Made by a program: the position numbers and the translations under genes
The notes under the pieces: generated by a model
Databases searched by the model: none
Told to the model about the DNA's origin: nothing
Seen by the model: only the letters and a program-made list of their open reading frames with translations
Part shown: piece by piece, positions 1-64,000 of the stretch
Position numbering within the stretch: position 1 is the stretch's first letter
Layout of the letters: each line of letters opens with the position of its first letter
NCBI RefSeq assembly: GCF_004118375.1
Contig: NZ_SDHX01000001.1
Span: 3,041,693-3,105,692, forward strand
Direction: 5' to 3'
Origin: Oleiharenicola lentus
Lineage (GTDB): Bacteria; Verrucomicrobiota; Verrucomicrobiia; Opitutales; Opitutaceae
Length of the DNA: 64,000 nt

Positions 1-723
1 ACGCAGCGCCTGCCCTCGCTCTACCGCGTCCACGACGACCCCGACGAGGCGCGCCTCGCCGAACTCCGGCAGTTTCTCGCCACCTTCAGCATCAAGGTCA
101 GCGATCTCACCGAGCGCGACGAGCTGGTGCGTCTGCTCGGCGTTTTGAAGAACCACCCGCAGGGCTACGTCCTCCGCACCCAGGTGCTCCGGTCCATGCG
201 CAAGGCCTGCTACCGGCCGAGCCACGACGGCCACTTCGGCCTCAACAAGAAGGACTACACCCACTTCACCTCGCCGATCCGCCGCTACGCCGATCTCGTC
301 GTCCATCGCGTGCTCGCCGCCTGGCTCGCGAAGCAGCCCGGCTACCGCGCCGCGCACACAGACCAGCTCGCCGAGCACCTCAGCCTCACCGAAATCAACA
401 GCACCGAGGCCGAGCGCGATTCGCAGAAGGTGAAGCTGATGGAGTATTTCGACCGCGAGACGGAGCGGAAGAAGAAGACCGTCTTCAAGGCCATCATCAC
501 CGACGTCCGCAACCACGGCTTCTTCATCGAGGTGCCCGACGCCGGTGCCTTCGGCATGGTGCCCATCTCCTCGTTGCGCGATGATTTCTATGTGCTCAAC
601 GGCCCCGGCACCGCGTTCATCGGCCGCAAGTCCAAGCGCAAGTTCGAGCTCGGTCACCCGATCGAGGTCGTCGTGATGAAAGTGGACCGCCAGAAGCGCC
701 TCATCGACTTCACCGTGCCTTGA
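1..723 (+). CDS. rnr: Ribonuclease R, C-terminal part (gene starts before the window)
   Basis: This is the last 240 codons of a processive 3'-5' exoribonuclease that degrades structured RNA in the cytoplasm. The frame is open from base 1 to the TGA at 721-723. It shows the end of the RNB catalytic domain, with HFTSPIRRYADLVVHR at residues 88-103 of the fragment (the conserved SPIRRYxDL block). A C-terminal S1 RNA-binding domain follows, starting near KAIITDVRNHGFF at residue 163. RNase II has the same domain order, so the choice of RNase R rests on the resemblance of these blocks and cannot be completed without the N-terminus. No neighbour suggests an operon. Confidence 0.88.
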   Translation, partial: TQRLPSLYRVHDDPDEARLAELRQFLATFSIKVSDLTERDELVRLLGVLKNHPQGYVLRTQVLRSMRKACYRPSHDGHFGLNKKDYTHFTSPIRRYADLVVHRVLAAWLAKQPGYRAAHTDQLAEHLSLTEINSTEAERDSQKVKLMEYFDRETERKKKTVFKAIITDVRNHGFFIEVPDAGAFGMVPISSLRDDFYVLNGPGTAFIGRKSKRKFELGHPIEVVVMKVDRQKRLIDFTVP

Positions 724-988
724 GTGAGCGGGATCTGCTTTTGCAAGGGTTTCGTCGGCATGTGCAGAATTTCGGTCAAACCTGGCCTGGAAGTTTCGGG
801 CCAAATTTTATTGTGTCGGCTACCGCATTTAAATCGTCGGATACTTTTACACCCAAGGGACTTGATTATGCGTATGAAACGTGAGCTTCGTAAATAGATT
901 ATTCACATGCAATTTATTATCAGCTAATAACAAATTCGCAATTTCGATGCATTAACTCTGGCCTATGGGTTGCTACAATAGAACTAAG

Positions 989-1669
989 ATGAAAAACTTC
1001 AAACTCCTGAGCCTCGCATTAGCCCTTGCTACAGGTACCTCTCTGTCCGCCGCCACCATACTCACCAGCGGCAGTTGGGATGGAGCGAACAAGAACCTCA
1101 ACCACTACTTCGCGGCTTGGGGCGTCGGTCTCGACGTCAACGCCGACCAGATGGCGGGCGACGAGTATTGGCACAGCATTCTGTCCTCCGGCGACAACGC
1201 CGTGATGCTGCTGGAAGTCGCCGGCCACGCGCCGCTGAACACCTTCGGCATTTTCCAAACCGGCCAGAGCGGTATCACGCACACGCAGATTTTCAACGGC
1301 GCCGCTGGTTCGGGCGCCAGCGCCTTGCTCACGGTTCCCACGGGCGCGTTCGGCTTTTACCTCGAATACAAGGGCAAATATTTCTATTCCGATCCCAACC
1401 TGAACGGGCCCATCGGCGGCTACGACCAGCTGGCTTCCTATCAAGGCCCTTTTGGCGGAGTAACCACCGTCGGCGGAGTACTCTGGGACCAGAGCAGCTA
1501 CCTGCTCGCCTGGGAGGATCTGCCCTATGCCAGCTCCGACAAGGACTATAACGATATGGTCCTGATGATCCGTGTGCAGGAACACCAGGTGCCGGACTCG
1601 GGCGCCACCGCGTTGATGATCCTCGGCGGTCTGGCCACCCTGATCGGTCTGCGCCGCAAGCTGCGCTGA
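989..1669 (+). CDS. Secreted VPDSG-CTERM protein with DUF4114-like domain
   Basis: A 226-residue exported protein. I chose the ATG at 989 because it gives a normal signal peptide (MKNFKLLSLALALATGTSLSA); an in-frame ATG at 965 would only add eight polar residues. The middle carries AWEDLPYASSDKDYNDMV, which matches the WEDLxxxxDxDYNDmV core of DUF4114 domains. The C-terminus is VPDSGATALMILGG, then a hydrophobic stretch and an RRKLR tail. This is the tripartite VPDSG-CTERM sorting signal known from Verrucomicrobiota, expected to be processed by an exosortase-like enzyme; none is in the window. The 265-base upstream gap is AT-rich and holds a TTATTA-TCAGC-TAATAA palindrome at 914-930 that could be an operator. 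The ligand or role is unknown. Confidence 0.82.
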   Translation: MKNFKLLSLALALATGTSLSAATILTSGSWDGANKNLNHYFAAWGVGLDVNADQMAGDEYWHSILSSGDNAVMLLEVAGHAPLNTFGIFQTGQSGITHTQIFNGAAGSGASALLTVPTGAFGFYLEYKGKYFYSDPNLNGPIGGYDQLASYQGPFGGVTTVGGVLWDQSSYLLAWEDLPYASSDKDYNDMVLMIRVQEHQVPDSGATALMILGGLATLIGLRRKLR

Positions 1670-1690
1670 CTTTAGTACGAATATATCCAA

Positions 1691-1720
1691 CCGGCAGCAC
1701 TTCGCGTGCTGCCGGTTTTT
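1691..1720 (+). terminator. Rho-independent terminator after the VPDSG-CTERM gene
   Basis: A perfect 10-bp stem (CCGGCAGCAC at 1691-1700 with GTGCTGCCGG at 1706-1715) and a TTCGC loop are followed directly by TTTTT and then GTTT. It lies 22 bases after the preceding stop codon. Confidence 0.85.
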
Positions 1721-1807
1721 GTTTGGTCGAGTGCGCTGACTTGCGGGGAATACCATCCGGTTTGCTTTTGCAGCGGCTGCGCCTTTTCTGGCGTCTCTCC
1801 CGCCATC

Positions 1808-2332
1808 ATGAAACATTACGACTTCGCCGACCAATTCCGCACCCTCTACGACAAGGCCGCCAAGCTCTACGCTGCGGGCAACTCTGACCAGGCGTCCTAC
1901 TTCACCGCCGCCGAAAAGGCCTTCCTCGCCGCCAACGGCATCACGGTCCAGAACATGTTCGACTACGCTGAGGACCACACCAACTACGGGGAACCCGGCT
2001 ACGACCGCGCCCTCGCCATAGAGACCGTCCGCCGCGACTACTTCCTGAACGTGCAGGGCGGCAAACCTTCCTCCCACGTCATCGACGTCGCGAAAATGCC
2101 CGCCAAGACCGATGCCGTGCGCGGCATCGAGTGGCTCCCGCGCCTCATCCCCAAGACCAAGGCCAAACTACGCGGCGAACTGCCCTCCAGCCTGATGTAT
2201 TCCTGCGGCGGCGACCGGAATTTTTTGCGCACGCACGACATCCATCCCGCCGAGTTCCTGAGCCTCGTCTGGCGCAATGGCGACAACGACGAAGCCACGA
2301 TCGACTGGGTGGCGAAGCGCATCTCGAAGTAA
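1808..2332 (+). CDS. DUF5069 domain protein
   Basis: A 174-residue protein with no signal peptide, probably cytoplasmic. The ATG at 1808 (MKHYDFADQFRTLYDKA) is preferred over the open frame reaching back to 1706, because that extension runs through the upstream terminator. The C-terminal half resembles DUF5069. It has a LRGELPSSLMYSCGGDRNFL block, then HDIHPAEFLSLVW and an acidic-aromatic ending (DEATIDWVAKRI). DUF5069 proteins are common in Verrucomicrobiota and have no established function. The N-terminal 90 residues, rich in Asp, Tyr and Ala, match nothing I recognise. The gene is isolated between a terminator and a 163-base gap. Confidence 0.72.
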   Translation: MKHYDFADQFRTLYDKAAKLYAAGNSDQASYFTAAEKAFLAANGITVQNMFDYAEDHTNYGEPGYDRALAIETVRRDYFLNVQGGKPSSHVIDVAKMPAKTDAVRGIEWLPRLIPKTKAKLRGELPSSLMYSCGGDRNFLRTHDIHPAEFLSLVWRNGDNDEATIDWVAKRISK

Positions 2333-2495
2333 CGCTCCTGTCTGTAGGGCGGTGTCTCCGAACCCCGCCTTTTGCGTTTCCCCGTGGCGCGACACGCAAA
2401 TCCGGCATTGCCGCGTCGAGGACAATGCTGCTCTTTCAGCGCACGGGCCACCAACCAAGGCCGGGCAGTTCGCCCGGCTATAACTTCATCATCCC

Positions 2496-2939
2496 ATGAA
2501 AGCCATGTTCTGGATCGTAGTCGTGCTGGTGGTTGTCGCCGCCATTGCCGTGCCCTTGCTGGCCAAGGACAAACCCGCGCCCGTTGAGGTCAGAAAAATT
2601 ACGCCCGAGGACAGCGAGGTTGCCGAGGAATGGGAACGCGTGACGGCAGAACCGGACGTCCTTGGGGTCAACGCCGCCCGGTTGAAGGCCGCCAAGTGGA
2701 ACTGGCAGATTTTCATCAACGCCGCGGAGTTCGTCCGACGCGACCCCCTCGCCTCCTGTCTCGATGCCGATATCACGGCAGCCCTGAAAAAAGTGAAGGG
2801 CGTCAGTGCCGTGTCTCATGATGACAGGGAAGTGTGGGTGGTGCAGGCCGAGGCCGGCGGCGAGGATCTGGTTCGCGCCTGCGCTGGGGCGCTCGATGCT
2901 TTGGCTCCTGAAATCCGCAAACAACTCGAGAATCCATGA
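2496..2939 (+). CDS. Small membrane-anchored protein of unknown function
   Basis: A 147-residue protein beginning with an uncleaved-looking hydrophobic anchor (MKAMFWIVVVLVVVAAIAV). The rest is a soluble mixed-charge domain with no family I recognise. Its C-terminal half (GVSAVSHDDREVWVVQAE, then an alpha-helical DLVRACAGALDALAPEIRK) could form a small alpha/beta fold. The stop overlaps the next start as ATGA at 2936-2939, so the two genes are probably translationally coupled and may work together at the envelope. Confidence 0.62.
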   Translation: MKAMFWIVVVLVVVAAIAVPLLAKDKPAPVEVRKITPEDSEVAEEWERVTAEPDVLGVNAARLKAAKWNWQIFINAAEFVRRDPLASCLDADITAALKKVKGVSAVSHDDREVWVVQAEAGGEDLVRACAGALDALAPEIRKQLENP

Positions 2940-3608
2940 AAACCCTCTGCCTCCTGTTGATCGCGCTGGTTGGGTGGGTTGCACGGGCCGAGACCACCAA
3001 GCTCACGATCAGCGTTTCCGATCCCTCTGGCCGCCAGCTCGTGGCCAACGTCGTATTCGACGGAGACCGGGTCCTTGAGTTCGGACCGGAAATCTCCAAC
3101 GCGCCGCTGGCCATTTTTGATCTGTCCGCCCCCGCGTGGACCGACACAGCAACCGGGAAACGGATCACCCTCGCGGAAGCCCGCGCCTGGGCCGGCAACA
3201 CCAAGGCCGGCGCCGAATCCTCCCTGGCCCGCGTGACCGACCCCGACCAACGCGCCTTTGTGCAGTCGCTCCTCACCCCGGATTTTGTGGTGAGCAAGTC
3301 AGGCGACGGCGTAACCCTGAAATCAAGGTTTCTGAACTATATCGCCTCCGCACCTTTGACGCTCAACGGGGACCTGAAAAAGCGCCTTCTCGTTTACGAC
3401 ACGCTGAACGCCTACCGGAAAGCCATGGCGCCACGCCAGCTGCCCCCCCTTCACCCAGCTCGAAGTCTGCCGCTTGCTGGCCGATAACGAAATCTATCCG
3501 GGTCAGCTCGTCATGGAACTCACCACTCCAAACGGCACCGTGCGCGTCAGCACGAGCTATGAGGTGAGTGTGCTCTCGGAGAAGGAGAGCGCATTGCTTC
3601 CGCAATGA
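2936..3608 (+). pseudogene. Secreted protein gene interrupted by a frameshift in a C7 tract
   Basis: The gene starts MKTLCLLLIALVGWVARAE, a clear signal peptide cleaving near ARA-E, and is coupled by ATGA overlap to the gene before it. As read, it ends at 3487 after a run of Pro- and Arg-rich residues (HPARSLPLAGR) unlike the rest. The change follows a seven-C tract at 3443-3449. Deleting one C restores an open frame to the TGA at 3606-3608, continuing LPPFTQLEVCRLLADNEIYP and then GQLVMELTTPNGTVRVSTSY. This second part has normal composition, so the intact product would be about 223 residues. A sequencing error, a real lesion and slippage-based phase variation are all possible. The function is not recognised. 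Confidence 0.6.
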
Positions 3609-3626
3609 GCTGCTATATCCGTTCCC

Positions 3627-3893
3627 ATGTCTCTACCCAAAGACCAAGCTTGGTTTCCCGCGAAAACGTACGGTTGGGGCTGGGGCGTCCCCACTCGCTG
3701 GCAGGGCTGGGTGGTGACCTTCGGCTTCCTGGGCGCGATGACCTTGGGCGGCATCTTCATCGCCCCGCGAAGCGTCCCCGCCTACATCGGCTACGTGCTC
3801 GTGCTGGCCGCTATTCTCACCGGCATCTGCTACGCCAAGGGGGAAACCCCGCGCTGGCGCTGGGGTGAGGACGAGGCGGATCATAAGCGCTAA
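3627..3893 (+). CDS. Small membrane protein with two transmembrane segments
   Basis: An 88-residue protein with two hydrophobic segments (WVVTFGFLGAMTLGGIFIA near residues 30-47 and AYIGYVLVLAAILTGICYA near 53-72). A Trp-rich N-terminus (AKTYGWGWGVPTRWQGW) precedes them and a charged tail ends in EDEADHKR. The arrangement suggests an inner-membrane hairpin protein. It begins 18 bases after the frameshifted gene and 52 bases before the peptidase, so it may be the last gene of that small operon. Overlapping frames in the other phases have no hydrophobic pattern. I do not recognise a named family. Confidence 0.68.
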   Translation: MSLPKDQAWFPAKTYGWGWGVPTRWQGWVVTFGFLGAMTLGGIFIAPRSVPAYIGYVLVLAAILTGICYAKGETPRWRWGEDEADHKR

Positions 3894-3945
3894 CATATCC
3901 GGCGCAGACTTGCACCGCGCACGGCGGGCGTGTCATATCAGGCGC

Positions 3946-5013
3946 ATGTCCGACTACAAAGCTCCCGTCTTCCTCACCGAACTGCTGCGCGCCAAGTCCC
4001 CCTCCGGCGCCGAGGCGCAGGCTCAGGCCGTCTTCGACGCGCATGTGAAGCCGCACGCCGATGCCTACGCCGACGACGCGCTCGGCAACCGCATCGCCAC
4101 GCTCAACGCCAAGGGTGCCCCCACCCTCATGCTCGCCGGGCACATGGACGAGCTCGGCCTCATCATCACCTACGTCAACAAGGACGGCTACCTCTACTTC
4201 GACACCATCGGTGGCCACGACCGCAGCATCATCTCCGGCCGCCGCGTGATCATCCAGACCGCCAACGGCCTCGTGAAGGGCGTCACCGGGAAACGCGCCA
4301 TCCACCTGATGGACGAGTCCGACCGCAAGAAGGTCCCCGAAATCCACGAGATCTGGATCGACATCGGTGCGAAGACCAAGGCCGAGGCCCTCACCCGCAT
4401 CGCCATCGGTGATGTCGCCACCTACGACCACGAGTTTGAGCTGATCAACGGCAGCATCGGCACGGCCCGCGCCTTCGACAACAAGGTCGGCGCCTACATC
4501 GTCGGCGAGGCCCTCGTGCGCCTCGCCAAGGAGAAGGCCAAGCTCAATGCCCGCCTCGTTTCCGTCGCCACCACCCAGGAAGAGATCGGCACCCGCGGCG
4601 CCCAGACCTCGGCCTTTGCCGTGGACCCGCATGTCGCCCTGATCGTGGATGTCGGCCATGCGACCGACCACCCCGACTGCGACCAGCGCAAGTTTGGCGA
4701 GACCAAGCTGGGCGGCGGCCCCATCATCTGCCGCGGTCCGAACATCAACCCGAAGGTCTTCGACCGCCTCGTCGCCGTCGCCAAGAAGCTCAAGATTCCC
4801 TACCAGCTCGAAGCCGACCCCCGACCCACCGGCACCGACGCCCGCGCCATCCAAATGGCCCGCGGCGGCGTGGCCTGCGGCCTGGTATCCATCCCGCTCC
4901 GCTACATGCACACGCCGAGCGAGGTCGTGGATCTGCAGGACGTCGAGGACTGCGTTAAGCTTTTCGCCGCCTTCGCCAAGTCGCTCGGCAAGGGCGAAAG
5001 CTTCAACTGGTAA
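3946..5013 (+). CDS. M42 family metallo-aminopeptidase
   Basis: A 355-residue cytosolic peptidase of the M42 family (glutamyl aminopeptidase / TET / FrvX type), which removes N-terminal residues from peptides using two divalent metals. The expected ligands and catalytic residues are visible: His66 and Asp68 in GHMDELG, Asp178 in ARAFDNKVG, the Glu212-Glu213 pair in TTQEEIGTRG, Asp235 in VDVGHATDH and His322 in RYMHTPSEV. The length is typical. I chose the ATG at 3946 because an upstream extension to 3865 has low-complexity Arg-rich sequence. These enzymes usually form 12-subunit tetrahedra. M42 members were long misannotated as endoglucanases. Confidence 0.9.
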   Translation: MSDYKAPVFLTELLRAKSPSGAEAQAQAVFDAHVKPHADAYADDALGNRIATLNAKGAPTLMLAGHMDELGLIITYVNKDGYLYFDTIGGHDRSIISGRRVIIQTANGLVKGVTGKRAIHLMDESDRKKVPEIHEIWIDIGAKTKAEALTRIAIGDVATYDHEFELINGSIGTARAFDNKVGAYIVGEALVRLAKEKAKLNARLVSVATTQEEIGTRGAQTSAFAVDPHVALIVDVGHATDHPDCDQRKFGETKLGGGPIICRGPNINPKVFDRLVAVAKKLKIPYQLEADPRPTGTDARAIQMARGGVACGLVSIPLRYMHTPSEVVDLQDVEDCVKLFAAFAKSLGKGESFNW

Positions 5014-5060
5014 GGACGCGCGCCCGGTGTCGCCGTGCCCCGCGCGGCCACACCGCCCCA

Positions 5061-6212
5061 TCAACTGCATCCTTCGCCCGCGAGCAGTTTCTGGAAATTC
5101 ACATCGGCCCCGAGCACGCCAAGGGTCAGACCCTTGGCGTCACGCACGACGACCGAGACGGTGAAGCAATAGTCACCGGTCGCCGCGGAGCGGTAAATAT
5201 CGGAGATCGCGACCTCGTCCGGCCGATGCAGTGCGTCCGTGAACCACGGTCGGTCGCGCCAGTTTTTGCCCCGGGCCGAGCCATTCGCTTCAACCCGTTG
5301 ATCCTTCCAGCCGAAGTTGCCGCTGACCTGGCGTCCGGCCGTGTCGGTCGCATAGAGCAGTTCGAACTCCGCATGCCCCTCCAGCCAGAGAACCAATGTC
5401 TGCTCCAAATGTCCTAAATCGTGAAATACCGGCGCGAGCCGCGGCAACAGGGCGCGAATTTCCTGCGCGGCTCGACGGTGGGCGGTCAGCCGGAAGGTGC
5501 CGACGGCCAGCAGAAGTTCCTCGGTCAGCCGGTTCGCCGCGTCGCCGAGCGAGCGCAGCGACTTGGCGCCGTCGCGCTGTTTCTCGGCCGTGCCCGCCAT
5601 CACCTGCACCTGGGTGTTGACCGACTGCACGGTTACGATTGGTCCGGCTTCTTCGCCTGAGGTGACCGAGGCCGCCACCTCGCTCGCACTTCCCCGAATC
5701 GCCTGCACCCGCTCCTCAATCAGCTGCGTGGAGCCGCGGGTCTGGTCGGCCAGCTGCTGCACTTCGCGGGCCACGACGTTGAAGGCGCGCCCATGCTCAC
5801 CGGCGCGGGCGGCCTCGATGCTGGCGTTGATGGAAAGGATGCGCGTCTGGTCCGCGATGCGGGCGATCTCGCCCATCACCTCGTGCACATTGCCCGTGGC
5901 CGTCTGCAAACGTCCCACCACCGCACCGAGCCGCTCGGTCAGCTCCCGCGTCGCGCTGGCGATCCGCTCAGCCTGCCGGGCCTGCGCGTCGGCCTGCTCC
6001 TCCATGCGACCCGCGAGGCCGGCGAGTTGCGGCCCCAAGGCGGCCAGGCGCACAGCAGACAGCGCCATGCGTTCGATCTGCTGCGGCGGCCGATCGGATT
6101 CCGCTCCCGGTGCGCTGACGGGCATCCGGCGCGGCTGCGCGTTCATGCGGCCGGATGATGGCGGCGCGGCGTTGAGAATCGGCGTTGCGGTGCTGGTCGT
6201 TGGCTTGGCCAT
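5061..6212 (-). CDS. Soluble methyl-accepting protein with C-terminal Cache/PDC-like sensor domain
   Basis: A 383-residue signalling protein without any transmembrane segment. Residues about 40-210 form an MCP signalling domain with the hairpin tip written as ADQTRILSINASIEAARAGE and then HGRAFNVVAREVQQLADQT. This is the block that contacts CheA and CheW. The C-terminal 130 residues (DTAGRQVSGNFGW, GKNWRDRPWFTDAL, ISDIYRSAATGDYCFTVSV, GVLGADVNFQKLL) look like a Cache/PDC sensor, with the usual RPWF and IYRS positions. Sensor domains normally precede the MCP module and lie outside the cell; here the order is reversed and everything is cytoplasmic. The ATG at 6212 (MAKPTTSTATP) is preferred over one at 6260. 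It converges on the M42 gene. No che genes are in the window. Confidence 0.8.
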   Translation of the reverse strand: MAKPTTSTATPILNAAPPSSGRMNAQPRRMPVSAPGAESDRPPQQIERMALSAVRLAALGPQLAGLAGRMEEQADAQARQAERIASATRELTERLGAVVGRLQTATGNVHEVMGEIARIADQTRILSINASIEAARAGEHGRAFNVVAREVQQLADQTRGSTQLIEERVQAIRGSASEVAASVTSGEEAGPIVTVQSVNTQVQVMAGTAEKQRDGAKSLRSLGDAANRLTEELLLAVGTFRLTAHRRAAQEIRALLPRLAPVFHDLGHLEQTLVLWLEGHAEFELLYATDTAGRQVSGNFGWKDQRVEANGSARGKNWRDRPWFTDALHRPDEVAISDIYRSAATGDYCFTVSVVVRDAKGLTLGVLGADVNFQKLLAGEGCS

Positions 6213-6360
6213 GGCACGCTCCCGCAAGCAGATAGCGTGCAAGCGCTTCGCTCCCGGCAAAAATATCCCGGCTTTTTCCGCTCAAGCCTGACCGCGTCGT
6301 GCCGACGCGCGCAGGTTTGTTCTTGCGAGGCGCTCCGGGGCCGGGCTTGTTGGCGGATTC

Positions 6361-6882
6361 ATGAGCACCATCCCTCCTCAAGCCGAAGTCGCCGTGCTGA
6401 CCACCAGCTACGGTGACATGACGATCACGTTCTGGCCCGATGTGGCCCCGAAGACCGTGGAAAATTTCAAGAAACTCGCCCGCGAAGGCTTTTACGATGG
6501 CACGGCGTTTCACCGCATCATCAAGGATTTCATGATCCAGGGCGGCTGCCCCAACACCAAGGTCGGCGAGTCCGGCATGCCCGGCACTGGCAGCCCTGGC
6601 TACAAGATCAAGGCCGAGTTCAACGCCAAGTCGCACGTGCGCGGCGTCATCTCGATGGCCCGCTCGGCCCACCCCGACTCCGCCGGTTCGCAGTTCTTCA
6701 TCTGCCACGGCGACGCGAAGTTCCTCGACCGCCAATATACGGCCTTCGGCCAGCTGAGCGCCGGCGACGACGTCCTCGAGCGCATCGCGAACGTCCCGAC
6801 CAAGAACGGCGGCGGCGGCGAAAAGAGCACACCCATCGAGCGCGTCGAGCTGAAGAGCGTGAAGATCGTGCCGCAGACTTAA
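6361..6882 (+). CDS. Cyclophilin-type peptidyl-prolyl cis-trans isomerase
   Basis: A 173-residue single-domain cyclophilin that catalyses proline isomerisation during folding. It lacks a signal peptide, so it is expected in the cytoplasm. Diagnostic blocks are YDGTAFHRIIKDFMIQGG (active-site Arg in FHRII), ISMARSAHPDSAGSQFFI (the SAGSQFFI core), and LDRQYTAFGQLSAGDDVL in place of the usual LDGKHTVFGxV. The length is normal for the bacterial PpiB class. It is monocistronic, with a strong hairpin terminator 27 bases after the stop. Confidence 0.93.
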   Translation: MSTIPPQAEVAVLTTSYGDMTITFWPDVAPKTVENFKKLAREGFYDGTAFHRIIKDFMIQGGCPNTKVGESGMPGTGSPGYKIKAEFNAKSHVRGVISMARSAHPDSAGSQFFICHGDAKFLDRQYTAFGQLSAGDDVLERIANVPTKNGGGGEKSTPIERVELKSVKIVPQT

Positions 6883-6908
6883 TTGCGGCCACTGCATTTT
6901 TGCATTCC

Positions 6909-6937
6909 AGCCCGCGCTCAACCGGCGCGGGCTTTTT
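6909..6937 (+). terminator. Rho-independent terminator after the cyclophilin gene
   Basis: A 9-bp GC-rich stem (AGCCCGCGC at 6909-6917 with GCGCGGGCT at 6925-6933) and a 7-base loop run into TTTTTG. It is correctly placed for the cyclophilin gene. Confidence 0.85.
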
Positions 6938-7032
6938 GTTGGGCAGGAGGGCCGGTCTCCGCCGTCCGGTTTGGACGCACAGGGACCCTTGGCCTCACGG
7001 CACCCTTCCCGGAGGCCAGTCGAAGACTCGCC

Positions 7033-7962
7033 CTACGCCACCGCCACAGACCGGCCCGCGATTTCCGCGGTTACGCTCTGGCAAAGGCCGACGAACGTTT
7101 CCTCGCCCAGCGAGAGGCGGCGGCCGCGCAGGTAGCCGACGCCCCATTTGCGGCGCAGTTTTTTCCGGCCAAGCGGCAACGAGACGAGCGCGCCGGACTC
7201 CAGTTCATGGCGCGCCACCCACGGCGCGAGCACGCCGACGCCGAGCCCGATCTTCACCAGTTCCTTGATCGCCTCCATGCTGCCGAGTTCGAGGATGTTC
7301 GTGAGCGGCAGCTCTTCCGTGCGGAAATACTCCTTCACGAGCCGGAACGTGTAACTCGTATGATTATAGACGATCAGCGTCTCGTCCTCAAATCCCTCGC
7401 GCAGCACGCGGCCCTCGCGCGCCCAGGGGTGGCCGGGCGAAACGAGAAAGCGCATCTCGTCCTCAAACAGCGGCACGAAGGCCAGTTCCTTCATGCCCTC
7501 GGGCTCGAGCATGATGGCAAGATCGATGCTGCCGCCGAGCAGTTGGTCCACTTGCCGCCCGTGGTCGCCGGGATCGATCGAGATCACGCACTTGGGAAAG
7601 CTCTGCTTAAATTCACGCAGCACCGTCGGTAAAATATACTGGCACGCGGTGGTGCTCGCCCCGAGACGCAGGCGACCGTGGCCCCAGCGCGTCAGCTCGT
7701 CCAGCCCCCGGCGCGCGGTTTTCATCTCGGCCATGATCTTGTCCACGTGGCGCAGAAACTGTTCGCCCGACTGCGTGAGCGCCACGCGCCGGCCGGCACG
7801 CTCAAAGAGCCGGCAACCGGCCTGCTCCTCCAACGCCTTGATGGCGTGACTGACAGCACCTTGCGTCAAATAGAGCTCCTGCGCAGCACGCGTAAAGCTG
7901 CCCAGCCTCGCCAGGGTGGAAAAGGCCAGCAGCTGCCGCGTGTCGAATACGTTGTTCTTCAT
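7033..7962 (-). CDS. LysR-family regulator divergent from the nitrate uptake genes
   Basis: A 309-residue LysR-type regulator. The winged HTH is at residues about 8-65 (RQLLAFSTLARLGSFTRAAQ, then YLTQGAVSHAIKALEEQAG). It is followed by a two-lobed inducer-binding domain (LRLGASTTACQYILPTVLRE and onward). I start it at MKNNVFDTRQLLAF (ATG at 7962); the longer open frame to 8244 runs through the divergent promoter region. It is transcribed away from the nitrate operon, the classical LysR arrangement. Together with the shared motif at 7984-8016 and 14939-14967, this makes it the likely activator of nitrate assimilation, comparable in role to NtcB. The co-inducer (nitrite, nitrate or 2-oxoglutarate are candidates) cannot be read from sequence. 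Confidence 0.88.
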   Translation of the reverse strand: MKNNVFDTRQLLAFSTLARLGSFTRAAQELYLTQGAVSHAIKALEEQAGCRLFERAGRRVALTQSGEQFLRHVDKIMAEMKTARRGLDELTRWGHGRLRLGASTTACQYILPTVLREFKQSFPKCVISIDPGDHGRQVDQLLGGSIDLAIMLEPEGMKELAFVPLFEDEMRFLVSPGHPWAREGRVLREGFEDETLIVYNHTSYTFRLVKEYFRTEELPLTNILELGSMEAIKELVKIGLGVGVLAPWVARHELESGALVSLPLGRKKLRRKWGVGYLRGRRLSLGEETFVGLCQSVTAEIAGRSVAVA

Positions 7963-7983
7963 GCTTGGGACTTTGGGGCGGGA

Positions 7984-8016
7984 ATGAACGGAGTTCATGC
8001 CACCCATGAATTCTTT
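7984..8016. promoter_or_regulatory. Candidate LysR operator in the lysR-nrt divergent region
   Basis: This site holds a palindrome ATGAAC-GGA-GTTCAT (7984-7998) overlapping a 23-base element running from TTCATGCCA to GAATTCTTT (7994-8016). The 23-base element recurs with 21 identical positions at 14945-14967, upstream of nirA. It sits 22 bases upstream of the lysR start and 58 bases upstream of the first uptake gene. That is where a LysR protein would bind to control both directions. Confidence 0.62.
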
Positions 8017-8074
8017 GCTGAGCAGTAATCGGGCCAACTGGCACGGCTGGCATGTCACGCGCTGATACGGAGGC

Positions 8075-9169
8075 ATGCAGATTGCCAATCCTCCGTCTTT
8101 CAACCCGCGCCCTCTGCGCCTAGGCTTTCTGGCCCTGACGGATGCCGCCCCGCTCATCGCGGCCCAGGAATTGGGCTGTTTTTCGCGTCGTGGGCTGACG
8201 GTCGAACTCTGCCGTGAGGTCGGCTGGGCCACGATCCGCGACAAGATCGCCTATGGCGAACTCGACGCCGCCCATGCCCCCGCCCCGATGCTCTGGTCCA
8301 CCAAGCTCGGTCTCGGCAGCGCTCCAGCCGATGTCTGCACGGCCTTCCTCTTCAATTTGCATGGCAACGCGCTCACTTTGTCCGTCCGTCTCTGGGAGGC
8401 CGGCGTGCGCGACGCGGCCACTCTCCGCGAGGACGCCCTCCGCCGCCGCGGCGAGAACAAGCTGATGTTCGGCATCGTGTTTCCGCATTCGATGCACCAC
8501 GTGCTGCTGCGCCAGTGGCTGCGCGACGCCCGGCTCGATCCGGAGCGCGACGTGCGCATCGCGGTCGTGCCGCCGGCCCAGATGTTCCGCAACCTCGTCG
8601 CCGGCACCCTCGACGGCTACTGCGCGGGCGAGCCGTGGAACACCCTCGCCGTCCAGCAGAACCAGGGCTGGTGCCCCGCGTGGAGCGCGGCGCTGGCCCC
8701 CGGCCACGTCGAGAAGGTTCTCATGGTGCGCAGCGTCTTCGTCGAGCGCCGCGCCGCCGAACACGCCGCGCTCGTGGCCGCGCTCACCGAGGCCGCCGCT
8801 TGGTGCGATGAACCGGCCAACCGCCCGGCCCTCGCGCAGATGCTCTCGGCCCCCGCCTACCTGAACCTTTCCGCCACCGCCATCGAACCCGCCCTGCTCG
8901 GCCGCTTTGCCACCGGCACCGGCGTCACCGAATCCGTGCCGGACTTCCTGGTTTTTCACCGGGGCAAGGCCAACGCCCCGACCACCGATCGCGCCGCCAC
9001 GCTCCAGAACGAGCTGGTCACCTCCGGCCTCATCCCGCGCTCGCTGCTCAACGCCAGCCTGCCCCACCGACTTTTTCGCGAAGACCTTTATCGCGAAGCC
9101 ACCGCCAACCTCGACCCTCATGCACACCAGCAACTCAAGCTCCCCGGCGGAGCGTTCGTCTCCGCTTAA
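8075..9169 (+). CDS. NrtA/CmpA-like binding protein without signal peptide
   Basis: A 364-residue protein of the NrtA/CmpA/SsuA-like solute-binding superfamily. The hallmarks are LRLGFLALTDAAPLIAAQE at the N-terminus, GWATIRDKIAYGELDAAHAP, and NLVAGTLDGYCAGEPWNTLA, the nitrate/bicarbonate binder block. Unlike the following paralogue it has no signal peptide or Tat motif, so it should stay in the cytoplasm. It could be a cytoplasmic nitrate sensor or a stand-alone counterpart of the NrtA-like regulatory domain fused to NrtC in cyanobacteria, whose ATPase here lacks that domain. A GGAGG lies only one base before the ATG, unusually close. Its 3' end overlaps the next gene by 50 bases. The family call is firm; the regulatory role is inference. 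Confidence 0.82.
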   Translation: MQIANPPSFNPRPLRLGFLALTDAAPLIAAQELGCFSRRGLTVELCREVGWATIRDKIAYGELDAAHAPAPMLWSTKLGLGSAPADVCTAFLFNLHGNALTLSVRLWEAGVRDAATLREDALRRRGENKLMFGIVFPHSMHHVLLRQWLRDARLDPERDVRIAVVPPAQMFRNLVAGTLDGYCAGEPWNTLAVQQNQGWCPAWSAALAPGHVEKVLMVRSVFVERRAAEHAALVAALTEAAAWCDEPANRPALAQMLSAPAYLNLSATAIEPALLGRFATGTGVTESVPDFLVFHRGKANAPTTDRAATLQNELVTSGLIPRSLLNASLPHRLFREDLYREATANLDPHAHQQLKLPGGAFVSA

Positions 9170-10418
9170 CCGCCGTCAGTTCCTCGCCGGCAGCGCCAAG
9201 CTCACCGGCGCCGCCGCCCTCTTCGCCGCGCTCGGCTCCAAGAGCTGGGCGTCCACCGCCGGCTCCGCCTCCGACGCCCCGGAGACGCCCGACCTCAACT
9301 TCGGCATGATCGCGCTGACCGACTGCTCGCCCATCGTCATCGCACACGAGAAGGGCTTCTTCAAAAAATACGGCATCAACTCCAAGGTCACGAAGGGCGC
9401 CAACTGGGCCGCCATCCGCGACAACCTCTCCACCGGCTCCATCCAGGCCACGCACATGCTCATCGGCATGCCGCTCGCCTCGACCATGGGCCTCGCCGGC
9501 TCGCCCAAGAAGCCGATGGTCATCCCGTGGCTGCTCAACCGCAACGGCCAGGCCATCACCCTCAAGGCCGAATGGAAGGGCAAGGTCGGCGCCGATCCGA
9601 AGGCCATCAAGCCCTTCGCCGACCAGGCCGCCAAGCTCGGCGAACCGCTCACGTTCGCCCAGACCTTCCCGCCGGGCACCCATGCCATGTGGATGCGCTA
9701 CTACCTTGCCGCGGGCGGCATCAATCCCGACAAGGACGTCTCACTCATCACCATCCCGCCCCCGCAGATGGTCGCCAACATGAAGATCGGCAAGATGGAC
9801 GGCTTCTGCGTCGGCGAACCTTGGAACGCACGCGCCATCGCCGACGGCATCGGCTTCACCTCGATCACCACGCAGGATCTGTGGAAGGACCACCCGGAAA
9901 AGGTCTGCGCCTTCACCGAGGAGTTCACCGAGAAGAACCCGAAGACCGTGAAGGCCGTCCTCAAGGCCCTGCACGAGGCCAGCGTCTGGCTCGACGAGAT
10001 GGGCAACCGTCCCGAGCAGTGTGACATCGTTTCCAAGCCCACCTATATCAACTGCCAGAAGGAGATCATACTCGGCCGCCTCCAGGGCAAACTCGACTAC
10101 GGCGACGGCCGCACCGTGCAGGACGAGTTCCCCATGCACTTCAGCCGGCGCAACTGCAACTACCCGCAGCCGAAGTTCGCCAAGTGGTTCCTCTCGCAAT
10201 ACCGCCGCTGGGGCATGGTCACCGGCACGCCCGACTACGAGGGCGTCGCCAAGCGCGTCATGCGCACCGACCTCTACGAGGAGGCCATGAAGGAGATCGG
10301 CTACGCCCACGGCGGCCTCGATAACTCGCCCGAGACGCTCTTCGACGGCATTCCCTTCGACCCGGCCAACCCGGAAGCCTACGCCACGAGCGCCGCGGTC
10401 AAGAACCTCAAGGGCTGA
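9120..10418 (+). CDS. nrtA: Periplasmic nitrate-binding protein NrtA, Tat-exported
   Basis: A 432-residue substrate-binding protein of the nitrate ABC transporter. The start at 9120 gives a short N-region, then the twin-arginine motif in LNRRQFLAGSAKLTGAAALF and a hydrophobic core. It is therefore predicted to be folded in the cytoplasm and exported by Tat. NrtA blocks are LNFGMIALTDCSPIVIAHEK, GANWAAIRDNLSTGSIQATH, and ANMKIGKMDGFCVGEPWNAR, which together line the nitrate pocket in the family. The start lies inside the 3' end of the preceding paralogue in another frame, so the two are translationally coupled. CmpA (bicarbonate) is the close alternative, but the neighbouring nitrate and nitrite reductases decide for nitrate. 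Confidence 0.9.
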   Translation: MHTSNSSSPAERSSPLNRRQFLAGSAKLTGAAALFAALGSKSWASTAGSASDAPETPDLNFGMIALTDCSPIVIAHEKGFFKKYGINSKVTKGANWAAIRDNLSTGSIQATHMLIGMPLASTMGLAGSPKKPMVIPWLLNRNGQAITLKAEWKGKVGADPKAIKPFADQAAKLGEPLTFAQTFPPGTHAMWMRYYLAAGGINPDKDVSLITIPPPQMVANMKIGKMDGFCVGEPWNARAIADGIGFTSITTQDLWKDHPEKVCAFTEEFTEKNPKTVKAVLKALHEASVWLDEMGNRPEQCDIVSKPTYINCQKEIILGRLQGKLDYGDGRTVQDEFPMHFSRRNCNYPQPKFAKWFLSQYRRWGMVTGTPDYEGVAKRVMRTDLYEEAMKEIGYAHGGLDNSPETLFDGIPFDPANPEAYATSAAVKNLKG

Positions 10419-10432
10419 ACCCGCTTCGTGTC

Positions 10433-10693
10433 ATGAGCAGCACCCCCACGAGCCCGCGTCCGGCGTTCTGGCAGGCCTGCCGCCTCCCGGCGGTCTGGGT
10501 CCGCGCCGCCCGGCTCGGGCTCGTGGTCGGGCTCATCCAGGTCTCGCTCAACCAGGGCGATCACTGGCTCAGCGGCCACATCACCACCGGCGTCATCCTC
10601 AAATCCATCCTCTCCCCGCTCCTCTCCTTCGGCATCGCCTTCGCCTCCGCCGCGGCCACCCACGCCGAGAACCTCTCCCGCTCCGCACCATGA
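10433..10693 (+). CDS. nrtS: NrtS-like small nitrate/nitrite transport protein
   Basis: An 86-residue membrane protein with two hydrophobic segments ([16 protein letters not shown], and [20 protein letters not shown]). The first ends in the NQGD motif, followed by [13 protein letters not shown]. That pattern resembles the NrtS family, small proteins described in cyanobacteria that support nitrite and nitrate uptake. It lies between nrtA and nrtB and overlaps nrtB by ATGA (10690-10693), so it is made together with the ABC permease. Whether it acts alone or with NrtBCD is not known from sequence. Confidence 0.72.
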
Positions 10694-11475
10694 AATCCTT
10701 CAAATTCGACTGGCTCGTGCTCCCGCTCATCGGCTTCGCCGCCGTGCTCGCGCTCTGGTCCTTCTCCAGCCGCACCTGGGCGACCAACCTGCCCTCGCCC
10801 ACCCAAACGTGGATCGCGAGCCGCGACTATGTGCTCGAGCCCTTCGCCAAGCGCGGCGAGATGGACCAGGGCATCCTGCGCTTCACGTGGTATTCGCTGA
10901 TCCTTGTCGCGCAGGGCTACGCCATCGCGCTGATCGTCGGCACGCCCCTCGGCTTCTGCCTCGGCCTGTCCAAGACCTTCACGAAGATCATGGATCCGAT
11001 CATCCAGATTCTGCGCCCGGTCTCGCCGCTCGCGTGGCTGCCGCTCGGTCTCGTGCTCTTCATGAACGCCGGCAAGGAGGCCGGCACCTACGGCGCGCTC
11101 TTCACCATCGCCGTCTGCGCGATGTGGCCGACCGTGCTCAACACCGCCGTCGGCGTCCGCGCCGTGCCGCAGGACTTCCTCAACGTCGGCAAAGTCCTGA
11201 AGCTCTCGCGCTTCAAGACGCTCACCAAGATCCTCATCCCGGCGACGCTGCCCTACATGTTCACGGGCTTCCGCCTCTCCCTCGGCATCGCGTGGCTCGC
11301 CATCGTCGCCGCCGAGATGCTCACCGGCCGCCCCGGCGCCGGCGGCTTCCTCTGGCAGGAATACAACGCGCTCATCTACGAGCACATCATCCTCTCGATC
11401 ATCACCATCGGCTTCGTCGGCTTCATCCTCGACCGCCTGATGAGCCTGCTGGAAAGGCGCTTCAAGTCCGTTTGA
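10690..11475 (+). CDS. nrtB: Nitrate ABC transporter permease NrtB
   Basis: A 261-residue inner-membrane permease of the NrtB/SsuC/TauC type with about six transmembrane segments, for example [19 protein letters not shown] and [19 protein letters not shown]. The EAA-like loop that docks on the ATPase is in [20 protein letters not shown], followed by [19 protein letters not shown]. The start overlaps nrtS by ATGA. The two ATPases follow 44 bases downstream, completing an importer with NrtA. A single permease gene is present, so a homodimer is expected. Confidence 0.92.
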
Positions 11476-11519
11476 TCCAGGTCAAGGCGCTCCTTCCCCG
11501 TCCAACCTACACTCCTCCC

Positions 11520-12413
11520 ATGGCTTTTCTCGAACTTAGTGGCGTCACCAAGGCCTTCGGTGGGCCGCCGGTGCTGAGCGACGTCAACCTCAGCATCAAC
11601 AAGGGCGAATTCGTCGCCATCGTCGGCTACTCCGGCTCCGGCAAGACCACGCTCATCTCGCTCATCGCCGGTCTCATCCGGCCCAACTCCGGCACCGTCA
11701 AGCTCAACGACCTCGAGATCACCGCGCCCGGTCCCGACCGCGGCATCGTGTTCCAGAACTACTCGCTGCTGCCCTGGCTCACCGTGTTTGAAAACATCGC
11801 CCTCGCCGTGGACCAGGTCTTCCCGAACCACTCGGCCGAGAAACGCGCGCAGCTCGTCACCACCGCCATCGCCACCGTCAACCTCACCCCGGCGCGCGAC
11901 AAGTTCCCGCGCGAACTCTCCGGCGGCATGCGCCAACGCGTGTCCGTCGCCCGTGCCCTCGCGATGGACCCGCAGATCCTGCTCCTCGACGAACCGCTCT
12001 CCGCCCTCGACGCCCTCACCCGCGCCACGCTGCAGGACGAGTTCGAGCGCATCTGGGAAAAGGACAAGAAGACCGTCGTCCTCATCACCAACGACGTGGA
12101 CGAGGCCCTGCTCCTCGCCGACCGCATCATCCCGCTCACCCTCGGGCCGGGCGCGACGCTCGGGCCTTCCTTCCAGGTCAACCTCGCCCGTCCGCGCGAC
12201 CGCAAGTCCCTCAACCACGACCCGGAGTTCAAGCGCCTCCGCGCCCTCATCACCAACGAACTCCTCGGCTACGGCGAACGCCGCAAGGCCACCATCAAGC
12301 AGAAGCTCATCCTGCCCGACATCCTCCCCGAGAACCTCGACCTCCCGCGCGTCAACCGCCGTCCGCTCCGCCCTAGCGAGATGAAGGAAGAGGAAGTCTC
12401 CCTCAACTCCTGA
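11520..12413 (+). CDS. nrtC: Nitrate transporter ATPase (NrtC/NrtD type), first copy
   Basis: A 297-residue ABC ATPase. It has Walker [12 protein letters not shown] near residue 40, the Q-loop in [20 protein letters not shown], the signature [15 protein letters not shown], and Walker [13 protein letters not shown]. The switch region reads [16 protein letters not shown], with Asn where the usual switch His stands (normally THDVDEA). The companion ATPase retains THDVDEA, so the pair may form a heterodimer with one degenerate site. Cyanobacterial NrtC carries a C-terminal NrtA-like domain; here the C-terminus is only a charged tail ([15 protein letters not shown]). ATG at 11520. Confidence 0.88.
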
Positions 12414-12425
12414 GCCCGCCACGCC

Positions 12426-13310
12426 ATGTCCTCTTTCATCGAAATCTCCCAGCTCGGCAAAGTTTACGAAACCCCCAAGGGTCCGGCCGTCATCGTCGAG
12501 AACTTCGACCTCAAGATCCGCAAGGGCGAGTTCATCACCCTCATAGGCCACTCGGGCTGCGGCAAATCGACCGTCCTCTCCATGCTCGCGGGTCTCACCG
12601 ACGTGACCAACGGCGGCATCATCCTCGCCGGTAAGGAAGTCACCGGCGCCGGCCCCGACCGCGGCGTGGTCTTCCAGGCCCCGTGCCTGCTGCCATGGCT
12701 CACCGCCTTCGAGAACGTGATGCTTGGCGTGAACCAGGTCTATTACACTGCCTCGGCGGAGGAGCGCCGCCAGATCGTCGAGTATTACCTCACCGTCGTC
12801 GGCCTGGGTGACGCGATGCACAAGAAGCCCGCCGAGCTCTCGCAGGGCATGCGCCAGCGCTGCGGCATCGCCCGCGCCTTCGCGCTCTCGCCCAAGATGC
12901 TCCTGCTCGACGAGCCCTTCGGCATGCTCGACTCGCTCACGCGCGTCGAACTCCAGCAGGTGCTCATCGACCTCTGGCAGAAGGACCGCAAGACCGCCCT
13001 CATGGTCACCCACGACGTGGACGAGGCCATCTTCCTCTCCGACCGCGTCGTCATGATGACCAGCGGTCCCGCCGCCACCGTCGGCGAGATCCTCGAGGTG
13101 AAGTTCCCCCGCCCGCGCAACCGCAAGCAGCTGCTCGAAGACCCCGAGTATTACCGCCTGCGCGAGGAGCTCATCGGCTTCCTCAACGAGCGCTCGCACC
13201 ACCGTCCCGCGCCCCACTCCTCCTCGGCCACTCCGCCGCCTCCCGCCGGCGGCAAGCCGGCCAACCGTTCCAATTTCCAGCGCCTGATCAGCGCCCTCAC
13301 ACCCGCCTGA
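12426..13310 (+). CDS. nrtD: Nitrate transporter ATPase (NrtD type), second copy
   Basis: A 294-residue ABC ATPase 12 bases after the first. Walker A is [17 protein letters not shown] and the Q-loop lies in [20 protein letters not shown]. The signature is [15 protein letters not shown] (Gln instead of the second Gly), Walker B is [15 protein letters not shown], and the switch is [13 protein letters not shown] with an intact His. A Pro/Ser-rich tail ([16 protein letters not shown]) follows residue 255. Together with the previous gene it supplies the ATPase pair of the nitrate importer. Confidence 0.9.
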
Positions 13311-13339
13311 TTCGTTTCCGTCCTCTGACCCACCGCACC

Positions 13340-14884
13340 ATGAACTCCTCCGTTCCCTCCTGTCCGCGATTCGCGAAGCGCCTCATCGCGCTTCTGGCTC
13401 TCGCGAGCGTCGTCCTCCCGACGCTCCGCGCCCAATACACGCCGCCGCCGCCCGCGCGTCCGTTCCCCGGCTTCGTCAACGAGCAGCTCCGCTCCGACAA
13501 CGTCTATGCCAGCGCATGGGACATCGCCGTCAACGTCCGCTACCGCTTCGAGGCCAAGGATGACGCCGGTTTCACAGACGCCGGCTCGAACTGGGACTTC
13601 TCCCTGCGTCCGCAGGACGACAACAACAATGCTTACCACCTGCTGCGCGTGATGCCGCGCGTTGGCTACACCTCCAAATGGTGGAACTTCCTCGTCGAGG
13701 GCCGCTCCAGCTACACCTACGGCGACGAGCGCTTCGTGCCCACCGGCGCCGGCCAGGGCCTCGCCGAGCGCGACGGCCCGATCGACCTGCACCAGGCCTA
13801 CGTTTTCATCGGCAACCACAAGGAGTTTCCCCTCTCGCTGAAGATCGGGCGCCAGGAGCTCGTGTATGGCGACCAGCGCCTGCTCGGCCACCTGCGCTGG
13901 AACAATAACGCCCGCACCTTCGATGCCGTGAAGGTCCGCTGGCAGAACAAGTTCTTCGGGGTGGACGCCTTCACCGGTGGCCTCGTCTATAACGACCACA
14001 ACAACTTCAACCAGGCCAACTCGCAGGACGTGTTCTCCGGCCTCTACTTCAACTTTCCCACGGTCGCCAAGAACGAGATCGTCGAGGCCTACCTCTACAA
14101 CCGCTACGTCGCCCGCGGCATCGCCACCGACAGCTGGTCGGGCATTCCCGCGCCCTTCCGTTTCCCGGGTGACCAAAACCTCTACACGGCCGCCCTCCGC
14201 ATCCGCTCCAAGCCGCTCGCCTACGGCAACTGGGACTACGGCATCGAGCTGATGCACCAGTTCGGCGACCGCACCGCCGTCGCCCCCGCCGCCACCGTCG
14301 CCGCCGCGCTCGCCGCCCCGAATCTCGATCAGGACGCCTGGGCCACGGTGCTCCAGGGCGGCTACACCTGGACCGAACACTCCTGGCAGCCGCGCATCGG
14401 CGTGCTCTACAGCTACGCCTCCGGTGACAAGAGCTCCGCCGACCTTTCCAGCCAGACCTTCCAGAATCTGTTTGCGACGACCCACCTGCACTATGGCTAC
14501 ATGGATCTGAGCAGTCTGCAGAACATCCATGACCTGCGCCTCGTGCTCTCGGCCAAACCGCGCAGCAACATCAGTCTCGCCGCGGAGATCCACTTCCAGC
14601 AACTGGCCCGCACCTCCGACTTCTGGTATAACGTCGCCGGCGTGCCCCGCAATTTTGCCGGCGCCGCCGTCGGCAGCGGTGGCGGTTACCGCATCAACCC
14701 GGACTACAGCAAAAATCTCGGCACCGAGGTCGACCTGATCGCCGCCTGGACCTTCAAGCCCTACGCCCAGGTCGAGGCCGCCGTTTCGCGCTACTTCCGC
14801 GGCGACTACATCAAGCAGTCGCTCAAGACCGCCGGCTCCAAGGACGCGAATTACTTCTACCTGCAGCTCACGCTTAATCTCTGA
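13340..14884 (+). CDS. Outer-membrane beta-barrel protein, alginate-export (AlgE) family
   Basis: A 514-residue exported protein. The signal peptide (RLIALLALASVVLPTLRA) is followed by a Pro-rich linker and then alternating aromatic/hydrophobic strands typical of a porin. The repeats of xGRxxLxYGDxRL form (SLKIGRQELVYGDQRLLGHL) are the core of the alginate-export/porin Pfam family. The C-terminus ends in a beta strand (YFYLQLTLNL). It is the last gene before a terminator in the nitrate uptake operon, which suggests it passes nitrate or a related anion across the outer membrane. Alginate export is unlikely here because no polysaccharide genes are near. Confidence 0.82.
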   Translation: MNSSVPSCPRFAKRLIALLALASVVLPTLRAQYTPPPPARPFPGFVNEQLRSDNVYASAWDIAVNVRYRFEAKDDAGFTDAGSNWDFSLRPQDDNNNAYHLLRVMPRVGYTSKWWNFLVEGRSSYTYGDERFVPTGAGQGLAERDGPIDLHQAYVFIGNHKEFPLSLKIGRQELVYGDQRLLGHLRWNNNARTFDAVKVRWQNKFFGVDAFTGGLVYNDHNNFNQANSQDVFSGLYFNFPTVAKNEIVEAYLYNRYVARGIATDSWSGIPAPFRFPGDQNLYTAALRIRSKPLAYGNWDYGIELMHQFGDRTAVAPAATVAAALAAPNLDQDAWATVLQGGYTWTEHSWQPRIGVLYSYASGDKSSADLSSQTFQNLFATTHLHYGYMDLSSLQNIHDLRLVLSAKPRSNISLAAEIHFQQLARTSDFWYNVAGVPRNFAGAAVGSGGGYRINPDYSKNLGTEVDLIAAWTFKPYAQVEAAVSRYFRGDYIKQSLKTAGSKDANYFYLQLTLNL

Positions 14885-14903
14885 TTTCGTAAGGCTTACA
14901 CGA

Positions 14904-14929
14904 AGCCGCCGGGAAACCGGCGGCTTTTT
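14904..14929 (+). terminator. Rho-independent terminator ending the nitrate uptake operon
   Basis: A perfect 9-bp stem (AGCCGCCGG at 14904-14912 with CCGGCGGCT at 14917-14925) is closed by a GAAA tetraloop and runs into TTTTTC. It separates the uptake operon from the nitrite/nitrate reductase operon. Confidence 0.87.
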
Positions 14930-14938
14930 CATGCGTGA

Positions 14939-14967
14939 ATGAAATTCATGCCAGCCAAGAATTCTTT
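14939..14967. promoter_or_regulatory. Second copy of the candidate LysR operator, upstream of nirA
   Basis: ATGAA-A-TTCAT (14939-14949) overlaps the element running from TTCATGCCA to GAATTCTTT (14945-14967). It differs from the copy at 7994-8016 at two of 23 positions. It lies 57 bases before the nirA start, just after the terminator of the uptake operon, so it is placed to control the second operon. Confidence 0.62.
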
Positions 14968-15024
14968 TTATCGGGTTAATTGGTCAGGGTCCGGGCGATG
15001 GCACCTCCCGTGCTAATTTCTGGC

Positions 15025-16839
15025 ATGGCTTTGTCACCTCCAGAAACCACGAATCCCGGCAGCTTTTCCAACGACCAGAAGGAATACCTGCAGGGCTTCA
15101 TGGCCGGCGTGATCGCCAGCGGCCAGTATGCCTACGTCGGCACCAACGCCGCCGGCCAGCTCACGGGAGCGCCCGGTGCCGCCGTCACCGGCAACCTCGC
15201 GGCGCCCTCGGAGGAAAACGTGTTCGGCACCCCGCTCGGCGACCTCTCCAAGCCCGAGCGCTGGAAACACGAGCAGAACGGCCTCGATGTCTGGGAAAAA
15301 CTGGTCGCCCACGCGAACGCCGACAAGTTTCCCGACGAGGCCGACACCTTTCGCTTCAAGTTTCACGGCCTCTTCTACGTCGCCCCGGCGCAGGACAGCT
15401 TCATGATGCGCCTGCGCATCCCGGCCGGCGAAATCAGCTCCCACCAGCTCCGCGGGATCGCCGGCCTGGTGGACGAAATCGGCAACGGCGGCGCCGACAT
15501 CACCACGCGCGCCAATCTCCAGATGCGTGAGATGAAGCCGCGCTCGATCGTGCGCGCGCTCACCCGCGTGCAGGAACTCGGCCTCACCGCCCGCGGCTCC
15601 GGTGCCGACAACATCCGCAACGTCACCGCCACCCCGACGAGCGGCTTTGACCGCGACGAGCTGATCGACGTCCGCCCCTACGCGCACGGCCTACACCACT
15701 ACATCCTCAACCACCGCGACCTCTACGGCCTGCCGCGCAAGTTCAACATCGCCTTCGACTCGGGCGGCTCCATCTCCGCCGCGGTTGACACCAACGACAT
15801 CGGCTTCTTCGCCGTCCGGGTGACCGAGCAGACTCTGGCCCAGACCCCAGCGCCCGGACCCCAGACCCTATCCCCTGGGATTTACTTCCGCTGCGAGGTC
15901 GGCGGCATCACCGGCCACAAGGATTTCGCCCGCGACACCGGACTCCTCCTCAAGCCGTCCGAACTCGTGCCCGTCGCCGCGGCGATGGTCCGCGTCTTCC
16001 GCGAACACGGCGACCGCACCGACCGCAAGAAAGCCCGCCTCAAGTATCTGCTCGAGAAGTGGGGCGGCTTCCCGAAGTTCCTCGAGGAAACCCAGAAGAA
16101 GCTCGCCTTCCCGCTGGTTTACGCGCCCCGCGGCTGCGCCGAGCCGCGCAAGCCGGTGCTGAAGCACGGCCACCTCGGAGTCTTCAAGCAGAGCCAGGCG
16201 GGCCTAAACTACGTCGGCATCGGCGTGCCCGTCGGCCGCATGAACGCGAAGCAGATGCGCCGTCTCGCCGACCTCGCCGATCATTACGGCACCGGCGAAA
16301 TCCGCCTCACGGTCTGGCAGAGCCTCATCATCCCAAACGTCTCCGACGCTTTCGCCGCGACTCTGGCCCGCGCCGCCAACTCACTGGGCTTCTTCACCGA
16401 GGCCCACACCTCCGCCGGCTGCGTCATCGCCTGCACGGGCAGCAAGGGCTGCAAATACGCCGCCGCCGACACCAAGGGCCACGCCCGGGCGACCATGGCG
16501 CACCTGCGCAAGCGTGATCCCTTCCTCGACCAGGCCGTCAACATCCACTTCACCGGCTGCAATCATTCGTGCGCCCAGCACTACTGCGGCGACATTGGCG
16601 CCATCGCCACCAAGCTCACCGACGGTCGCGAGGGCTACCACGTCGTCCTTGGCGGTGGCATGGACCAGGAACAGGGCATCGCCCGCGAAATCTTTCGCGG
16701 CGTCGCCGCCGACGAGATGCCCGCCCTCATCGAGAAGGTTCTCGTCACCTACCGCAGCCGGTGCACCGCCGGCGAAACCTTCGTGCAGTGGACCCGCCGC
16801 CACAGCGTTAAGGAAATCCAAGAAATGCTCTCCTCATGA
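15025..16839 (+). CDS. nirA: Siroheme-[4Fe-4S] nitrite reductase (NirA type)
   Basis: A 604-residue cytoplasmic reductase that takes nitrite to ammonium with six electrons. It has the duplicated nitrite/sulfite reductase fold. The siroheme/cluster ligands are visible as Cys470-X5-Cys476 (in CVIACTGSKGCKYA) and Cys512-X3-Cys516 (in GCNHSCAQHYCG). Substrate-side blocks include TTRANLQMREMKP and ARGSGADNIRNVTATP. The start is uncertain: ATG 15025 (MALSPPETT) and ATG 14998 are both possible. An insert AQTPAPGPQTLSPG is encoded by a 7-base repeat array. The gene overlaps the flavoprotein gene by ATGA. Sulfite reductase is the alternative, but the operon contains nitrate reductase. Confidence 0.88.
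   Translation: MALSPPETTNPGSFSNDQKEYLQGFMAGVIASGQYAYVGTNAAGQLTGAPGAAVTGNLAAPSEENVFGTPLGDLSKPERWKHEQNGLDVWEKLVAHANADKFPDEADTFRFKFHGLFYVAPAQDSFMMRLRIPAGEISSHQLRGIAGLVDEIGNGGADITTRANLQMREMKPRSIVRALTRVQELGLTARGSGADNIRNVTATPTSGFDRDELIDVRPYAHGLHHYILNHRDLYGLPRKFNIAFDSGGSISAAVDTNDIGFFAVRVTEQTLAQTPAPGPQTLSPGIYFRCEVGGITGHKDFARDTGLLLKPSELVPVAAAMVRVFREHGDRTDRKKARLKYLLEKWGGFPKFLEETQKKLAFPLVYAPRGCAEPRKPVLKHGHLGVFKQSQAGLNYVGIGVPVGRMNAKQMRRLADLADHYGTGEIRLTVWQSLIIPNVSDAFAATLARAANSLGFFTEAHTSAGCVIACTGSKGCKYAAADTKGHARATMAHLRKRDPFLDQAVNIHFTGCNHSCAQHYCGDIGAIATKLTDGREGYHVVLGGGMDQEQGIAREIFRGVAADEMPALIEKVLVTYRSRCTAGETFVQWTRRHSVKEIQEMLSS
15842..15876 (+). repeat. Heptanucleotide array inside nirA
   Basis: Five consecutive 7-base units: AGACCCC, AGCGCCC, GGACCCC, AGACCCT, ATCCCCT. 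The array encodes a Pro/Gln/Gly-rich segment between two conserved blocks of the reductase, so it is an in-frame insertion probably exposed on a surface loop. Confidence 0.65.
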
Positions 16840-18569
16840 ACGCACCCGTTCCGCTCATTCCGGACAACGCCCCCTTCTCACCGGAGCAACGCGCCTGGCT
16901 CAACGGCTTTCTCGCCGGCGTCTTCTCCCGCTCGGTCGGCGCTCCTGCTGCCGCCACCCCGGCCCAGGCGCTCGCCCCGCTGACGATCCTCTTCGGTTCC
17001 CAGACCGGTACCGCCGAGGGCCTCGCCAAGAAGGTCGCCAAGGAGGCCGGCAAGCGCGGCTTCGCGCCCACCGTGCTCGACATGGCGCAGACCGATCTCG
17101 CGAAGCTCGCCCACGAGAAGAACCTGCTGGTCATCACCAGCACCTACGGCGACGGGGAGCCGCCCGACAACGCGAAGGCCCTGCACACCGCCCTGAAGGA
17201 AGCCGCCGGCACACCGCTCACGGCCGTCCGTTTCTCCGTCTGCGCGCTGGGCGATACCAACTACGCCCAGTTCTGTCAGTGCGGCAAAGACCTCGACGCC
17301 TGGCTCGAAAAACTCGGCGCCACCCGCACCACGCCGCGCACCGACTGTGATCTCGATTACGACGGCCCGTTCACGAAGTGGCTCGACGCCGCGCTCGCCT
17401 CGCTCGCCGGTGGCACTGCCCCTGCCACCGCGCCAGCCGAAGCGAAGCCAACTGACTCATCCGAGGAAGGCTACTCCAAGAAGAAGCCCTTCCCCGCCTC
17501 CGTCCTTGCCGTCCGCAACCTCAACGGCCCCGGCTCCGCCAAAGAGGTCAACCACGTCGAGTTCTCGCTCGAAGGCTCCGGTCTCGTGTATGAAGCGGGT
17601 GACGCCCTCGGAGTCGTGCCACAGAACTGCCCGGCGCTGGTGAACGACGTTCTAGCCACCCTTGGCTGCGACGGCGAGGAAGCCGTGCCCACCCCCGCCG
17701 GCGAACTCCCGCTGCGCCGCGCCCTCACCGAGTGCTTCGACCTCGGCAAACCCTCGCCCGAACTGCTGGCAATGGTCGCTCCGGCTGTAGCCGGGGTCGC
17801 TGCCCCCGGTCCGGGCTCAACGAACCCGCCTGCAACTTTCCACCACGTCATCGACGTGCTGCTCGCCGCGCCGACGAAGCCTTCACCCGCTGATTTTGTC
17901 GCCAAGCTGAAGAAGCTCCAGCCGCGCCTCTACTCGATCTCCTCCTCGCCCAAGGCCCACCCCGGCCAGGTCCATCTCACCGTCGGCGCCGTGCGCTACG
18001 ACAAGGACGGGCGCTCCCGCAAGGGCGTCTGTTCCACCTTCCTCGCCGAGCGCGGTCTTGCCGCCGGCAAGGTCGGCGTGTTCGTCCACGCCAACAAGGC
18101 CTTCCGTCCGCCTGCCGACGGCAACGTGCCCATGATCATGGTTGGCCCCGGCACCGGCATCGCCCCGTTCCGCGCCTTCCTCGAGGAACGTCGTGCTTCC
18201 GGCGCACGCGGCAAGAACTGGCTGTTTTTCGGCGACCAAAAGGCCGCGAGCGACTTCCTCTACCGCAACGAACTCACCGCCATGCAGACCTCCGGCGTGT
18301 TGCACCGGCTCGACCTCGCGTTCTCCCGCGACCAGGCGGAGAAGATCTACGTCCAGACCCGCATGCTGGAAAACGCCGCCGAGCTCTGGACCTGGCTCGA
18401 AGCCGGCGCGCACTTCTATGTCTGCGGCGACGCCTCGCGCATGGCGAAGGATGTGGACCTCGCCCTCCACCAGGTGATCGAGAAGGCCGGGGGCAAATCC
18501 CCCGAGCAGGCCGCCGCCTACGTGAACGCCCTCAAGGCCGCCAAGCGCTACGCCCGCGACGTGTATTGA
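16836..18569 (+). CDS. CysJ-like flavodoxin/FAD/NAD(P)H oxidoreductase, partner of nitrite reductase
   Basis: A 577-residue diflavin reductase. After a short N-terminal helix (AWLNGFLAGVFSRS) comes a flavodoxin domain with the FMN loops FGSQTGTAEGLAKK, TSTYGDGEPPDNA and CALGDTNYAQFCQCG (about residues 50-190). An FAD domain follows with RLYSISSSP, then an NAD(P)H domain with MVGPGTGIAPFRAFLEERR and YVCGDASRMAKDVDLAL. The ending is KAAKRYARDVY, close to the CysJ/P450-reductase C-terminus. Overlap with nirA is ATGA. It probably feeds NADPH electrons to NirA, as CysJ does to CysI, replacing ferredoxin. An inserted Ala/Pro/Gly segment in the FAD domain is encoded by a hairpin element at 17791-17809. 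Confidence 0.87.
   Translation: MNAPVPLIPDNAPFSPEQRAWLNGFLAGVFSRSVGAPAAATPAQALAPLTILFGSQTGTAEGLAKKVAKEAGKRGFAPTVLDMAQTDLAKLAHEKNLLVITSTYGDGEPPDNAKALHTALKEAAGTPLTAVRFSVCALGDTNYAQFCQCGKDLDAWLEKLGATRTTPRTDCDLDYDGPFTKWLDAALASLAGGTAPATAPAEAKPTDSSEEGYSKKKPFPASVLAVRNLNGPGSAKEVNHVEFSLEGSGLVYEAGDALGVVPQNCPALVNDVLATLGCDGEEAVPTPAGELPLRRALTECFDLGKPSPELLAMVAPAVAGVAAPGPGSTNPPATFHHVIDVLLAAPTKPSPADFVAKLKKLQPRLYSISSSPKAHPGQVHLTVGAVRYDKDGRSRKGVCSTFLAERGLAAGKVGVFVHANKAFRPPADGNVPMIMVGPGTGIAPFRAFLEERRASGARGKNWLFFGDQKAASDFLYRNELTAMQTSGVLHRLDLAFSRDQAEKIYVQTRMLENAAELWTWLEAGAHFYVCGDASRMAKDVDLALHQVIEKAGGKSPEQAAAYVNALKAAKRYARDVY
17791..17809 (+). repeat. Small hairpin element inserted in the flavoprotein gene
   Basis: CCGGGG (17791-17796) and CCCCGG (17804-17809) pair around TCGCTGC, within a longer segment GGCTGTAGCCGGGG and onward. 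The protein there reads APAVAGVAAPGPGSTNPPA, low-complexity and unlike flanking FAD-domain sequence. This suggests an intergenic-type repeat was inserted in frame. Confidence 0.4.
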
Positions 18570-18575
18570 TCGTCC

Positions 18576-20186
18576 ATGGTCGCCCCGCGCAATCAGCCCC
18601 CGCTGCTCGCCCTCGTCGAGGAACTCCTCGCCGAGCAGGGCCGGCTGCAGACGCCCGTGGCCCGGGCAAGTGTGGCTCACGACCAATACACCTCCGGCAC
18701 TCCGCGCTCCGCCCTCAGCGCCCAGCTCATCCCCCTCACCGCCCCCGGTCCCGGCGAACAATACGCCTTCGAGGTGGACCTCGACTCCTGCACCGGCTGC
18801 AAGGCCTGTGTGACGGCCTGCCACTCGCTCAACGGTCTCGATGAAACCGAGGCATGGCGCGATGTCGGCCTGATCTCCGGCGGCTCGCGGGCCGCCCCCT
18901 ACCAGCAGACGATCACGACCGCCTGCCACCACTGCGCCGATCCCGGCTGCCTGAACGGTTGTCCGGTGCTCGCCTACGAAAAGGATCCCGTCACCGGCAT
19001 CGTCCGTCACCTCGACGACCAGTGCATCGGCTGCCAGTATTGCATCCTGAAGTGCCCCTACGACGTGCCGAAATACAACGATCGCCTCGGCATCGTGCGG
19101 AAGTGTGACATGTGCCACCAGCGCCTCGCCGAGGGCGAAGCCCCCGCCTGCGTCCAGGCCTGCCCCACGCACGCGATCAAGATCACGAAGGTTCCGGTTT
19201 CCCCGGATCCCAGATCCCAAACCCCAAACCCCAGTTTTCTCTCCGTCGCGCCCGACCCATCCTACACGCTGCCGACCACGCGCTATGTTTCGAAGCGCGC
19301 CTTGCCCGCCGGGGTGCAGGCCTCCGATGCCGCCGTGCTCCGCCCGCAGCCGCCGCACTTGCCGCTGGTCGCGTTGCTCACCCTCATGCCGATGGCCGTG
19401 GGCTGTTGGATGGCCGAAGTGGCCCACGACTTTTCCAGCCCGGCGGTTGCCATCGTCGGCTGGATGGCCGGCGCCCTCGGTCTCGCGCTGGCCGGCCTGC
19501 ACCTGGGCCAGCCGCTACGGGCTTGGCGCATTTTCCTCGGCCTGAAAAAATCCTGGTTCAGCCGCGAGGCCGTGCTGTTCGGCGCCTGGTTCCCACTCGC
19601 CACGGCCGCGCTGGCCGGACGCCTCGGCTGGCTGCCACTGCCCCCCTCCGGGCAAGCCGCCCTTACCGGCGGCACCGCCGCACTCGGTGTCATCGCCCTG
19701 TTCTGCTCCGTGATGATCTACGTGGACACCCATCGCGTGTTCTGGCGGCTCGCCAACACCGGTCCGCGTTTCTTTGGCACCGCGGCCATCCTCGGCCTGG
19801 CCGTGGCGCTGACCAGCCCGGAAGCCCCGGCGACCATCGGCTTCGCCCTGCTCGCAGCCACCTTGCTCAAGCTCGGCTTCGAGGCCCGCTCACTGGTACC
19901 GCTGCAGGAGGAAGATGACGGACTCCATTCCCCGTCCCGCCAGACGGCGCGCCTGCTCACGGGACCGCTGCAACCGGCCAACGCCCTGCGCCTCACCCTC
20001 GCTCTGTTCGGCGGCATACTGCTGCCGCTGGCGATCGCACTCAAAGCCGCGCCACCCGCCGCGGCCTGGCTCGCGCTGGCGCTTTGTCTCGCCGGTGAAC
20101 TGGCCGAGCGTTATTTGTTCTTCCGCGCCGTGGACGCCCCCAAGATGCCCGGCCAGCCCGACCCCACCAAGGGAAGCCACCCATGA
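18576..20186 (+). CDS. Fused DmsB-like iron-sulfur / DmsC-like membrane anchor protein
   Basis: A 536-residue fusion. Residues about 65-205 are a DmsB/NrfC-type ferredoxin with four cysteine groups: [12 protein letters not shown] (Cys72, 75, 78, 82), [32 protein letters not shown], and CDMCHQRL with [12 protein letters not shown]. These bind four [4Fe-4S] clusters. A linker encoded partly by a 7-base repeat array leads to a DmsC-like anchor with about eight transmembrane segments, starting at [20 protein letters not shown]. DmsC-type anchors oxidise menaquinol. The gene follows the flavoprotein by 6 bases and overlaps narB by ATGA, so it is probably the electron-input module of the nitrate reductase. 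There is no signal peptide; the iron-sulfur part faces the cytoplasm. Confidence 0.87.
19205..19232 (+). repeat. Heptanucleotide array inside the iron-sulfur/anchor gene
   Basis: Four 7-base units: GGATCCC, AGATCCC, AAACCCC, AAACCCC. They encode the linker [13 protein letters not shown] between the ferredoxin and membrane parts, a place that tolerates insertions. Unit length and the xxAYCCC-like pattern match the array in nirA. Confidence 0.65.
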
Positions 20187-22402
20187 GCGCTCTCGACGAA
20201 CTTCTGTTGGCCCGCAGCGGCCCGATGACCACCGAGCTGGTGCAGCACCCCGGCGACTTCGGCCTCGGCAAAGTGCCTGCCCGGCTCGCCCCCGCCGGCA
20301 CCGCCAAGGCCATCTGCGGCTTCTGCAGCACGGGCTGCTCGCTCAAGATCCATCTCAACGCGGAAGGCCAGGCCATCAACCTCACGCCCGACCCCGATTA
20401 CCCCGTCAACCTCGGCATGGCCTGCCCCAAGGGCTGGGAGGCACTCACGCCGCTTGCCGCGCCCGACCGCGCGACCACGCCATTGCTGCGCGATGCGCAC
20501 GGGAAAATGCAACCCGTGGACTGGACTCAGGCGCTCACGGTTTTCACCAACCGCCTGCAATCCATCCAGGCCGAGCACGGCAAGGGCGCCGTCGCCGTGC
20601 TTAGCACCGGCCAGATCATGATGGAGGAAATGGCCCTGCTCGGCGCGCTCGCCAAGTTTGGCCTCGGCATCGCCGACCTCGACAGCAACACGCGGCAGTG
20701 CATGGCCACCTCGCACGTCGCCTACAAGCAGTCGTTCGGCTTCGACGCCCCGCCGTTCACCTACGCCGACTTCGAGGTGAGCGACGTGCTGGTGTTCGTC
20801 GGCGCCAACCCCTGCATCGCCCACCCGATCATGTGGCAGCGCGTCATGCGCAACCGCCGCAATCCCGCGATCATCGTCGTGGACCCGCGCCGCACCGAGA
20901 CCGCGATGGCCGCCACGCTGCACCTCCCCGCCCGGCCCAAGACCGACATCACCCTGCTCTACGGCCTCGCCCGCGAGGTGATCCGGCGCGACGCCGTTGA
21001 TGCGGCCTTCGTGACGGAGAACACGAACGGCTTCGCCGAGTTCGCCAGCTTCGTGAACGCGTTCACGCCCGAGCGCGTCTGCGCCGAGACCGGCCTCAGC
21101 CGCGCGGACTTTGACCGCACTGCCGAGCTCGTCACACGGCCCGGCGCCCGCGTCTCCTACTGGTGGACGATGGGCGTCAACCAGAGCCACCAGGCCACGC
21201 GCACGGCCCAGGCGATCATCAATCTCGCGCTGATGACCGGCCAGATCGGCCAGCCCGGCACGGGCGCCAACTCCATCACCGGCCAGTGCAACGCGATGGG
21301 CTCGCGTCTGTTTGGCAATGCGACCTCGCTCATCGGCGGCTACGACTTCGGCAAGCCTGAACACCGCGCCCACGTCGGCGGCATCCTCGGCGTCGATCCC
21401 GCCGTGATCCCCGAAAAGGCCAGTCGCGCTTACGACAAAATCCTCGACGCCGTCGAGGCGGGCGAGATCCGCGCGCTCTGGGTGATTGCCACCAACACGG
21501 CCCACTCCTGGGTCAACTCGGGCAAGTTCGCCCGCCTGCGCGACAAACTCGATTTCCTTGTCGTGCAGGACATGTATGCGACGACCGAAACCGCGCAGCA
21601 GGCCGACCTCGTGCTCCCTGCTGCCGGCTGGGGTGAGAAGGAGGGCGTGTTTATCAACAGCGAACGCCGGCTCGGTTACGCCCGCAAAGTTGCCCGCGCC
21701 CCGGGCGTCGCGTTGAGCGACTTCTCGATCTTCAAGCTCGTCGCCGAGGCCTGGGGCTGCGGCCCGATGTTTGCCAAGTGGACGTCGCCCGGCGCCGCTT
21801 TCCAGCTGCTCAAGCAACTCTCCCGTGGCCAGCCCTGCGACTTCACCGGCATCCGCGACCATGCCCACCTCGAAGCCGAAGGTGGCATCCAGTGGCCGTA
21901 TCCGGAGTCGCCCGCTGTGCCGCAGCCCGCCGCGCCCGGCCGCGAGCGCCGCCTCTTTGCCGACGGAAAATTCTTCACGCCCGACGGCCGGGCGAAACTT
22001 CTCTTCGACGAGCCTGTGCCGCTGCCGGAGCCGCCGGACGCCGCCTACCCTTTCCTGCTCAACACCGGCCGCGGCTCCTCCGCCCAGTGGCACACGGGTT
22101 CGCGCACCGACAAGAGCGCCGTGCTCCGCAAGCTCGCCCCGACTGTGCCGTGGATTGAGATCAACCCCGCCGACGCCGCCCCGCTCGGCCTTATCACCGG
22201 ACAGGAAGTGGCCGTGCGTTCGCGGCGCGGTGAAACCAAGGCGCTGGCCGTCGTCACCGCCATCGTGCAACCGGGACAGGTCTTCATGCCCATGCATTTT
22301 CCCGAAGTGAACTGCCTCACCTTCCCCGCCTACGACCCCCACTCACGCCAGCCCGCCTACAAGGCCTGCGCCGTGGCCCTCGACGTGTTGCCGGAGACCT
22401 GA
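20183..22402 (+). CDS. narB: Assimilatory nitrate reductase, molybdopterin catalytic subunit
   Basis: A 739-residue member of the DMSO-reductase superfamily, NasA/NarB branch, reducing nitrate to nitrite. The N-terminal [4Fe-4S] ligands are Cys45, Cys48, Cys52 and Cys81 (ICGFCSTGC and GMACPKGW). The likely Mo ligand is Cys173 in [20 protein letters not shown]. Bis-MGD binding blocks include [39 protein letters not shown] and [13 protein letters not shown]. There is no Tat signal, so it is cytoplasmic. Length is normal for NarB; the extra C-terminal cluster or FAD domains of some Nas enzymes are absent, consistent with electrons coming from the fused partner overlapping it by ATGA. Formate dehydrogenase is the main look-alike. 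Confidence 0.9.
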
Positions 22403-22472
22403 ACGCGCATAAACTAGACTTGGTCTGGTCGTCATCCGTGTCCATTAAGTGATTGTTAGTGGTTTCCCCTCC

Positions 22473-22949
22473 ATGTCCCCACCCGTCGCCACCGCCCTGA
22501 ACCTGCACCGGATCTTCGTGTCGGAGGGGCACAGCTATTTCGGGCGACACGGCAAGGGCTCGCTGAAACTTCCCGTCCACGAGGTCGGCGCGGTCGAGTG
22601 TGTCGCCGGACGCGGCCTGCGCGGCGACCGATTCTTTGATCACCAGGAAAATTACAAGGGCCAGGTCACGCTCTTCTCCGCCGAGGTGTTCGCCGAACTC
22701 TGTCAGGCCCTCAGCCTCCCGTCCGCGAGTCCGGCCGCCCTGCGCCGCAACCTGCTCGTCAGGGGCGCGGACCTGAACGAACTGATCGGCCACGAGTTCG
22801 AGGTGCAGGGCGTGCGCTTGTTCGGCACCGAGGAATGCCGCCCCTGCTACTGGATGGACGAAGCCCTCGCGCCCGGCGCCGAAGCCTGGCTCAAAGGCCG
22901 TGGCGGCCTGCGCTGCCGCATCCTCTCCAACGGCTGGCTGCGGACTTGA
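22473..22949 (+). CDS. MOSC domain protein
   Basis: A 158-residue MOSC-domain protein, a fold associated with molybdenum cofactor sulfuration and with binding of sulfurated or cofactor-bound metal. The conserved Cys lies in FGTEECRPCYWMDEALAPGA. RGLRGDRFFDHQENYKGQVT and ALRRNLLVRGADLNELIG are typical MOSC blocks. I start it at ATG 22473; a GTG at 22449 would add eight residues. It follows narB by 70 bases and precedes mobA, so it probably serves the nitrate reductase cofactor. The exact reaction is unknown. Confidence 0.85.
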   Translation: MSPPVATALNLHRIFVSEGHSYFGRHGKGSLKLPVHEVGAVECVAGRGLRGDRFFDHQENYKGQVTLFSAEVFAELCQALSLPSASPAALRRNLLVRGADLNELIGHEFEVQGVRLFGTEECRPCYWMDEALAPGAEAWLKGRGGLRCRILSNGWLRT

Positions 22950-22970
22950 ATAGTCTGGCTCCCACCCGCG

Positions 22971-23090
22971 TGTCATTCTGATCGAAGCGAAGTTGCCGAG
23001 CCGCAGGCGACAGGGCTCAAATCCAGGAATCTGCGCGCCCGTGCCGCTTCGAGAACAAGCACTGGACTCTTCGCTGCGCTCAGAGTGACA
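22971..23090. repeat. Intergenic inverted-repeat element, copy 1
   Basis: The 120-base element starts TGTCATTCTGATCGAAGCGA and ends in the near-complement TTCGCTGCGCTCAGAGTGACA (arms about 25 bases, imperfect). It fills most of the gap between the MOSC gene and mobA. Related copies or half-copies occur at 29543, 46996, 49529 and 60724. All lie between genes. Confidence 0.7.
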
Positions 23091-23130
23091 TGATGCGGAA
23101 AGTGACCCCAACCTTGAATCATACCAGGCA

Positions 23131-23733
23131 ATGATTCCCTCCGGCCAACTCACCGGCGCCGTCCTCGCCGGCGGACAATCCCGCCGCATGGGTCGGGACA
23201 AGGCCACGCTCGCCTTCGAGGGCCGTCCGCTGTGGGAACATCAGGTGCGGGTGCTCCGCGAGGCTGAAGCCGACCCGGTCGCCATCGTGCGGGCCCCGGG
23301 CCAGGCACCACTAGGGCTGCCCGACGACCTGCGGCTCTGGCACGACACCTTCACCGACGCCGGCCCGCTGGCGGGCCTGCAAACGGCGCTGAGCCAGTCG
23401 CGCACGCTGCTCGTCGCCGTGCTCGCCGTGGACATGCCGCGCATTGATGCGTGGTGGCTCCAATGGCTCGGCACCTACTGCGGCAGCAACATCGGCGCGA
23501 TTGCCACGCGACCGGACGGTATTCACGAACCGCTCGCCGCCATCTACCCACGTTCCGCGCTCCCGGAGATCAGCCGCCGGCTCGAAACTGGCAATGATCA
23601 CTCCCTGCAAACCCTCGCCCGGGCCCTCATGGCCCAACATCTCCTCCGCAGCGTGCCCCTGCCCGCGTGCGATCTCTGGCGCGTCACCAACTGGAACTCG
23701 CCCGCGGACACACTGCTCAGTGAGGAAGGTTGA
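23131..23733 (+). CDS. mobA: Molybdenum cofactor guanylyltransferase MobA
   Basis: A 200-residue nucleotidyltransferase that joins GMP to molybdopterin, making the MGD form needed by NarB. The nucleotide-binding loop is AVLAGGQSRRMGRDKATLAF at residues 11-30. The metal site is in AVLAVDMPRIDAWW (the usual DMP motif), and RPDGIHEPLAAIYPRSAL matches the central conserved block. Length is typical. It sits at the end of the nitrate island, after an inverted-repeat element, and its last 17 bases overlap the convergent gene that follows. Confidence 0.9.
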   Translation: MIPSGQLTGAVLAGGQSRRMGRDKATLAFEGRPLWEHQVRVLREAEADPVAIVRAPGQAPLGLPDDLRLWHDTFTDAGPLAGLQTALSQSRTLLVAVLAVDMPRIDAWWLQWLGTYCGSNIGAIATRPDGIHEPLAAIYPRSALPEISRRLETGNDHSLQTLARALMAQHLLRSVPLPACDLWRVTNWNSPADTLLSEEG

Positions 23734-25324
23734 TCCCGGGCAAGGTGATCCGGATGCCCGGTCCGGTAACGTTGGGCAAACGGTTCGGATCGACCGGTCG
23801 GTTCTCCAAACGAGCACGCGTCAGCTCCGCGCAGTAGCGAACCCAGTCATTGGGTTTAAGTTTATCCAAGTGATTGAGCAGCTCCATCGCCGCCGCTTTG
23901 TCTCCGAGACGCATCCGCACGATCACCAGCGCCAGCAGCGTGCGGGCCCGGTCGTTGAGCGAGGCGAACTTACCCTGGATTTGGTTGAGGCTGGCGATGT
24001 CGGGCTTGTCGGACATCGCCTCAACCCACGCCAGCATCTCATAGGCCTGGCTTTGGGCGGGGGCGAACTCCAGAGATTTGTTGAGCAGGTGACGCAGGTC
24101 AGCCGCCCGCTTCTCCGGCATCCGGTAGTCGAGGTCGAAGTGACCGAAGACTGCATTTGCCTCCAGCCGGCCGAGTTCACGGAAGATCGCGGCGTTGGTC
24201 GTGCCAAGTTCGATGGCCGCGCGCCAGTGTTCCCGGGCCCGGTCGGTGTCGTCCTCTTGGATGGCCACTGCGCCCAGCAGCTCGCGTAGACGGGCGTTGG
24301 GGGCCTGCTCCAGCTGCGCCCGCACAAACAGGTTGCCATAAGGACTGTCGGTCATGCGCACGGCCAGCTCGGCCAAGGCCAGTTGCATCTCATCCCGCGC
24401 GGCCGCCCGCACCGTGTAGCCCTGCCGGGGCGGAATTGTCGGACGCTTCGCCTTCCGCCCCATGAAACGGCCGACGGTGACGTATTTTTCCATTTCCCTC
24501 AGCAATTGCGGATAGTCCATCCCCAGCAGCTCGCGGCAGACCGCACGAAATTCCTCGGGCCGATCCTGCGTCTCGGACGACCCAGCTGCGCGGAGGAACA
24601 GCGACATCTTCTCCGGAGGGATTTTGTTCACACCGAAATGGCAGTAGTGAAGGAAGGCCCAGGATTGGGCGTAGAACATGCCGGTGTGACCGGAATCCTT
24701 GAACAGCGGAGAATCGTAGCGCACGGCAAACAGCTGCTCGAAAGGCATCATCCGGCCACGCTGGAGTTCGAAAACGCGGCCTTCGACCGGCTGGCCCAGT
24801 TGCAGCCACTCCTTGTCTTCCTGCATCGTGGAGAACAGCTCCGCCACGCCTTCGTTGAACCACGGGGCGGGGTTCTGCTCGGCGAGCCGGAACAAGTAAT
24901 GGATGTATTCGTGGTAAATGACCTCCGTGGTCGTGTCCCGGTCGCGGGCCGGTGCGATGGTGATCACGGTGCGATCCGGGAAGTTGTTGCAGAAGCCCAT
25001 GTATTTCGCGTCGCCACCCCGGACGTGCGGCGGCCGGTAGCCGTCGAAATCCGCCTGCCGGTCGAAATAGTAGATCGTCACCGGCTGAGGCAGCCGGGGC
25101 TTCAGCTGGAAGGTGTCCATGAACAGCGCCCGCAAGAGCTCCATCCGTTCGAGCACATCGCGGGAGTCGCGGTCATTGTTGGCGCTGTAGAGCTCGAAGT
25201 TGGGCGACTGGTAATACTGCCACTTGCGGGACAGCCCGGGGTAAAGCTCGGGCGGCTTGGCGGCGAAGAGGGCAACCGGCAGGAGGACCGGAGCAAGAAG
25301 GAGGAGCAACCGTCGTGAATGCAC
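23717..25324 (-). CDS. Secreted metallopeptidase-like protein with helical repeats (DUF1570-like)
   Basis: A 535-residue protein. I propose the GTG at 25324, because it directly gives a signal peptide (RRLLLLLAPVLLPVALFAA); an upstream ATG at 25453 would bury it behind 43 residues. A gluzincin-like zinc site is visible: EVIYHEYIHYLFRLAEQ (HExxH) followed after about 20 residues by WFNEGVAELFS. The C-terminal half is helical with TPR-like pairs (ARLRELLGAVAIQEDDTDRA, LNKSLEFAPAQSQAYEMLAW). This combination resembles DUF1570/peptidase-MA proteins seen in Verrucomicrobiota and Planctomycetota. The substrate is unknown. It is convergent with mobA and divergent from the P-loop gene. Confidence 0.75.
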   Translation of the reverse strand: MHSRRLLLLLAPVLLPVALFAAKPPELYPGLSRKWQYYQSPNFELYSANNDRDSRDVLERMELLRALFMDTFQLKPRLPQPVTIYYFDRQADFDGYRPPHVRGGDAKYMGFCNNFPDRTVITIAPARDRDTTTEVIYHEYIHYLFRLAEQNPAPWFNEGVAELFSTMQEDKEWLQLGQPVEGRVFELQRGRMMPFEQLFAVRYDSPLFKDSGHTGMFYAQSWAFLHYCHFGVNKIPPEKMSLFLRAAGSSETQDRPEEFRAVCRELLGMDYPQLLREMEKYVTVGRFMGRKAKRPTIPPRQGYTVRAAARDEMQLALAELAVRMTDSPYGNLFVRAQLEQAPNARLRELLGAVAIQEDDTDRAREHWRAAIELGTTNAAIFRELGRLEANAVFGHFDLDYRMPEKRAADLRHLLNKSLEFAPAQSQAYEMLAWVEAMSDKPDIASLNQIQGKFASLNDRARTLLALVIVRMRLGDKAAAMELLNHLDKLKPNDWVRYCAELTRARLENRPVDPNRLPNVTGPGIRITLPGINLPH

Positions 25325-25459
25325 GGAAGTAAGTAGGTAGGCGGCCCGTGCCGGCGACGCTGGCCGAGCCGGTACCGCGGGCAATAAAAAATCCCTGACG
25401 ACGTCCAGACCGGTGAGACCGGTCGGCCCACCTTCCCATTCACCCAAGGGCACGCCCCC

Positions 25460-25490
25460 CCGCCAATGTTCGTATTACGAACATTGGCGG
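25460..25490. repeat. Perfect 31-base palindrome, first of a pair
   Basis: Two perfect 15-base arms, CCGCCAATGTTCGTA (25460-25474) and its complement (25476-25490), meet at a single central T. The core recurs at 25519-25539. The pair lies between the divergent peptidase-like and P-loop genes, so it may be an operator, or a mobile palindromic repeat. Confidence 0.7.
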
Positions 25491-25518
25491 GATGGGCCGC
25501 CGAGCGGAAACCGGGGCG

Positions 25519-25539
25519 AATGTTCGTAATACGAACATT
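25519..25539. repeat. 21-base palindrome, second of the pair
   Basis: The arms AATGTTCGTA and TACGAACATT flank a central A. It matches the core of the palindrome at 25460-25490, with the centre base complemented (opposite orientation). Centre-to-centre distance is 54 bases, close to five helical turns. Confidence 0.65.
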
Positions 25540-25614
25540 GGGTGCGTCGGTGCCCACAGGAGGAGCGGGAGATTTTTGGTGTCTCTTCCGCGGCTTTGTG
25601 GCCTGATAGCGGAC

Positions 25615-26145
25615 GTGATCCTCGTGTTTATTCATGGTGCACCCGCCACCGGCAAATACACCATCGGCCGCGAACTCGCGGCGCTGACGGGGTTCGAGCT
25701 CTATCACAACCACCTCGTCGTAGACGACGTCTTGCAGCGCCACGCCTTCGGCACGCCTGGCTTTGTCGCCGAACGGGATCACGCCTGGCGGCACCACCTC
25801 GGTGCCGCGGCCACCGAATCCGCCTGGCGCGTAATTTTCACCTTCAACCCGGAAAATACCGTCCCGCAGGCCTTCATCGACTGGCTGTTTCGCGAGGTGC
25901 CGGCCCACGGCGGACAGCTCTATTCGATCGCACTGAAGCTGAGCGAAGAGTCCATCGAGGCCCGGCTGGCCAGCGAACAGCGGCGCGGCTTCCGCAAGCT
26001 CACCGATCACACGCTTTACCGGCAACTGCGCGACGCAGGCGCGTTCAACAAGCCCGTCATCCCGCGCAGCAACCTCGTGCTTGATTGCGAAAATCTCTCC
26101 GCGCGCGACGCCGCGACGCGGATCGCCCGGCACTTCAAGCTCTGA
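25615..26145 (+). CDS. Small P-loop kinase-like protein
   Basis: A 176-residue nucleotide-binding protein of the AAA_33/shikimate-kinase-like group. Walker A is FIHGAPATGKYTIGRELA at the very N-terminus (Tyr at the position usually Ser/Thr, as in related phosphotransferases). A LYHNHLVVDDVL block follows. The C-terminal FNKPVIPRSNLVLDCENLSA resembles the lid-to-end region of small kinases. The GTG at 25615 is chosen because the frame upstream of it reads through the palindrome pair. The substrate is unknown. It stands alone, divergent from the metallopeptidase-like gene. Confidence 0.7.
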   Translation: MILVFIHGAPATGKYTIGRELAALTGFELYHNHLVVDDVLQRHAFGTPGFVAERDHAWRHHLGAAATESAWRVIFTFNPENTVPQAFIDWLFREVPAHGGQLYSIALKLSEESIEARLASEQRRGFRKLTDHTLYRQLRDAGAFNKPVIPRSNLVLDCENLSARDAATRIARHFKL

Positions 26146-26309
26146 TGTCCTTCAGCGGAGATGCGGTGGCGGAACGCCCAGAATCGATGCACCGCCGGAA
26201 CTTATGACCTACGTGGAAATGCGCAGACTGGTCTAATTCTGTTGCACAAATAGGCGTGAATCATGGCCTCGGCTGTGCTGTAAATTGCGCTTTAGAAGGT
26301 TCCCTGCCC

Positions 26310-27518
26310 ATGCCCCCTCCCACCGACCAATGCCTGCAGACCCTGGCCCAACTGGTTGTGCGCGTGGGGTTGAATCTGCAGCCCGGTCAGCCGCTGCTCA
26401 TCACCGATCCCTACGATCTGCAGGGTGCCCACCGGGGCAACGCTCCGCTGATTGAGGCCATCCGCGCCGCTGCGCCCGGCCACCCAGTCGAGGTCATCGC
26501 GGCCGATGTCGACCGGTTGCGCTATCTCGTCACAACGGACCACCTGCGCGGGTTCGAAAAGCTGGTCGAAACCAACGCCCGCAGGATGAAGGAACACCTC
26601 GCCGCCGGTGGCGCCTTTCTTTTTCTGCCCGGCACCCACCCGCGCCTGCTGGCCGACCAACCGGCCGAGCGGCTCACGCAGTTCGACAGCCTGAAGTGGC
26701 GGCACCTCGCGCCACTCATCCGCAAGTTGATCCGCGGTGCCACCCAATGGACTCTGCTGCCTGCGCCCACCCAGGACTGGGCCGACCTGGCCAGCCCCGA
26801 ACTGCCGGCCACGGAAAGACTGCCGGCCCTCTGGGCCACGGTGTTCCAGGCCCTGCGCATTACGACCGGCAACAACGGCAGTACCGAGTGCCGGCCGACT
26901 GAAGCCGTCATCGCTGACTGGCAGTCGCACCTGGCCGCCCTCACCCGTCGGCGCGACGAACTCAACGCCGCCCGCCATCGCCGCATCCGTTACATCGGCA
27001 TGGGGACGGAGCTCACCCTCAAGCTCCCCCGCTCCCACGCGTGGTGCACGGCCCGGCTCGTGAGCAAGCGTGGCGTGCCCTTTGTCGTGAACCTGCCCAC
27101 CGAAGAGGTCTTCACCGCGCCCAACCGCTACTCCGCCACCGGCCGCATCCGTCTCGCCCGCCCCATCGCTTATGGCGGCGCGGTCATCGAGGGAGTCGAG
27201 CTGGAGTTCCGCCGCGGCCGCGTGACCCTGGCCACGGCCCGGGCCAATTCCGATCTGCTCCAGCGCCTGCTCTCCACCGACGACGGCGCCGACCGCATCG
27301 GCGAGGTGGCGCTTGTGCCCGGACGAACGGGTTTGGTCTGGGGAAACCGTTTTCACCACCACATCCTGCTCGATGAGAACACCACTCCGCACATCGCGCT
27401 GGGTGACGCCTACTGTTTCTGCACCCGCTCCTGGGTTCCGCCCTGTTTCAACCTCTGCGTGAACTCCAGCCAGCTCCACATCGACCTGCCTCTCGACGCC
27501 ACGGTCAGCCTAGACTGA
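26310..27518 (+). CDS. M29-family (AmpS/AMP-T) aminopeptidase
   Basis: A 402-residue cytosolic metallo-aminopeptidase of family M29. ATG 26310 is supported by an AGAAGG Shine-Dalgarno sequence about 10 bases upstream. The metal-binding blocks of AmpS are recognisable in order: FVVNLPTEEVFTAPN (Glu), RIGEVALVPG (Glu), FHHHILLDENTTPHIALG (two His), and SSQLHIDLPLD (His-Asp). The N-terminal LVVRVGLNLQPGQPLLI also fits the family. The Glu-Glu pair in the first block includes the general base. It is a single-gene unit before the long gap upstream of dnaA. Confidence 0.85.
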   Translation: MPPPTDQCLQTLAQLVVRVGLNLQPGQPLLITDPYDLQGAHRGNAPLIEAIRAAAPGHPVEVIAADVDRLRYLVTTDHLRGFEKLVETNARRMKEHLAAGGAFLFLPGTHPRLLADQPAERLTQFDSLKWRHLAPLIRKLIRGATQWTLLPAPTQDWADLASPELPATERLPALWATVFQALRITTGNNGSTECRPTEAVIADWQSHLAALTRRRDELNAARHRRIRYIGMGTELTLKLPRSHAWCTARLVSKRGVPFVVNLPTEEVFTAPNRYSATGRIRLARPIAYGGAVIEGVELEFRRGRVTLATARANSDLLQRLLSTDDGADRIGEVALVPGRTGLVWGNRFHHHILLDENTTPHIALGDAYCFCTRSWVPPCFNLCVNSSQLHIDLPLDATVSLD

Positions 27519-28161
27519 GCGCAGCGGTGGGTGGAGTCGGGGTGTCTGACGTTCTCAGGCCTGGCAGTAGAGGCCTCGCAGCCTGTGGGATGGAGAACAT
27601 CCGTCCGCATGCAGCAGCAGGCAACAACGCAGGTCCGCCGCCTGAAACCACGCACCGCTTCCCTTGATAATGAAATTGGAGCAAAAAACAGGGGGCGATC
27701 GCCTTTCCACAAACGGTGGACCTTGAGCTCCACGATGGGGCTTACCCCGGCTTGAACCAAACACCACGCGGCGTGCTCCTGACATTTTCAGAGGAGAAAT
27801 CGCGCCCGAGCCCCGCACATTTTTTCGCAACACCAAAGTGACGAATTTTATCCACCCATCGGGTGTGAACAAGATGTCGGAAAGTTGAACTTGAAGGTCA
27901 TTTTTTGATTCACGTTATTCGCAAAGTCTCTTTTAACCGTTCTCCCTTTCGATTGTTCATTGCCAGCTCCGCAGCGCACCAAGTGCCCGGAACACCCAAG
28001 GTTCCCCCAGACAAAGGCCATCGGGCCTGATCCAGCCACATCCCCACAGGCTGGCAGCCCCGGCCTCCAGACCCATTTTCCCTTGAGTGAGACCGACCCA
28101 CGACGCGGCAGCCAGCAACCAGTCCCGAGGTGTGAATAAACCCGTCACCTGCGTCCAGTCC
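27519..28161. other. 643-base gap upstream of dnaA, possible replication origin
   Basis: No convincing gene was found here. Several DnaA-box-like 9-mers cluster in the second half: TTATCCACC (27848-27856, 8 of 9 to TTATCCACA), TGTGAATAA (28131-28139, reverse strand, 8 of 9), CTTTCCACA (27703-27711), TTATTCGCA (27915-27923) and TGTGAACAA (27864-27872), the last three 7 of 9. The stretch 27880-27960 is AT-richer than its surroundings and could unwind. Position next to dnaA is common for bacterial origins, but no box is perfect and dnaN, gyrB and rnpA are absent, so this could also be only the dnaA promoter with autoregulatory boxes. Confidence 0.4.
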
Positions 28162-29529
28162 ATGTCCCACCCCACCCACCAGACCAACCTCTGGGAAACC
28201 GTAAAATGTGACCTCAAAGGGCTCTTTCCCGATGATGTTTTCCAGATGTGGTTCGAGCCGATGCGCTGCATCGAGAGCTCCGAGGACTCCGTGACCCTGG
28301 GCGTGCCCAACGACTTCGCGGCCATCTGGATTCACGACAACTACCTCGATCTGATCTCCCAGCGCCTGCGCATGACCGCCGGCCGCATGGTGTCGGTCAA
28401 CCTCCGCAAGGTGGATGCCAACGGCACCACCGCCCGCGCCACCGTTGTCGAGCCCAAGGCCAAGCCGGCCCCCAAGCGCACCCTCCGTTACGACGAGCGC
28501 TCCACCGCCGGTTCGCTCAACCCGCGCAATACCTTCGAGAACTTCGTCGTCGGCCCCAACAACCAGTTGGCCCACGCCGCCGCGCTCGCCGTCTCGCAGG
28601 CCCCCGCGCAGGCCTACAACCCGCTTTTCATCCACGGCTCGACCGGTCTCGGCAAAACCCACCTGATGCACGCCATCGGGCACAGCATCCTCCAGCGCAA
28701 CCCTGAGGCCAAGATCGCCTACCTCTCGACCGAGAAGTTCACCAACGAATACATCCACGCCATCCAGGAGAACGCGCTGACCAAGTTCCGCCAGCGCTAC
28801 CGCAGTGTGGACGTGCTCCTGATTGACGACATCCAGTTCCTGTCCGGCAAGGAGCGCATCCAGGAGGAGTTCTTCCACACCTTCAACGACCTCTTCGAGT
28901 CGCAGAAACAGATCGTGCTCTCCAGCGACCGCCCCGTCACAGAGATCGCCACCCTCGAGGCCCGCCTCGTGTCGCGCTTTCAGTGGGGCCTCTCCGCCGA
29001 CATCCAGTCGCCGGACTTCGAGACCCGTGTCGCCATCCTCCGCACCAAGGCCGCCACCCTGAAGATCGACCTGCCCAAGCCGGTCATCGACTTCATGGCG
29101 CAGCACATCTCGAAGAACATCCGCCGTCTCGAGGGCGCCCTGATCAAGATCTCCAGCTACGCCGCCCTCACCGGCAAGCCCCTCGACCTCGCCACCGCCG
29201 AGCACCTGCTCAAGGACGTGCTCATGGAGGAAGCCCAGAACCGCCTCAACATCGAGGGCATCCAGAAGCGCGTGGCCGACCATTACCAGATCCGGCACTC
29301 GGACATGACGAGCAAGCGCCGGCCCAACGCCATCGCCTTCCCCCGCCAGATCGCCATGTATCTCTGCCGCCAGCTCACCCGCCACTCCCTGCAGGAGATC
29401 GGCGAGGCCTTCGGCGGCCGCGACCACGGCACCGTCATCCACGCCGTGAAGACCGTGGAAAACATGATGGAACAGGACGATTCCGTCCGCGGCAGCGTCG
29501 ATTTCCTCAAGACGCAGCTGGCGAAGTGA
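28162..29529 (+). CDS. dnaA: Chromosomal replication initiator DnaA
   Basis: A 455-residue AAA+ initiator that binds DnaA boxes and opens the origin. Domain I (LWETVKCDLKGLFPDDVFQM) is followed by a short linker. The AAA+ core has Walker A GSTGLGKTHLMHAIG (residues 159-173), Walker B VDVLLIDDIQFLSGKERIQE, and the arginine-finger region ARLVSRFQWGLSADIQSPD. The DNA-binding domain IV carries the signature GGRDHGTVIHAVKTVENM. ATG 28162 gives a standard N-terminus; a GTG at 28087 would add 25 residues. The usual neighbours dnaN and recF are absent, as in several Verrucomicrobiota. Confidence 0.96.
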   Translation: MSHPTHQTNLWETVKCDLKGLFPDDVFQMWFEPMRCIESSEDSVTLGVPNDFAAIWIHDNYLDLISQRLRMTAGRMVSVNLRKVDANGTTARATVVEPKAKPAPKRTLRYDERSTAGSLNPRNTFENFVVGPNNQLAHAAALAVSQAPAQAYNPLFIHGSTGLGKTHLMHAIGHSILQRNPEAKIAYLSTEKFTNEYIHAIQENALTKFRQRYRSVDVLLIDDIQFLSGKERIQEEFFHTFNDLFESQKQIVLSSDRPVTEIATLEARLVSRFQWGLSADIQSPDFETRVAILRTKAATLKIDLPKPVIDFMAQHISKNIRRLEGALIKISSYAALTGKPLDLATAEHLLKDVLMEEAQNRLNIEGIQKRVADHYQIRHSDMTSKRRPNAIAFPRQIAMYLCRQLTRHSLQEIGEAFGGRDHGTVIHAVKTVENMMEQDDSVRGSVDFLKTQLAK

Positions 29530-29542
29530 CCCGCCCCAGCGG

Positions 29543-29569
29543 GTCATCCTGAGCGAAGCGAAGGATCCA
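29543..29569 (+). repeat. Half-copy of the intergenic inverted-repeat element
   Basis: GTCATCCTGAGCGAAGCGAA and the following GGATCCA match one arm of the dispersed element. The second arm is missing, and the dnaA terminator begins immediately after it. Confidence 0.55.
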
Positions 29570-29572
29570 GCC

Positions 29573-29609
29573 AAACGACAAGCCCGGCCACAAGCCGGGC
29601 TTGTCGTTT
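29573..29609 (+). terminator. Terminator-like hairpin after dnaA
   Basis: A perfect 16-bp stem (AAACGACAAGCCCGGC at 29573-29588 with its complement at 29594-29609) closes a CACAA loop. It ends in only TTT, so termination would rely on stem strength. Confidence 0.7.
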
Positions 29610-29669
29610 GCCGGGCCATGCCTCTAATCCGTAGCCATTCGTGCAATCTGTGGCTATATTTCTCCCTTC

Positions 29670-30248
29670 ATGAACCTTTCCCCCGAACAAAAGCAGGCCG
29701 TCTCCTCCTGGGTCGCAGCAGGCGACAACCTCTCCGTCGTCCAGAAGAAGCTCTCAGAGCAGTTCAAGCTCTCGCTGACCTACCGTGATGTGCGTTTCCT
29801 CGTGGATGATCTCGGCCTCGAATTGAAGAACGCCACGCCGAAGGCCGACGTGTCCGACGTCACCAAGGCCCAAGTGGCCAAGCCAGCCCCTGCTCCCGCC
29901 GAAAAGAAGGGCTTCGTGGACAAGCTGAAGGAGAAAGTCGGCCTCGGCGGTGGCACTGATGACGCTGCCGACGACCTTCCGCCGGAGGAAGCCATCCCCG
30001 AGGACGAAGGCATACCCGCCAACGCCCCCGTCGGCAGCCTGACCCTCGAGGTGGACCGCATCATGCGCCCCGGCACGGTCGTCAGCGGCACGGTGACCTT
30101 CAGCGATGGCGTCAGTGGCAAGTGGGGTCTCGACCAATACGGCCGCCTGATGCTCGACACCGGCCAGAAGGGCTACCAGCCCAGCGCCGCCGACGTACAG
30201 ACCTTCCAGCGCGAACTGCAGATGCACCTGCAGCGTCAGGGTTATTGA
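29670..30248 (+). CDS. Unknown protein with N-terminal helix-turn-helix-like region
   Basis: A 192-residue soluble protein I cannot assign. Residues 1-50 (SPEQKQAVSSWVAAGDNLSV, then VQKKLSEQFKLSLTYRDVRF) resemble a small helical or HTH unit. Residues 55-110 are a flexible Ala/Pro/Lys and then Asp/Glu-rich linker (KPAPAPAEKKGFVDKLKEK). The C-terminal 80 residues form a beta-rich domain (LTLEVDRIMRPGTVVSGTVT, VSGKWGLDQYGRLMLDT) ending in an amphipathic helix. It lies alone downstream of the dnaA terminator. Confidence 0.65.
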   Translation: MNLSPEQKQAVSSWVAAGDNLSVVQKKLSEQFKLSLTYRDVRFLVDDLGLELKNATPKADVSDVTKAQVAKPAPAPAEKKGFVDKLKEKVGLGGGTDDAADDLPPEEAIPEDEGIPANAPVGSLTLEVDRIMRPGTVVSGTVTFSDGVSGKWGLDQYGRLMLDTGQKGYQPSAADVQTFQRELQMHLQRQGY

Positions 30249-30579
30249 TCCTTGCGGTAGGAAGCCTCAACCGGGCAGCCCGCCCTTGTCGCGGGCTGAT
30301 GCAGATGGATCTCCACTTACCGAGCGATTCCATGAAGTTTGGAGCTGGCTGCAAACGCCCTTTGAATATCGGCGCGACCACCCGAAACCCGCCGAGGAGG
30401 CACTTTCGCAATAAAGTGTCAGCGGCGCTTACGTTTTGATCGAAGGTGCTGTTAAGGCTCTTGGGCACATAAACCGCACATAGTGCCGATTGACAGATGG
30501 ATACGCCAAATATCCAATGAATGGCACCGGCATTGCTTGATGGAAACGTCGCCTCGTTACCCAAAATTCTTACATCCCC
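30249..30579. other. 331-base gap before the second VPD-CTERM gene
   Basis: No gene seen. CAGCCCGC (30276-30283) and GCGGGCTG (30291-30298) form an 8-bp hairpin shortly after the previous stop, without a T-run, so it is at best a weak terminator. The remainder is AT-richer than the surrounding genes and probably holds the promoter of the next gene. Confidence 0.45.
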
Positions 30580-31266
30580 ATGAAACTCCGTTCTATTGCC
30601 AGTATGCTCGCCTTAGCCGCCGTCTCCGCGTCAGCGACTCCGATCGGCAGCACGGTTACAGCCATATCAGTGCTGACGCCGGGTTCAACCGTCTCGAACA
30701 CCGATTCATGGTCTGGCACGCCCCAGCAAATCTCTGCTTTCGCGTACAACTCCTCTGGGCAGAGCAGCCTTTGGTCTTTCGTAGATAGCTACAATTGGGC
30801 GGCTAATGGCAACTCAGGCACGATTATGATGCAGGCAAACTGGGTGTTAGCCAATGGAGACGTCAACTACGCGGCTGCTGAGGGCAGCAAATGGCAATAC
30901 ACATTCACTGCCGATGATACGGGATTTTTCGAGCTTAACTATAGCCTCACTCCCTGGGGAGCCGACACGTTCGGCCTTAACGGAATTTATCTCGGGGGTG
31001 ATCTGGGCAACGGCTACTTCTCCAATGGCGACAGCGGCCAATATATCGCCAATGTAATTGCCGGCAATACCTACACGGTGAACCTAAGCATGAACGTTAA
31101 CCTCTCGAATTCTGAAGTGGGTTTGTTTGGGTACGATGCCTCTATGGTGGGCCTGTTTAATTTCAATCTGACAGGCGCTTCCTCTGTTCCCGACACAGCC
31201 TGCACCCTTAGCCTACTGACCCTAGCCTTTGCTGCACTCGCTAGCCTGCGCCGCAAACTGGCCTAA
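30580..31266 (+). CDS. Secreted protein with VPD-type CTERM anchor
   Basis: A 228-residue exported protein with a signal peptide (MKLRSIASMLALAAVSASA). An Asn/Ser/Gly/Tyr-rich beta domain with no recognised fold follows. The sorting tail is VPDTACTLSLLTLAFAALAS and then LRRKLA. The motif VPDTA deviates from the canonical VPDSG but keeps the position, hydrophobic stretch and RRK ending. Base composition is visibly less GC-rich than neighbouring genes, which may mean recent acquisition or relaxed codon use. It has its own terminator. Confidence 0.75.
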   Translation: MKLRSIASMLALAAVSASATPIGSTVTAISVLTPGSTVSNTDSWSGTPQQISAFAYNSSGQSSLWSFVDSYNWAANGNSGTIMMQANWVLANGDVNYAAAEGSKWQYTFTADDTGFFELNYSLTPWGADTFGLNGIYLGGDLGNGYFSNGDSGQYIANVIAGNTYTVNLSMNVNLSNSEVGLFGYDASMVGLFNFNLTGASSVPDTACTLSLLTLAFAALASLRRKLA

Positions 31267-31288
31267 TCGCCCTTGTCGCCCACTTTGC

Positions 31289-31319
31289 AGCCGCCTCCTC
31301 AAACGGAGGCGGCTTCTTT
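31289..31319 (+). terminator. Rho-independent terminator after the VPD-CTERM gene
   Basis: AGCCGCCTCC (31289-31298) pairs with GGAGGCGGCT (31305-31314) around TCAAAC and runs into a TTCTTTA tract, 22 bases after the stop. Confidence 0.82.
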
Positions 31320-31503
31320 ATGTCCGGACCCCAGCGCCGTGCAGCACAACCGCGATAACGCCGGGGCGCGCCTCCCTCTCTTGTTCCGCCTCCGGGTAAG
31401 GGCGCGATTGACCCGTGGCCGTCCGCGCGTATCCTTCCGCCATCCGGCGGACGTGCCACTGCCGCCGGCACACCCCAAATCCCCAAACCTGGAGGCTGTT
31501 CCC

Positions 31504-31956
31504 ATGAACAAGCTGACTCAATGGATCGAATGGGCGGAAGCCCACCCCAAGGTCTGGCTCGACTGCATTCGCATGTATCTCGGGCTGGGCCTTTTCATTC
31601 GCGGTGTCTTCATTATCACCAACACCAAGGCCGAATTCGTGCAGGTGCTGCTTGAACGCCAGCAATACCCGTGGGTCGTTATGGGCTTTCTGCTGCACTA
31701 CATCGCCCTCGCCCACCTCGTCGGCGGGCTGATGCTCACGGTCGGCCTGCTCACGCGCATCGCCGCCTGGGTCCAGATCCCGATTGTTGTCGGCGCGTTG
31801 TTCATGCACCGGGGCGAAGGCCTGATGAGCGGCGGCCAGTCGCTGGAGTTCTCCGCCCTCGTGCTGTTCCTCCTGACAACCTTCGCCGTCAGCGGCGCCG
31901 GTCCGGTCTCGGTGGACAACGGCATGCCCAAGCTCCGCCCGGCTATCACACCGTGA
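31504..31956 (+). CDS. DoxX-family membrane protein
   Basis: A 150-residue inner-membrane protein with four hydrophobic segments (IRMYLGLGLFIRGVFIIT, WVVMGFLLHYIALAHLVGGL, MLTVGLLTRIAAWVQIPIVV, LEFSALVLFLLTTFAVSGAG). The third segment carries the GLLTRIAAW motif typical of DoxX/DoxD-like proteins, linked in some bacteria to quinone or thiol redox chemistry. The ATG at 31504 is preferred; the upstream frame to 31273 overlaps the previous terminator. It is convergent with the peptidase gene that follows. Confidence 0.8.
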   Translation: MNKLTQWIEWAEAHPKVWLDCIRMYLGLGLFIRGVFIITNTKAEFVQVLLERQQYPWVVMGFLLHYIALAHLVGGLMLTVGLLTRIAAWVQIPIVVGALFMHRGEGLMSGGQSLEFSALVLFLLTTFAVSGAGPVSVDNGMPKLRPAITP

Positions 31957-32042
31957 CCGGTTACCACTTCCATCACTGCCGCCCAGACTGGTAGCCACAA
32001 GCAATCCAAGCCCGCGTCCAGGCGCTGAACGCGAGCCGATCG

Positions 32043-34019
32043 TCACGGCACGCCCGGCCCGAGGTGCTTCTCCAAGAAACCGACCATCGCCCGGTAAATC
32101 TGGAGCCGCTCTTTCGGGTCGCCGTAATTGTGGCCCACGTCGGCCAGAAACAGGCTTTCCGGCGGCCGTCCCGCCTTTTCCAGCGCCGCAATCATCCGCT
32201 TCGCCTGATCCTGCGGCACGCGGCGGTCTTTCTTTCCCTGGATGATCAGAACCGGCGCGGTGATCTTGTCCGCAAAGTTCGCCGGTGAAGCGTTGCGCAG
32301 GCGCTCGAGATCTTTTTCCGGATCGCCGATCTGCTCGCGCCAGTAACGGCGCGCGTCCTTGTTTTCCGACACATCGCTGTCCTCGTAGATCGCCGGCCAG
32401 TCGGTCACTCCCGCGAACGAAATTCCGCAGCGATAAAGGCCCGGGCTGCGACCAAGCCCGAACAGCGCGGAATAGCCGCCATAACTCATGCCCATGATCG
32501 CGATGCGCTGCGGGTCCGCCACGCCGGCGGCGATGGCCCATTTCGTGGCGTCCTCGATGTCGTTCTGGATCTTGCCGCCAATCTCCTTCCTCGCCTGCTG
32601 AAACAGGTCGTCGCCATAGCCGGGTGAGCCGCGATAGTTCATCTGGAGCACCGCGTAACCCCGGTTGGCGAGGAGTTGGGTCAGCGAATTGAAGCCCCAC
32701 GTGTCGCGCGCCCAGGGGCCACCATGCGGCATGACCACGAGCGGCAGCCCCTTGGGTGGGTGCCCGTTCGGCACGGTGAGGTAGCCGTGGACGACCAGCC
32801 CGTCGCGGGCGGTGTATTTGATCGAATGCATCGGGGCCATCTGCGCGGGCTTGATCCAGCCCATGCGCGGCGCCAGCGGCTTGAACGACTTCTGCGCCGT
32901 GTCCAACAGGTGGTAGTCGCCCGGATGCTGGTCGGAGAACGCATACCAAAGCTGACGCCGGCCGTCGTGCGACTCGTCCACGAGGATGTTCACGGTGTTG
33001 GGCAGGGCCTTGTCCACCGCCGCCTGCCGCGTGGCATAGTCGCGATCAAACCACTTCACGCGCGGCGACTCGGTGTAATAGCGGATCCCGGCCAGCGCCT
33101 GTTTGTGCCGGGAGAAAATCACCCCCGCCAGCGTGACGCCGGCTGCGCCGCTGAGACCGCGGTCCGGCACAATGTCGTATTCCGGATCGGAGAGCAGCGC
33201 TTCGCCAAATTCGCCTGTTTCAGGGTCCAATGGATAGACCGCCCAGCGCCGTTGGTCATTGAGCTTGGTGACGAGCAGCCGGTTGCTGGCCCGGTCGTAA
33301 CCTGAGAGCCGGAACTGGCCCCGTCGGTTTTGCAGCGGCAGGATTGTCCTCCATTCTTCCTTTTCCGAGGCCCGGTAGATCGCGCCCGAAAGGTCGCCGT
33401 GGGTCAGGATGCCGAAGCGTGCCACGCCATCGAAATCCAAGCCCCAGTGGGCCACTTCGCCGGGATTCTTCACCACAGTCTTGCTCAGGCCATCAAGGGT
33501 GTTCATCCGCACGATCTCCGGCCGGTTGGGATGCCGCGGCCGGTTGAGCAACAGGATGCTCTGGTCCTTGTCCCCAAAGGCATGGACGATTTCGCGCATG
33601 AACGGGGCCGTGAGCGTCGCCTCGATCCGATCGCGTTCGTATCCCGCGATGCCCTTGGCCTTCCCTCCGTCACGATTGACGGCAATCAGGCCAAAAATCG
33701 CATCGTCCAGGGTCGTGGTGATCACCAGTCGCGTGGGACTGATCCACCGGTAGTCATAGACTTCCTTCCGCCCGGTGAAACCGCCGATGCCCTCGCCCAG
33801 ATCGAGACGAGTGACTTGGTTGGTCTCCAGATCAGCCACATGCAGCATGGACAGGCCGTTATGCGGCCGGACAAAAGCGAATGCTTTCCCATCGGGCGCA
33901 AGGCGGGCTTGGGTCGTGTCCGGCTCGCGGGTGAAATCCTCAATCGGCAGGCGCTCGATCGCGGCCAGCCTGACCATGGTAAGCGATATCAAGGCGAGGC
34001 TATGGGGTGATAGCTTCAT
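32043..34019 (-). CDS. S9-family prolyl oligopeptidase-like serine peptidase, exported
   Basis: A 658-residue protein. A weak signal peptide (MKLSPHSLALISLTMVRLAA) is followed by a beta-propeller domain (about residues 30-390) and an alpha/beta-hydrolase domain. The catalytic Ser lies in IAIMGMSYGGYSALFGLGRS (GxSxGG), the Asp in VLIIQGKKDRRVPQDQAKRM, and the His in LADVGHNYGDPKERL near the C-terminus, all in normal order. HPPKGLPLVVMPHGGPWARD is the oxyanion region typical of S9 acylaminoacyl/dipeptidyl peptidases. It is probably periplasmic, degrading peptides. Monocistronic. Confidence 0.88.
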   Translation of the reverse strand: MKLSPHSLALISLTMVRLAAIERLPIEDFTREPDTTQARLAPDGKAFAFVRPHNGLSMLHVADLETNQVTRLDLGEGIGGFTGRKEVYDYRWISPTRLVITTTLDDAIFGLIAVNRDGGKAKGIAGYERDRIEATLTAPFMREIVHAFGDKDQSILLLNRPRHPNRPEIVRMNTLDGLSKTVVKNPGEVAHWGLDFDGVARFGILTHGDLSGAIYRASEKEEWRTILPLQNRRGQFRLSGYDRASNRLLVTKLNDQRRWAVYPLDPETGEFGEALLSDPEYDIVPDRGLSGAAGVTLAGVIFSRHKQALAGIRYYTESPRVKWFDRDYATRQAAVDKALPNTVNILVDESHDGRRQLWYAFSDQHPGDYHLLDTAQKSFKPLAPRMGWIKPAQMAPMHSIKYTARDGLVVHGYLTVPNGHPPKGLPLVVMPHGGPWARDTWGFNSLTQLLANRGYAVLQMNYRGSPGYGDDLFQQARKEIGGKIQNDIEDATKWAIAAGVADPQRIAIMGMSYGGYSALFGLGRSPGLYRCGISFAGVTDWPAIYEDSDVSENKDARRYWREQIGDPEKDLERLRNASPANFADKITAPVLIIQGKKDRRVPQDQAKRMIAALEKAGRPPESLFLADVGHNYGDPKERLQIYRAMVGFLEKHLGPGVP

Positions 34020-34070
34020 GCGACACGTTTAGGAAGAACTTCGCGGCAGGAGAATGCACCGGCCTTTCGG

Positions 34071-36131
34071 TCAGTCCGGCAGCTTGGCTGCACGCATCCG
34101 GGAGAGCATTTCCTGAGCCGCCGCGAAGTCCGGCTGAAGTTTCAAGGCCGACTCAAAAGCCTCCCGCGCTTCGCGCCAACGGCGCAATTCCAGCAGGGCG
34201 TTGCCGAGGTTGTAATAGGCATTCGCGTAGTCGGGTCGCAGCCGGATGGCTTCCCGGTAGCTCGTCACCGCCGCCTCAAATTCCCGGGACTCGGCCAACG
34301 CAATGGCCAGGTTGGCGTGTGCCTCGGCGGTGGCCGGCGCTTCCGCCACCACCTGCCGCAAAATGGTCACCGCATCGGTCAATCTCCCCTGGCGGGTGAA
34401 GGTCACTCCGAGCTGCAGGCGGGCCTCAAGCAACGCGGGAGCAAGCTCCGCGGCTCGCGAGAAAGCCGTCGCTGCCTCGGCGAAACGCTCGCGCTGCAGC
34501 AGGATCAAGCCGAATCCGAGATGCACTTCGGGCAAGTTGGAGCGCAAGGCCAAGGCCGCCTGGAGGTGCGCGGAGGCCTCGATGACCTGCCCTTCCTTGG
34601 CCAACAGCACACCCAGCAGCGCCCGGGCCTGGGCAAAGTTCGGCAGGAGACGCACGGCTTCGGCGTAGGACTGGATCGCCTCCGCCGGGCGGCCGGCATC
34701 CTGCAGCGCGAGGCCAAGGTTGAAATGCACCTGCGCCACTTCCGGCTCCAGTCGCACGGCCTGTCCATAGTGCCGAATCGCCGCATCAAATTCGCCGCGG
34801 TGATAGTAGGCATGAGCCAGGTTGTTGTGGGCCTTGGCACTGGTCGGGCGTTTCTGGACATTGTCGCTCCATAGCCGGAACGGATCCTGATAATCCCGGT
34901 TGCGGTCCGCCGTTGCCAGGCCGGCGGCGATCGCCACCGCGAAACACAGCGCCAATCCCCTCCGCCCCACCCAGGCGGTCGTAGCCGCGACCAGCACGCC
35001 GATCAGGGCCGCCAAGGGCAGATACATCCGATGCTCCACGATGATCTGCGCCCCCGGCATCACCGTGGTCGGCGCGAGCAAGAGGAAGAATGCCCCCAAG
35101 CCGAGCGACTCCGGACGCCGTCGCCACCACAGCCAGGCCGTCAATCCGAGCAACAGCGCGATCATCAAAGAACAGCCGATCAGCACCGCCCGGCGTGGAT
35201 CGCCCACGATGCCGTATTCAAAAATCAGGGGATGCGGCCAGACGGTGAGACCGAGATAGCGCGTCAGCGCTTCGGGTTGCGTCAGCCAATATTGCAGAAA
35301 CGCTTCCCCACTCCACCGGTAGGTGCCACCCCGGTCCCCCCCGGTGCCCAGGACCAACCATGCCAACGGCACCCAGGTGGCCCCGAGTGCGAGGTAGTAA
35401 AACGGACGCCTCCGCAAGGCGGCCAATACACTGTCGCAATAAAAAACCCGGTCGGCCATCAGCACAAAAATGGGCGCCGTCACCGCCACCTCCTTGGTGC
35501 CCACCCCCAGCAGACAGGCAAACACCGAGATCGCACCCCACTTCCAACCGCCACCCGCCCCGGCCATCCGCACGAAGGCATAGACCGTGAGCAGGTAGAA
35601 AAAACCCATCAGCGACTCGGCGCGCTGAACCACGTAGGTCACCGCCTGGGTCTGCAGCGGGTGCAGCACCCACAGCAGCGCGATGGCGCAGGCCGCCGGG
35701 GTGGCGAAGACTTTTAGGTGATACGGCGGCACCACGCGGTCCGGGTGCTTGGGCTCGACCGGGGCCGACGCGAAGCCGCGACCGCCTGCCACGCGCGGCA
35801 ACACCCGGCGAGAGAGGCCGAACAGCAGCAATCCGGCCGCGATGTGGATGAGCAGATTCACGACATGGTAACTCCATGGCTGCACGCCACTGAGCGCGTA
35901 GTTCACCGCCAGCGACAGGTTCAACACCGGCCGCCCGCTCACGGTGTAGCCGAACTCCCGCGGTGGATTCAGCGGCCCCGAGAGCGGCCAGAGCTGGCGG
36001 ATACTCGGATTGTCCAGAATGGACGGGATGTCGTCGAAGATGAATGGCGCGCTGAACGAATTCCAGTAAGCCGCCACACCTGCCGCGGCGATGAGCCCGC
36101 CGGAAAGCAGAATCGTGCGACGGTTGCTCAT
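34071..36131 (-). CDS. TMTC-like membrane protein with C-terminal TPR repeats
   Basis: A 686-residue protein in two halves. Residues 1-400 hold about ten membrane segments and motifs of TMTC/O-mannosyltransferase-like proteins (FSAPFIFDDIPSILDNPSIR, GRPVLNLSLAVNYALSGVQP, WSYHVVNLLIHIAAGLLLFG, VLHPLQTQAVTYVVQRAES). The conserved acidic FDD in the first loop fits a GT-C glycosyltransferase catalytic Asp. Residues 420-686 form about eight TPR repeats (AHNNLAHAYYHRGEFDAAIR and similar). It probably transfers a sugar from a lipid carrier to a protein or glycan in the periplasm; donor and acceptor are unknown. The ATG at 36131 (MSNRRTILL) fits a signal-anchor start. Confidence 0.78.
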   Translation of the reverse strand: MSNRRTILLSGGLIAAAGVAAYWNSFSAPFIFDDIPSILDNPSIRQLWPLSGPLNPPREFGYTVSGRPVLNLSLAVNYALSGVQPWSYHVVNLLIHIAAGLLLFGLSRRVLPRVAGGRGFASAPVEPKHPDRVVPPYHLKVFATPAACAIALLWVLHPLQTQAVTYVVQRAESLMGFFYLLTVYAFVRMAGAGGGWKWGAISVFACLLGVGTKEVAVTAPIFVLMADRVFYCDSVLAALRRRPFYYLALGATWVPLAWLVLGTGGDRGGTYRWSGEAFLQYWLTQPEALTRYLGLTVWPHPLIFEYGIVGDPRRAVLIGCSLMIALLLGLTAWLWWRRRPESLGLGAFFLLLAPTTVMPGAQIIVEHRMYLPLAALIGVLVAATTAWVGRRGLALCFAVAIAAGLATADRNRDYQDPFRLWSDNVQKRPTSAKAHNNLAHAYYHRGEFDAAIRHYGQAVRLEPEVAQVHFNLGLALQDAGRPAEAIQSYAEAVRLLPNFAQARALLGVLLAKEGQVIEASAHLQAALALRSNLPEVHLGFGLILLQRERFAEAATAFSRAAELAPALLEARLQLGVTFTRQGRLTDAVTILRQVVAEAPATAEAHANLAIALAESREFEAAVTSYREAIRLRPDYANAYYNLGNALLELRRWREAREAFESALKLQPDFAAAQEMLSRMRAAKLPD

Positions 36132-36234
36132 GTCGGCTTTCAATCTGAGGGACGTGGCCCACCAGAGCGACAATTGTCTGTGTCAGTAAGTGTCCAAAGT
36201 GCAGCCGCGCTCCGCCCGGGCTGGGAGCGTCGCC

Positions 36235-38469
<2,235 letters not shown>

Positions 38470-38644
38470 TCAGGTTTCCGTCTCGGCTCTCCCGGGGCAA
38501 CACCGATTCCACCCGGGCGGTTCAATCGAGCGCAGACAGCCGCCAATCAACGGAGGCCGTCCGCAAAATGAGCTGATGGCCGGAGGGCCCGGGGCTTTTC
38601 CGTGCTTGCCTGCTTCCCGCGGATTGTTGTCTCTGCAAAGACTC

Positions 38645-39496
38645 ATGCGATTCCACAAGTATCACGCCCTCGGCAACGACTACATCGTGATGGATCCGGC
38701 CGATTTTCCCGGCTGGTCCGCCCCGACGACAGAACAGACCCGTGTTATCTGTCATCGCAATTTCGGCGCCGGCTCCGACGGCATCCTTTGGGGTCCGTTG
38801 CCGACGCAGCGCGCCCAGTTCGGCCTGCGCATCTTCAATCCCGACGGCTCGGAAGCAGAAAAGTCCGGCAACGGGCTCCGCATCTTTTCCCGCTACCTCT
38901 ACGACCAGAAGAAGGTCACGACCGCGCCCTTCACCGTGGACACGCCCGGCGGCGTGGTGAACGTCGTCATCGCACCCGGCGGCCAGTTGCTCACGATCGA
39001 CATGGGGCACGTCAGCTTCGACAGCGCCAAAATACCCGTCGTCGGCGCTCCGCGCGAGGTCTTGCAGGAGAAAATCCAGATCCTCGACCGCGAGTTCATC
39101 TTCACCGCCGCAACGATTGGTAACCCGCACTGCGTGATCCCGCTGCCGACCGTCTCACCCGAGCTGGCGCACCGCTACGGCCCTCACCTCGAAACCCACG
39201 CCAACTTCCCGCGCAAGACCAACGTCCAGTTCCTGCAGGTGCTCGACCGAGCCAACATCCGGATCGAAATCTGGGAACGGGGCGCGGGCTATACACTCGC
39301 CTCCGGCAGCAGCTCCAGCGCGTCAGCGGCCGTGGCGCACAAGCTCGGCCTCGTGGACCGTAAAGTCACCGTGCACATGCCCGGCGGACAGATCGGCATC
39401 GAGATCGGCGACAACTTCTCCATCCGCATGACCGGTCCGGTCACCCGCGTGGCCGAGGGCACACTCCACCCTGAGCTGTTCACCACCAAGGTCTGA
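38645..39496 (+). CDS. dapF: Diaminopimelate epimerase homologue with both catalytic Cys replaced by Ser
   Basis: A 283-residue protein with the full DapF fold: MRFHKYHALGNDYIVMD at the start, GAGSDGILWG, IFNPDGSEAEKSGNGLRIFS, TIGNPHCVIP, and WERGAGYTLASGSSSSASAA. In DapF the two active-site cysteines stand in CGNGxRC and TxACGxG. Here they read SGNGLRI (Ser74, and Ile80 at the second Cys) and LASGSSS (Ser220). The DNA (TCC at 38864 and at 39302) supports both changes. The protein may therefore be a serine-based or altered-specificity isomerase, or not an active epimerase. The ATG at 38645 matches the family N-terminus; the upstream extension overlaps ligA. Gene symbol by homology only. Confidence 0.82.
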   Translation: MRFHKYHALGNDYIVMDPADFPGWSAPTTEQTRVICHRNFGAGSDGILWGPLPTQRAQFGLRIFNPDGSEAEKSGNGLRIFSRYLYDQKKVTTAPFTVDTPGGVVNVVIAPGGQLLTIDMGHVSFDSAKIPVVGAPREVLQEKIQILDREFIFTAATIGNPHCVIPLPTVSPELAHRYGPHLETHANFPRKTNVQFLQVLDRANIRIEIWERGAGYTLASGSSSSASAAVAHKLGLVDRKVTVHMPGGQIGIEIGDNFSIRMTGPVTRVAEGTLHPELFTTKV

Positions 39497-39642
39497 GCGC
39501 TGACCAAGTAGTCCGGATTGTTCCGTGAGCAGGCAGCTGGCGGGCAATTTCCGCCAGGCATGCCACCTATGAAAAGACGGAAGCGAGCCCGCGCCCCGGC
39601 CCAACGCCTCTGCTGCCGACGAGCAATTAGCTGATCAGAAGA

Positions 39643-39670
39643 AGCCAGCCGGTGATTAAACGGGCTGGCT
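39643..39670 (-). terminator. Weak hairpin between the convergent dapF-like and glgC genes
   Basis: AGCCAGCC (39643-39650) pairs with GGCTGGCT (39663-39670). On the minus strand the stem is followed by TTCTTCT, a poor T-run. A second hairpin (CTGGCGG 39537-39543 with CCGCCAG 39551-39557) lies on the dapF side. Confidence 0.4.
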
Positions 39671-39676
39671 ATGGGT

Positions 39677-40960
39677 TCAGAGTGTGAATCCTGACGGGAT
39701 GACAGCTCCCTTGCAGACGCAGAGGATGCCGTCGCGGATGACCACGCCGTGCGGGTAGTCCCCGTCGGCCTTGCCTTCCGGGGAAAGCGAAACGTTGTCA
39801 CCGATGCGCGCATTCTTGTCGATGATCGCGCGCTGAATGCGGCAGTTGCGACCGACCCCGATGGGCGGCCGGCCGTTGTCGCGATCCGTCTGCACCTCGG
39901 CCTTCGTTTGATAGTAGTCGGCGCCCATCATGACCACATCCTCGAGATGGGAATTCTCGCCCAGAATGGAGCGGATGCCGATGACGCTGTGCTTGAGCGT
40001 GGAGTCGGTCACCAGACAGCCATCGCCAATGACGACGTGGTCGATGTTGCAACGGTTGACCTTGGACGCAGGCAGGTAGCGCGCGTGAGTGAAGATCGGG
40101 GCGCTGCGGTCGAAGAAGTTGAAGGGCGGCAGCGGCTGCGCGAGCGCGAGGTTCGCCTCGAAGAAGGCGCGCACGGTGCCGATATCCTCCCAGTAGCCCT
40201 CGAAGATATGGCTGAAGAGCTTGGCCTTGCCGAGCAGCGCCGGGATGACCTCCTTGCCGAAATCCTTCATGTCATTGGCGAGGGCCTGCTGCAGGACCTT
40301 GCGGCTGAACACGTAGATGCCCATCGAGGCGAGGCAGCGCTTTTCGGAGCAAGGCTCCAGCTTCGCCTCGAGCGCGGGGCTGATCGTAAGACCGTTGATG
40401 ATCGCGGGGTCCTTGGGTTTCTCGACGAACTCGGAGATCGAGAGATCATCCTTCACGCGCATGAGGCCCAGGCCCTCGACCTTGGAGACAGGGAATGGAA
40501 TCGCCGCGATCGTGACATCGGCGCCGGTAGCCACGTGCTGGTCGATGATCTTCCGGAAATCCATCCGGTAAAGCTGGTCGCCTGAGAGGATCAGGATGAA
40601 ATCGTGCTGGTGGCCGTTGAAATGCTCGAGGTTGCGGCGCACGGCGTCGGCCGTGCCCTCATACCAAGAGGTGCTGAGGTTGGTCTGCTCAGCCGAGAGC
40701 AGATCGATGAACCCGGCGCCGAAGGGATCGAAGTGAAAACTTTTGTTGATGTGCCGGTGCAGCGACGCAGTGAGAAACTGGGTGAGCAGGAAGATCCGGT
40801 TGTAACCCGAGTTGATGCAGTTGCTGATCGGGATGTCCACCAGGCGGTATTTGCCGGCAAGAGGAACGGCAGGTTTGCAGCGCTCCTTGGTAAGGGGATA
40901 AAGGCGGGTGCCGCGACCGCCACCCATGATGACCGACAAAACACGTTTTGAGTCTGACAT
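39677..40960 (-). CDS. glgC: Glucose-1-phosphate adenylyltransferase
   Basis: A 427-residue enzyme making ADP-glucose, the committed step of glycogen synthesis. The nucleotide loop is VIMGGGRGTRLYPLTKERCK, followed by KPAVPLAGKYRLVDIPISNC. STSWYEGTADAVRRNLEHF and ILILSGDQLYRMDFRKII are the catalytic and metal-binding region. Residues 300-427 form the left-handed beta-helix regulatory domain with hexapeptide-type repeats (VVIGDGCLVTDSTLKHSVIG). It is the cyanobacterial/plant-like length. No other glg gene is adjacent. Divergent from glmS. Confidence 0.95.
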   Translation of the reverse strand: MSDSKRVLSVIMGGGRGTRLYPLTKERCKPAVPLAGKYRLVDIPISNCINSGYNRIFLLTQFLTASLHRHINKSFHFDPFGAGFIDLLSAEQTNLSTSWYEGTADAVRRNLEHFNGHQHDFILILSGDQLYRMDFRKIIDQHVATGADVTIAAIPFPVSKVEGLGLMRVKDDLSISEFVEKPKDPAIINGLTISPALEAKLEPCSEKRCLASMGIYVFSRKVLQQALANDMKDFGKEVIPALLGKAKLFSHIFEGYWEDIGTVRAFFEANLALAQPLPPFNFFDRSAPIFTHARYLPASKVNRCNIDHVVIGDGCLVTDSTLKHSVIGIRSILGENSHLEDVVMMGADYYQTKAEVQTDRDNGRPPIGVGRNCRIQRAIIDKNARIGDNVSLSPEGKADGDYPHGVVIRDGILCVCKGAVIPSGFTL

Positions 40961-41055
40961 AAATAGGGGTGTTCTAATTCCTTGCGGTATGATTTGTATG
41001 AGACCAAAAATCGCCAGCCAAAACCAATCGCTCCACCAAAACTAATCCCAATACC

Positions 41056-42906
<1,851 letters not shown>

Positions 42907-42909
42907 CGC

Positions 42910-44346
42910 ATGCAAGTCACTCCCACCCGCGACACTTTCCTGGAACTCAGCCGGCAGGGCAACGTCATCCCGGTCTGCGCGGATCTCCTCGCCGACCTTG
43001 AGACGCCCGTCTCGGCCTATGCCAAACTACGTGGCGCAGGCCCGGCCTTCCTGCTGGAATCGGTCGAAGGGGGCGAAAATGTCTCCCGCTACAGTTTTAT
43101 CGGCTGCAACCCGCGAAAAATCCTCTCCGCCCGAGCCGGGGAGGGTGATCCGCTGAAGCTGCTCGAGGCTGAACTCGCCGGCTACAAGCCTGTCGCCGTG
43201 CCCGGCCTCCCGCCCTTCACCGGGGGTGCCGTGGGTTATCTGGGCTATGAGTTCATTCACGGCGTCGAGAAAACCGTCCCCTTGGCCGCAAAGGATGAAC
43301 TGGGCGTGCCCGCGATGTGGTTCATGCTGTGCGACTCGGTCCTGGCCTTCGACCGTGCGCATCAGACGATGCGGCTGATCGTCAATGCCCATGTCCGCGG
43401 CGATGCCGGGGCCGCGTACGATGCCGCCTGTGCCGAGCTGGAACGCATGCGCGCGGCCCTCGCCCGCCCCACTCCGCTCGCTCCGGCCATTTTGGGCACC
43501 ACCGGCCCGGTGCAGGTGCCCGCCGGCAACTTCTCGAAGGACGCCTTCGAGAAAATGGTCGATGACTCCAAGGAGTTCATCCGCTCCGGCGACATCTTCC
43601 AGATCGTGCTCTCGCAGCGCTTTAGCCGGGAGTTCAACCGGACCCCGCTCGACCTCTACCGCGCCCTGCGCACGGTCAACCCGTCGCCCTACATGTTCAT
43701 TCTGGAGACGGAAGGCTTCGCGCTCGTCGGTGCTTCGCCCGAAGTTCATGTGCGCCTGACCGGCCGGAAGGTCGAGATCCGCCCCATCGCCGGCACCCGC
43801 CCGCGCGGCAAGACGCAGGCCGAGGATGTCGCTCTTGAGCAGGAATTACTGGCCGACGAAAAGGAAAAGGCCGAGCACCTCATGCTCGTGGATCTCGCCC
43901 GCAACGACATCGGCCGGGTCAGCACCTACGGCACAGTGAAGGTGCCCGAATTCATGATCATCGAGCGCTACTCCCATGTGATGCACATTGTGTCACAGGT
44001 GGAGGGACAACTTGCGCCAGAACGCACCGCTTTTGACCTGATGCGCGCTACTTTTCCGGCCGGCACGGTCAGCGGTGCTCCAAAAATTCGCGCGATGCAG
44101 CTGATTGCCGAAAAAGAAGGCACGCAAAGGGGCAGCTATGCCGGCGCGCTCGGTTATTTCAGCTACGACGGCAACCTAGACTCCTGCATAACTCTTCGCA
44201 CGGCATTGGTTAAGGACGGGCTGGTGCATATTCAGGCAGGTGCTGGTGTGGTCGCCGATTCAGTGCCCTCCGCCGAATACCAAGAGACCATCAACAAGGC
44301 CTCAGCGCTCTTCAAAGCCATCGCTTTGGCGGACCAGATGTCATAA
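42910..44346 (+). CDS. trpE: Anthranilate synthase component I TrpE
   Basis: A 478-residue enzyme converting chorismate to anthranilate for tryptophan synthesis. It has the N-terminal TrpE domain (LLESVEGGENVSRYSFIGCN, the LLES-type tryptophan feedback site) and the chorismate-binding domain. The catalytic blocks are IRSGDIFQIVLSQRFSREF, PIAGTRPRGKTQAEDVALEQ, LVDLARNDIGRVSTYGTVKV and RATFPAGTVSGAPKIRAMQL. The LLES block and MLVDLARNDIGR favour TrpE over PabB. The glutaminase partner TrpG is not in the window. Spaced 3 bases after glmS, an unusual operon partner. Confidence 0.93.
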   Translation: MQVTPTRDTFLELSRQGNVIPVCADLLADLETPVSAYAKLRGAGPAFLLESVEGGENVSRYSFIGCNPRKILSARAGEGDPLKLLEAELAGYKPVAVPGLPPFTGGAVGYLGYEFIHGVEKTVPLAAKDELGVPAMWFMLCDSVLAFDRAHQTMRLIVNAHVRGDAGAAYDAACAELERMRAALARPTPLAPAILGTTGPVQVPAGNFSKDAFEKMVDDSKEFIRSGDIFQIVLSQRFSREFNRTPLDLYRALRTVNPSPYMFILETEGFALVGASPEVHVRLTGRKVEIRPIAGTRPRGKTQAEDVALEQELLADEKEKAEHLMLVDLARNDIGRVSTYGTVKVPEFMIIERYSHVMHIVSQVEGQLAPERTAFDLMRATFPAGTVSGAPKIRAMQLIAEKEGTQRGSYAGALGYFSYDGNLDSCITLRTALVKDGLVHIQAGAGVVADSVPSAEYQETINKASALFKAIALADQMS

Positions 44347-44472
44347 TTAGGCATCTGTTGGGCACATTTTTGCGTAACATAGGTCGTTAGAGAACGTCTG
44401 GGAATGCGATGCCTGTTTCAGGCATCCTATCTGCAAGGTATTCGGGCAAACCACCAAACTGGGACACGCAAA

Positions 44473-45564
44473 ATGCCACATCGTAAAAACACCCGCCACA
44501 GCAAACCGGAAGCTGCCACGAACGAGCGAGTCAACTCTGCCAGCCTCACGATTCCCTCCCCTGATATGGGACTGACGCTGCGCCCGGAGATCACGCCCGC
44601 AGCCCCTGCTCCGGTTTCCGAATTTGACCAGGCCTCTCCGGTGGACCGCCGTGACGAACGCTCGAATCTTCAGCTTTATCTCAATGAAATCCGCCAGACT
44701 CCCCTGCTGACCGTGGAGGAGGAGATCAAGCTCGCCGCTCGCATCAAGCGGGGCGACAAGGCGGCCCGCGACCACATGATCAAGGCCAACCTGCGCCTCG
44801 TCGTGAAGATCGCCTACGATTACAATCAGATGGGCCTCCCGCTCATGGACCTGATCAGCGAGGGCAACCTCGGCCTCATCAAGGCCGTCGAGCGCTTCGA
44901 TCCCGCCAAGGGCGGTAAGCTCTCCACCTACGCCGCCTGGTGGATCAAGCAGTCCATGAAGCGCGCCTTGGCCAACCAGTCCAAGACCATCCGCCTTCCC
45001 GTCCACCTCGTGGACAAGATCTCCCGCATGCGGAAGATGATCGCCAAACTCACCGAAGAACTCGGTCGCGAGCCCGAAAACGAGGAGATCGCCGCCGAAT
45101 TGCAGATCCCGACCGCGAAGGTCGCGCTCCTGAAGACCGTGAGTGTCCGCCCGGCCTCGCTCGACGCCCCCGTCGGAGAGGATGACGGCTCCGCCACGCT
45201 CGGGGACCTCGTTGGTGACGATGCCGCCGTCAGTCCCTTCGAAGGTCTGGGCGAAAAGAGCCTCAAGGAAGACCTCAAGGCCATGGTCAACTCCCTCGAC
45301 CCGCGCGAAGCCAGCATCATCCGCCTGCGCTTCGGTCTCGATGGCGAGAAGGAGCTGACCCTCGAGGAAGTCGGCAAGAAATTCAAAGTCACCCGCGAAC
45401 GCATCCGCCAGCTCGAGTATCTCGCTCTCGCCAAGATCCGCCGGCAGATGCAGAAGCACGACAAGATTCGCACGACCGACGAGATCGAAGAGGAGCGCTT
45501 CGCCGAAGAGCGCGCCGCTGCGATTCGCGGTCTCGTGGCCAAGCAAACCGAAGAATTTGCCTGA
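44473..45564 (+). CDS. Primary-type RNA polymerase sigma factor (RpoD/RpoS group)
   Basis: A 363-residue sigma-70 factor without the large region 1.1. Region 1.2 is NLQLYLNEIRQTPLLTVEEE. Region 2 has ANLRLVVKIAYDYNQMGLPL, EGNLGLIKAVERFDPAKGGK and STYAAWWIKQSMKRALANQS, the -10 recognition and melting helices. Region 3 and region 4 follow, with LTLEEVGKKFKVTRERIRQL as the -35 helix-turn-helix. An acidic tail ends in EEERFAEERAAAIRGLVAKQ. It is shorter than housekeeping RpoD, so it could be a group-2 (RpoS-like) factor. ATG 44473 is chosen; an ATG at 44404 lies in a hairpin (GATGCCT...AGGCATC, 44408-44426) in the leader. Own terminator follows. Confidence 0.9.
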   Translation: MPHRKNTRHSKPEAATNERVNSASLTIPSPDMGLTLRPEITPAAPAPVSEFDQASPVDRRDERSNLQLYLNEIRQTPLLTVEEEIKLAARIKRGDKAARDHMIKANLRLVVKIAYDYNQMGLPLMDLISEGNLGLIKAVERFDPAKGGKLSTYAAWWIKQSMKRALANQSKTIRLPVHLVDKISRMRKMIAKLTEELGREPENEEIAAELQIPTAKVALLKTVSVRPASLDAPVGEDDGSATLGDLVGDDAAVSPFEGLGEKSLKEDLKAMVNSLDPREASIIRLRFGLDGEKELTLEEVGKKFKVTRERIRQLEYLALAKIRRQMQKHDKIRTTDEIEEERFAEERAAAIRGLVAKQTEEFA

Positions 45565-45583
45565 TCTCCACCTTTCCCAAAGC

Positions 45584-45616
45584 AAAGGGCGCAACCTTTC
45601 GGTTGCGCCCTTTTTA
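45584..45616 (+). terminator. Rho-independent terminator after the sigma factor gene
   Basis: A 13-bp stem (AAAGGGCGCAACC at 45584-45596 with GGTTGCGCCCTTT at 45601-45613) closes a TTTC loop and continues into T-rich sequence. It begins 19 bases after the stop and lies between convergent genes. Confidence 0.9.
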
Positions 45617-45633
45617 TTGGGTTAGGGGAAAGT

Positions 45634-46833
45634 TCACTTCTTCAACGGCTTCAACCGCAGAAAGGCCACGTCGTGGGAAGCGAGATGCTTCTTGAAGACC
45701 TTGGCCGTGGTGCCGACGTCCTGTTTGTCCCAGATATCCCTAACTGTGCACTCGCCGCCGATGAACCACCAGCCGTGTCCGAAATCGATTTCCAGGTCGG
45801 CGGCTTCGTCACCGGAATTGAGCAGAGCCACCGCCCATTCGCCGCCCGCGAGTTCGCGCACCCAGATTTCCCGGCCCTTCTCGGCCCGGAACCGCCAACC
45901 CTGTTTGCCCAGCGAATCCTGATTAACCGCCAGGGCTTCGCGGTCGATGAGCAGGGCGTTGATCTCGGGCGTCATCTTGCGCACATCGTTGCCGGCCATC
46001 AGCGGCGCGGCGAGGATGCACCAAAGGCTGAAGTGCGCGCGTGACTCGGCAAAGCTCAGTCCCTCGTTGCCGGCCTCCAGCATGTCGGGGTCGTTCCAGT
46101 GATCCGGACCGGCAAAGGCACCGATGCCATTGTTCTGCCCGTCGGCCGGCTGCACCAGCGAGTGCTGGAGATCGAGAATCACCTTCCAGCCGCGCTCCCA
46201 GCGCTGCGTGCAGTCGTAGCAATCGGTGATATCGCCCGTGGTGCGCCAGAGGTGCCCCACGTCCTTGGCCCATTCCCAAGGCTTCGAATTACCCCACTCG
46301 CAGATGCTGAAAACAATGGGCCGGCCGGCCGCGTAAATCGCATCGCGCATGCGGGTGTAGGCATCCTTGGCATTGGCGTCGCCCGACTGGCACCAATCGT
46401 ATTTCAGGTAATCCACGCCCCATTCCGCGAACTTCTTGGCGTCCTGAAATTCGTGTCCCCAACTGCCCGGATAACCGGCGCAGGTCTTTTTGCCCGCACA
46501 CCCGTAGATGCCGAACTTGAAACCCCGCGCATGGAGATAGTCACCGAGCGCCTTCATTCCGCTCGGGAACTTCACGGGGTGGGCCTGGAGGTTGCCATCC
46601 TTGTCGCGCTCCATCGCCGACCATGTGTCATCAAGCACGATATAAACATATCCCGCATCGCGCATGCCATTTTTGATCATGGCGTCGGCGGTCTCCTTGA
46701 TCATGAACTCGTCGATGTTGCTCGCGAACGTGTTCCAAGTATTGAAACCCATCGGCGGAGTCTTCACGAGCCCCTCAAACTTCTGGGCAAAGGCCGACGT
46801 GACGAGGCAGAGGGCAACGAGCAGGTTTCTCAT
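45634..46833 (-). CDS. Secreted alpha-galactosidase, glycoside hydrolase family 27
   Basis: A 399-residue exported hydrolase cleaving terminal alpha-galactose (or alpha-N-acetylgalactosamine). Signal peptide MRNLLVALCLVTSAFAQ. The (beta/alpha)8 domain starts with LVKTPPMGFNTWNTFASNID, the GH27 signature. The likely nucleophile is Asp146 in GVDYLKYDWC and the acid/base Asp201 in WRTTGDITDC. DDTW (Asp68-Asp69) and NDPDML are substrate-binding. A C-terminal beta domain follows from residue 300. Length is normal. No transporter or other glycosidase is adjacent, so it is a stand-alone scavenging enzyme. Confidence 0.93.
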   Translation of the reverse strand: MRNLLVALCLVTSAFAQKFEGLVKTPPMGFNTWNTFASNIDEFMIKETADAMIKNGMRDAGYVYIVLDDTWSAMERDKDGNLQAHPVKFPSGMKALGDYLHARGFKFGIYGCAGKKTCAGYPGSWGHEFQDAKKFAEWGVDYLKYDWCQSGDANAKDAYTRMRDAIYAAGRPIVFSICEWGNSKPWEWAKDVGHLWRTTGDITDCYDCTQRWERGWKVILDLQHSLVQPADGQNNGIGAFAGPDHWNDPDMLEAGNEGLSFAESRAHFSLWCILAAPLMAGNDVRKMTPEINALLIDREALAVNQDSLGKQGWRFRAEKGREIWVRELAGGEWAVALLNSGDEAADLEIDFGHGWWFIGGECTVRDIWDKQDVGTTAKVFKKHLASHDVAFLRLKPLKK

Positions 46834-47188
46834 GATGATCCGGGGTTAGGGGTGATCCGCCAGTAGGTCACCGTGCTCGCGGCCTGAACTCAAGCCAAGG
46901 CGCCGTCGCCAGGGTAAGATCGGTTATCCGGTTCTTAAGCTATTTTCCGCCGGCTGATGCTTGATTGGGCGGCCCTGACTTCATTCGCCATCGGCTGGAT
47001 TCTTCGCTGCGCTCAGAATGCGCGCTACGCAGGAGATGTCCCTGACCTGTTATTCTGAGCGCAGCGTAGAATCCAGCGGGAAGGTCCGGCCGCCCCAGAG
47101 GTCCGCGCAAAGCCTATCCGCGTGTCGGCCAAAAAAAGGCGTCCCGCTTGCGCGGGACGCCTTGGAAGTCTTCCAATGGCTCGGAGGC
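46834..47188. other. 355-base gap with inverted-repeat element (copy 3) and rpsA terminator
   Basis: No gene seen. It contains the dispersed element with arms CTGGATTCTTCGCTGCGCTC (46996 onward, 25 bases to 47020) and its complement at 47053-47077, 24 of 25 positions matched, separated by 32 bases. The rpsA terminator is at 47131-47163. The part next to 46834 presumably holds the galactosidase promoter. Confidence 0.6.
47131..47163 (-). terminator. Rho-independent terminator of rpsA
   Basis: Read on the minus strand, AAGGCGTCCCGC (47163-47152), a GCAA loop and GCGGGACGCCTT (47147-47136) form a perfect 12-bp stem running into a seven-T tract. It starts 26 bases after the rpsA stop codon. Confidence 0.92.
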
Positions 47189-48862
47189 TTATTCCTTCTT
47201 CGCGGCCTCGTCGAAGATGTCGCCGAGGTTGGTGAGGTCGGTGGCGCCGGAGCTCTTGGAGAACTGCTCGTAGGTCGCAGTTTCCTGCGCGAGCTGCTCC
47301 GCCGAGTAGTTGGCGGCCTTGATCGAGAGGCCGATGCGGCGCGCCTCGCGGTCGATCTTGATGACGCGGGCGGACACCTGCTGGCCGGGCTTGAGCACGT
47401 CCTTCACCTTGTCCACGCGGTCTTCCTGGATCTGCGAGATGTGCACGAGGCCGTCGATGCCGTCCTTCAGCTCCACGAAGGCGCCAAAGGTGGTCACCTT
47501 GGAGATGGTGCCCTGCACGACGTCGCCGATGCGGAAGAACGAGTCGATGTCGGTCCACGGATCGGTGGCGAGCTGCTTCATGCCGAGGCTGATGCGCTGC
47601 TGGCCGGCGTCCACGTCGAGCACGATCGCGTCCACTTCGTCGCCCTTCTTGAGCATCTCGGACGGGTGGTTGATCTTGCGGGTCCAGGACATGTCGGAGA
47701 CGTGCACCATGCCGTCGATGCCTTCCTCGAGTTCGATGAAGGCGCCGTAGGTGGTCATGTTGCGCACCTTGCCGCGGACGCGGGCGCCCACCGGGTAGTT
47801 GTGGCGGACCATGTCCCACGGATTCGGCTCCAGCTGACGGAGACCGAGCGAGATCTTCTGCTCGTCCTTCTGGATGCCAAGGACGACCGCATCGAGCTCC
47901 TGACCGACCTTGAGCAGCTCGGAGGGCTTGGTGATGCGCTTGGTCCAGGACATCTCGGTGATGTGCACGAGGCCCTCGACGCCGGGCTCGAGCTCGATGA
48001 AGGCGCCGTAGGGCACGAGGTTGACCACCTTGCCGTGGATCTTGGAACCAACCGGGAACTTGTGGTCGATGTTGTCCCAGGGATTGTTCTTGGTCTGCTT
48101 GAGGCCAAGGGAGACACGCTCCTTCTCGCGGTTGATGTCGATGATCATCACCTCGATCTCCTCGCCCTGCTTCAGCAGCTCGGACGGGTGGCCGATGCGG
48201 CCCCAGCTCATGTCGGTGATGTGCAGCAGGCCGTCCATGCCGTCGAGGTCGATGAACGCGCCGAAGTCGGTGATGTTCTTGACCACGCCCTTGCGGACCT
48301 GGCCGGGCTGGAGCTTCTCGAGCAGGTCGCGGCGCTTCGTGACGCGTTGCTCCTCGATGAGCTCGCGGCGGGAGAGCACGATGTTCTTCCGCTCGTGGTT
48401 GATCTTGAGAACCTTGAAGTCGTAGGTCTGGCCGACGTATTGATCCAGGTTCTTCGGAGGCTGGATGTCGATGTGCGAGGCCGGGAGGAAGGAATCGACA
48501 CCGATCGAGACGATCAGGCCGCCCTTGACCTTGGTCTTCACGCGGCCGGGGACGATGGCGCCCTCCTGGCACTTCGAGAGGATGTTCTCCCAGTTCTTCT
48601 TCTGCTGGGCCTGCTCGTAGGAGAGGACGGGGTTGCCCTCCTTGTCCTCGAGCTTCTCGAGGATGACCTCGATGGTGGAACCGATCTGGAGTTCACCGAG
48701 ATCGGAAAACTCGTTGGCGGGGATGACGCCTTCCGCTTTGCCGCCAATATCGACGACGACTTCGTTGGCGCGGATTTCAGTGATGACACCGGGGACAATC
48801 GTGCCGGTCTTCAGTTTGTCGAACGTGCTCTGCGCGAGCAGTTCCTGCATTAGCGAACTCAT
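47189..48862 (-). CDS. rpsA: 30S ribosomal protein S1
   Basis: A 557-residue protein that binds mRNA to the 30S subunit, important where Shine-Dalgarno sequences are weak, as in this window. Six S1 domains are visible, for example GTIVPGVITEIRANEVVVDI, RKGVVKNITDFGAFIDLDGM, GKVVNLVPYGAFIELEPGVE, GKVRNMTTYGAFIELEEGID and GTISKVTTFGAFVELKDGID. The start at ATG 48862 (MSSLMQELLAQSTF) matches the family; an upstream frame to 48976 is repeat-like. It ends in EAAKKE. Length equals E. coli S1. Confidence 0.96.
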   Translation of the reverse strand: MSSLMQELLAQSTFDKLKTGTIVPGVITEIRANEVVVDIGGKAEGVIPANEFSDLGELQIGSTIEVILEKLEDKEGNPVLSYEQAQQKKNWENILSKCQEGAIVPGRVKTKVKGGLIVSIGVDSFLPASHIDIQPPKNLDQYVGQTYDFKVLKINHERKNIVLSRRELIEEQRVTKRRDLLEKLQPGQVRKGVVKNITDFGAFIDLDGMDGLLHITDMSWGRIGHPSELLKQGEEIEVMIIDINREKERVSLGLKQTKNNPWDNIDHKFPVGSKIHGKVVNLVPYGAFIELEPGVEGLVHITEMSWTKRITKPSELLKVGQELDAVVLGIQKDEQKISLGLRQLEPNPWDMVRHNYPVGARVRGKVRNMTTYGAFIELEEGIDGMVHVSDMSWTRKINHPSEMLKKGDEVDAIVLDVDAGQQRISLGMKQLATDPWTDIDSFFRIGDVVQGTISKVTTFGAFVELKDGIDGLVHISQIQEDRVDKVKDVLKPGQQVSARVIKIDREARRIGLSIKAANYSAEQLAQETATYEQFSKSSGATDLTNLGDIFDEAAKKE

Positions 48863-49059
48863 GTTGGACTGTTTCGGAAATTTCGGCCGTGGCTCCGGCA
48901 CATCCGTCGTTTCCGGGTGGGCTCTTGCGAGCCCGTGGGTTGAGGGTTGGACTGACTGACAGGCCGGTCGGAGCACCGCGGCAGTAACCGGCCTGACCTA
49001 AGAACGCCGCGAAAGGGGTCAAAAATTCCCTGAACGCCTTCCGTCCGGCAAGAGCAAAC

Positions 49060-49518
49060 TTACTTTTTCTCCACGGCCTTCTCGGCGGCCAGTTCTGCCC
49101 AAACCTGCTGGAGGGTAGCGAAATAGGTCTGGAAGAAGCTGTGCTCCCGCAAAGCCTCCTGCCGGGTTCCGCCTAAGGAGGCACTCCCGACCTCCTGAGT
49201 CAGGCTCAACTCCACTTCAGATTTGCCAGGTTCGAGCTGGATGATCCTCACCCGAGCGACAGTCTGCCGCGAGTCACCGAAGGTCTCGCTGGTCTTGATC
49301 GAGCTGGCCGCCTCGATCCGGCCCATGGTCGAGCGAACCAGCACGAAATCGAGGCGCTTGAAGGCTTTTTGCGCGGCAAAATAGACCCCCTCGACATCGC
49401 CGTCCACCACTTGGGTCTGCGGCGGCACCGCGGTGAGCCGATCGGAAAACGAAGTGGACTCGCAGCCGGCGAACATAAAGGCAGCAAGAACAAGAAAGAA
49501 GCGAAGAGGCAGATTCAT
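49060..49518 (-). CDS. Small lipoprotein of unknown function
   Basis: A 152-residue protein with a lipoprotein signal: LRFFLVLAAFMFAGCESTSF, lipobox FAGC, lipidated Cys near residue 19. The mature part is one alpha/beta domain (VEGVYFAAQKAFKRLDFVLV, RVRIIQLEPGKSEVELSLTQ) and a final helix (TYFATLQQVWAELAAEKAV), resembling DUF3568-like small lipoproteins. ATG 49518 is chosen over an upstream ATG that overlaps the repeat element at 49529. No function can be assigned. Confidence 0.72.
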   Translation of the reverse strand: MNLPLRFFLVLAAFMFAGCESTSFSDRLTAVPPQTQVVDGDVEGVYFAAQKAFKRLDFVLVRSTMGRIEAASSIKTSETFGDSRQTVARVRIIQLEPGKSEVELSLTQEVGSASLGGTRQEALREHSFFQTYFATLQQVWAELAAEKAVEKK

Positions 49519-49528
49519 TTTTTGAAGC

Positions 49529-49597
49529 GTCATCCTGATCGCAGCGAAGGATCCAGTTCGATCGTGCTTCTGGATTCTTCGCTGCGCTCAGAATGGC
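49529..49597. repeat. Intergenic inverted-repeat element, copy 4
   Basis: GTCATCCTGATCGCAGCGAA (from 49529) and its near-complement TTCTTCGCTGCGCTCAGAAT (ending near 49594) form two arms about 25 bases long around a 13-base centre. It lies just upstream of the lipoprotein start. Confidence 0.68.
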
Positions 49598-49633
49598 CGG
49601 TGGTGTGAATTTGAAATGGTTCGGTTCGCCGGT

Positions 49634-50704
49634 TCAGGCGGGTTGCTGTTGGGAAATGCAGTGCAGGGTGCCGAGACCCCAGATCAGGTGATAGCAGTCA
49701 ATGGGCACGACCTCGCGGCCGGGGAAACAGTTCCCGATGATTTCGCAGGCGGCGGCATCGCGCTTCGGCTGGCGAAACTGCGGCACGAGCACCGCGCCGT
49801 TGATGATGAGAAAATTCGCGTAGCTCGCGGGCACCTGCTGGCCGTGGAAGCCAAACGGCTTTGGCATCGGCAGCTCCACGATGTCGAATTTCTTTCCGAC
49901 CGGCGTGCGGAAACCGCGCAGGCGCTCGAGATTTTCCGCGAGCAGCCGGTGGTTGGGATCGCGCCGGTTCGGCTCCACGCACGTAATAAATCCGTCGGCC
50001 TTGTAGAAACGTGTGATGTCGTCGATGTGGCCGTCGGTGTCGTCACCCACGATCCCCTCGCCCACCCACAGAATCTGTTCGACGCCAAGGTAGTCGCGCA
50101 GGTTCTGCTCGATGTCGCTGCGGAAAAGCCGCGGATTGCGGTTCTTGTTCAAAAGACACTGTTCACTGGTGAGCAAAAGGCCCGCGCCATTCACATCAAT
50201 CGAACCGCCCTCGAGCACCATGTCGTTCTCGAAGCGGCGCAGCTTGAGGGCGAGTGCGATGCTCGGAGGGATCTTGTTGTCGAGGTCGTAGGGCGGATAT
50301 TTGCCGCCCCAGGCATTGTGCACCCAATCGGTCACCGCCACCTCGCCCGTGCGCCGGTGCTTCACGAAGATCGGTCCGTGGTCGCGACACCAAGTGTCGT
50401 TGGTCGGGTGGTTGTGGAATTTCACGCGTGACATGTCCGCCCCGGCCTTCGCGCAGAGACGTTTCGCGCGCGGCTGCAGCTTGGCGGCGCAGTTGATGCG
50501 CACCGGCTGGAAACGGCTGATCTGTTTCACGATCTCCGCAAACACGTAGGGAATCGGGCGAAACTGACTTGGCCAGGTCGCGCGGTTGTGCGGCCACGAA
50601 AGCCAGACGGCCGCCTGCGGCTCCCACTCGGCGGGCATCTGAAACCCCAGCTGCGCCGGGGTTTTGACTTTCGATTTTTGATTCTCGATTTTCGATTGGA
50701 TCAT
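49634..50704 (-). CDS. aguA: Agmatine deiminase AguA
   Basis: A 356-residue enzyme hydrolysing agmatine to N-carbamoylputrescine. Blocks include PAEWEPQAAVWLSWPHN, HPTNDTWCRDHGPIFVKH (catalytic Asp region), NDMVLEGGSIDVNGAGLLLT, and GDDTDGHIDDITRFYKADGF. The nucleophile Cys349 is in LGTLHCISQQQ. The first 13 residues (IQSKIENQKSKVK) are encoded by 7-base AATCGAA-type repeats. Because the conserved TPAQLGFQM block precedes the ATG at 50638, translation must start upstream, making 50704 the likely start. It follows aguB by 66 bases on the same strand and completes the agmatine-to-putrescine route. Confidence 0.9.
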   Translation of the reverse strand: MIQSKIENQKSKVKTPAQLGFQMPAEWEPQAAVWLSWPHNRATWPSQFRPIPYVFAEIVKQISRFQPVRINCAAKLQPRAKRLCAKAGADMSRVKFHNHPTNDTWCRDHGPIFVKHRRTGEVAVTDWVHNAWGGKYPPYDLDNKIPPSIALALKLRRFENDMVLEGGSIDVNGAGLLLTSEQCLLNKNRNPRLFRSDIEQNLRDYLGVEQILWVGEGIVGDDTDGHIDDITRFYKADGFITCVEPNRRDPNHRLLAENLERLRGFRTPVGKKFDIVELPMPKPFGFHGQQVPASYANFLIINGAVLVPQFRQPKRDAAACEIIGNCFPGREVVPIDCYHLIWGLGTLHCISQQQPA

Positions 50705-50770
50705 CGGTGGGGTGCGGCCTCAGGACACGCTGGCTAGTGCAAAAGCCCGCGCGGTGCGCGGGCTCCAGCT

Positions 50771-51646
50771 TCAGTCAATGTAGCGTTTCGTGATGTCGCC
50801 GTAGGCGTCGATGCGCCGGTCGCGCAGGAACGGCCAGTGCGTGCGCGTGGTGTCCACACTGCCGAGGTCCACGGGCACAAGCAGGATTTCCTCTTTGTCC
50901 GTGGATGCCTTGGCGAGGATCTCCCCGCTGGTGCCGGCCACGAAACTCTGTCCCCAGAACTGGATGCCGTCGCCGCCGACCGGCGTCTCCGTGCCAATGC
51001 GGTTGGTCACCGCGACGAAACAGCCGTTGGCCACGCCGTGCGCGCGTTGGATGGTTTCCCACGCGCCGTGCTGGTTGGCGCCGTATTTGGCTTTTTCTTT
51101 CGGGTGCCAGCCGATCGCGGTTGGGTAAAAAAGGATCTCGGCGCCCTGCAGCGCCGTGAGACGCGCGCCCTCGGGATACCACTGGTCCCAGCAGATGAGC
51201 ACGCCGATCTTGCCGTATTTCGTCTGCCACGCGCGGAAGCCCGTGTCGCCGGGCGTGAAGTAGAACTTCTCGTAGTAGAGCGGGTCGTCGGGGATGTGCA
51301 TCTTCCGGTAGATGCCGAGCAACTTGCCGTCCGCATCGATGATCACGGCGGTGTTGTGGTAGAGCCCACCGGCGCGTTTCTCGAACAACGAGGCCACGAT
51401 CACCACCTTGTGCTTCTTCGCGAGCTTCTGGAAAGCCGCCGTGCTGGGCCCGGGAATCGCCTCGGCCAGCAGGAAGTTCGCGTGGTCCTCGCTCTGACAG
51501 AAGTATTGGGAGCGGAACAACTCCTGCGTGCAGATGATCTTGGCGCCTCGCTTCGCCGCCTGTTCAGCCAGGGCCAGGGTTTTCTTCAAATTTTGCGCCG
51601 GATCACGCGTGCAGGCGTGCTGGAGCAGTCCGATGGTCGTCTTCAT
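50771..51646 (-). CDS. aguB: N-carbamoylputrescine amidase AguB
   Basis: A 291-residue nitrilase-superfamily amidase converting N-carbamoylputrescine to putrescine, CO2 and ammonia. The Glu-Lys-Cys triad is visible: Glu42 in ICTQELFRSQYFC, Lys115 in GIYRKMHIPDDPLYYEKFYF, Cys152 in GVLICWDQWYPEGAR. YEKFYFTPGDTGF and the length are typical of the CPA branch. It is the first gene of a two-gene operon with aguA, so substrate assignment is strong. Confidence 0.93.
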   Translation of the reverse strand: MKTTIGLLQHACTRDPAQNLKKTLALAEQAAKRGAKIICTQELFRSQYFCQSEDHANFLLAEAIPGPSTAAFQKLAKKHKVVIVASLFEKRAGGLYHNTAVIIDADGKLLGIYRKMHIPDDPLYYEKFYFTPGDTGFRAWQTKYGKIGVLICWDQWYPEGARLTALQGAEILFYPTAIGWHPKEKAKYGANQHGAWETIQRAHGVANGCFVAVTNRIGTETPVGGDGIQFWGQSFVAGTSGEILAKASTDKEEILLVPVDLGSVDTTRTHWPFLRDRRIDAYGDITKRYID

Positions 51647-51715
51647 GCGCGGAGCGAAGGTCCGCCAGCCGGGGAAGACAAGATTTCTCAGGTTAAGGCA
51701 GGGTGTAAGTTGGCT

Positions 51716-51743
51716 TTGACAAGGGGCCTGTGAATTGTAAAAA
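51716..51743 (+). promoter_or_regulatory. Possible sigma-70 promoter of the response regulator gene
   Basis: TTGACA (51716-51721) is a perfect -35 hexamer. With a 16-base spacer the -10 would be TAAAAA (51738-51743), 4 of 6 matches. It lies 34 bases before the start of the regulator gene. Confidence 0.35.
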
Positions 51744-51776
51744 CAGCTTAGTCCCTCCCCTTAGCCCCCCACACCT

Positions 51777-52517
51777 ATGTGCGCTGAACCCCGCCCCCTG
51801 ATCGTCGTGGTCGAAGATGAACTGGAACTCGCCCAACTGATCGCGCAACACTTGGAGGAGGCGGGCATGAACGTGCAGACCTACCAGCGCGTCGCGCCGG
51901 CCCTGCGTTTTCTGCAGAACAATTTCGCGAACCTCATTCTACTCGACGTCAATCTGCCCGACGGCAACGGCTTCGAACTCATCAAGGAACTCAAGGCGCA
52001 GGACATCAACACGCCGGTTATTTTCGTCACCGCGAACACGCACGACGAAGCCAAGATCCAGGGCCTGAACCTCGGCGGCGACGACTACATCACGAAACCG
52101 TTCAGCTACACGGAACTGGTCGCGCGCATCCGCGCCGTGCTGCGCCGCACCGAGGGCCACACGGATTTCAACGTCACCAAGAATCTCCGCACCATTGACG
52201 GTCCCTTCGAATTTCTTGGCGCCAAGGTCCATCCCGAGCGGCTGGAAATTGAGTTTCCCAACGGCACCACCTTCAAGACCGGCCGCAAGGAACTGGGCAT
52301 CATCGCCTATCTTCACTTGCACCGGAACATCGTGATCACGCGCAAGGAGCTGATCCACTCCGTCTGGGGTATCCACGCCGACATCCGCAGCCGCTCGCTC
52401 GACCAATACATCGTCAAGGTGCGCGCCGCCTTCGACAAGAACGGCGTCTCCCTCGACTGCTTCAAGACCGTCCACGGCATCGGCTACATCTTCGAGCCAC
52501 CGGCTTCCGCCTCCTGA
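51777..52517 (+). CDS. OmpR-family response regulator, orphan
   Basis: A 246-residue two-component regulator. The receiver has the acidic pocket VVVEDELELAQ, phospho-acceptor Asp57 in LILLDVNLPDGNGFELI, and switch Lys in GDDYITKPFSYTELVARIRA. The winged-helix domain follows (IAYLHLHRNIVITRKELIHS, VWGIHADIRSRSLDQYIVKV, KTVHGIGYIFEPP). Between them lies an atypical 45-residue stretch (TKNLRTIDGPFEFLGAKVHP). No histidine kinase is adjacent on either side, so the partner and signal are unknown. Confidence 0.9.
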   Translation: MCAEPRPLIVVVEDELELAQLIAQHLEEAGMNVQTYQRVAPALRFLQNNFANLILLDVNLPDGNGFELIKELKAQDINTPVIFVTANTHDEAKIQGLNLGGDDYITKPFSYTELVARIRAVLRRTEGHTDFNVTKNLRTIDGPFEFLGAKVHPERLEIEFPNGTTFKTGRKELGIIAYLHLHRNIVITRKELIHSVWGIHADIRSRSLDQYIVKVRAAFDKNGVSLDCFKTVHGIGYIFEPPASAS

Positions 52518-52535
52518 GCGGGAAGCCGTCCCGGC

Positions 52536-53420
52536 TCAGAACAGCTCCGCCTGCCCGGAGTAGCGCTTTTGCGCCTCGGTGAGCGTGGATTTCATTTCCA
52601 TCGCTTCGAGCAACTGAAGCAGCTTCGCCACCTGCGGCTCTCCCTGGTTCACCTGCGGCAGCACCGGCTTATCGCTCAGCGTGGTCAGCTTGAGGTTCAC
52701 GCGGAGCCGCTCCGCGTCCCGGATCACAACTTCGCGGAAACGCTCAGGCTTAAGTGAGCCGGCCGCGGCGATGATGCCCTCGAGGGTCTTGAACTCGGCG
52801 AACCACTTCGCCGCCGTCTTCGGCCCCACCCCGTCGATGCCGGGAATATTGTCGGAAGTGTCCCCGATGAGCGCGAGGTATTCGGCGATCTGCGCGGGGG
52901 GCACGCCAAACTTCTCGACCACGGCAGCCGCGTCCATCAGGCGCCAGCCGAGCTTCGGGTTGGCCGTCGGTGGCGGAGACAGGATTTTGATGCGGTCGTT
53001 CACGCACTGGGCGAAATCCTTGTCGGCGCTCACGATCAGCACGTCATGCCCGGCGGCGGCGAGTACGCGCGCCTGGGCGGCCAGCAGATCATCCGACTCC
53101 ACGCCGTCCAACTCCACGCCCACCAGTCCCATCGCCCGCGTCAGTTCCTTGATGACGGGAATCTGCTTCTCCAGCGGCTCGGGCGTTTCCTTGCGCTGGG
53201 CCTTGTATTCCGGATGCAGGGCCAGCCGGTCCTGTGAGCCGCCGAGGTCGAAAAAGACCAGCATGGCGTCGGGCTTTTCCTGGTCCTGCAGCTTCCACAT
53301 GGTCTTAACCCAGCCATGCAGGGCACCGGTCGGGAACCCATCCGCGCGAGTCAGTTCGGGCATCCCGTAGAACGCCCGGAACGCCATGTTGTATCCGTCA
53401 ACCAGCAGCCATTTCGCCAT
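52536..53420 (-). CDS. 5'-3' exonuclease of the PolI/FEN type
   Basis: A 294-residue stand-alone version of the 5'-3' exonuclease domain of DNA polymerase I. Metal-binding blocks are LLVDGYNMAFRAFYGMPEL, MLVFFDLGGSQDRLALHPEY, GVESDDLLAAQA and VLIVSADKDFAQCVNDRIKI. The H3TH DNA-binding motif is ALIGDTSDNIPGIDGVGPKT. No polymerase domain follows, so it may act in Okazaki fragment processing or repair beside a full PolI elsewhere. The ATG at 53420 gives the conserved MAKWLLVDGYN start. Confidence 0.88.
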   Translation of the reverse strand: MAKWLLVDGYNMAFRAFYGMPELTRADGFPTGALHGWVKTMWKLQDQEKPDAMLVFFDLGGSQDRLALHPEYKAQRKETPEPLEKQIPVIKELTRAMGLVGVELDGVESDDLLAAQARVLAAAGHDVLIVSADKDFAQCVNDRIKILSPPPTANPKLGWRLMDAAAVVEKFGVPPAQIAEYLALIGDTSDNIPGIDGVGPKTAAKWFAEFKTLEGIIAAAGSLKPERFREVVIRDAERLRVNLKLTTLSDKPVLPQVNQGEPQVAKLLQLLEAMEMKSTLTEAQKRYSGQAELF

Positions 53421-53475
53421 GCGCCGAAGGAAACCGGGAACGGGGCGGGCACAAACCCAAATCACCGCGCGCGAC

Positions 53476-54309
53476 TCACGGCAACCAGGGGAACTGCTCG
53501 GCCTTGGGTTTGCGCTTCTCGCGCTGCGCGGTGCTGAACTCCTTCGCTTCCTCGGTCATGTAGTAGAGCATGGTGGCGTTGCCGGAAAGTTCCTGCACGC
53601 CGGTCAAGCCGTCGAGTTCCGCGTTGAAGGCCGACTTCAGGCAACGGATGGCGAGCGGGCTGCGCTCTAGAATTTCCTTCGCCCAGGTGACGCCCTCGTT
53701 TTCGAGTTCGGCCACCGGCACAACCTTGTTCACGAGGCCCATCGCCATTGCCTCGGCGGCGTTGTATTGGCGGCAGAGGAACCAGATCTCGCGGGCCTTT
53801 TTCTGGCCGACGAGCCGGGCGAGGTAGCTGGAGCCGTATCCGCCGTCAAAGCTGCCCATCTTGGGCCCGACCTGGCCGAAGATCGCGTTGTCCGCGGCGA
53901 TCGTGAGGTCGCAGATCACGTGCAGCACATGGCCGCCACCGATCGAATAGCCGGCCACGAGCGCAATGACGACCTTGGGCATCGAGCGGATGAGCTTCTG
54001 GACATCGAGGATGTTGAGCCGCGGCACGCCAGCGTCGTCGATGTAGCCGCCATGGCCCCGCACCGACTGGTCCCCGCCCGCGCAGAAGGCATATTTGCCA
54101 TCCTTGGCCGGACCCGCGCCAGTCAGAAGCACCACGCCGATCTTGGGGTCCTCGCGGGCGTCCAGCAGGGCCTCATGCATTTCCACGACGGTCAGCGGGC
54201 GGAACGCGTTGCGCTTCTCCGGCCGATTTATCGTGATGCGGGCGATGCCGCCGGCTTTGTGATAAAGGATGTCGGTGTAGGTTTTGACGGATTTCCAAGC
54301 AATGGCCAT
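53476..54309 (-). CDS. menB: 1,4-dihydroxy-2-naphthoyl-CoA synthase MenB
   Basis: A 277-residue crotonase-fold enzyme closing the naphthoquinone ring in menaquinone synthesis. MenB-specific blocks are [17 protein letters not shown], the active-site region [20 protein letters not shown], and [20 protein letters not shown], with the typical C-terminal [20 protein letters not shown] and QFPWLP. These separate it from ordinary enoyl-CoA hydratases. The ATG at 54309 ([13 protein letters not shown]) is preferred over 54360. menD and menF lie 3-7 kb away on the same strand but are separated by kup and a kinase gene. Confidence 0.95.
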
Positions 54310-54454
54310 GTGCACAGGGTTGCCCGAAAAGCCTTGAGCGGCAACCGTTTTCACCGGCACGGCCTGATTTTACCAAGCAGCGTCAAGCAACATTTGGGTC
54401 TGCCCGTAAAACTGCTTGGAGTTGCGGACGCTGGCCCGACAATCGCCCCTTCAC

Positions 54455-56347
54455 ATGAGCAACCCAGCTTCAGCCACCGGCACAGCCGCCAAAGCGGGAC
54501 TCACCATGGGAGCGCTGGGCGTGGTTTTCGGCGACATCGGCACCAGTCCGCTCTACGCGTTGCGCGAGTGTTTGCAGGCCCTGCCGGCCGATGAACGCAG
54601 TGCGAGCATCCTCGGCGCGTTGTCGCTGGTGTTCTGGGCGCTGCTCTTCGAGGTCACTTTCAAGTATCTCGGATTCGTGATGCGTGCGGACAACCGCGGC
54701 GAAGGCGGCATCTTCGCCCTGCTGGCCCTGAGTCATGGGGAGCACCAGCGTCCCCGCAAGGGCGGCAGCTGGCTCATCATCCTCATCCTGTTTGGCGCGG
54801 CGCTGCTCTATGGTGATGGCGTGATCACCCCGGCCATCTCGGTGTTGGGTGCGGCGGAAGGCTTGGAGAGCTTCAACCCCAACTTGGCGCAGTATGTGCC
54901 GCTCATTGCCTGCGTGATTCTCGGCGGTCTGTTCCTCGTCCAATACAAGGGCACCAAGGCCATCGGCCGTATTTTCGGACCGGCCATGGTGGTGTGGTTC
55001 CTGGTGCTCGGCAGCCTTGGTCTCTGGCACATCGTGGAGACCCCCGCGGTGCTGGCGGCCGTCAATCCCGTGCACGGCTTTCGCCTGCTGGCCGAGCACC
55101 CCACCAACGCCGCGGCCATCCTCGGCGCGGTGGTGCTGGTGATCACCGGCGCCGAGGCGCTTTACGCGGACATGGGCCACTTCGGACGCAAATACATCGC
55201 CCGCGCCTGGTATTTTGGGGCTTTTCCTGGACTGGTCTTGAACTACTTCGGTCAAGGCGCGTGGGCCCTCTCCCACCCCGGTGATCCGACCAGCCCCTTT
55301 TTCGCCCTCGTGCCCGAGGGCCCGGCGCGCCTCGTGCTCACGGGCTTGTCCATCGTAGCCGCCATCATCGCCAGCCAGGCCATGATTTCCGGCACGTTTT
55401 CGCTCACCCGCCAGGCCATCCAGCTCGGCTATTTCCCGCGCCTGCAGGTCAACTACACCAATCCCGACCAGTCCGGGCAAATCTACCTGCCCTTGGTCAA
55501 CGGCGCCCTTGCGCTCGGTTCCATCTGGACCGTGATCACCTTCAAGTCGTCGAACAACCTCGCCGCCGCCTACGGCATCGCCGTCACCGGCACCATGGTC
55601 GTAACCACCATCGCCTTCTACAGCGTGATGCGCCGGCGCTGGCGGTGGCCGCTGCTCGGTGCCGCGGCATTGGCGGCCGTCTTCCTGCTCTTCGACGGTG
55701 CCCTGTTCTACTCAAACCTCCACAAACTGGTCCACGGTGGCTGGTTCCCCGTGCTGGTCGCCCTCGGGATGCTGGCGATCATGCACACCTGGAAAAAGGG
55801 CAAGGAGGAGATCTTCCGCCGCATCTACGCCAACGAGATCACCGAGGACGAACTGTGCAATGTCGCCGCCTCCGACCGCATCGTGCGGGTGCGCGGCACC
55901 GCGGTGTTCATGGCCGGACTGGCGCGCGGCACTCCGCTCGTGCTGCTGCATCATGTGAAGGCCAACAAGGTCCTGCATGAGACCGTCGTCTTGCTGAGCG
56001 TCGTCACCGAGGAGGTGCCGGCCGTGCCCGATGCCGAGCGGGTGGAAGTGCGCGAGATTGGCCAGGGCCTGGGGGTGTGGCGCGTGGTGGCCCGCTACGG
56101 CTACATGGAGTCACCCGACGTCACCGCCCTCATGGAGCGCGTGCGCGACACCGGGGTGCCGGTGAAACTCACCGAGACCACCTACTACTTTAACCGCGAA
56201 ATGATCATCACCGGCGGCGACACCCGCCTGTGGCATTGGCAAAAGCGGCTTTACTCGCTCCTCAGCCGCAACGCCCGTCCGGTGCGCGACTACTACCGCC
56301 TGCCACCGATGCAGATCATCGAGGTGGGCTTGCCGATCCAGCTCTAG
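54455..56347 (+). CDS. kup: Kup/KUP-family potassium uptake protein
   Basis: A 630-residue K+/H+ symporter with about 12 membrane segments in the first 440 residues. The first segment carries GALGVVFGDIGTSPLYALRE, the Kup signature. TFKYLGFVMRADNRGEGGIF, GAALLYGDGVITPAISVLGA and GTKAIGRIFGPAMVVWFLVL are further conserved blocks. The hydrophilic C-terminal part (about residues 450-630) ends in TYYFNREMIITGGDTRLWHW, as expected. Length is normal. Divergent from menB and followed by a kinase gene after 105 bases. Confidence 0.95.
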   Translation: MSNPASATGTAAKAGLTMGALGVVFGDIGTSPLYALRECLQALPADERSASILGALSLVFWALLFEVTFKYLGFVMRADNRGEGGIFALLALSHGEHQRPRKGGSWLIILILFGAALLYGDGVITPAISVLGAAEGLESFNPNLAQYVPLIACVILGGLFLVQYKGTKAIGRIFGPAMVVWFLVLGSLGLWHIVETPAVLAAVNPVHGFRLLAEHPTNAAAILGAVVLVITGAEALYADMGHFGRKYIARAWYFGAFPGLVLNYFGQGAWALSHPGDPTSPFFALVPEGPARLVLTGLSIVAAIIASQAMISGTFSLTRQAIQLGYFPRLQVNYTNPDQSGQIYLPLVNGALALGSIWTVITFKSSNNLAAAYGIAVTGTMVVTTIAFYSVMRRRWRWPLLGAAALAAVFLLFDGALFYSNLHKLVHGGWFPVLVALGMLAIMHTWKKGKEEIFRRIYANEITEDELCNVAASDRIVRVRGTAVFMAGLARGTPLVLLHHVKANKVLHETVVLLSVVTEEVPAVPDAERVEVREIGQGLGVWRVVARYGYMESPDVTALMERVRDTGVPVKLTETTYYFNREMIITGGDTRLWHWQKRLYSLLSRNARPVRDYYRLPPMQIIEVGLPIQL

Positions 56348-56452
56348 CGGCTGAACCGGCCCCGGCAGGAAATCGCTCTTCACGTTTCCTTGATAATACT
56401 TCGCGTCGAGGCGGCTTGCGCGGGGTGCGGCTCCTGCGCAAGAGTGTCCGTG

Positions 56453-57547
56453 ATGCGCTCTCTGATCCGCTCCCACCGGTTTCTCAGCCACTTTCCGGCC
56501 GCCCAGGGTGCCAAGCTGGAAAAGCTGGTGCGCCTGGTGCGCTTTCCCCACCGCGCGGTGATCTTCGAGGAAGGCAGCGTCTCGGACTGCGTCTATCTGG
56601 TGCTGACCGGCCGCGTGGCGCTCATGAAAAAATCCGCCGTCGGCACGGCGCAGCTCATCGCCCACAAGGGACCCGATGACTACTTCGGCGAACTCGGTGT
56701 CCTCGACGGCTCGCCCCGCAGCACGGCCGCGATTGCCGACGGGCCGGTTCAGCTCGGGCGCCTGGCACAAAGGCAGTTTATCCAGCTGCTGTCCGAATCC
56801 TCCTGGCACACGGTGCTGCGGCTCTTCAGCCACGTGAGCGAGAATCTGCGCGCCACCAACGAGCGGTACGTCAGCGAGGTCATGCGCAAGGAAAAGATCA
56901 CCCTGATCGGCGAGATGGCCAACTCGATGATCCACGACTTCCGCGCCCCGTTTTCCACGATCAAACTGGCGACCGAGCTCATCGCCAAACGCAACCAGAC
57001 GCCGCAGAACCAGGAACTCTGCCGCATGATCCTGCGGCAGGTGGACCGCCTTGGGGGCATGGTCGAGGAGGTGCTGGATTTCGCGCGCGGCGAAACCCGC
57101 CTCAAACAAAGGGCCGTGCCCTTGCAGGAATCCCTGCACCAGCTGCACGAGAACAACCTCGAGGCGCTCGCCCGCGCCGGCATCCGCCTGACCTTCAAGC
57201 CCACGCCGCTCGTCGTGTCGCTCGACTCCGACCGTTTTCAGCGCGTCATGCAAAACCTCGTGACCAATGCCCGCGAAGCCCTGACCGGCCGTCCGGGGGC
57301 CAAGGTGGCCGTCTCCGCCAAACGCGAAGGCCGCTTCGCCACGGTCAGCGTGGCCGACAACGGTCCCGGCATCCCGCGCGAAATCCGCGAGACCTTGTTC
57401 GAGCCTTTCGTCAGCCGGGGCAAACCCAACGGCACCGGCCTCGGCCTGGCCATCGCGCGCTCCGTCATCGACGCCCATGGCGGCAGCATCGAGTTCAAGA
57501 CTTCGCGCCAGGGCACGACCTTCCTCGTGCGCGTCCCGCTGGCCTGA
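56453..57547 (+). CDS. Sensor histidine kinase with N-terminal cyclic-nucleotide-binding domain
   Basis: A 364-residue soluble kinase. Residues about 10-130 form a cNMP-binding (Crp-like) domain (VIFEEGSVSDCVYLVLTGRV, DDYFGELGVLDGSPRSTAAI, where GELGVLDGSPRSTA is the phosphate-binding cassette). The dimerisation H-box is ANSMIHDFRAPFSTIKLATE with the phospho-His. The ATPase domain shows NLVTNAREALTG (N box), SVADNGPGIPREIRETLFEP (G1) and GTGLGLAIARSVIDAHGG (G2). No membrane segment, so it senses an internal signal. No adjacent response regulator: it converges on menD. An upstream ATG at 56390 is less likely. Confidence 0.88.
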   Translation: MRSLIRSHRFLSHFPAAQGAKLEKLVRLVRFPHRAVIFEEGSVSDCVYLVLTGRVALMKKSAVGTAQLIAHKGPDDYFGELGVLDGSPRSTAAIADGPVQLGRLAQRQFIQLLSESSWHTVLRLFSHVSENLRATNERYVSEVMRKEKITLIGEMANSMIHDFRAPFSTIKLATELIAKRNQTPQNQELCRMILRQVDRLGGMVEEVLDFARGETRLKQRAVPLQESLHQLHENNLEALARAGIRLTFKPTPLVVSLDSDRFQRVMQNLVTNAREALTGRPGAKVAVSAKREGRFATVSVADNGPGIPREIRETLFEPFVSRGKPNGTGLGLAIARSVIDAHGGSIEFKTSRQGTTFLVRVPLA

Positions 57548-57549
57548 TC

Positions 57550-59289
57550 CTAAGCCAGCTTGGCCGCCACGGCGGCGAAAGTCTCCTTCCGCCACGCCGC
57601 GTCTCGCCGGCGGTCGGTGCGCAGTTCCAGCACCCGCACACCGCGCTGCGGCAACTTCGCCAACGCCTGCGCCAGGTGCGCGGCGGACTTCACCACGCGG
57701 TGTGCCACGCCGTAAGTGGCGCAGAGCCTGGCAAAATCCACGTTCTGGGGCGTGGCGAAAAACTCTTCGAAGGGCGGCTCGAACTGCGCGACGGGCAGGT
57801 GCCCGAAGATGCCGCCGCCGTTGTTGTTGATCAGCAAGATGGTCAGGCTGCCCCTGAGCTTGGGCACCGTGAGAAACCCGTTCGTGTCATGCAGCAGCGA
57901 GAGATCGCCGGTCACAAGGGTCGCAGGCGCGCCGCCGTGCGCCACACCCAGCGCCGTCGAAAGCGTGCCATCGATGCCGTTGGCCCCGCGGTTGAAAAAA
58001 ATCCGCTGGCCGCGGTTGCCCAACGGCCAGAGATACTCGGCGTCGCGCACCGGCATGGAGCTGGCGAAGAAGCAGGGCGTGCCGGCTGGAAGACTGGCCG
58101 CCAGCAGCGCCGGCCAGACCGGCTCGACAAGATTCTTCACCGACTTCAAGGCCGCATTGAGCGCACGACCCACTCGGGCATCGGTCCGGAGCCATTCCTT
58201 GGCATAGCCAGACAGCGCACGCCGGCCGCGGAAATGCCCACCCCACACCGCCGGATTCGCCGACTCCACCCGAGTGCGCAAGTGCAAGGCGTCCTCGTTG
58301 GTCGCACGGTCCGTGACCAGCACCACCTCCGGATCAGCCTGCTGCAGCCACATTCGCAGCACCTTGCTGGTCGGCCAGCCACCGAGGCAGATGACCTGTT
58401 CCGGACGCAGCATGGTCGCGACCTTGTCGTTGCGGAGCATGGTGTCGTAGTGCGCAACCACCGCTCCGGCGCTGCGAGCCTGCATGCGCACCGGCGAAAG
58501 CGCGTCGGCCAGAACTGGCCAGCCCAGGGCACGCGAAATGCGTCCGACGTTTTCAGCGCACCGCCCCCCCGCGGCCGACTCAATCGGTCCGACCACGATT
58601 ATGCCCCGCTGCTTGAAACGCAGCCCGCCCGCCAAGCCAGTCGCAACGGGTCCGGCCGGCGGACGAAGCCCGTCGAAGAATCCTCTCATCTCAGATGCCG
58701 TCGGGAGAGCCGCCTGGTCAGGCAAGGGCACCAGCGGGTCGCGAAACGGACAATTCAGATGGACCGCTCCGGCGGCCGGAAGCGACGTGCGCGCGAACGC
58801 ATACGCCACGGTCTGACGCAGGTAGCGCAGCATCTGTAACGTTGCCTGCGGCACGGCCAGCTCATGCTGGAAGTTCACGTAGCCGCCGTAAATTTTCACC
58901 TGGTCGATGGTCTGTCCCGAGTGGCAGTCGCGAAGCTCCGGCGGCCGGTCCGCCGTGAGCACCAGCAGCGGCACGCCACTCTCGTGGGCCTCGACCACCG
59001 CGGGCAGGAAATTTGCCGCCGCAGTGCCGCTCGTGCAGACCAGCGCAACCGGGCGCCGGTGCTGCTTGGCCAGACCCAGCGCAAAAAACGAGGCGGACCG
59101 TTCGTCCAGCACCGGGATGGTCTCGATACCGGCATGCCGGGCCAGCGCGAAGGTGAGCGGCGCCGAGCGAGAGCCGGGCGAGATTACCGCCTGGCGCAAA
59201 CCGCAGCGCACGAGCGTCTCCACGAGCACACTGCACCAGAGGGTGTTGGTGTTGCGGAAATCGAGCGTGCTTGCGGGAGCCGGCTTCAT
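57550..59289 (-). CDS. menD: SEPHCHC synthase MenD
   Basis: A 579-residue thiamine-diphosphate enzyme joining isochorismate and 2-oxoglutarate in menaquinone synthesis. The N-terminal domain holds ISPGSRSAPLTFALARHAGI and DERSASFFALGLAKQHRRPV, which includes the catalytic Glu region, followed by VCTSGTAAANFLPAVVEAHE. The C-terminal domain has the ThDP/metal block VTGDLSLLHDTNGFL and NNNGGGIFGHLPV, typical of MenD. Its start overlaps the menF stop by ATGA (59286-59289), so the two are translationally coupled. Confidence 0.95.
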   Translation of the reverse strand: MKPAPASTLDFRNTNTLWCSVLVETLVRCGLRQAVISPGSRSAPLTFALARHAGIETIPVLDERSASFFALGLAKQHRRPVALVCTSGTAAANFLPAVVEAHESGVPLLVLTADRPPELRDCHSGQTIDQVKIYGGYVNFQHELAVPQATLQMLRYLRQTVAYAFARTSLPAAGAVHLNCPFRDPLVPLPDQAALPTASEMRGFFDGLRPPAGPVATGLAGGLRFKQRGIIVVGPIESAAGGRCAENVGRISRALGWPVLADALSPVRMQARSAGAVVAHYDTMLRNDKVATMLRPEQVICLGGWPTSKVLRMWLQQADPEVVLVTDRATNEDALHLRTRVESANPAVWGGHFRGRRALSGYAKEWLRTDARVGRALNAALKSVKNLVEPVWPALLAASLPAGTPCFFASSMPVRDAEYLWPLGNRGQRIFFNRGANGIDGTLSTALGVAHGGAPATLVTGDLSLLHDTNGFLTVPKLRGSLTILLINNNGGGIFGHLPVAQFEPPFEEFFATPQNVDFARLCATYGVAHRVVKSAAHLAQALAKLPQRGVRVLELRTDRRRDAAWRKETFAAVAAKLA

Positions 59290-60710
59290 GACTGGGTGAG
59301 GGCTTCGAGCAGAGCTTTGAACTTCAGCTCGGTCTCGGCAAATTCCTTCTCCGGTTCCGAACCGGCCACGATGCCGGCGCCCGCGTAGGCCGTGGCGGTG
59401 CGGCCATCGATCAGGGCGCTACGCAAGCCGACAAAGAACTCGCCTCCGCCCCGGTGATCAACCCACCCCTGCGGGCCGGCGTAAAGCCCGCGCGGGAAAG
59501 TTTCGAGGCGCCGCATGGCCGCGAGCGCGGGCTCCTGCGGCGCACCGCCCACCGCCGGTGTCGGATGCAGTCGGGCCACGAGGTCGAGAATATGCGCTTC
59601 CGCCGGCAGGCTGGCGCTGACGGGCGTGTGCAGGTGATGCACGTTGGCCAGTCCGAGCAGCCGCGGTTGTGTCGCGTGTTCGAGTTGCAGACCCAGGTCC
59701 GCCAGACGTCCGGCAATCGAGTCGAGCACCAGCCGGTGTTCGCGCAGGTCCTTCTCGCTGTGCAGGAGTCCCTGGGCAAAGGCCGCGTCTTCGCTGGCCG
59801 ACTGGCCGCGTGGAGCCGAACCGGCCAGCGCGGCCGTGTGCATGCGCCCGCCGGCCACGCGCACCAGGCGCTCGGGCGACGCGCCGATGAAGCTCTGTCC
59901 TTTGCCATTGGCGATGGAGAACGAATAGCAGTCGGGATAACGCTGCCGCAGGTGGTTCAGCACGCCCATGGGATGAAACTCCTCGGTGGTCGTGTAGCGA
60001 AGGGCGCGGGCAAGCACGACCTTCTGGTAATCGCCGCGGGCGATCTCCGTGAGCGCCTGCGCCACGGCCCGTTGATACGAGCCGCTTCCGCCGATTTCCT
60101 CCGCCATGCGCGGGGCGGACGGACGGTCCTTCTGCTTCGCCCGGCTGTAGTCGAAGGCGCCGAATTTCGCATGCGCGCGCCAGATGCGGGCCGTGAGCAT
60201 TTCCAGCGGAGCATCCGCCGCCACCAGCACGTTCGCCACGGCCACGGTGCTGTCGCCCATGCGGGCCACCTGCCAGCGCGGCACGAAAAGCCGAAGCGAG
60301 GGAAAGGCCGCCCCGGGTGCCGCCTCATCGGCGAAGCCGGCGGCAAAGAAGAAATGCGGCCCGGCAAACGGCTCGGCCAGCGGACCAACGGCGATCGTGT
60401 TGGCCAGCGTGGCGGCGATGAAAGCCTTCGCGTCGGCAAAGCGCCGGGCACCCTGCGCAGTAAACTCCACCGCCACTTCGGCGCCCGCCACGCCAAAGCC
60501 CTGCGCAGGACGTTCGGCGTAGAAGTGGGGTTCGCCCGGTTCGAAGATGGACTCCAGCACCGCCAGCGGATCGAGGTTGTCCACCACTACGCTGATGCTC
60601 ACCAACTGCGGACGCCCCGCCGTGCGCGCCTCGGCGGCACACTGCGCGAAGAAGGCTCCCAATGCCTCCGGGGTCGCGCTCCCGGTCGGGTTGACGGGTG
60701 GGGTTTTCAT
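59286..60710 (-). CDS. menF: Isochorismate synthase MenF
   Basis: A 474-residue chorismate-utilising enzyme, first step of menaquinone synthesis. The chorismate-binding domain shows ALTEIARGDYQKVVLARALR (the conserved Lys of isochorismate synthases), SFIGASPERLVRV, TAALAGSAPRGQSASEDAAF, LHPTPAVGGAPQEPALAAMR and AYAGAGIVAGSEPEKEFAET. The Gly-Gly in TPAVGG matches MenF/EntC. ATG 60710 (MKTPPVNPTGS) is chosen; the longer frame to 60782 reads through the dispersed repeat (peptide CHSERSEKSRAIS). Coupled to menD. EntC-type use in siderophore synthesis is excluded by menD. Confidence 0.93.
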   Translation of the reverse strand: MKTPPVNPTGSATPEALGAFFAQCAAEARTAGRPQLVSISVVVDNLDPLAVLESIFEPGEPHFYAERPAQGFGVAGAEVAVEFTAQGARRFADAKAFIAATLANTIAVGPLAEPFAGPHFFFAAGFADEAAPGAAFPSLRLFVPRWQVARMGDSTVAVANVLVAADAPLEMLTARIWRAHAKFGAFDYSRAKQKDRPSAPRMAEEIGGSGSYQRAVAQALTEIARGDYQKVVLARALRYTTTEEFHPMGVLNHLRQRYPDCYSFSIANGKGQSFIGASPERLVRVAGGRMHTAALAGSAPRGQSASEDAAFAQGLLHSEKDLREHRLVLDSIAGRLADLGLQLEHATQPRLLGLANVHHLHTPVSASLPAEAHILDLVARLHPTPAVGGAPQEPALAAMRRLETFPRGLYAGPQGWVDHRGGGEFFVGLRSALIDGRTATAYAGAGIVAGSEPEKEFAETELKFKALLEALTQS

Positions 60711-60723
60711 GCGGCTGATGGCT

Positions 60724-60805
60724 CTGGATTTCTCGCTCCGCTCAGAATGACAGGTTCGGCACTGATCCGTCAGACGCGTCATCCTGAAAGCAGTGATGGA
60801 TCCAT
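60724..60805. repeat. Intergenic inverted-repeat element, copy 5 (degenerate)
   Basis: CTGGATTTCTCGCTCCGCTC followed by AGAATGACA (60724-60752) and a diverged opposite arm GTCATCCTGAAAGCAGTGAT (60778 onward). It fills the gap between metG and menF and touches the metG stop codon. Confidence 0.6.
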
Positions 60806-62355
60806 CATTTCTTCGGCACGGGGGCCGGGGCGGCCGGCGGTGTGGGCCGCGGGAAGAGCACCAGCGACTCGGCGACCTTGCGGCCGGCGAGTTTGCCGCC
60901 CCAGACGAGTTCGTCGCGCCAGACCGCGCCGGGCTCGTAACCGAGCACGGCGTTAATCTTCTGGGTGGAGGTCGGAATCACGTGCTGGATGAGTGCCACC
61001 GCCAGCCGCAGCGCCTCGGCCATCGTGGCGAGCGAGGTGCGGAGCAACGCCTGGTCCCTCGCCTCGGCGGACTTGCCGAGCTTCCAGGGGGCGCGTTTCT
61101 CGATGTAAGCGTTGGTCTCGGTTAGGAAGACCATCGCGCGCTCCAGCGCAGTGTGGAACTGATGGCCTTCGCAGAGCGGGATGAACTCATCGCGGGTCTT
61201 GTCCCAAAGGGCGCGCAGGTTCGCATCGAGTTCGTCGCCGGCCTCGGCCGCGGGAATGACACCACCGGCGAAGCGGGTCGTCATGTTGAGCGTGCGGTTG
61301 ACGAGATTGCCGAGGTTGTTGGCCAGTTCGCTGTTGTAACGCACGAGGAACTGCTCGCGCGTAAAGTCGCTGTCCTGGCCGACGTTCATCTCGCGAATGA
61401 GGAAGTAACGGAAGGCGTCGGCACCAAACTCACTGACGAGATCGAGCGGGTTGAGCGCGTTGCCCGTGCTCTTGGACATCTTGGCGCCTCGCTGCAGCCA
61501 CCACCCGTGAGCGATGATGCCCTTCGGCAACGGGATGCCCGCGGCCTTCAGCATGATCGGCCAGTAAACGGCGTGCGGCGGCACGAGGATGTCCTTGCCG
61601 ATGACGTGGTGCGCCTCGCGCCAGACCTCGGGGCGGTCCACGACGGCGGAGTAATAGTTGAGCAGCGCGTCGAACCACACGTAGGTGACGTAACCATCGT
61701 CGAACGGCATCGGGATGCCCCATTCGAGGCGCTCCTTCGGGCGCGAGATGCAGAGGTCGTTGAGCGGCTCCTTCAGGAATTCAAGCACCTGCTTTTGCCG
61801 GTAGGCCGGGAAGATGAAATCGGGATTGTCGGTCAGGAACTGGACGAGCCAATCCTGATACTGCTTCAGTTTGAAGAAGTAGTTGGACTCCACGATCTCG
61901 GTGACCTCGCCGAAGATCTCGGGCCACGAGCCGTCGGGGTTGCGGTCCTTGTCCTGGAGGAACTGTTCCTGGCGCGTCGAGTAGAAGCCCTTGTATTCGG
62001 ACTTGTAGATCTCTCCCTTCTGAAAGAGCTGCTGGAGGATGTCGCGCACGACCTTCTTGTGCCGCTCCTCGGTGGTGCGGATGAAGTCGTCGTTGGTGAT
62101 CGTCAGGCGCGGCAGCAGCCCGCGGAACTCCTGGCTGACCTCGTCGCAGAACTGCTGGGGCGGGATGCCGCGTTTGCGGGCGCTGGCCTGGACCTTCTGG
62201 CCGTGCTCGTCCACGCCGGTCAGGAAGTGCACCTCATCGCCCATCATCCGCCGGAACCGGGCAATGACGTCCGTCAGCACCTTCTCGTAGGCATGGCCGA
62301 GGTGCGGCGAACCGTTCACATAGTCGATGGCGGTCGTGATGTAGAAACGCGGCAT
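60805..62355 (-). CDS. metG: Methionyl-tRNA synthetase MetG
   Basis: A 516-residue class I synthetase charging tRNA-Met. The HIGH-type motif is in YVNGSPHLGHAYEKVLTD and the KMSKS motif in RGAKMSKSTGNALNPLDLV. AIDYVNGSPH, TGVDEHGQKV and WFDALLNYYSAV are specific for MetRS. The connective region reads EEIYKSEYKGFYSTRQEQFL-like sequence (here GEIYKSEYKGFYSTRQEQFL) without the knuckle cysteines, so this is the zinc-free type. The C-terminal tRNA-binding dimerisation domain is absent; the end is a Pro/Ala-rich tail (PRPTPPAAPAPVPKK). Confidence 0.96.
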   Translation of the reverse strand: MPRFYITTAIDYVNGSPHLGHAYEKVLTDVIARFRRMMGDEVHFLTGVDEHGQKVQASARKRGIPPQQFCDEVSQEFRGLLPRLTITNDDFIRTTEERHKKVVRDILQQLFQKGEIYKSEYKGFYSTRQEQFLQDKDRNPDGSWPEIFGEVTEIVESNYFFKLKQYQDWLVQFLTDNPDFIFPAYRQKQVLEFLKEPLNDLCISRPKERLEWGIPMPFDDGYVTYVWFDALLNYYSAVVDRPEVWREAHHVIGKDILVPPHAVYWPIMLKAAGIPLPKGIIAHGWWLQRGAKMSKSTGNALNPLDLVSEFGADAFRYFLIREMNVGQDSDFTREQFLVRYNSELANNLGNLVNRTLNMTTRFAGGVIPAAEAGDELDANLRALWDKTRDEFIPLCEGHQFHTALERAMVFLTETNAYIEKRAPWKLGKSAEARDQALLRTSLATMAEALRLAVALIQHVIPTSTQKINAVLGYEPGAVWRDELVWGGKLAGRKVAESLVLFPRPTPPAAPAPVPKK

Positions 62356-62445
62356 AAAAGGGTCAAAAGATGTAGCCGGGCCGGGGCGTTTGTCGAAGGT
62401 TTTGACGAACCCCTCATCCCCGGCCTAACCTTCGGCCAGTCCCGC

Positions 62446-63690
62446 ATGCATCCCCTCACCCGCTCCATCGGCCTGGCCCTGCTGCTGTTGCTGCTTTTCC
62501 TGGCCGCGGCCCTGAGCCTCCAGTGGTGGCTGACCAAAGAGACCCGCCATCTGCAACGCCTGGCCGTGGACGAGCAACGCGCGCGCTTGGGGCGGATTAT
62601 CGCGCTGAGCGGTTTGCCGCCGGAGCGCTGGGATGCCTATTTTCAGAAGGAACTCGGTGCCATGGTCGGCGGCACGGTCGAACTCTACCAAACCGGGCAA
62701 GCTCCCGCCACCCCTGGACCGGCAGGCGGACTGAGCTTCACCATGCCGGTCGGAAACATGCCGGGCTGGGAGGCGCGGGTGAGTTTCGCGACACCTGCAC
62801 TGACCCGCACCCAGGTGCTGCATCAGCGTATCATGGCCACCGTGGTTCTGCTGGCTCTCTTGCTCGGTCTGGTGCCGTTGCTGGCCATCCTGATTGAAAG
62901 CCGCCGATCGTCCATGGAGTCCACCACCCGCGCTCCCTGGGGACAGGCACGGGCCGAGGCGACGAGCTTGCAGGAGCTGGCCCGGCTGACCCACGAGCGA
63001 GGCACCGCCCTCGCGGTGGAGCACGCCGCGCGCGCCCGCGCCGAGGAGGATCTGCAGGTCAACCGCAGCCTGCTCGACCGCTCCGTCGCCGAACGCGTGC
63101 GCCTGGGCCGCGAGTTGCACGACAACATCTGCCAGACCCTCTACGCCGTGTGCCTCACCCTGGAGAGCGTGCAGAAGAAATCCGACCTCGCCCCGGAAAT
63201 GCAGGAGCGCATGCAGCAATGCCTGGCCGAGTTGCGGCGCGTCAACCAGGAGGTGCGCTCCTACCTGCAAGATCTCGAGCCGGGCAGCGTCAACGGCCAG
63301 TCCTTCAACGCGGCGCTCGCCGGCATGCTGGGATCACTGCCCACCGGAGACGAGGTTCGCATCGAGCGCCGGCTCGACGCCGAGACCCTGGAGCTGATAC
63401 CTTCGCCGCAAGTGGCCGAAATCATGAACATCCTGCGAGAAGCCGTGAGCAACAGCCTGCGGCATGGCGGCGCCCGCCGGATCATCCTCCGCGCTGGCCG
63501 CAACGACGAATCGATCGCGCTATCCGTGCAGGATGACGGCCGGGGCTTCAGCCCCGAGGCCAGCCGGGGCCACGGTCTGGACAACATGCAAGCCCGGGCC
63601 CTCGGCCTCGGCGGCGGCTTGCAAGTCGAGTCCACGCCCGGTCAGGGCACCCGCATCATCCTCACCTTGCCGCTGCCCGCCCACTCATGA
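62446..63690 (+). CDS. NarX/LiaS-type membrane histidine kinase (HisKA_3)
   Basis: A 414-residue sensor kinase. A first membrane segment (SIGLALLLLLLFLAAALSLQ), an about 100-residue extracytoplasmic sensor and a second segment (IMATVVLLALLLGLVPLLAI) are followed by a coiled-coil region. The HisKA_3 dimerisation domain carries the phospho-His in RVRLGRELHDNICQTLYAVC. The ATPase domain has ILREAVSNSLRHGGARRIIL, SVQDDGRGFSPEASRGHGLD and GLGGGLQVESTPGQGTRIIL. The stop overlaps the start of the response regulator gene by ATGA. The signal is unknown; the sensor region resembles no domain I recognise. Confidence 0.9.
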   Translation: MHPLTRSIGLALLLLLLFLAAALSLQWWLTKETRHLQRLAVDEQRARLGRIIALSGLPPERWDAYFQKELGAMVGGTVELYQTGQAPATPGPAGGLSFTMPVGNMPGWEARVSFATPALTRTQVLHQRIMATVVLLALLLGLVPLLAILIESRRSSMESTTRAPWGQARAEATSLQELARLTHERGTALAVEHAARARAEEDLQVNRSLLDRSVAERVRLGRELHDNICQTLYAVCLTLESVQKKSDLAPEMQERMQQCLAELRRVNQEVRSYLQDLEPGSVNGQSFNAALAGMLGSLPTGDEVRIERRLDAETLELIPSPQVAEIMNILREAVSNSLRHGGARRIILRAGRNDESIALSVQDDGRGFSPEASRGHGLDNMQARALGLGGGLQVESTPGQGTRIILTLPLPAHS

Positions 63691-64000
63691 GCGCTTCCTC
63701 GGCCAGCATCATCCGTATCATCCTGGTTGACGACAGCCCCATCGTCCGACTCGGCCTGCGCAGCGCCCTGGAGGACTACGCCGACATCCAGATCGTCGGC
63801 GAGGCCGGCACCGCGGCGGCAGGGTTGGAACTGCTGAACCGCTTGAAACCGGATGTCGTGATGCTGGACCTGCACTTGCCGGACAAATCCGGACTGCTGG
63901 CGTGTCGCGACTACCTCAAATCGCGCCCGGGCACTCCCGTGCTCATCCTGACTTCCAGCAACAGCGAACGGAATGTGCATGAAGCCATAGCCGCCGGGGC
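63687..64000 (+). CDS. NarL/LuxR-type response regulator, N-terminal part (cut by window end)
   Basis: The first 104 codons of the partner of the preceding kinase, starting with the ATGA overlap at 63687. The receiver domain is visible: IRIILVDDSPIVRLGLRSAL (acidic pocket), phospho-acceptor Asp61 in VVMLDLHLPDKSGLLA, and the switch Ser/Thr in TPVLILTSSNSERNVHEAIA. The frame is open to base 64000. A C-terminal LuxR-type HTH is expected outside the window because HisKA_3 kinases pair with NarL-type regulators. Confidence 0.88.
   Translation, partial: MSASSASIIRIILVDDSPIVRLGLRSALEDYADIQIVGEAGTAAAGLELLNRLKPDVVMLDLHLPDKSGLLACRDYLKSRPGTPVLILTSSNSERNVHEAIAAG

Follow-up and report, generated by a model that had tools for sequence, protein, structure and literature searches.

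Can a diaminopimelate (DAP) epimerase dispense with its cysteines? DapF is the textbook case of an enzyme in which two cysteines move a proton of very high pKa without any cofactor, and the locus described here, in a window of 64,000 nucleotides of Oleiharenicola lentus DNA (the whole stretch that was analyzed), encodes a homologue of DapF in which that pair is missing. In alignments to solved DapF structures, Ser74 falls on the Cys of the CGNG motif and Ser220 on the Cys of ACGTGA (Table 1). The first-pass annotation, made from the bare sequence, had read serine at both sites and isoleucine at position 80 in place of cysteine, and had regarded the gene as not decayed. The structure-based alignments and the codons bear out all three substitutions, and the gene is indeed sound: its 283-codon translation is unbroken with no internal stop, its dN/dS against four close relatives is ~0.10 to 0.16, a sign of purifying selection, and the serine pair recurs in most of the homologues compared.

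Table 1. Coordinates of the features discussed; unprefixed positions are those of the window, and counts refer to DapF-like ORFs of the phylum sample
Feature	Position	Strand	Remarks
Ser/Ser dapF homologue	38645..39496	+	283 aa; TIGR00652, PF01678
Lys73 codon	38861..38863	+	directly precedes first site; K in 229/233 Ser/Ser, I in 4; M/L/T in 42/42 Cys/Cys
Ser74 codon TCC	38864..38866	+	replaces first catalytic Cys
Ile80 codon ATC	38882..38884	+	replaces usual second Cys of first motif; I in 233/233 Ser/Ser
Tyr216 codon	39290..39292	+	Y in 233/233 Ser/Ser; E in 41/42 Cys/Cys
Ser220 codon TCC	39302..39304	+	replaces second catalytic Cys
Ser/Ser dapF cluster	L316:5177-11113		plasmid NZ_AP023281.1, A. 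vitis
Ser/Ser dapF cluster	L317:7308-13006		plasmid NZ_CP108679.1, Streptomyces

In sequence, fold and substrate site the protein is a DapF, though a nonstandard one in that it lacks the cysteine pair. It scores 226.2 bits against the DapF equivalog model TIGR00652 (cut-off 114.65) and 176.5 bits against PF01678, with both halves matched. The AlphaFold model, built on a 39-row alignment (pLDDT 92.2, pTM 0.85), has the DapF fold, and its top structural match, P. aeruginosa DapF 8qzy (Z 36.4, rmsd 1.8 over 271 residues, 37% identity), is also the closest solved structure by sequence (E 1.7e-53). Standard DapF proteins (TIGR00652; P. aeruginosa 8qzy, H. influenzae 1gqz, C. glutamicum 5m47) thus share with the O. 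lentus type the fold, the two PF01678 halves, the eight DAP contacts and the pathway setting, but carry Cys/Cys rather than Ser/Ser. Because the curated model passes the protein, automatic annotation would label it DapF without notice. Two neighboring families were considered and rejected. PF01678 is its sole match in a Pfam scan up to E 1, and its identity to structures of the proline racemase family is 10 to 17%, compared to 37% for DapF 8qzy, which excludes proline racemase membership by sequence; the model of the bifunctional DapF/glutamate racemase, NF038284, gives 64 bits against a cut-off of 350.

The serine pair is widespread. It occurs in all of the first 112 loci (of which L001 to L003 are the O. 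lentus gene itself, with some genomes entered twice), and in 233 of 278 DapF-like ORFs of a wider sample, comprising regions picked down the identity list across the phylum and 75 of the 76 PF01678-positive genomes of the order (G102 was left out). The others were 42 Cys/Cys, one Ser/Cys and two fragments, both of which have Ser at the site that each covers; counted as different proteins, 194 Ser/Ser and 39 Cys/Cys stood among 236. The single mixed pair belongs to a homologue from a 1.0 Mb genome (L256, G410) with a very long tree branch. In a first comparison, 35 of 35 proteins with at least 45% identity to the O. lentus protein were Ser/Ser and 21 of 21 with at most 39% were Cys/Cys. However, since Ser/Ser proteins from small genomes reach down to 33% in the wider sample and Cys/Cys proteins up to 40%, identity alone fails to separate the types. 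Further residues accompany the serines: Ile80, Tyr216, Ser223, Glu208, Gln195 and usually Lys73 take the place of the Cys, Glu, Gly, Arg, Asn/Glu and Met/Leu found in most Cys-type relatives of the phylum, with Ser223 in 232 of 233 Ser/Ser ORFs and Gly in 42 of 42 Cys/Cys, and Glu208 and Gln195 tracking the type likewise. Two other cysteines, which might conceivably stand in for the missing pair, are common in the Ser/Ser set: Cys36 is present in 100% of Ser/Ser and 74% of Cys/Cys proteins, and Cys163 in 94% and 7%, respectively; the cysteine of the GNPHC motif is not peculiar to the Ser/Ser family, as it is shared with the cyanobacterial Cys-type DapF 9mro. No relative was found in the viral contigs searched, and no natural Ser/Ser DapF is described among the titles and abstract openings listed by our search of a largely open-access literature.

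In trees from which both motif regions had been removed, the Ser/Ser rows all lie on one side of one branch. Its support was 40 in the first tree (88 rows, some of them long) and 95.6 (SH-aLRT) in the rebuilt tree, from which the long rows L254, L256, L266 and L171 had been removed and to which eight plasmid or phage rows had been added, with L308, L309 and L311 left out; both of these, and the codon tree below, are quick trees without bootstrap. The first-pass annotation had proposed checking whether Ser/Ser is conserved as a clade in Verrucomicrobiota; it is a family-wide trait, and the subfamily probably has a single origin. Its serines are written with codons of both boxes, TCN in 108 and AGY in 86 of the 194 proteins at site 74, and TCN in 184 and AGC in 10 at site 220. 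A quick tree of 84 Ser/Ser sequences requires no fewer than four codon-box switches at site 74 and no fewer than five at site 220. Since each such switch passes via Cys, Thr or a double change and yet returns to Ser, the pattern points to selection for serine itself at both sites.

The substrate site is retained. In C. glutamicum DapF, replacement by Ala of N15, N74, N85, N159, N194, E212, R213 or T223 is reported to nearly abolish activity (PMC5296763). The matching positions of the Ser/Ser proteins are Asn11, 65, 76, 160 and 193, Glu211, Arg212 and Ser/Thr222, with Ser accepted for Thr at the last. All eight contacts are present in the O. lentus protein and in 192 of the 193 Ser/Ser proteins whose alignment rows cover every one of these columns. 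Of the 39 different Cys/Cys proteins of the phylum, just 12 retain the full set, mainly because Val stands in place of Asn160 in 27 (e.g., L181). Judged by these residues, many Cys relatives resemble standard DAP binders less closely than the Ser/Ser proteins do.

The O. lentus gene is flanked by ligA and glgC, both on the opposite strand, and then by glmS and trpE, which is uninformative on function; among 80 loci compared, ligA recurs in none and glgC in one. Within ~4 kb of dapF, a protein of ~510 to 540 residues (e.g., L051:2237-3775 (+)) is encoded in 52 of the 80 loci and an S49 peptidase in 49; the former has no Pfam match up to E 1 and no NCBIfam match near cut-off up to E 0.1, and no lysine or wall gene recurs among the neighbors checked, which counts against a DAP role. 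PF01678 is represented by a single gene in the 4.71 Mb O. lentus genome (rated 100% complete), and the second, Cys-containing dapF that the first-pass annotation had thought worth looking for was absent from the PF01678 search. The genome encodes DapL (569 bits, over cut-off), LysA (463 bits) and MurE (522 bits) with a DNPR motif, which we take to be the mark of a meso-DAP-adding MurE. Meso-DAP dehydrogenase Ddh (PF16654), a dehydrogenase unrelated to DapF, is an alternative source of meso-DAP, but no match to it was found in the O. lentus genome, which thus shows no sign of this bypass. LL-DAP is made and meso-DAP used with no other known source between them; with DapL, LysA and this type of MurE encoded and no Ddh, O. 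lentus should need an LL-DAP epimerase, for which the genome has no candidate besides the Ser/Ser gene. As a separate observation, the glutamate racemase model TIGR00067 (MurI) finds nothing in this genome, although MurE is present.

Across the order, 63 of 87 genomes carry Ser/Ser (one of them, G430, with a Cys/Cys gene as well), nine Cys/Cys, one Ser/Cys and two fragments, 11 are without PF01678, and G102 was left out. Full-length Ddh occurs in five of the 87, four among the 11 without PF01678 and one (G417) with Ser/Ser, an association of Ddh with the absence of any PF01678 (Fisher p 0.0007) in which relatedness is uncorrected and three of the four share one genus; a sixth, weak match in G018 (53.8 bits, cut-off 30) was left out as a likely paralogue. 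Three genomes of one genus in O. lentus's own family (G223, G289, G310) have a Cys/Cys gene instead of Ser/Ser. The Ser/Ser gene stands alone in 21 of 27 genomes searched that carry it; the other six encode a Cys/Cys homologue as well, a point against our main reading, and five of these homologues (L283 to L287) are of a divergent type with Phe replacing the substrate-binding Arg212. This alternation of Ser/Ser with Cys-type DapF or Ddh is the pattern that functional equivalence predicts. The outcome for MurE, which should be lost where neither DapF nor Ddh remains, was mixed among 27 genomes. Of those with neither, G441 has no MurE match and G424 and G398 none over cut-off, but G283, G389, G415, G427 and G437 (80 to 97% complete) keep MurE over cut-off with neither PF01678 nor Ddh, and either have another source of meso-DAP or are incomplete assemblies. 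Conversely, four Ser/Ser genomes have no MurE over cut-off (G390, G411 and G425, each >90% complete, and G421, 61% complete). Because those five genomes keep it, MurE does not strictly imply a visible DapF, and the mixed outcome weakens the pathway argument across the order. Among order genomes, 26 of the 76 that have PF01678 encode DapL over cut-off, as against 0 of the 11 that lack it (p 0.03); since DapL co-occurs with both Ser/Ser (22, one with both types) and Cys/Cys (4), it does not separate the DapF types. Ser/Ser persists in 12 of the 19 order genomes without a LysA match, mostly small ones, which would fit a role in the wall rather than in lysine synthesis, though this is only suggestive. 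LysA itself falls into score classes with no link to DapF type: 448 to 464 bits in nine of the 87 genomes (six of O. lentus's family and three of family f95), all other best matches being at most 285 bits, under the curated cut-off of 297.9.

From the conserved sequence, the tree grouping, the retained substrate site, the sole copy and the pathway context, we infer with moderate confidence that the Ser/Ser subfamily comprises working, cysteine-independent DAP epimerases, most simply with the two serines as the acid/base pair. We propose that DapL supplies LL-DAP, which Ser/Ser DapF would convert to meso-DAP, the form used by LysA and MurE. Its fold would close over DAP through the usual contacts, and Ser74 and Ser220, each located at the N-terminus of one of the two central helices, would replace the thiol/thiolate pair in a two-base transfer of the alpha-proton, which the co-varying neighbors Lys73, Tyr216, Glu208, Ser223 and Gln195 may tune or assist. 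Of the three possibilities raised at first pass, catalysis by serine (or at least independent of cysteine) on the usual substrate is hence the one favored by the DAP contacts, the sole DapF, the lack of Ddh and the presence of DapL, LysA and MurE; a non-catalytic protein is unlikely given that Ser itself is kept, and another substrate is possible, and likely for the plasmid relatives discussed below.

The main objection to a Ser/Ser epimerase is chemical, serine being a poor base. Cysteine is described as favored over serine for its lower pKa and easier desolvation (PMC8142540), and in the DapF-fold histidine racemase HisR both C67S and C209S are reported to turn over far more slowly (PMC11602996). 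The first-pass statement that Cys-to-Ser variants of DapF lose most activity agrees with the HisR result; for DapF itself the loss reported is of Cys-to-Ala variants (PMC5296763), and Cys-to-Ser is said to hinder catalysis and aid crystallization (PMC12039745). The engineered H. influenzae variants C73S and C217S (2q9h, 2q9j) have Ser at one of the two sites and the same fold (Z 34.3 and 33.9), but they are man-made single mutants, whereas both O. lentus serines are natural and conserved. Natural exchanges of hydroxyl for thiol are found elsewhere. The aspartate/glutamate racemase Ecl-DER belongs to a structural subclass other than that of DapF. This cofactor-independent racemase has one Cys changed to Thr, though at one site only, and it is described as irreversible (PMC8142540). 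Closer in fold, one or both Cys are missing from some proline racemase superfamily clusters, of which those solved are Ser/Cys and Ser/Thr: the Ser/Cys pair works in 4-hydroxyproline epimerase and the Ser/Thr pair in trans-3-hydroxyproline dehydratase, active enzymes of the same fold class with a natural Ser at a catalytic Cys site, but with ring substrates, a single Ser (the partner being Cys or Thr) and a family separate from DapF (PMC4113996). The Ser/Cys precedent softens the objection; in the literature covered we met no characterized Ser/Ser two-base racemase.

The strongest competing explanation, which we nevertheless consider unlikely, is that the protein catalyzes isomerization of, or elimination from, some non-DAP amino acid, with meso-DAP coming from some further enzyme. 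Homologues outside the phylum lend it some weight. We read 11 homologues on mobile elements, 10 from the 110 matching plasmid records and one from the 27 matching phage records; nine are Cys/Cys and two, from plasmids of Streptomyces sp. NBC_01216 and Agrobacterium vitis VAT03-9, are Ser/Ser. Both plasmids have in common the order of an iron-containing redox enzyme (PF14518), a 2OG-Fe dioxygenase (PF10014), Ser/Ser dapF, a molybdopterin oxidoreductase and an aldo/keto reductase; an EamA transporter is encoded upstream, separated from the redox enzyme in A. vitis by three additional listed genes, and the whole looks like an unnamed amino-acid-modifying cluster. Because Asn160, Lys73, Tyr216 and Ser223 are missing from the plasmid proteins, where position 73 is Met or Arg and position 216 is Ser or Leu, these homologues probably act on another amino acid than DAP; the placement of this long-branched pair inside the Ser/Ser side of the tree is unsure. 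Further points for a non-DAP substrate are that in the proline racemase superfamily a Ser/Thr pair belongs to a dehydratase (PMC4113996), and that, with no MurI match in the O. lentus genome, a role in providing D-Glu as described for chlamydial DapF is thinkable (PMC5885031). Against it, 192 of 193 Verrucomicrobiota Ser/Ser proteins keep the eight DAP contacts, the pair alternates across the order with Cys-type DapF and, in four genomes, with Ddh, and the bifunctional DapF/glutamate racemase model stays far below its cut-off.

Somewhat less probable still is a DAP epimerase whose protons would be carried by other residues, for example Tyr216 and Lys73 on opposite faces, with the serines serving structure or binding. 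Alanine racemase is described as employing such a pair, Lys39 and Tyr265 (PMC8142540), and both residues closely follow the Ser/Ser type (Tyr216 in all 233 ORFs of that type, where 41 of 42 Cys/Cys have Glu; Lys73 in 229 of 233, but in 0 of 42), but four Ser/Ser proteins have Ile73 and the plasmid pair has kept neither residue. It is improbable that the protein is a non-catalytic remnant that binds DAP or a protein partner, as E. coli DapF is reported to bind RppH. The loss of both catalytic cysteines would suit such a remnant, yet the substrate-site residues are deeply conserved, as is Ser through its codon-box switches, and O. lentus, which should need the reaction, has no other copy. Finally, a sequencing error or pseudogene has a vanishingly small chance of explaining the pair, error, decay and chance alike being ruled out by the conservation of Ser/Ser in other genomes (233 of the 278 ORFs, not all independent) and by the dN/dS.

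Returning to serine-based DAP epimerization, we tentatively put forward a wider scenario, whose likelihood we place a little short of even: that one old subfamily of single origin swapped the thiol/thiolate pair for two serines, with oxygen as acid and base in cofactor-free epimerization of an unactivated amino acid, that DAP epimerases of the order, and those of several further families in Verrucomicrobiota, are usually of this kind, and that derived plasmid members in other phyla epimerize a different amino acid within an oxidative biosynthetic cluster.

Ser/Ser DapF may also bear on an old report of no detectable DAP in subdivision 4 Verrucomicrobia. In Lacunisphaera, thin-layer chromatography is reported to have found no DL-DAP, with E. 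coli itself giving a weak signal, while GC/MS found DAP in Lacunisphaera and Opitutus terrae at 3 to 7 nmol, about one-tenth of the amount that a different study gave for E. coli; the cited account identifies DAP by fragment ions without giving stereochemistry and states that DapL and DapF are present in one strain (PMC5303756). The loci in our sample named Lacunisphaera and Opitutus are Ser/Ser. Inhibitors of DapF that are covalent or directed at thiols would be expected to miss the Ser/Ser type. If our reading is true, a natural two-serine family would change the view of what this catalysis requires, and would offer a ready comparison of thiol with hydroxyl catalysis within one fold.
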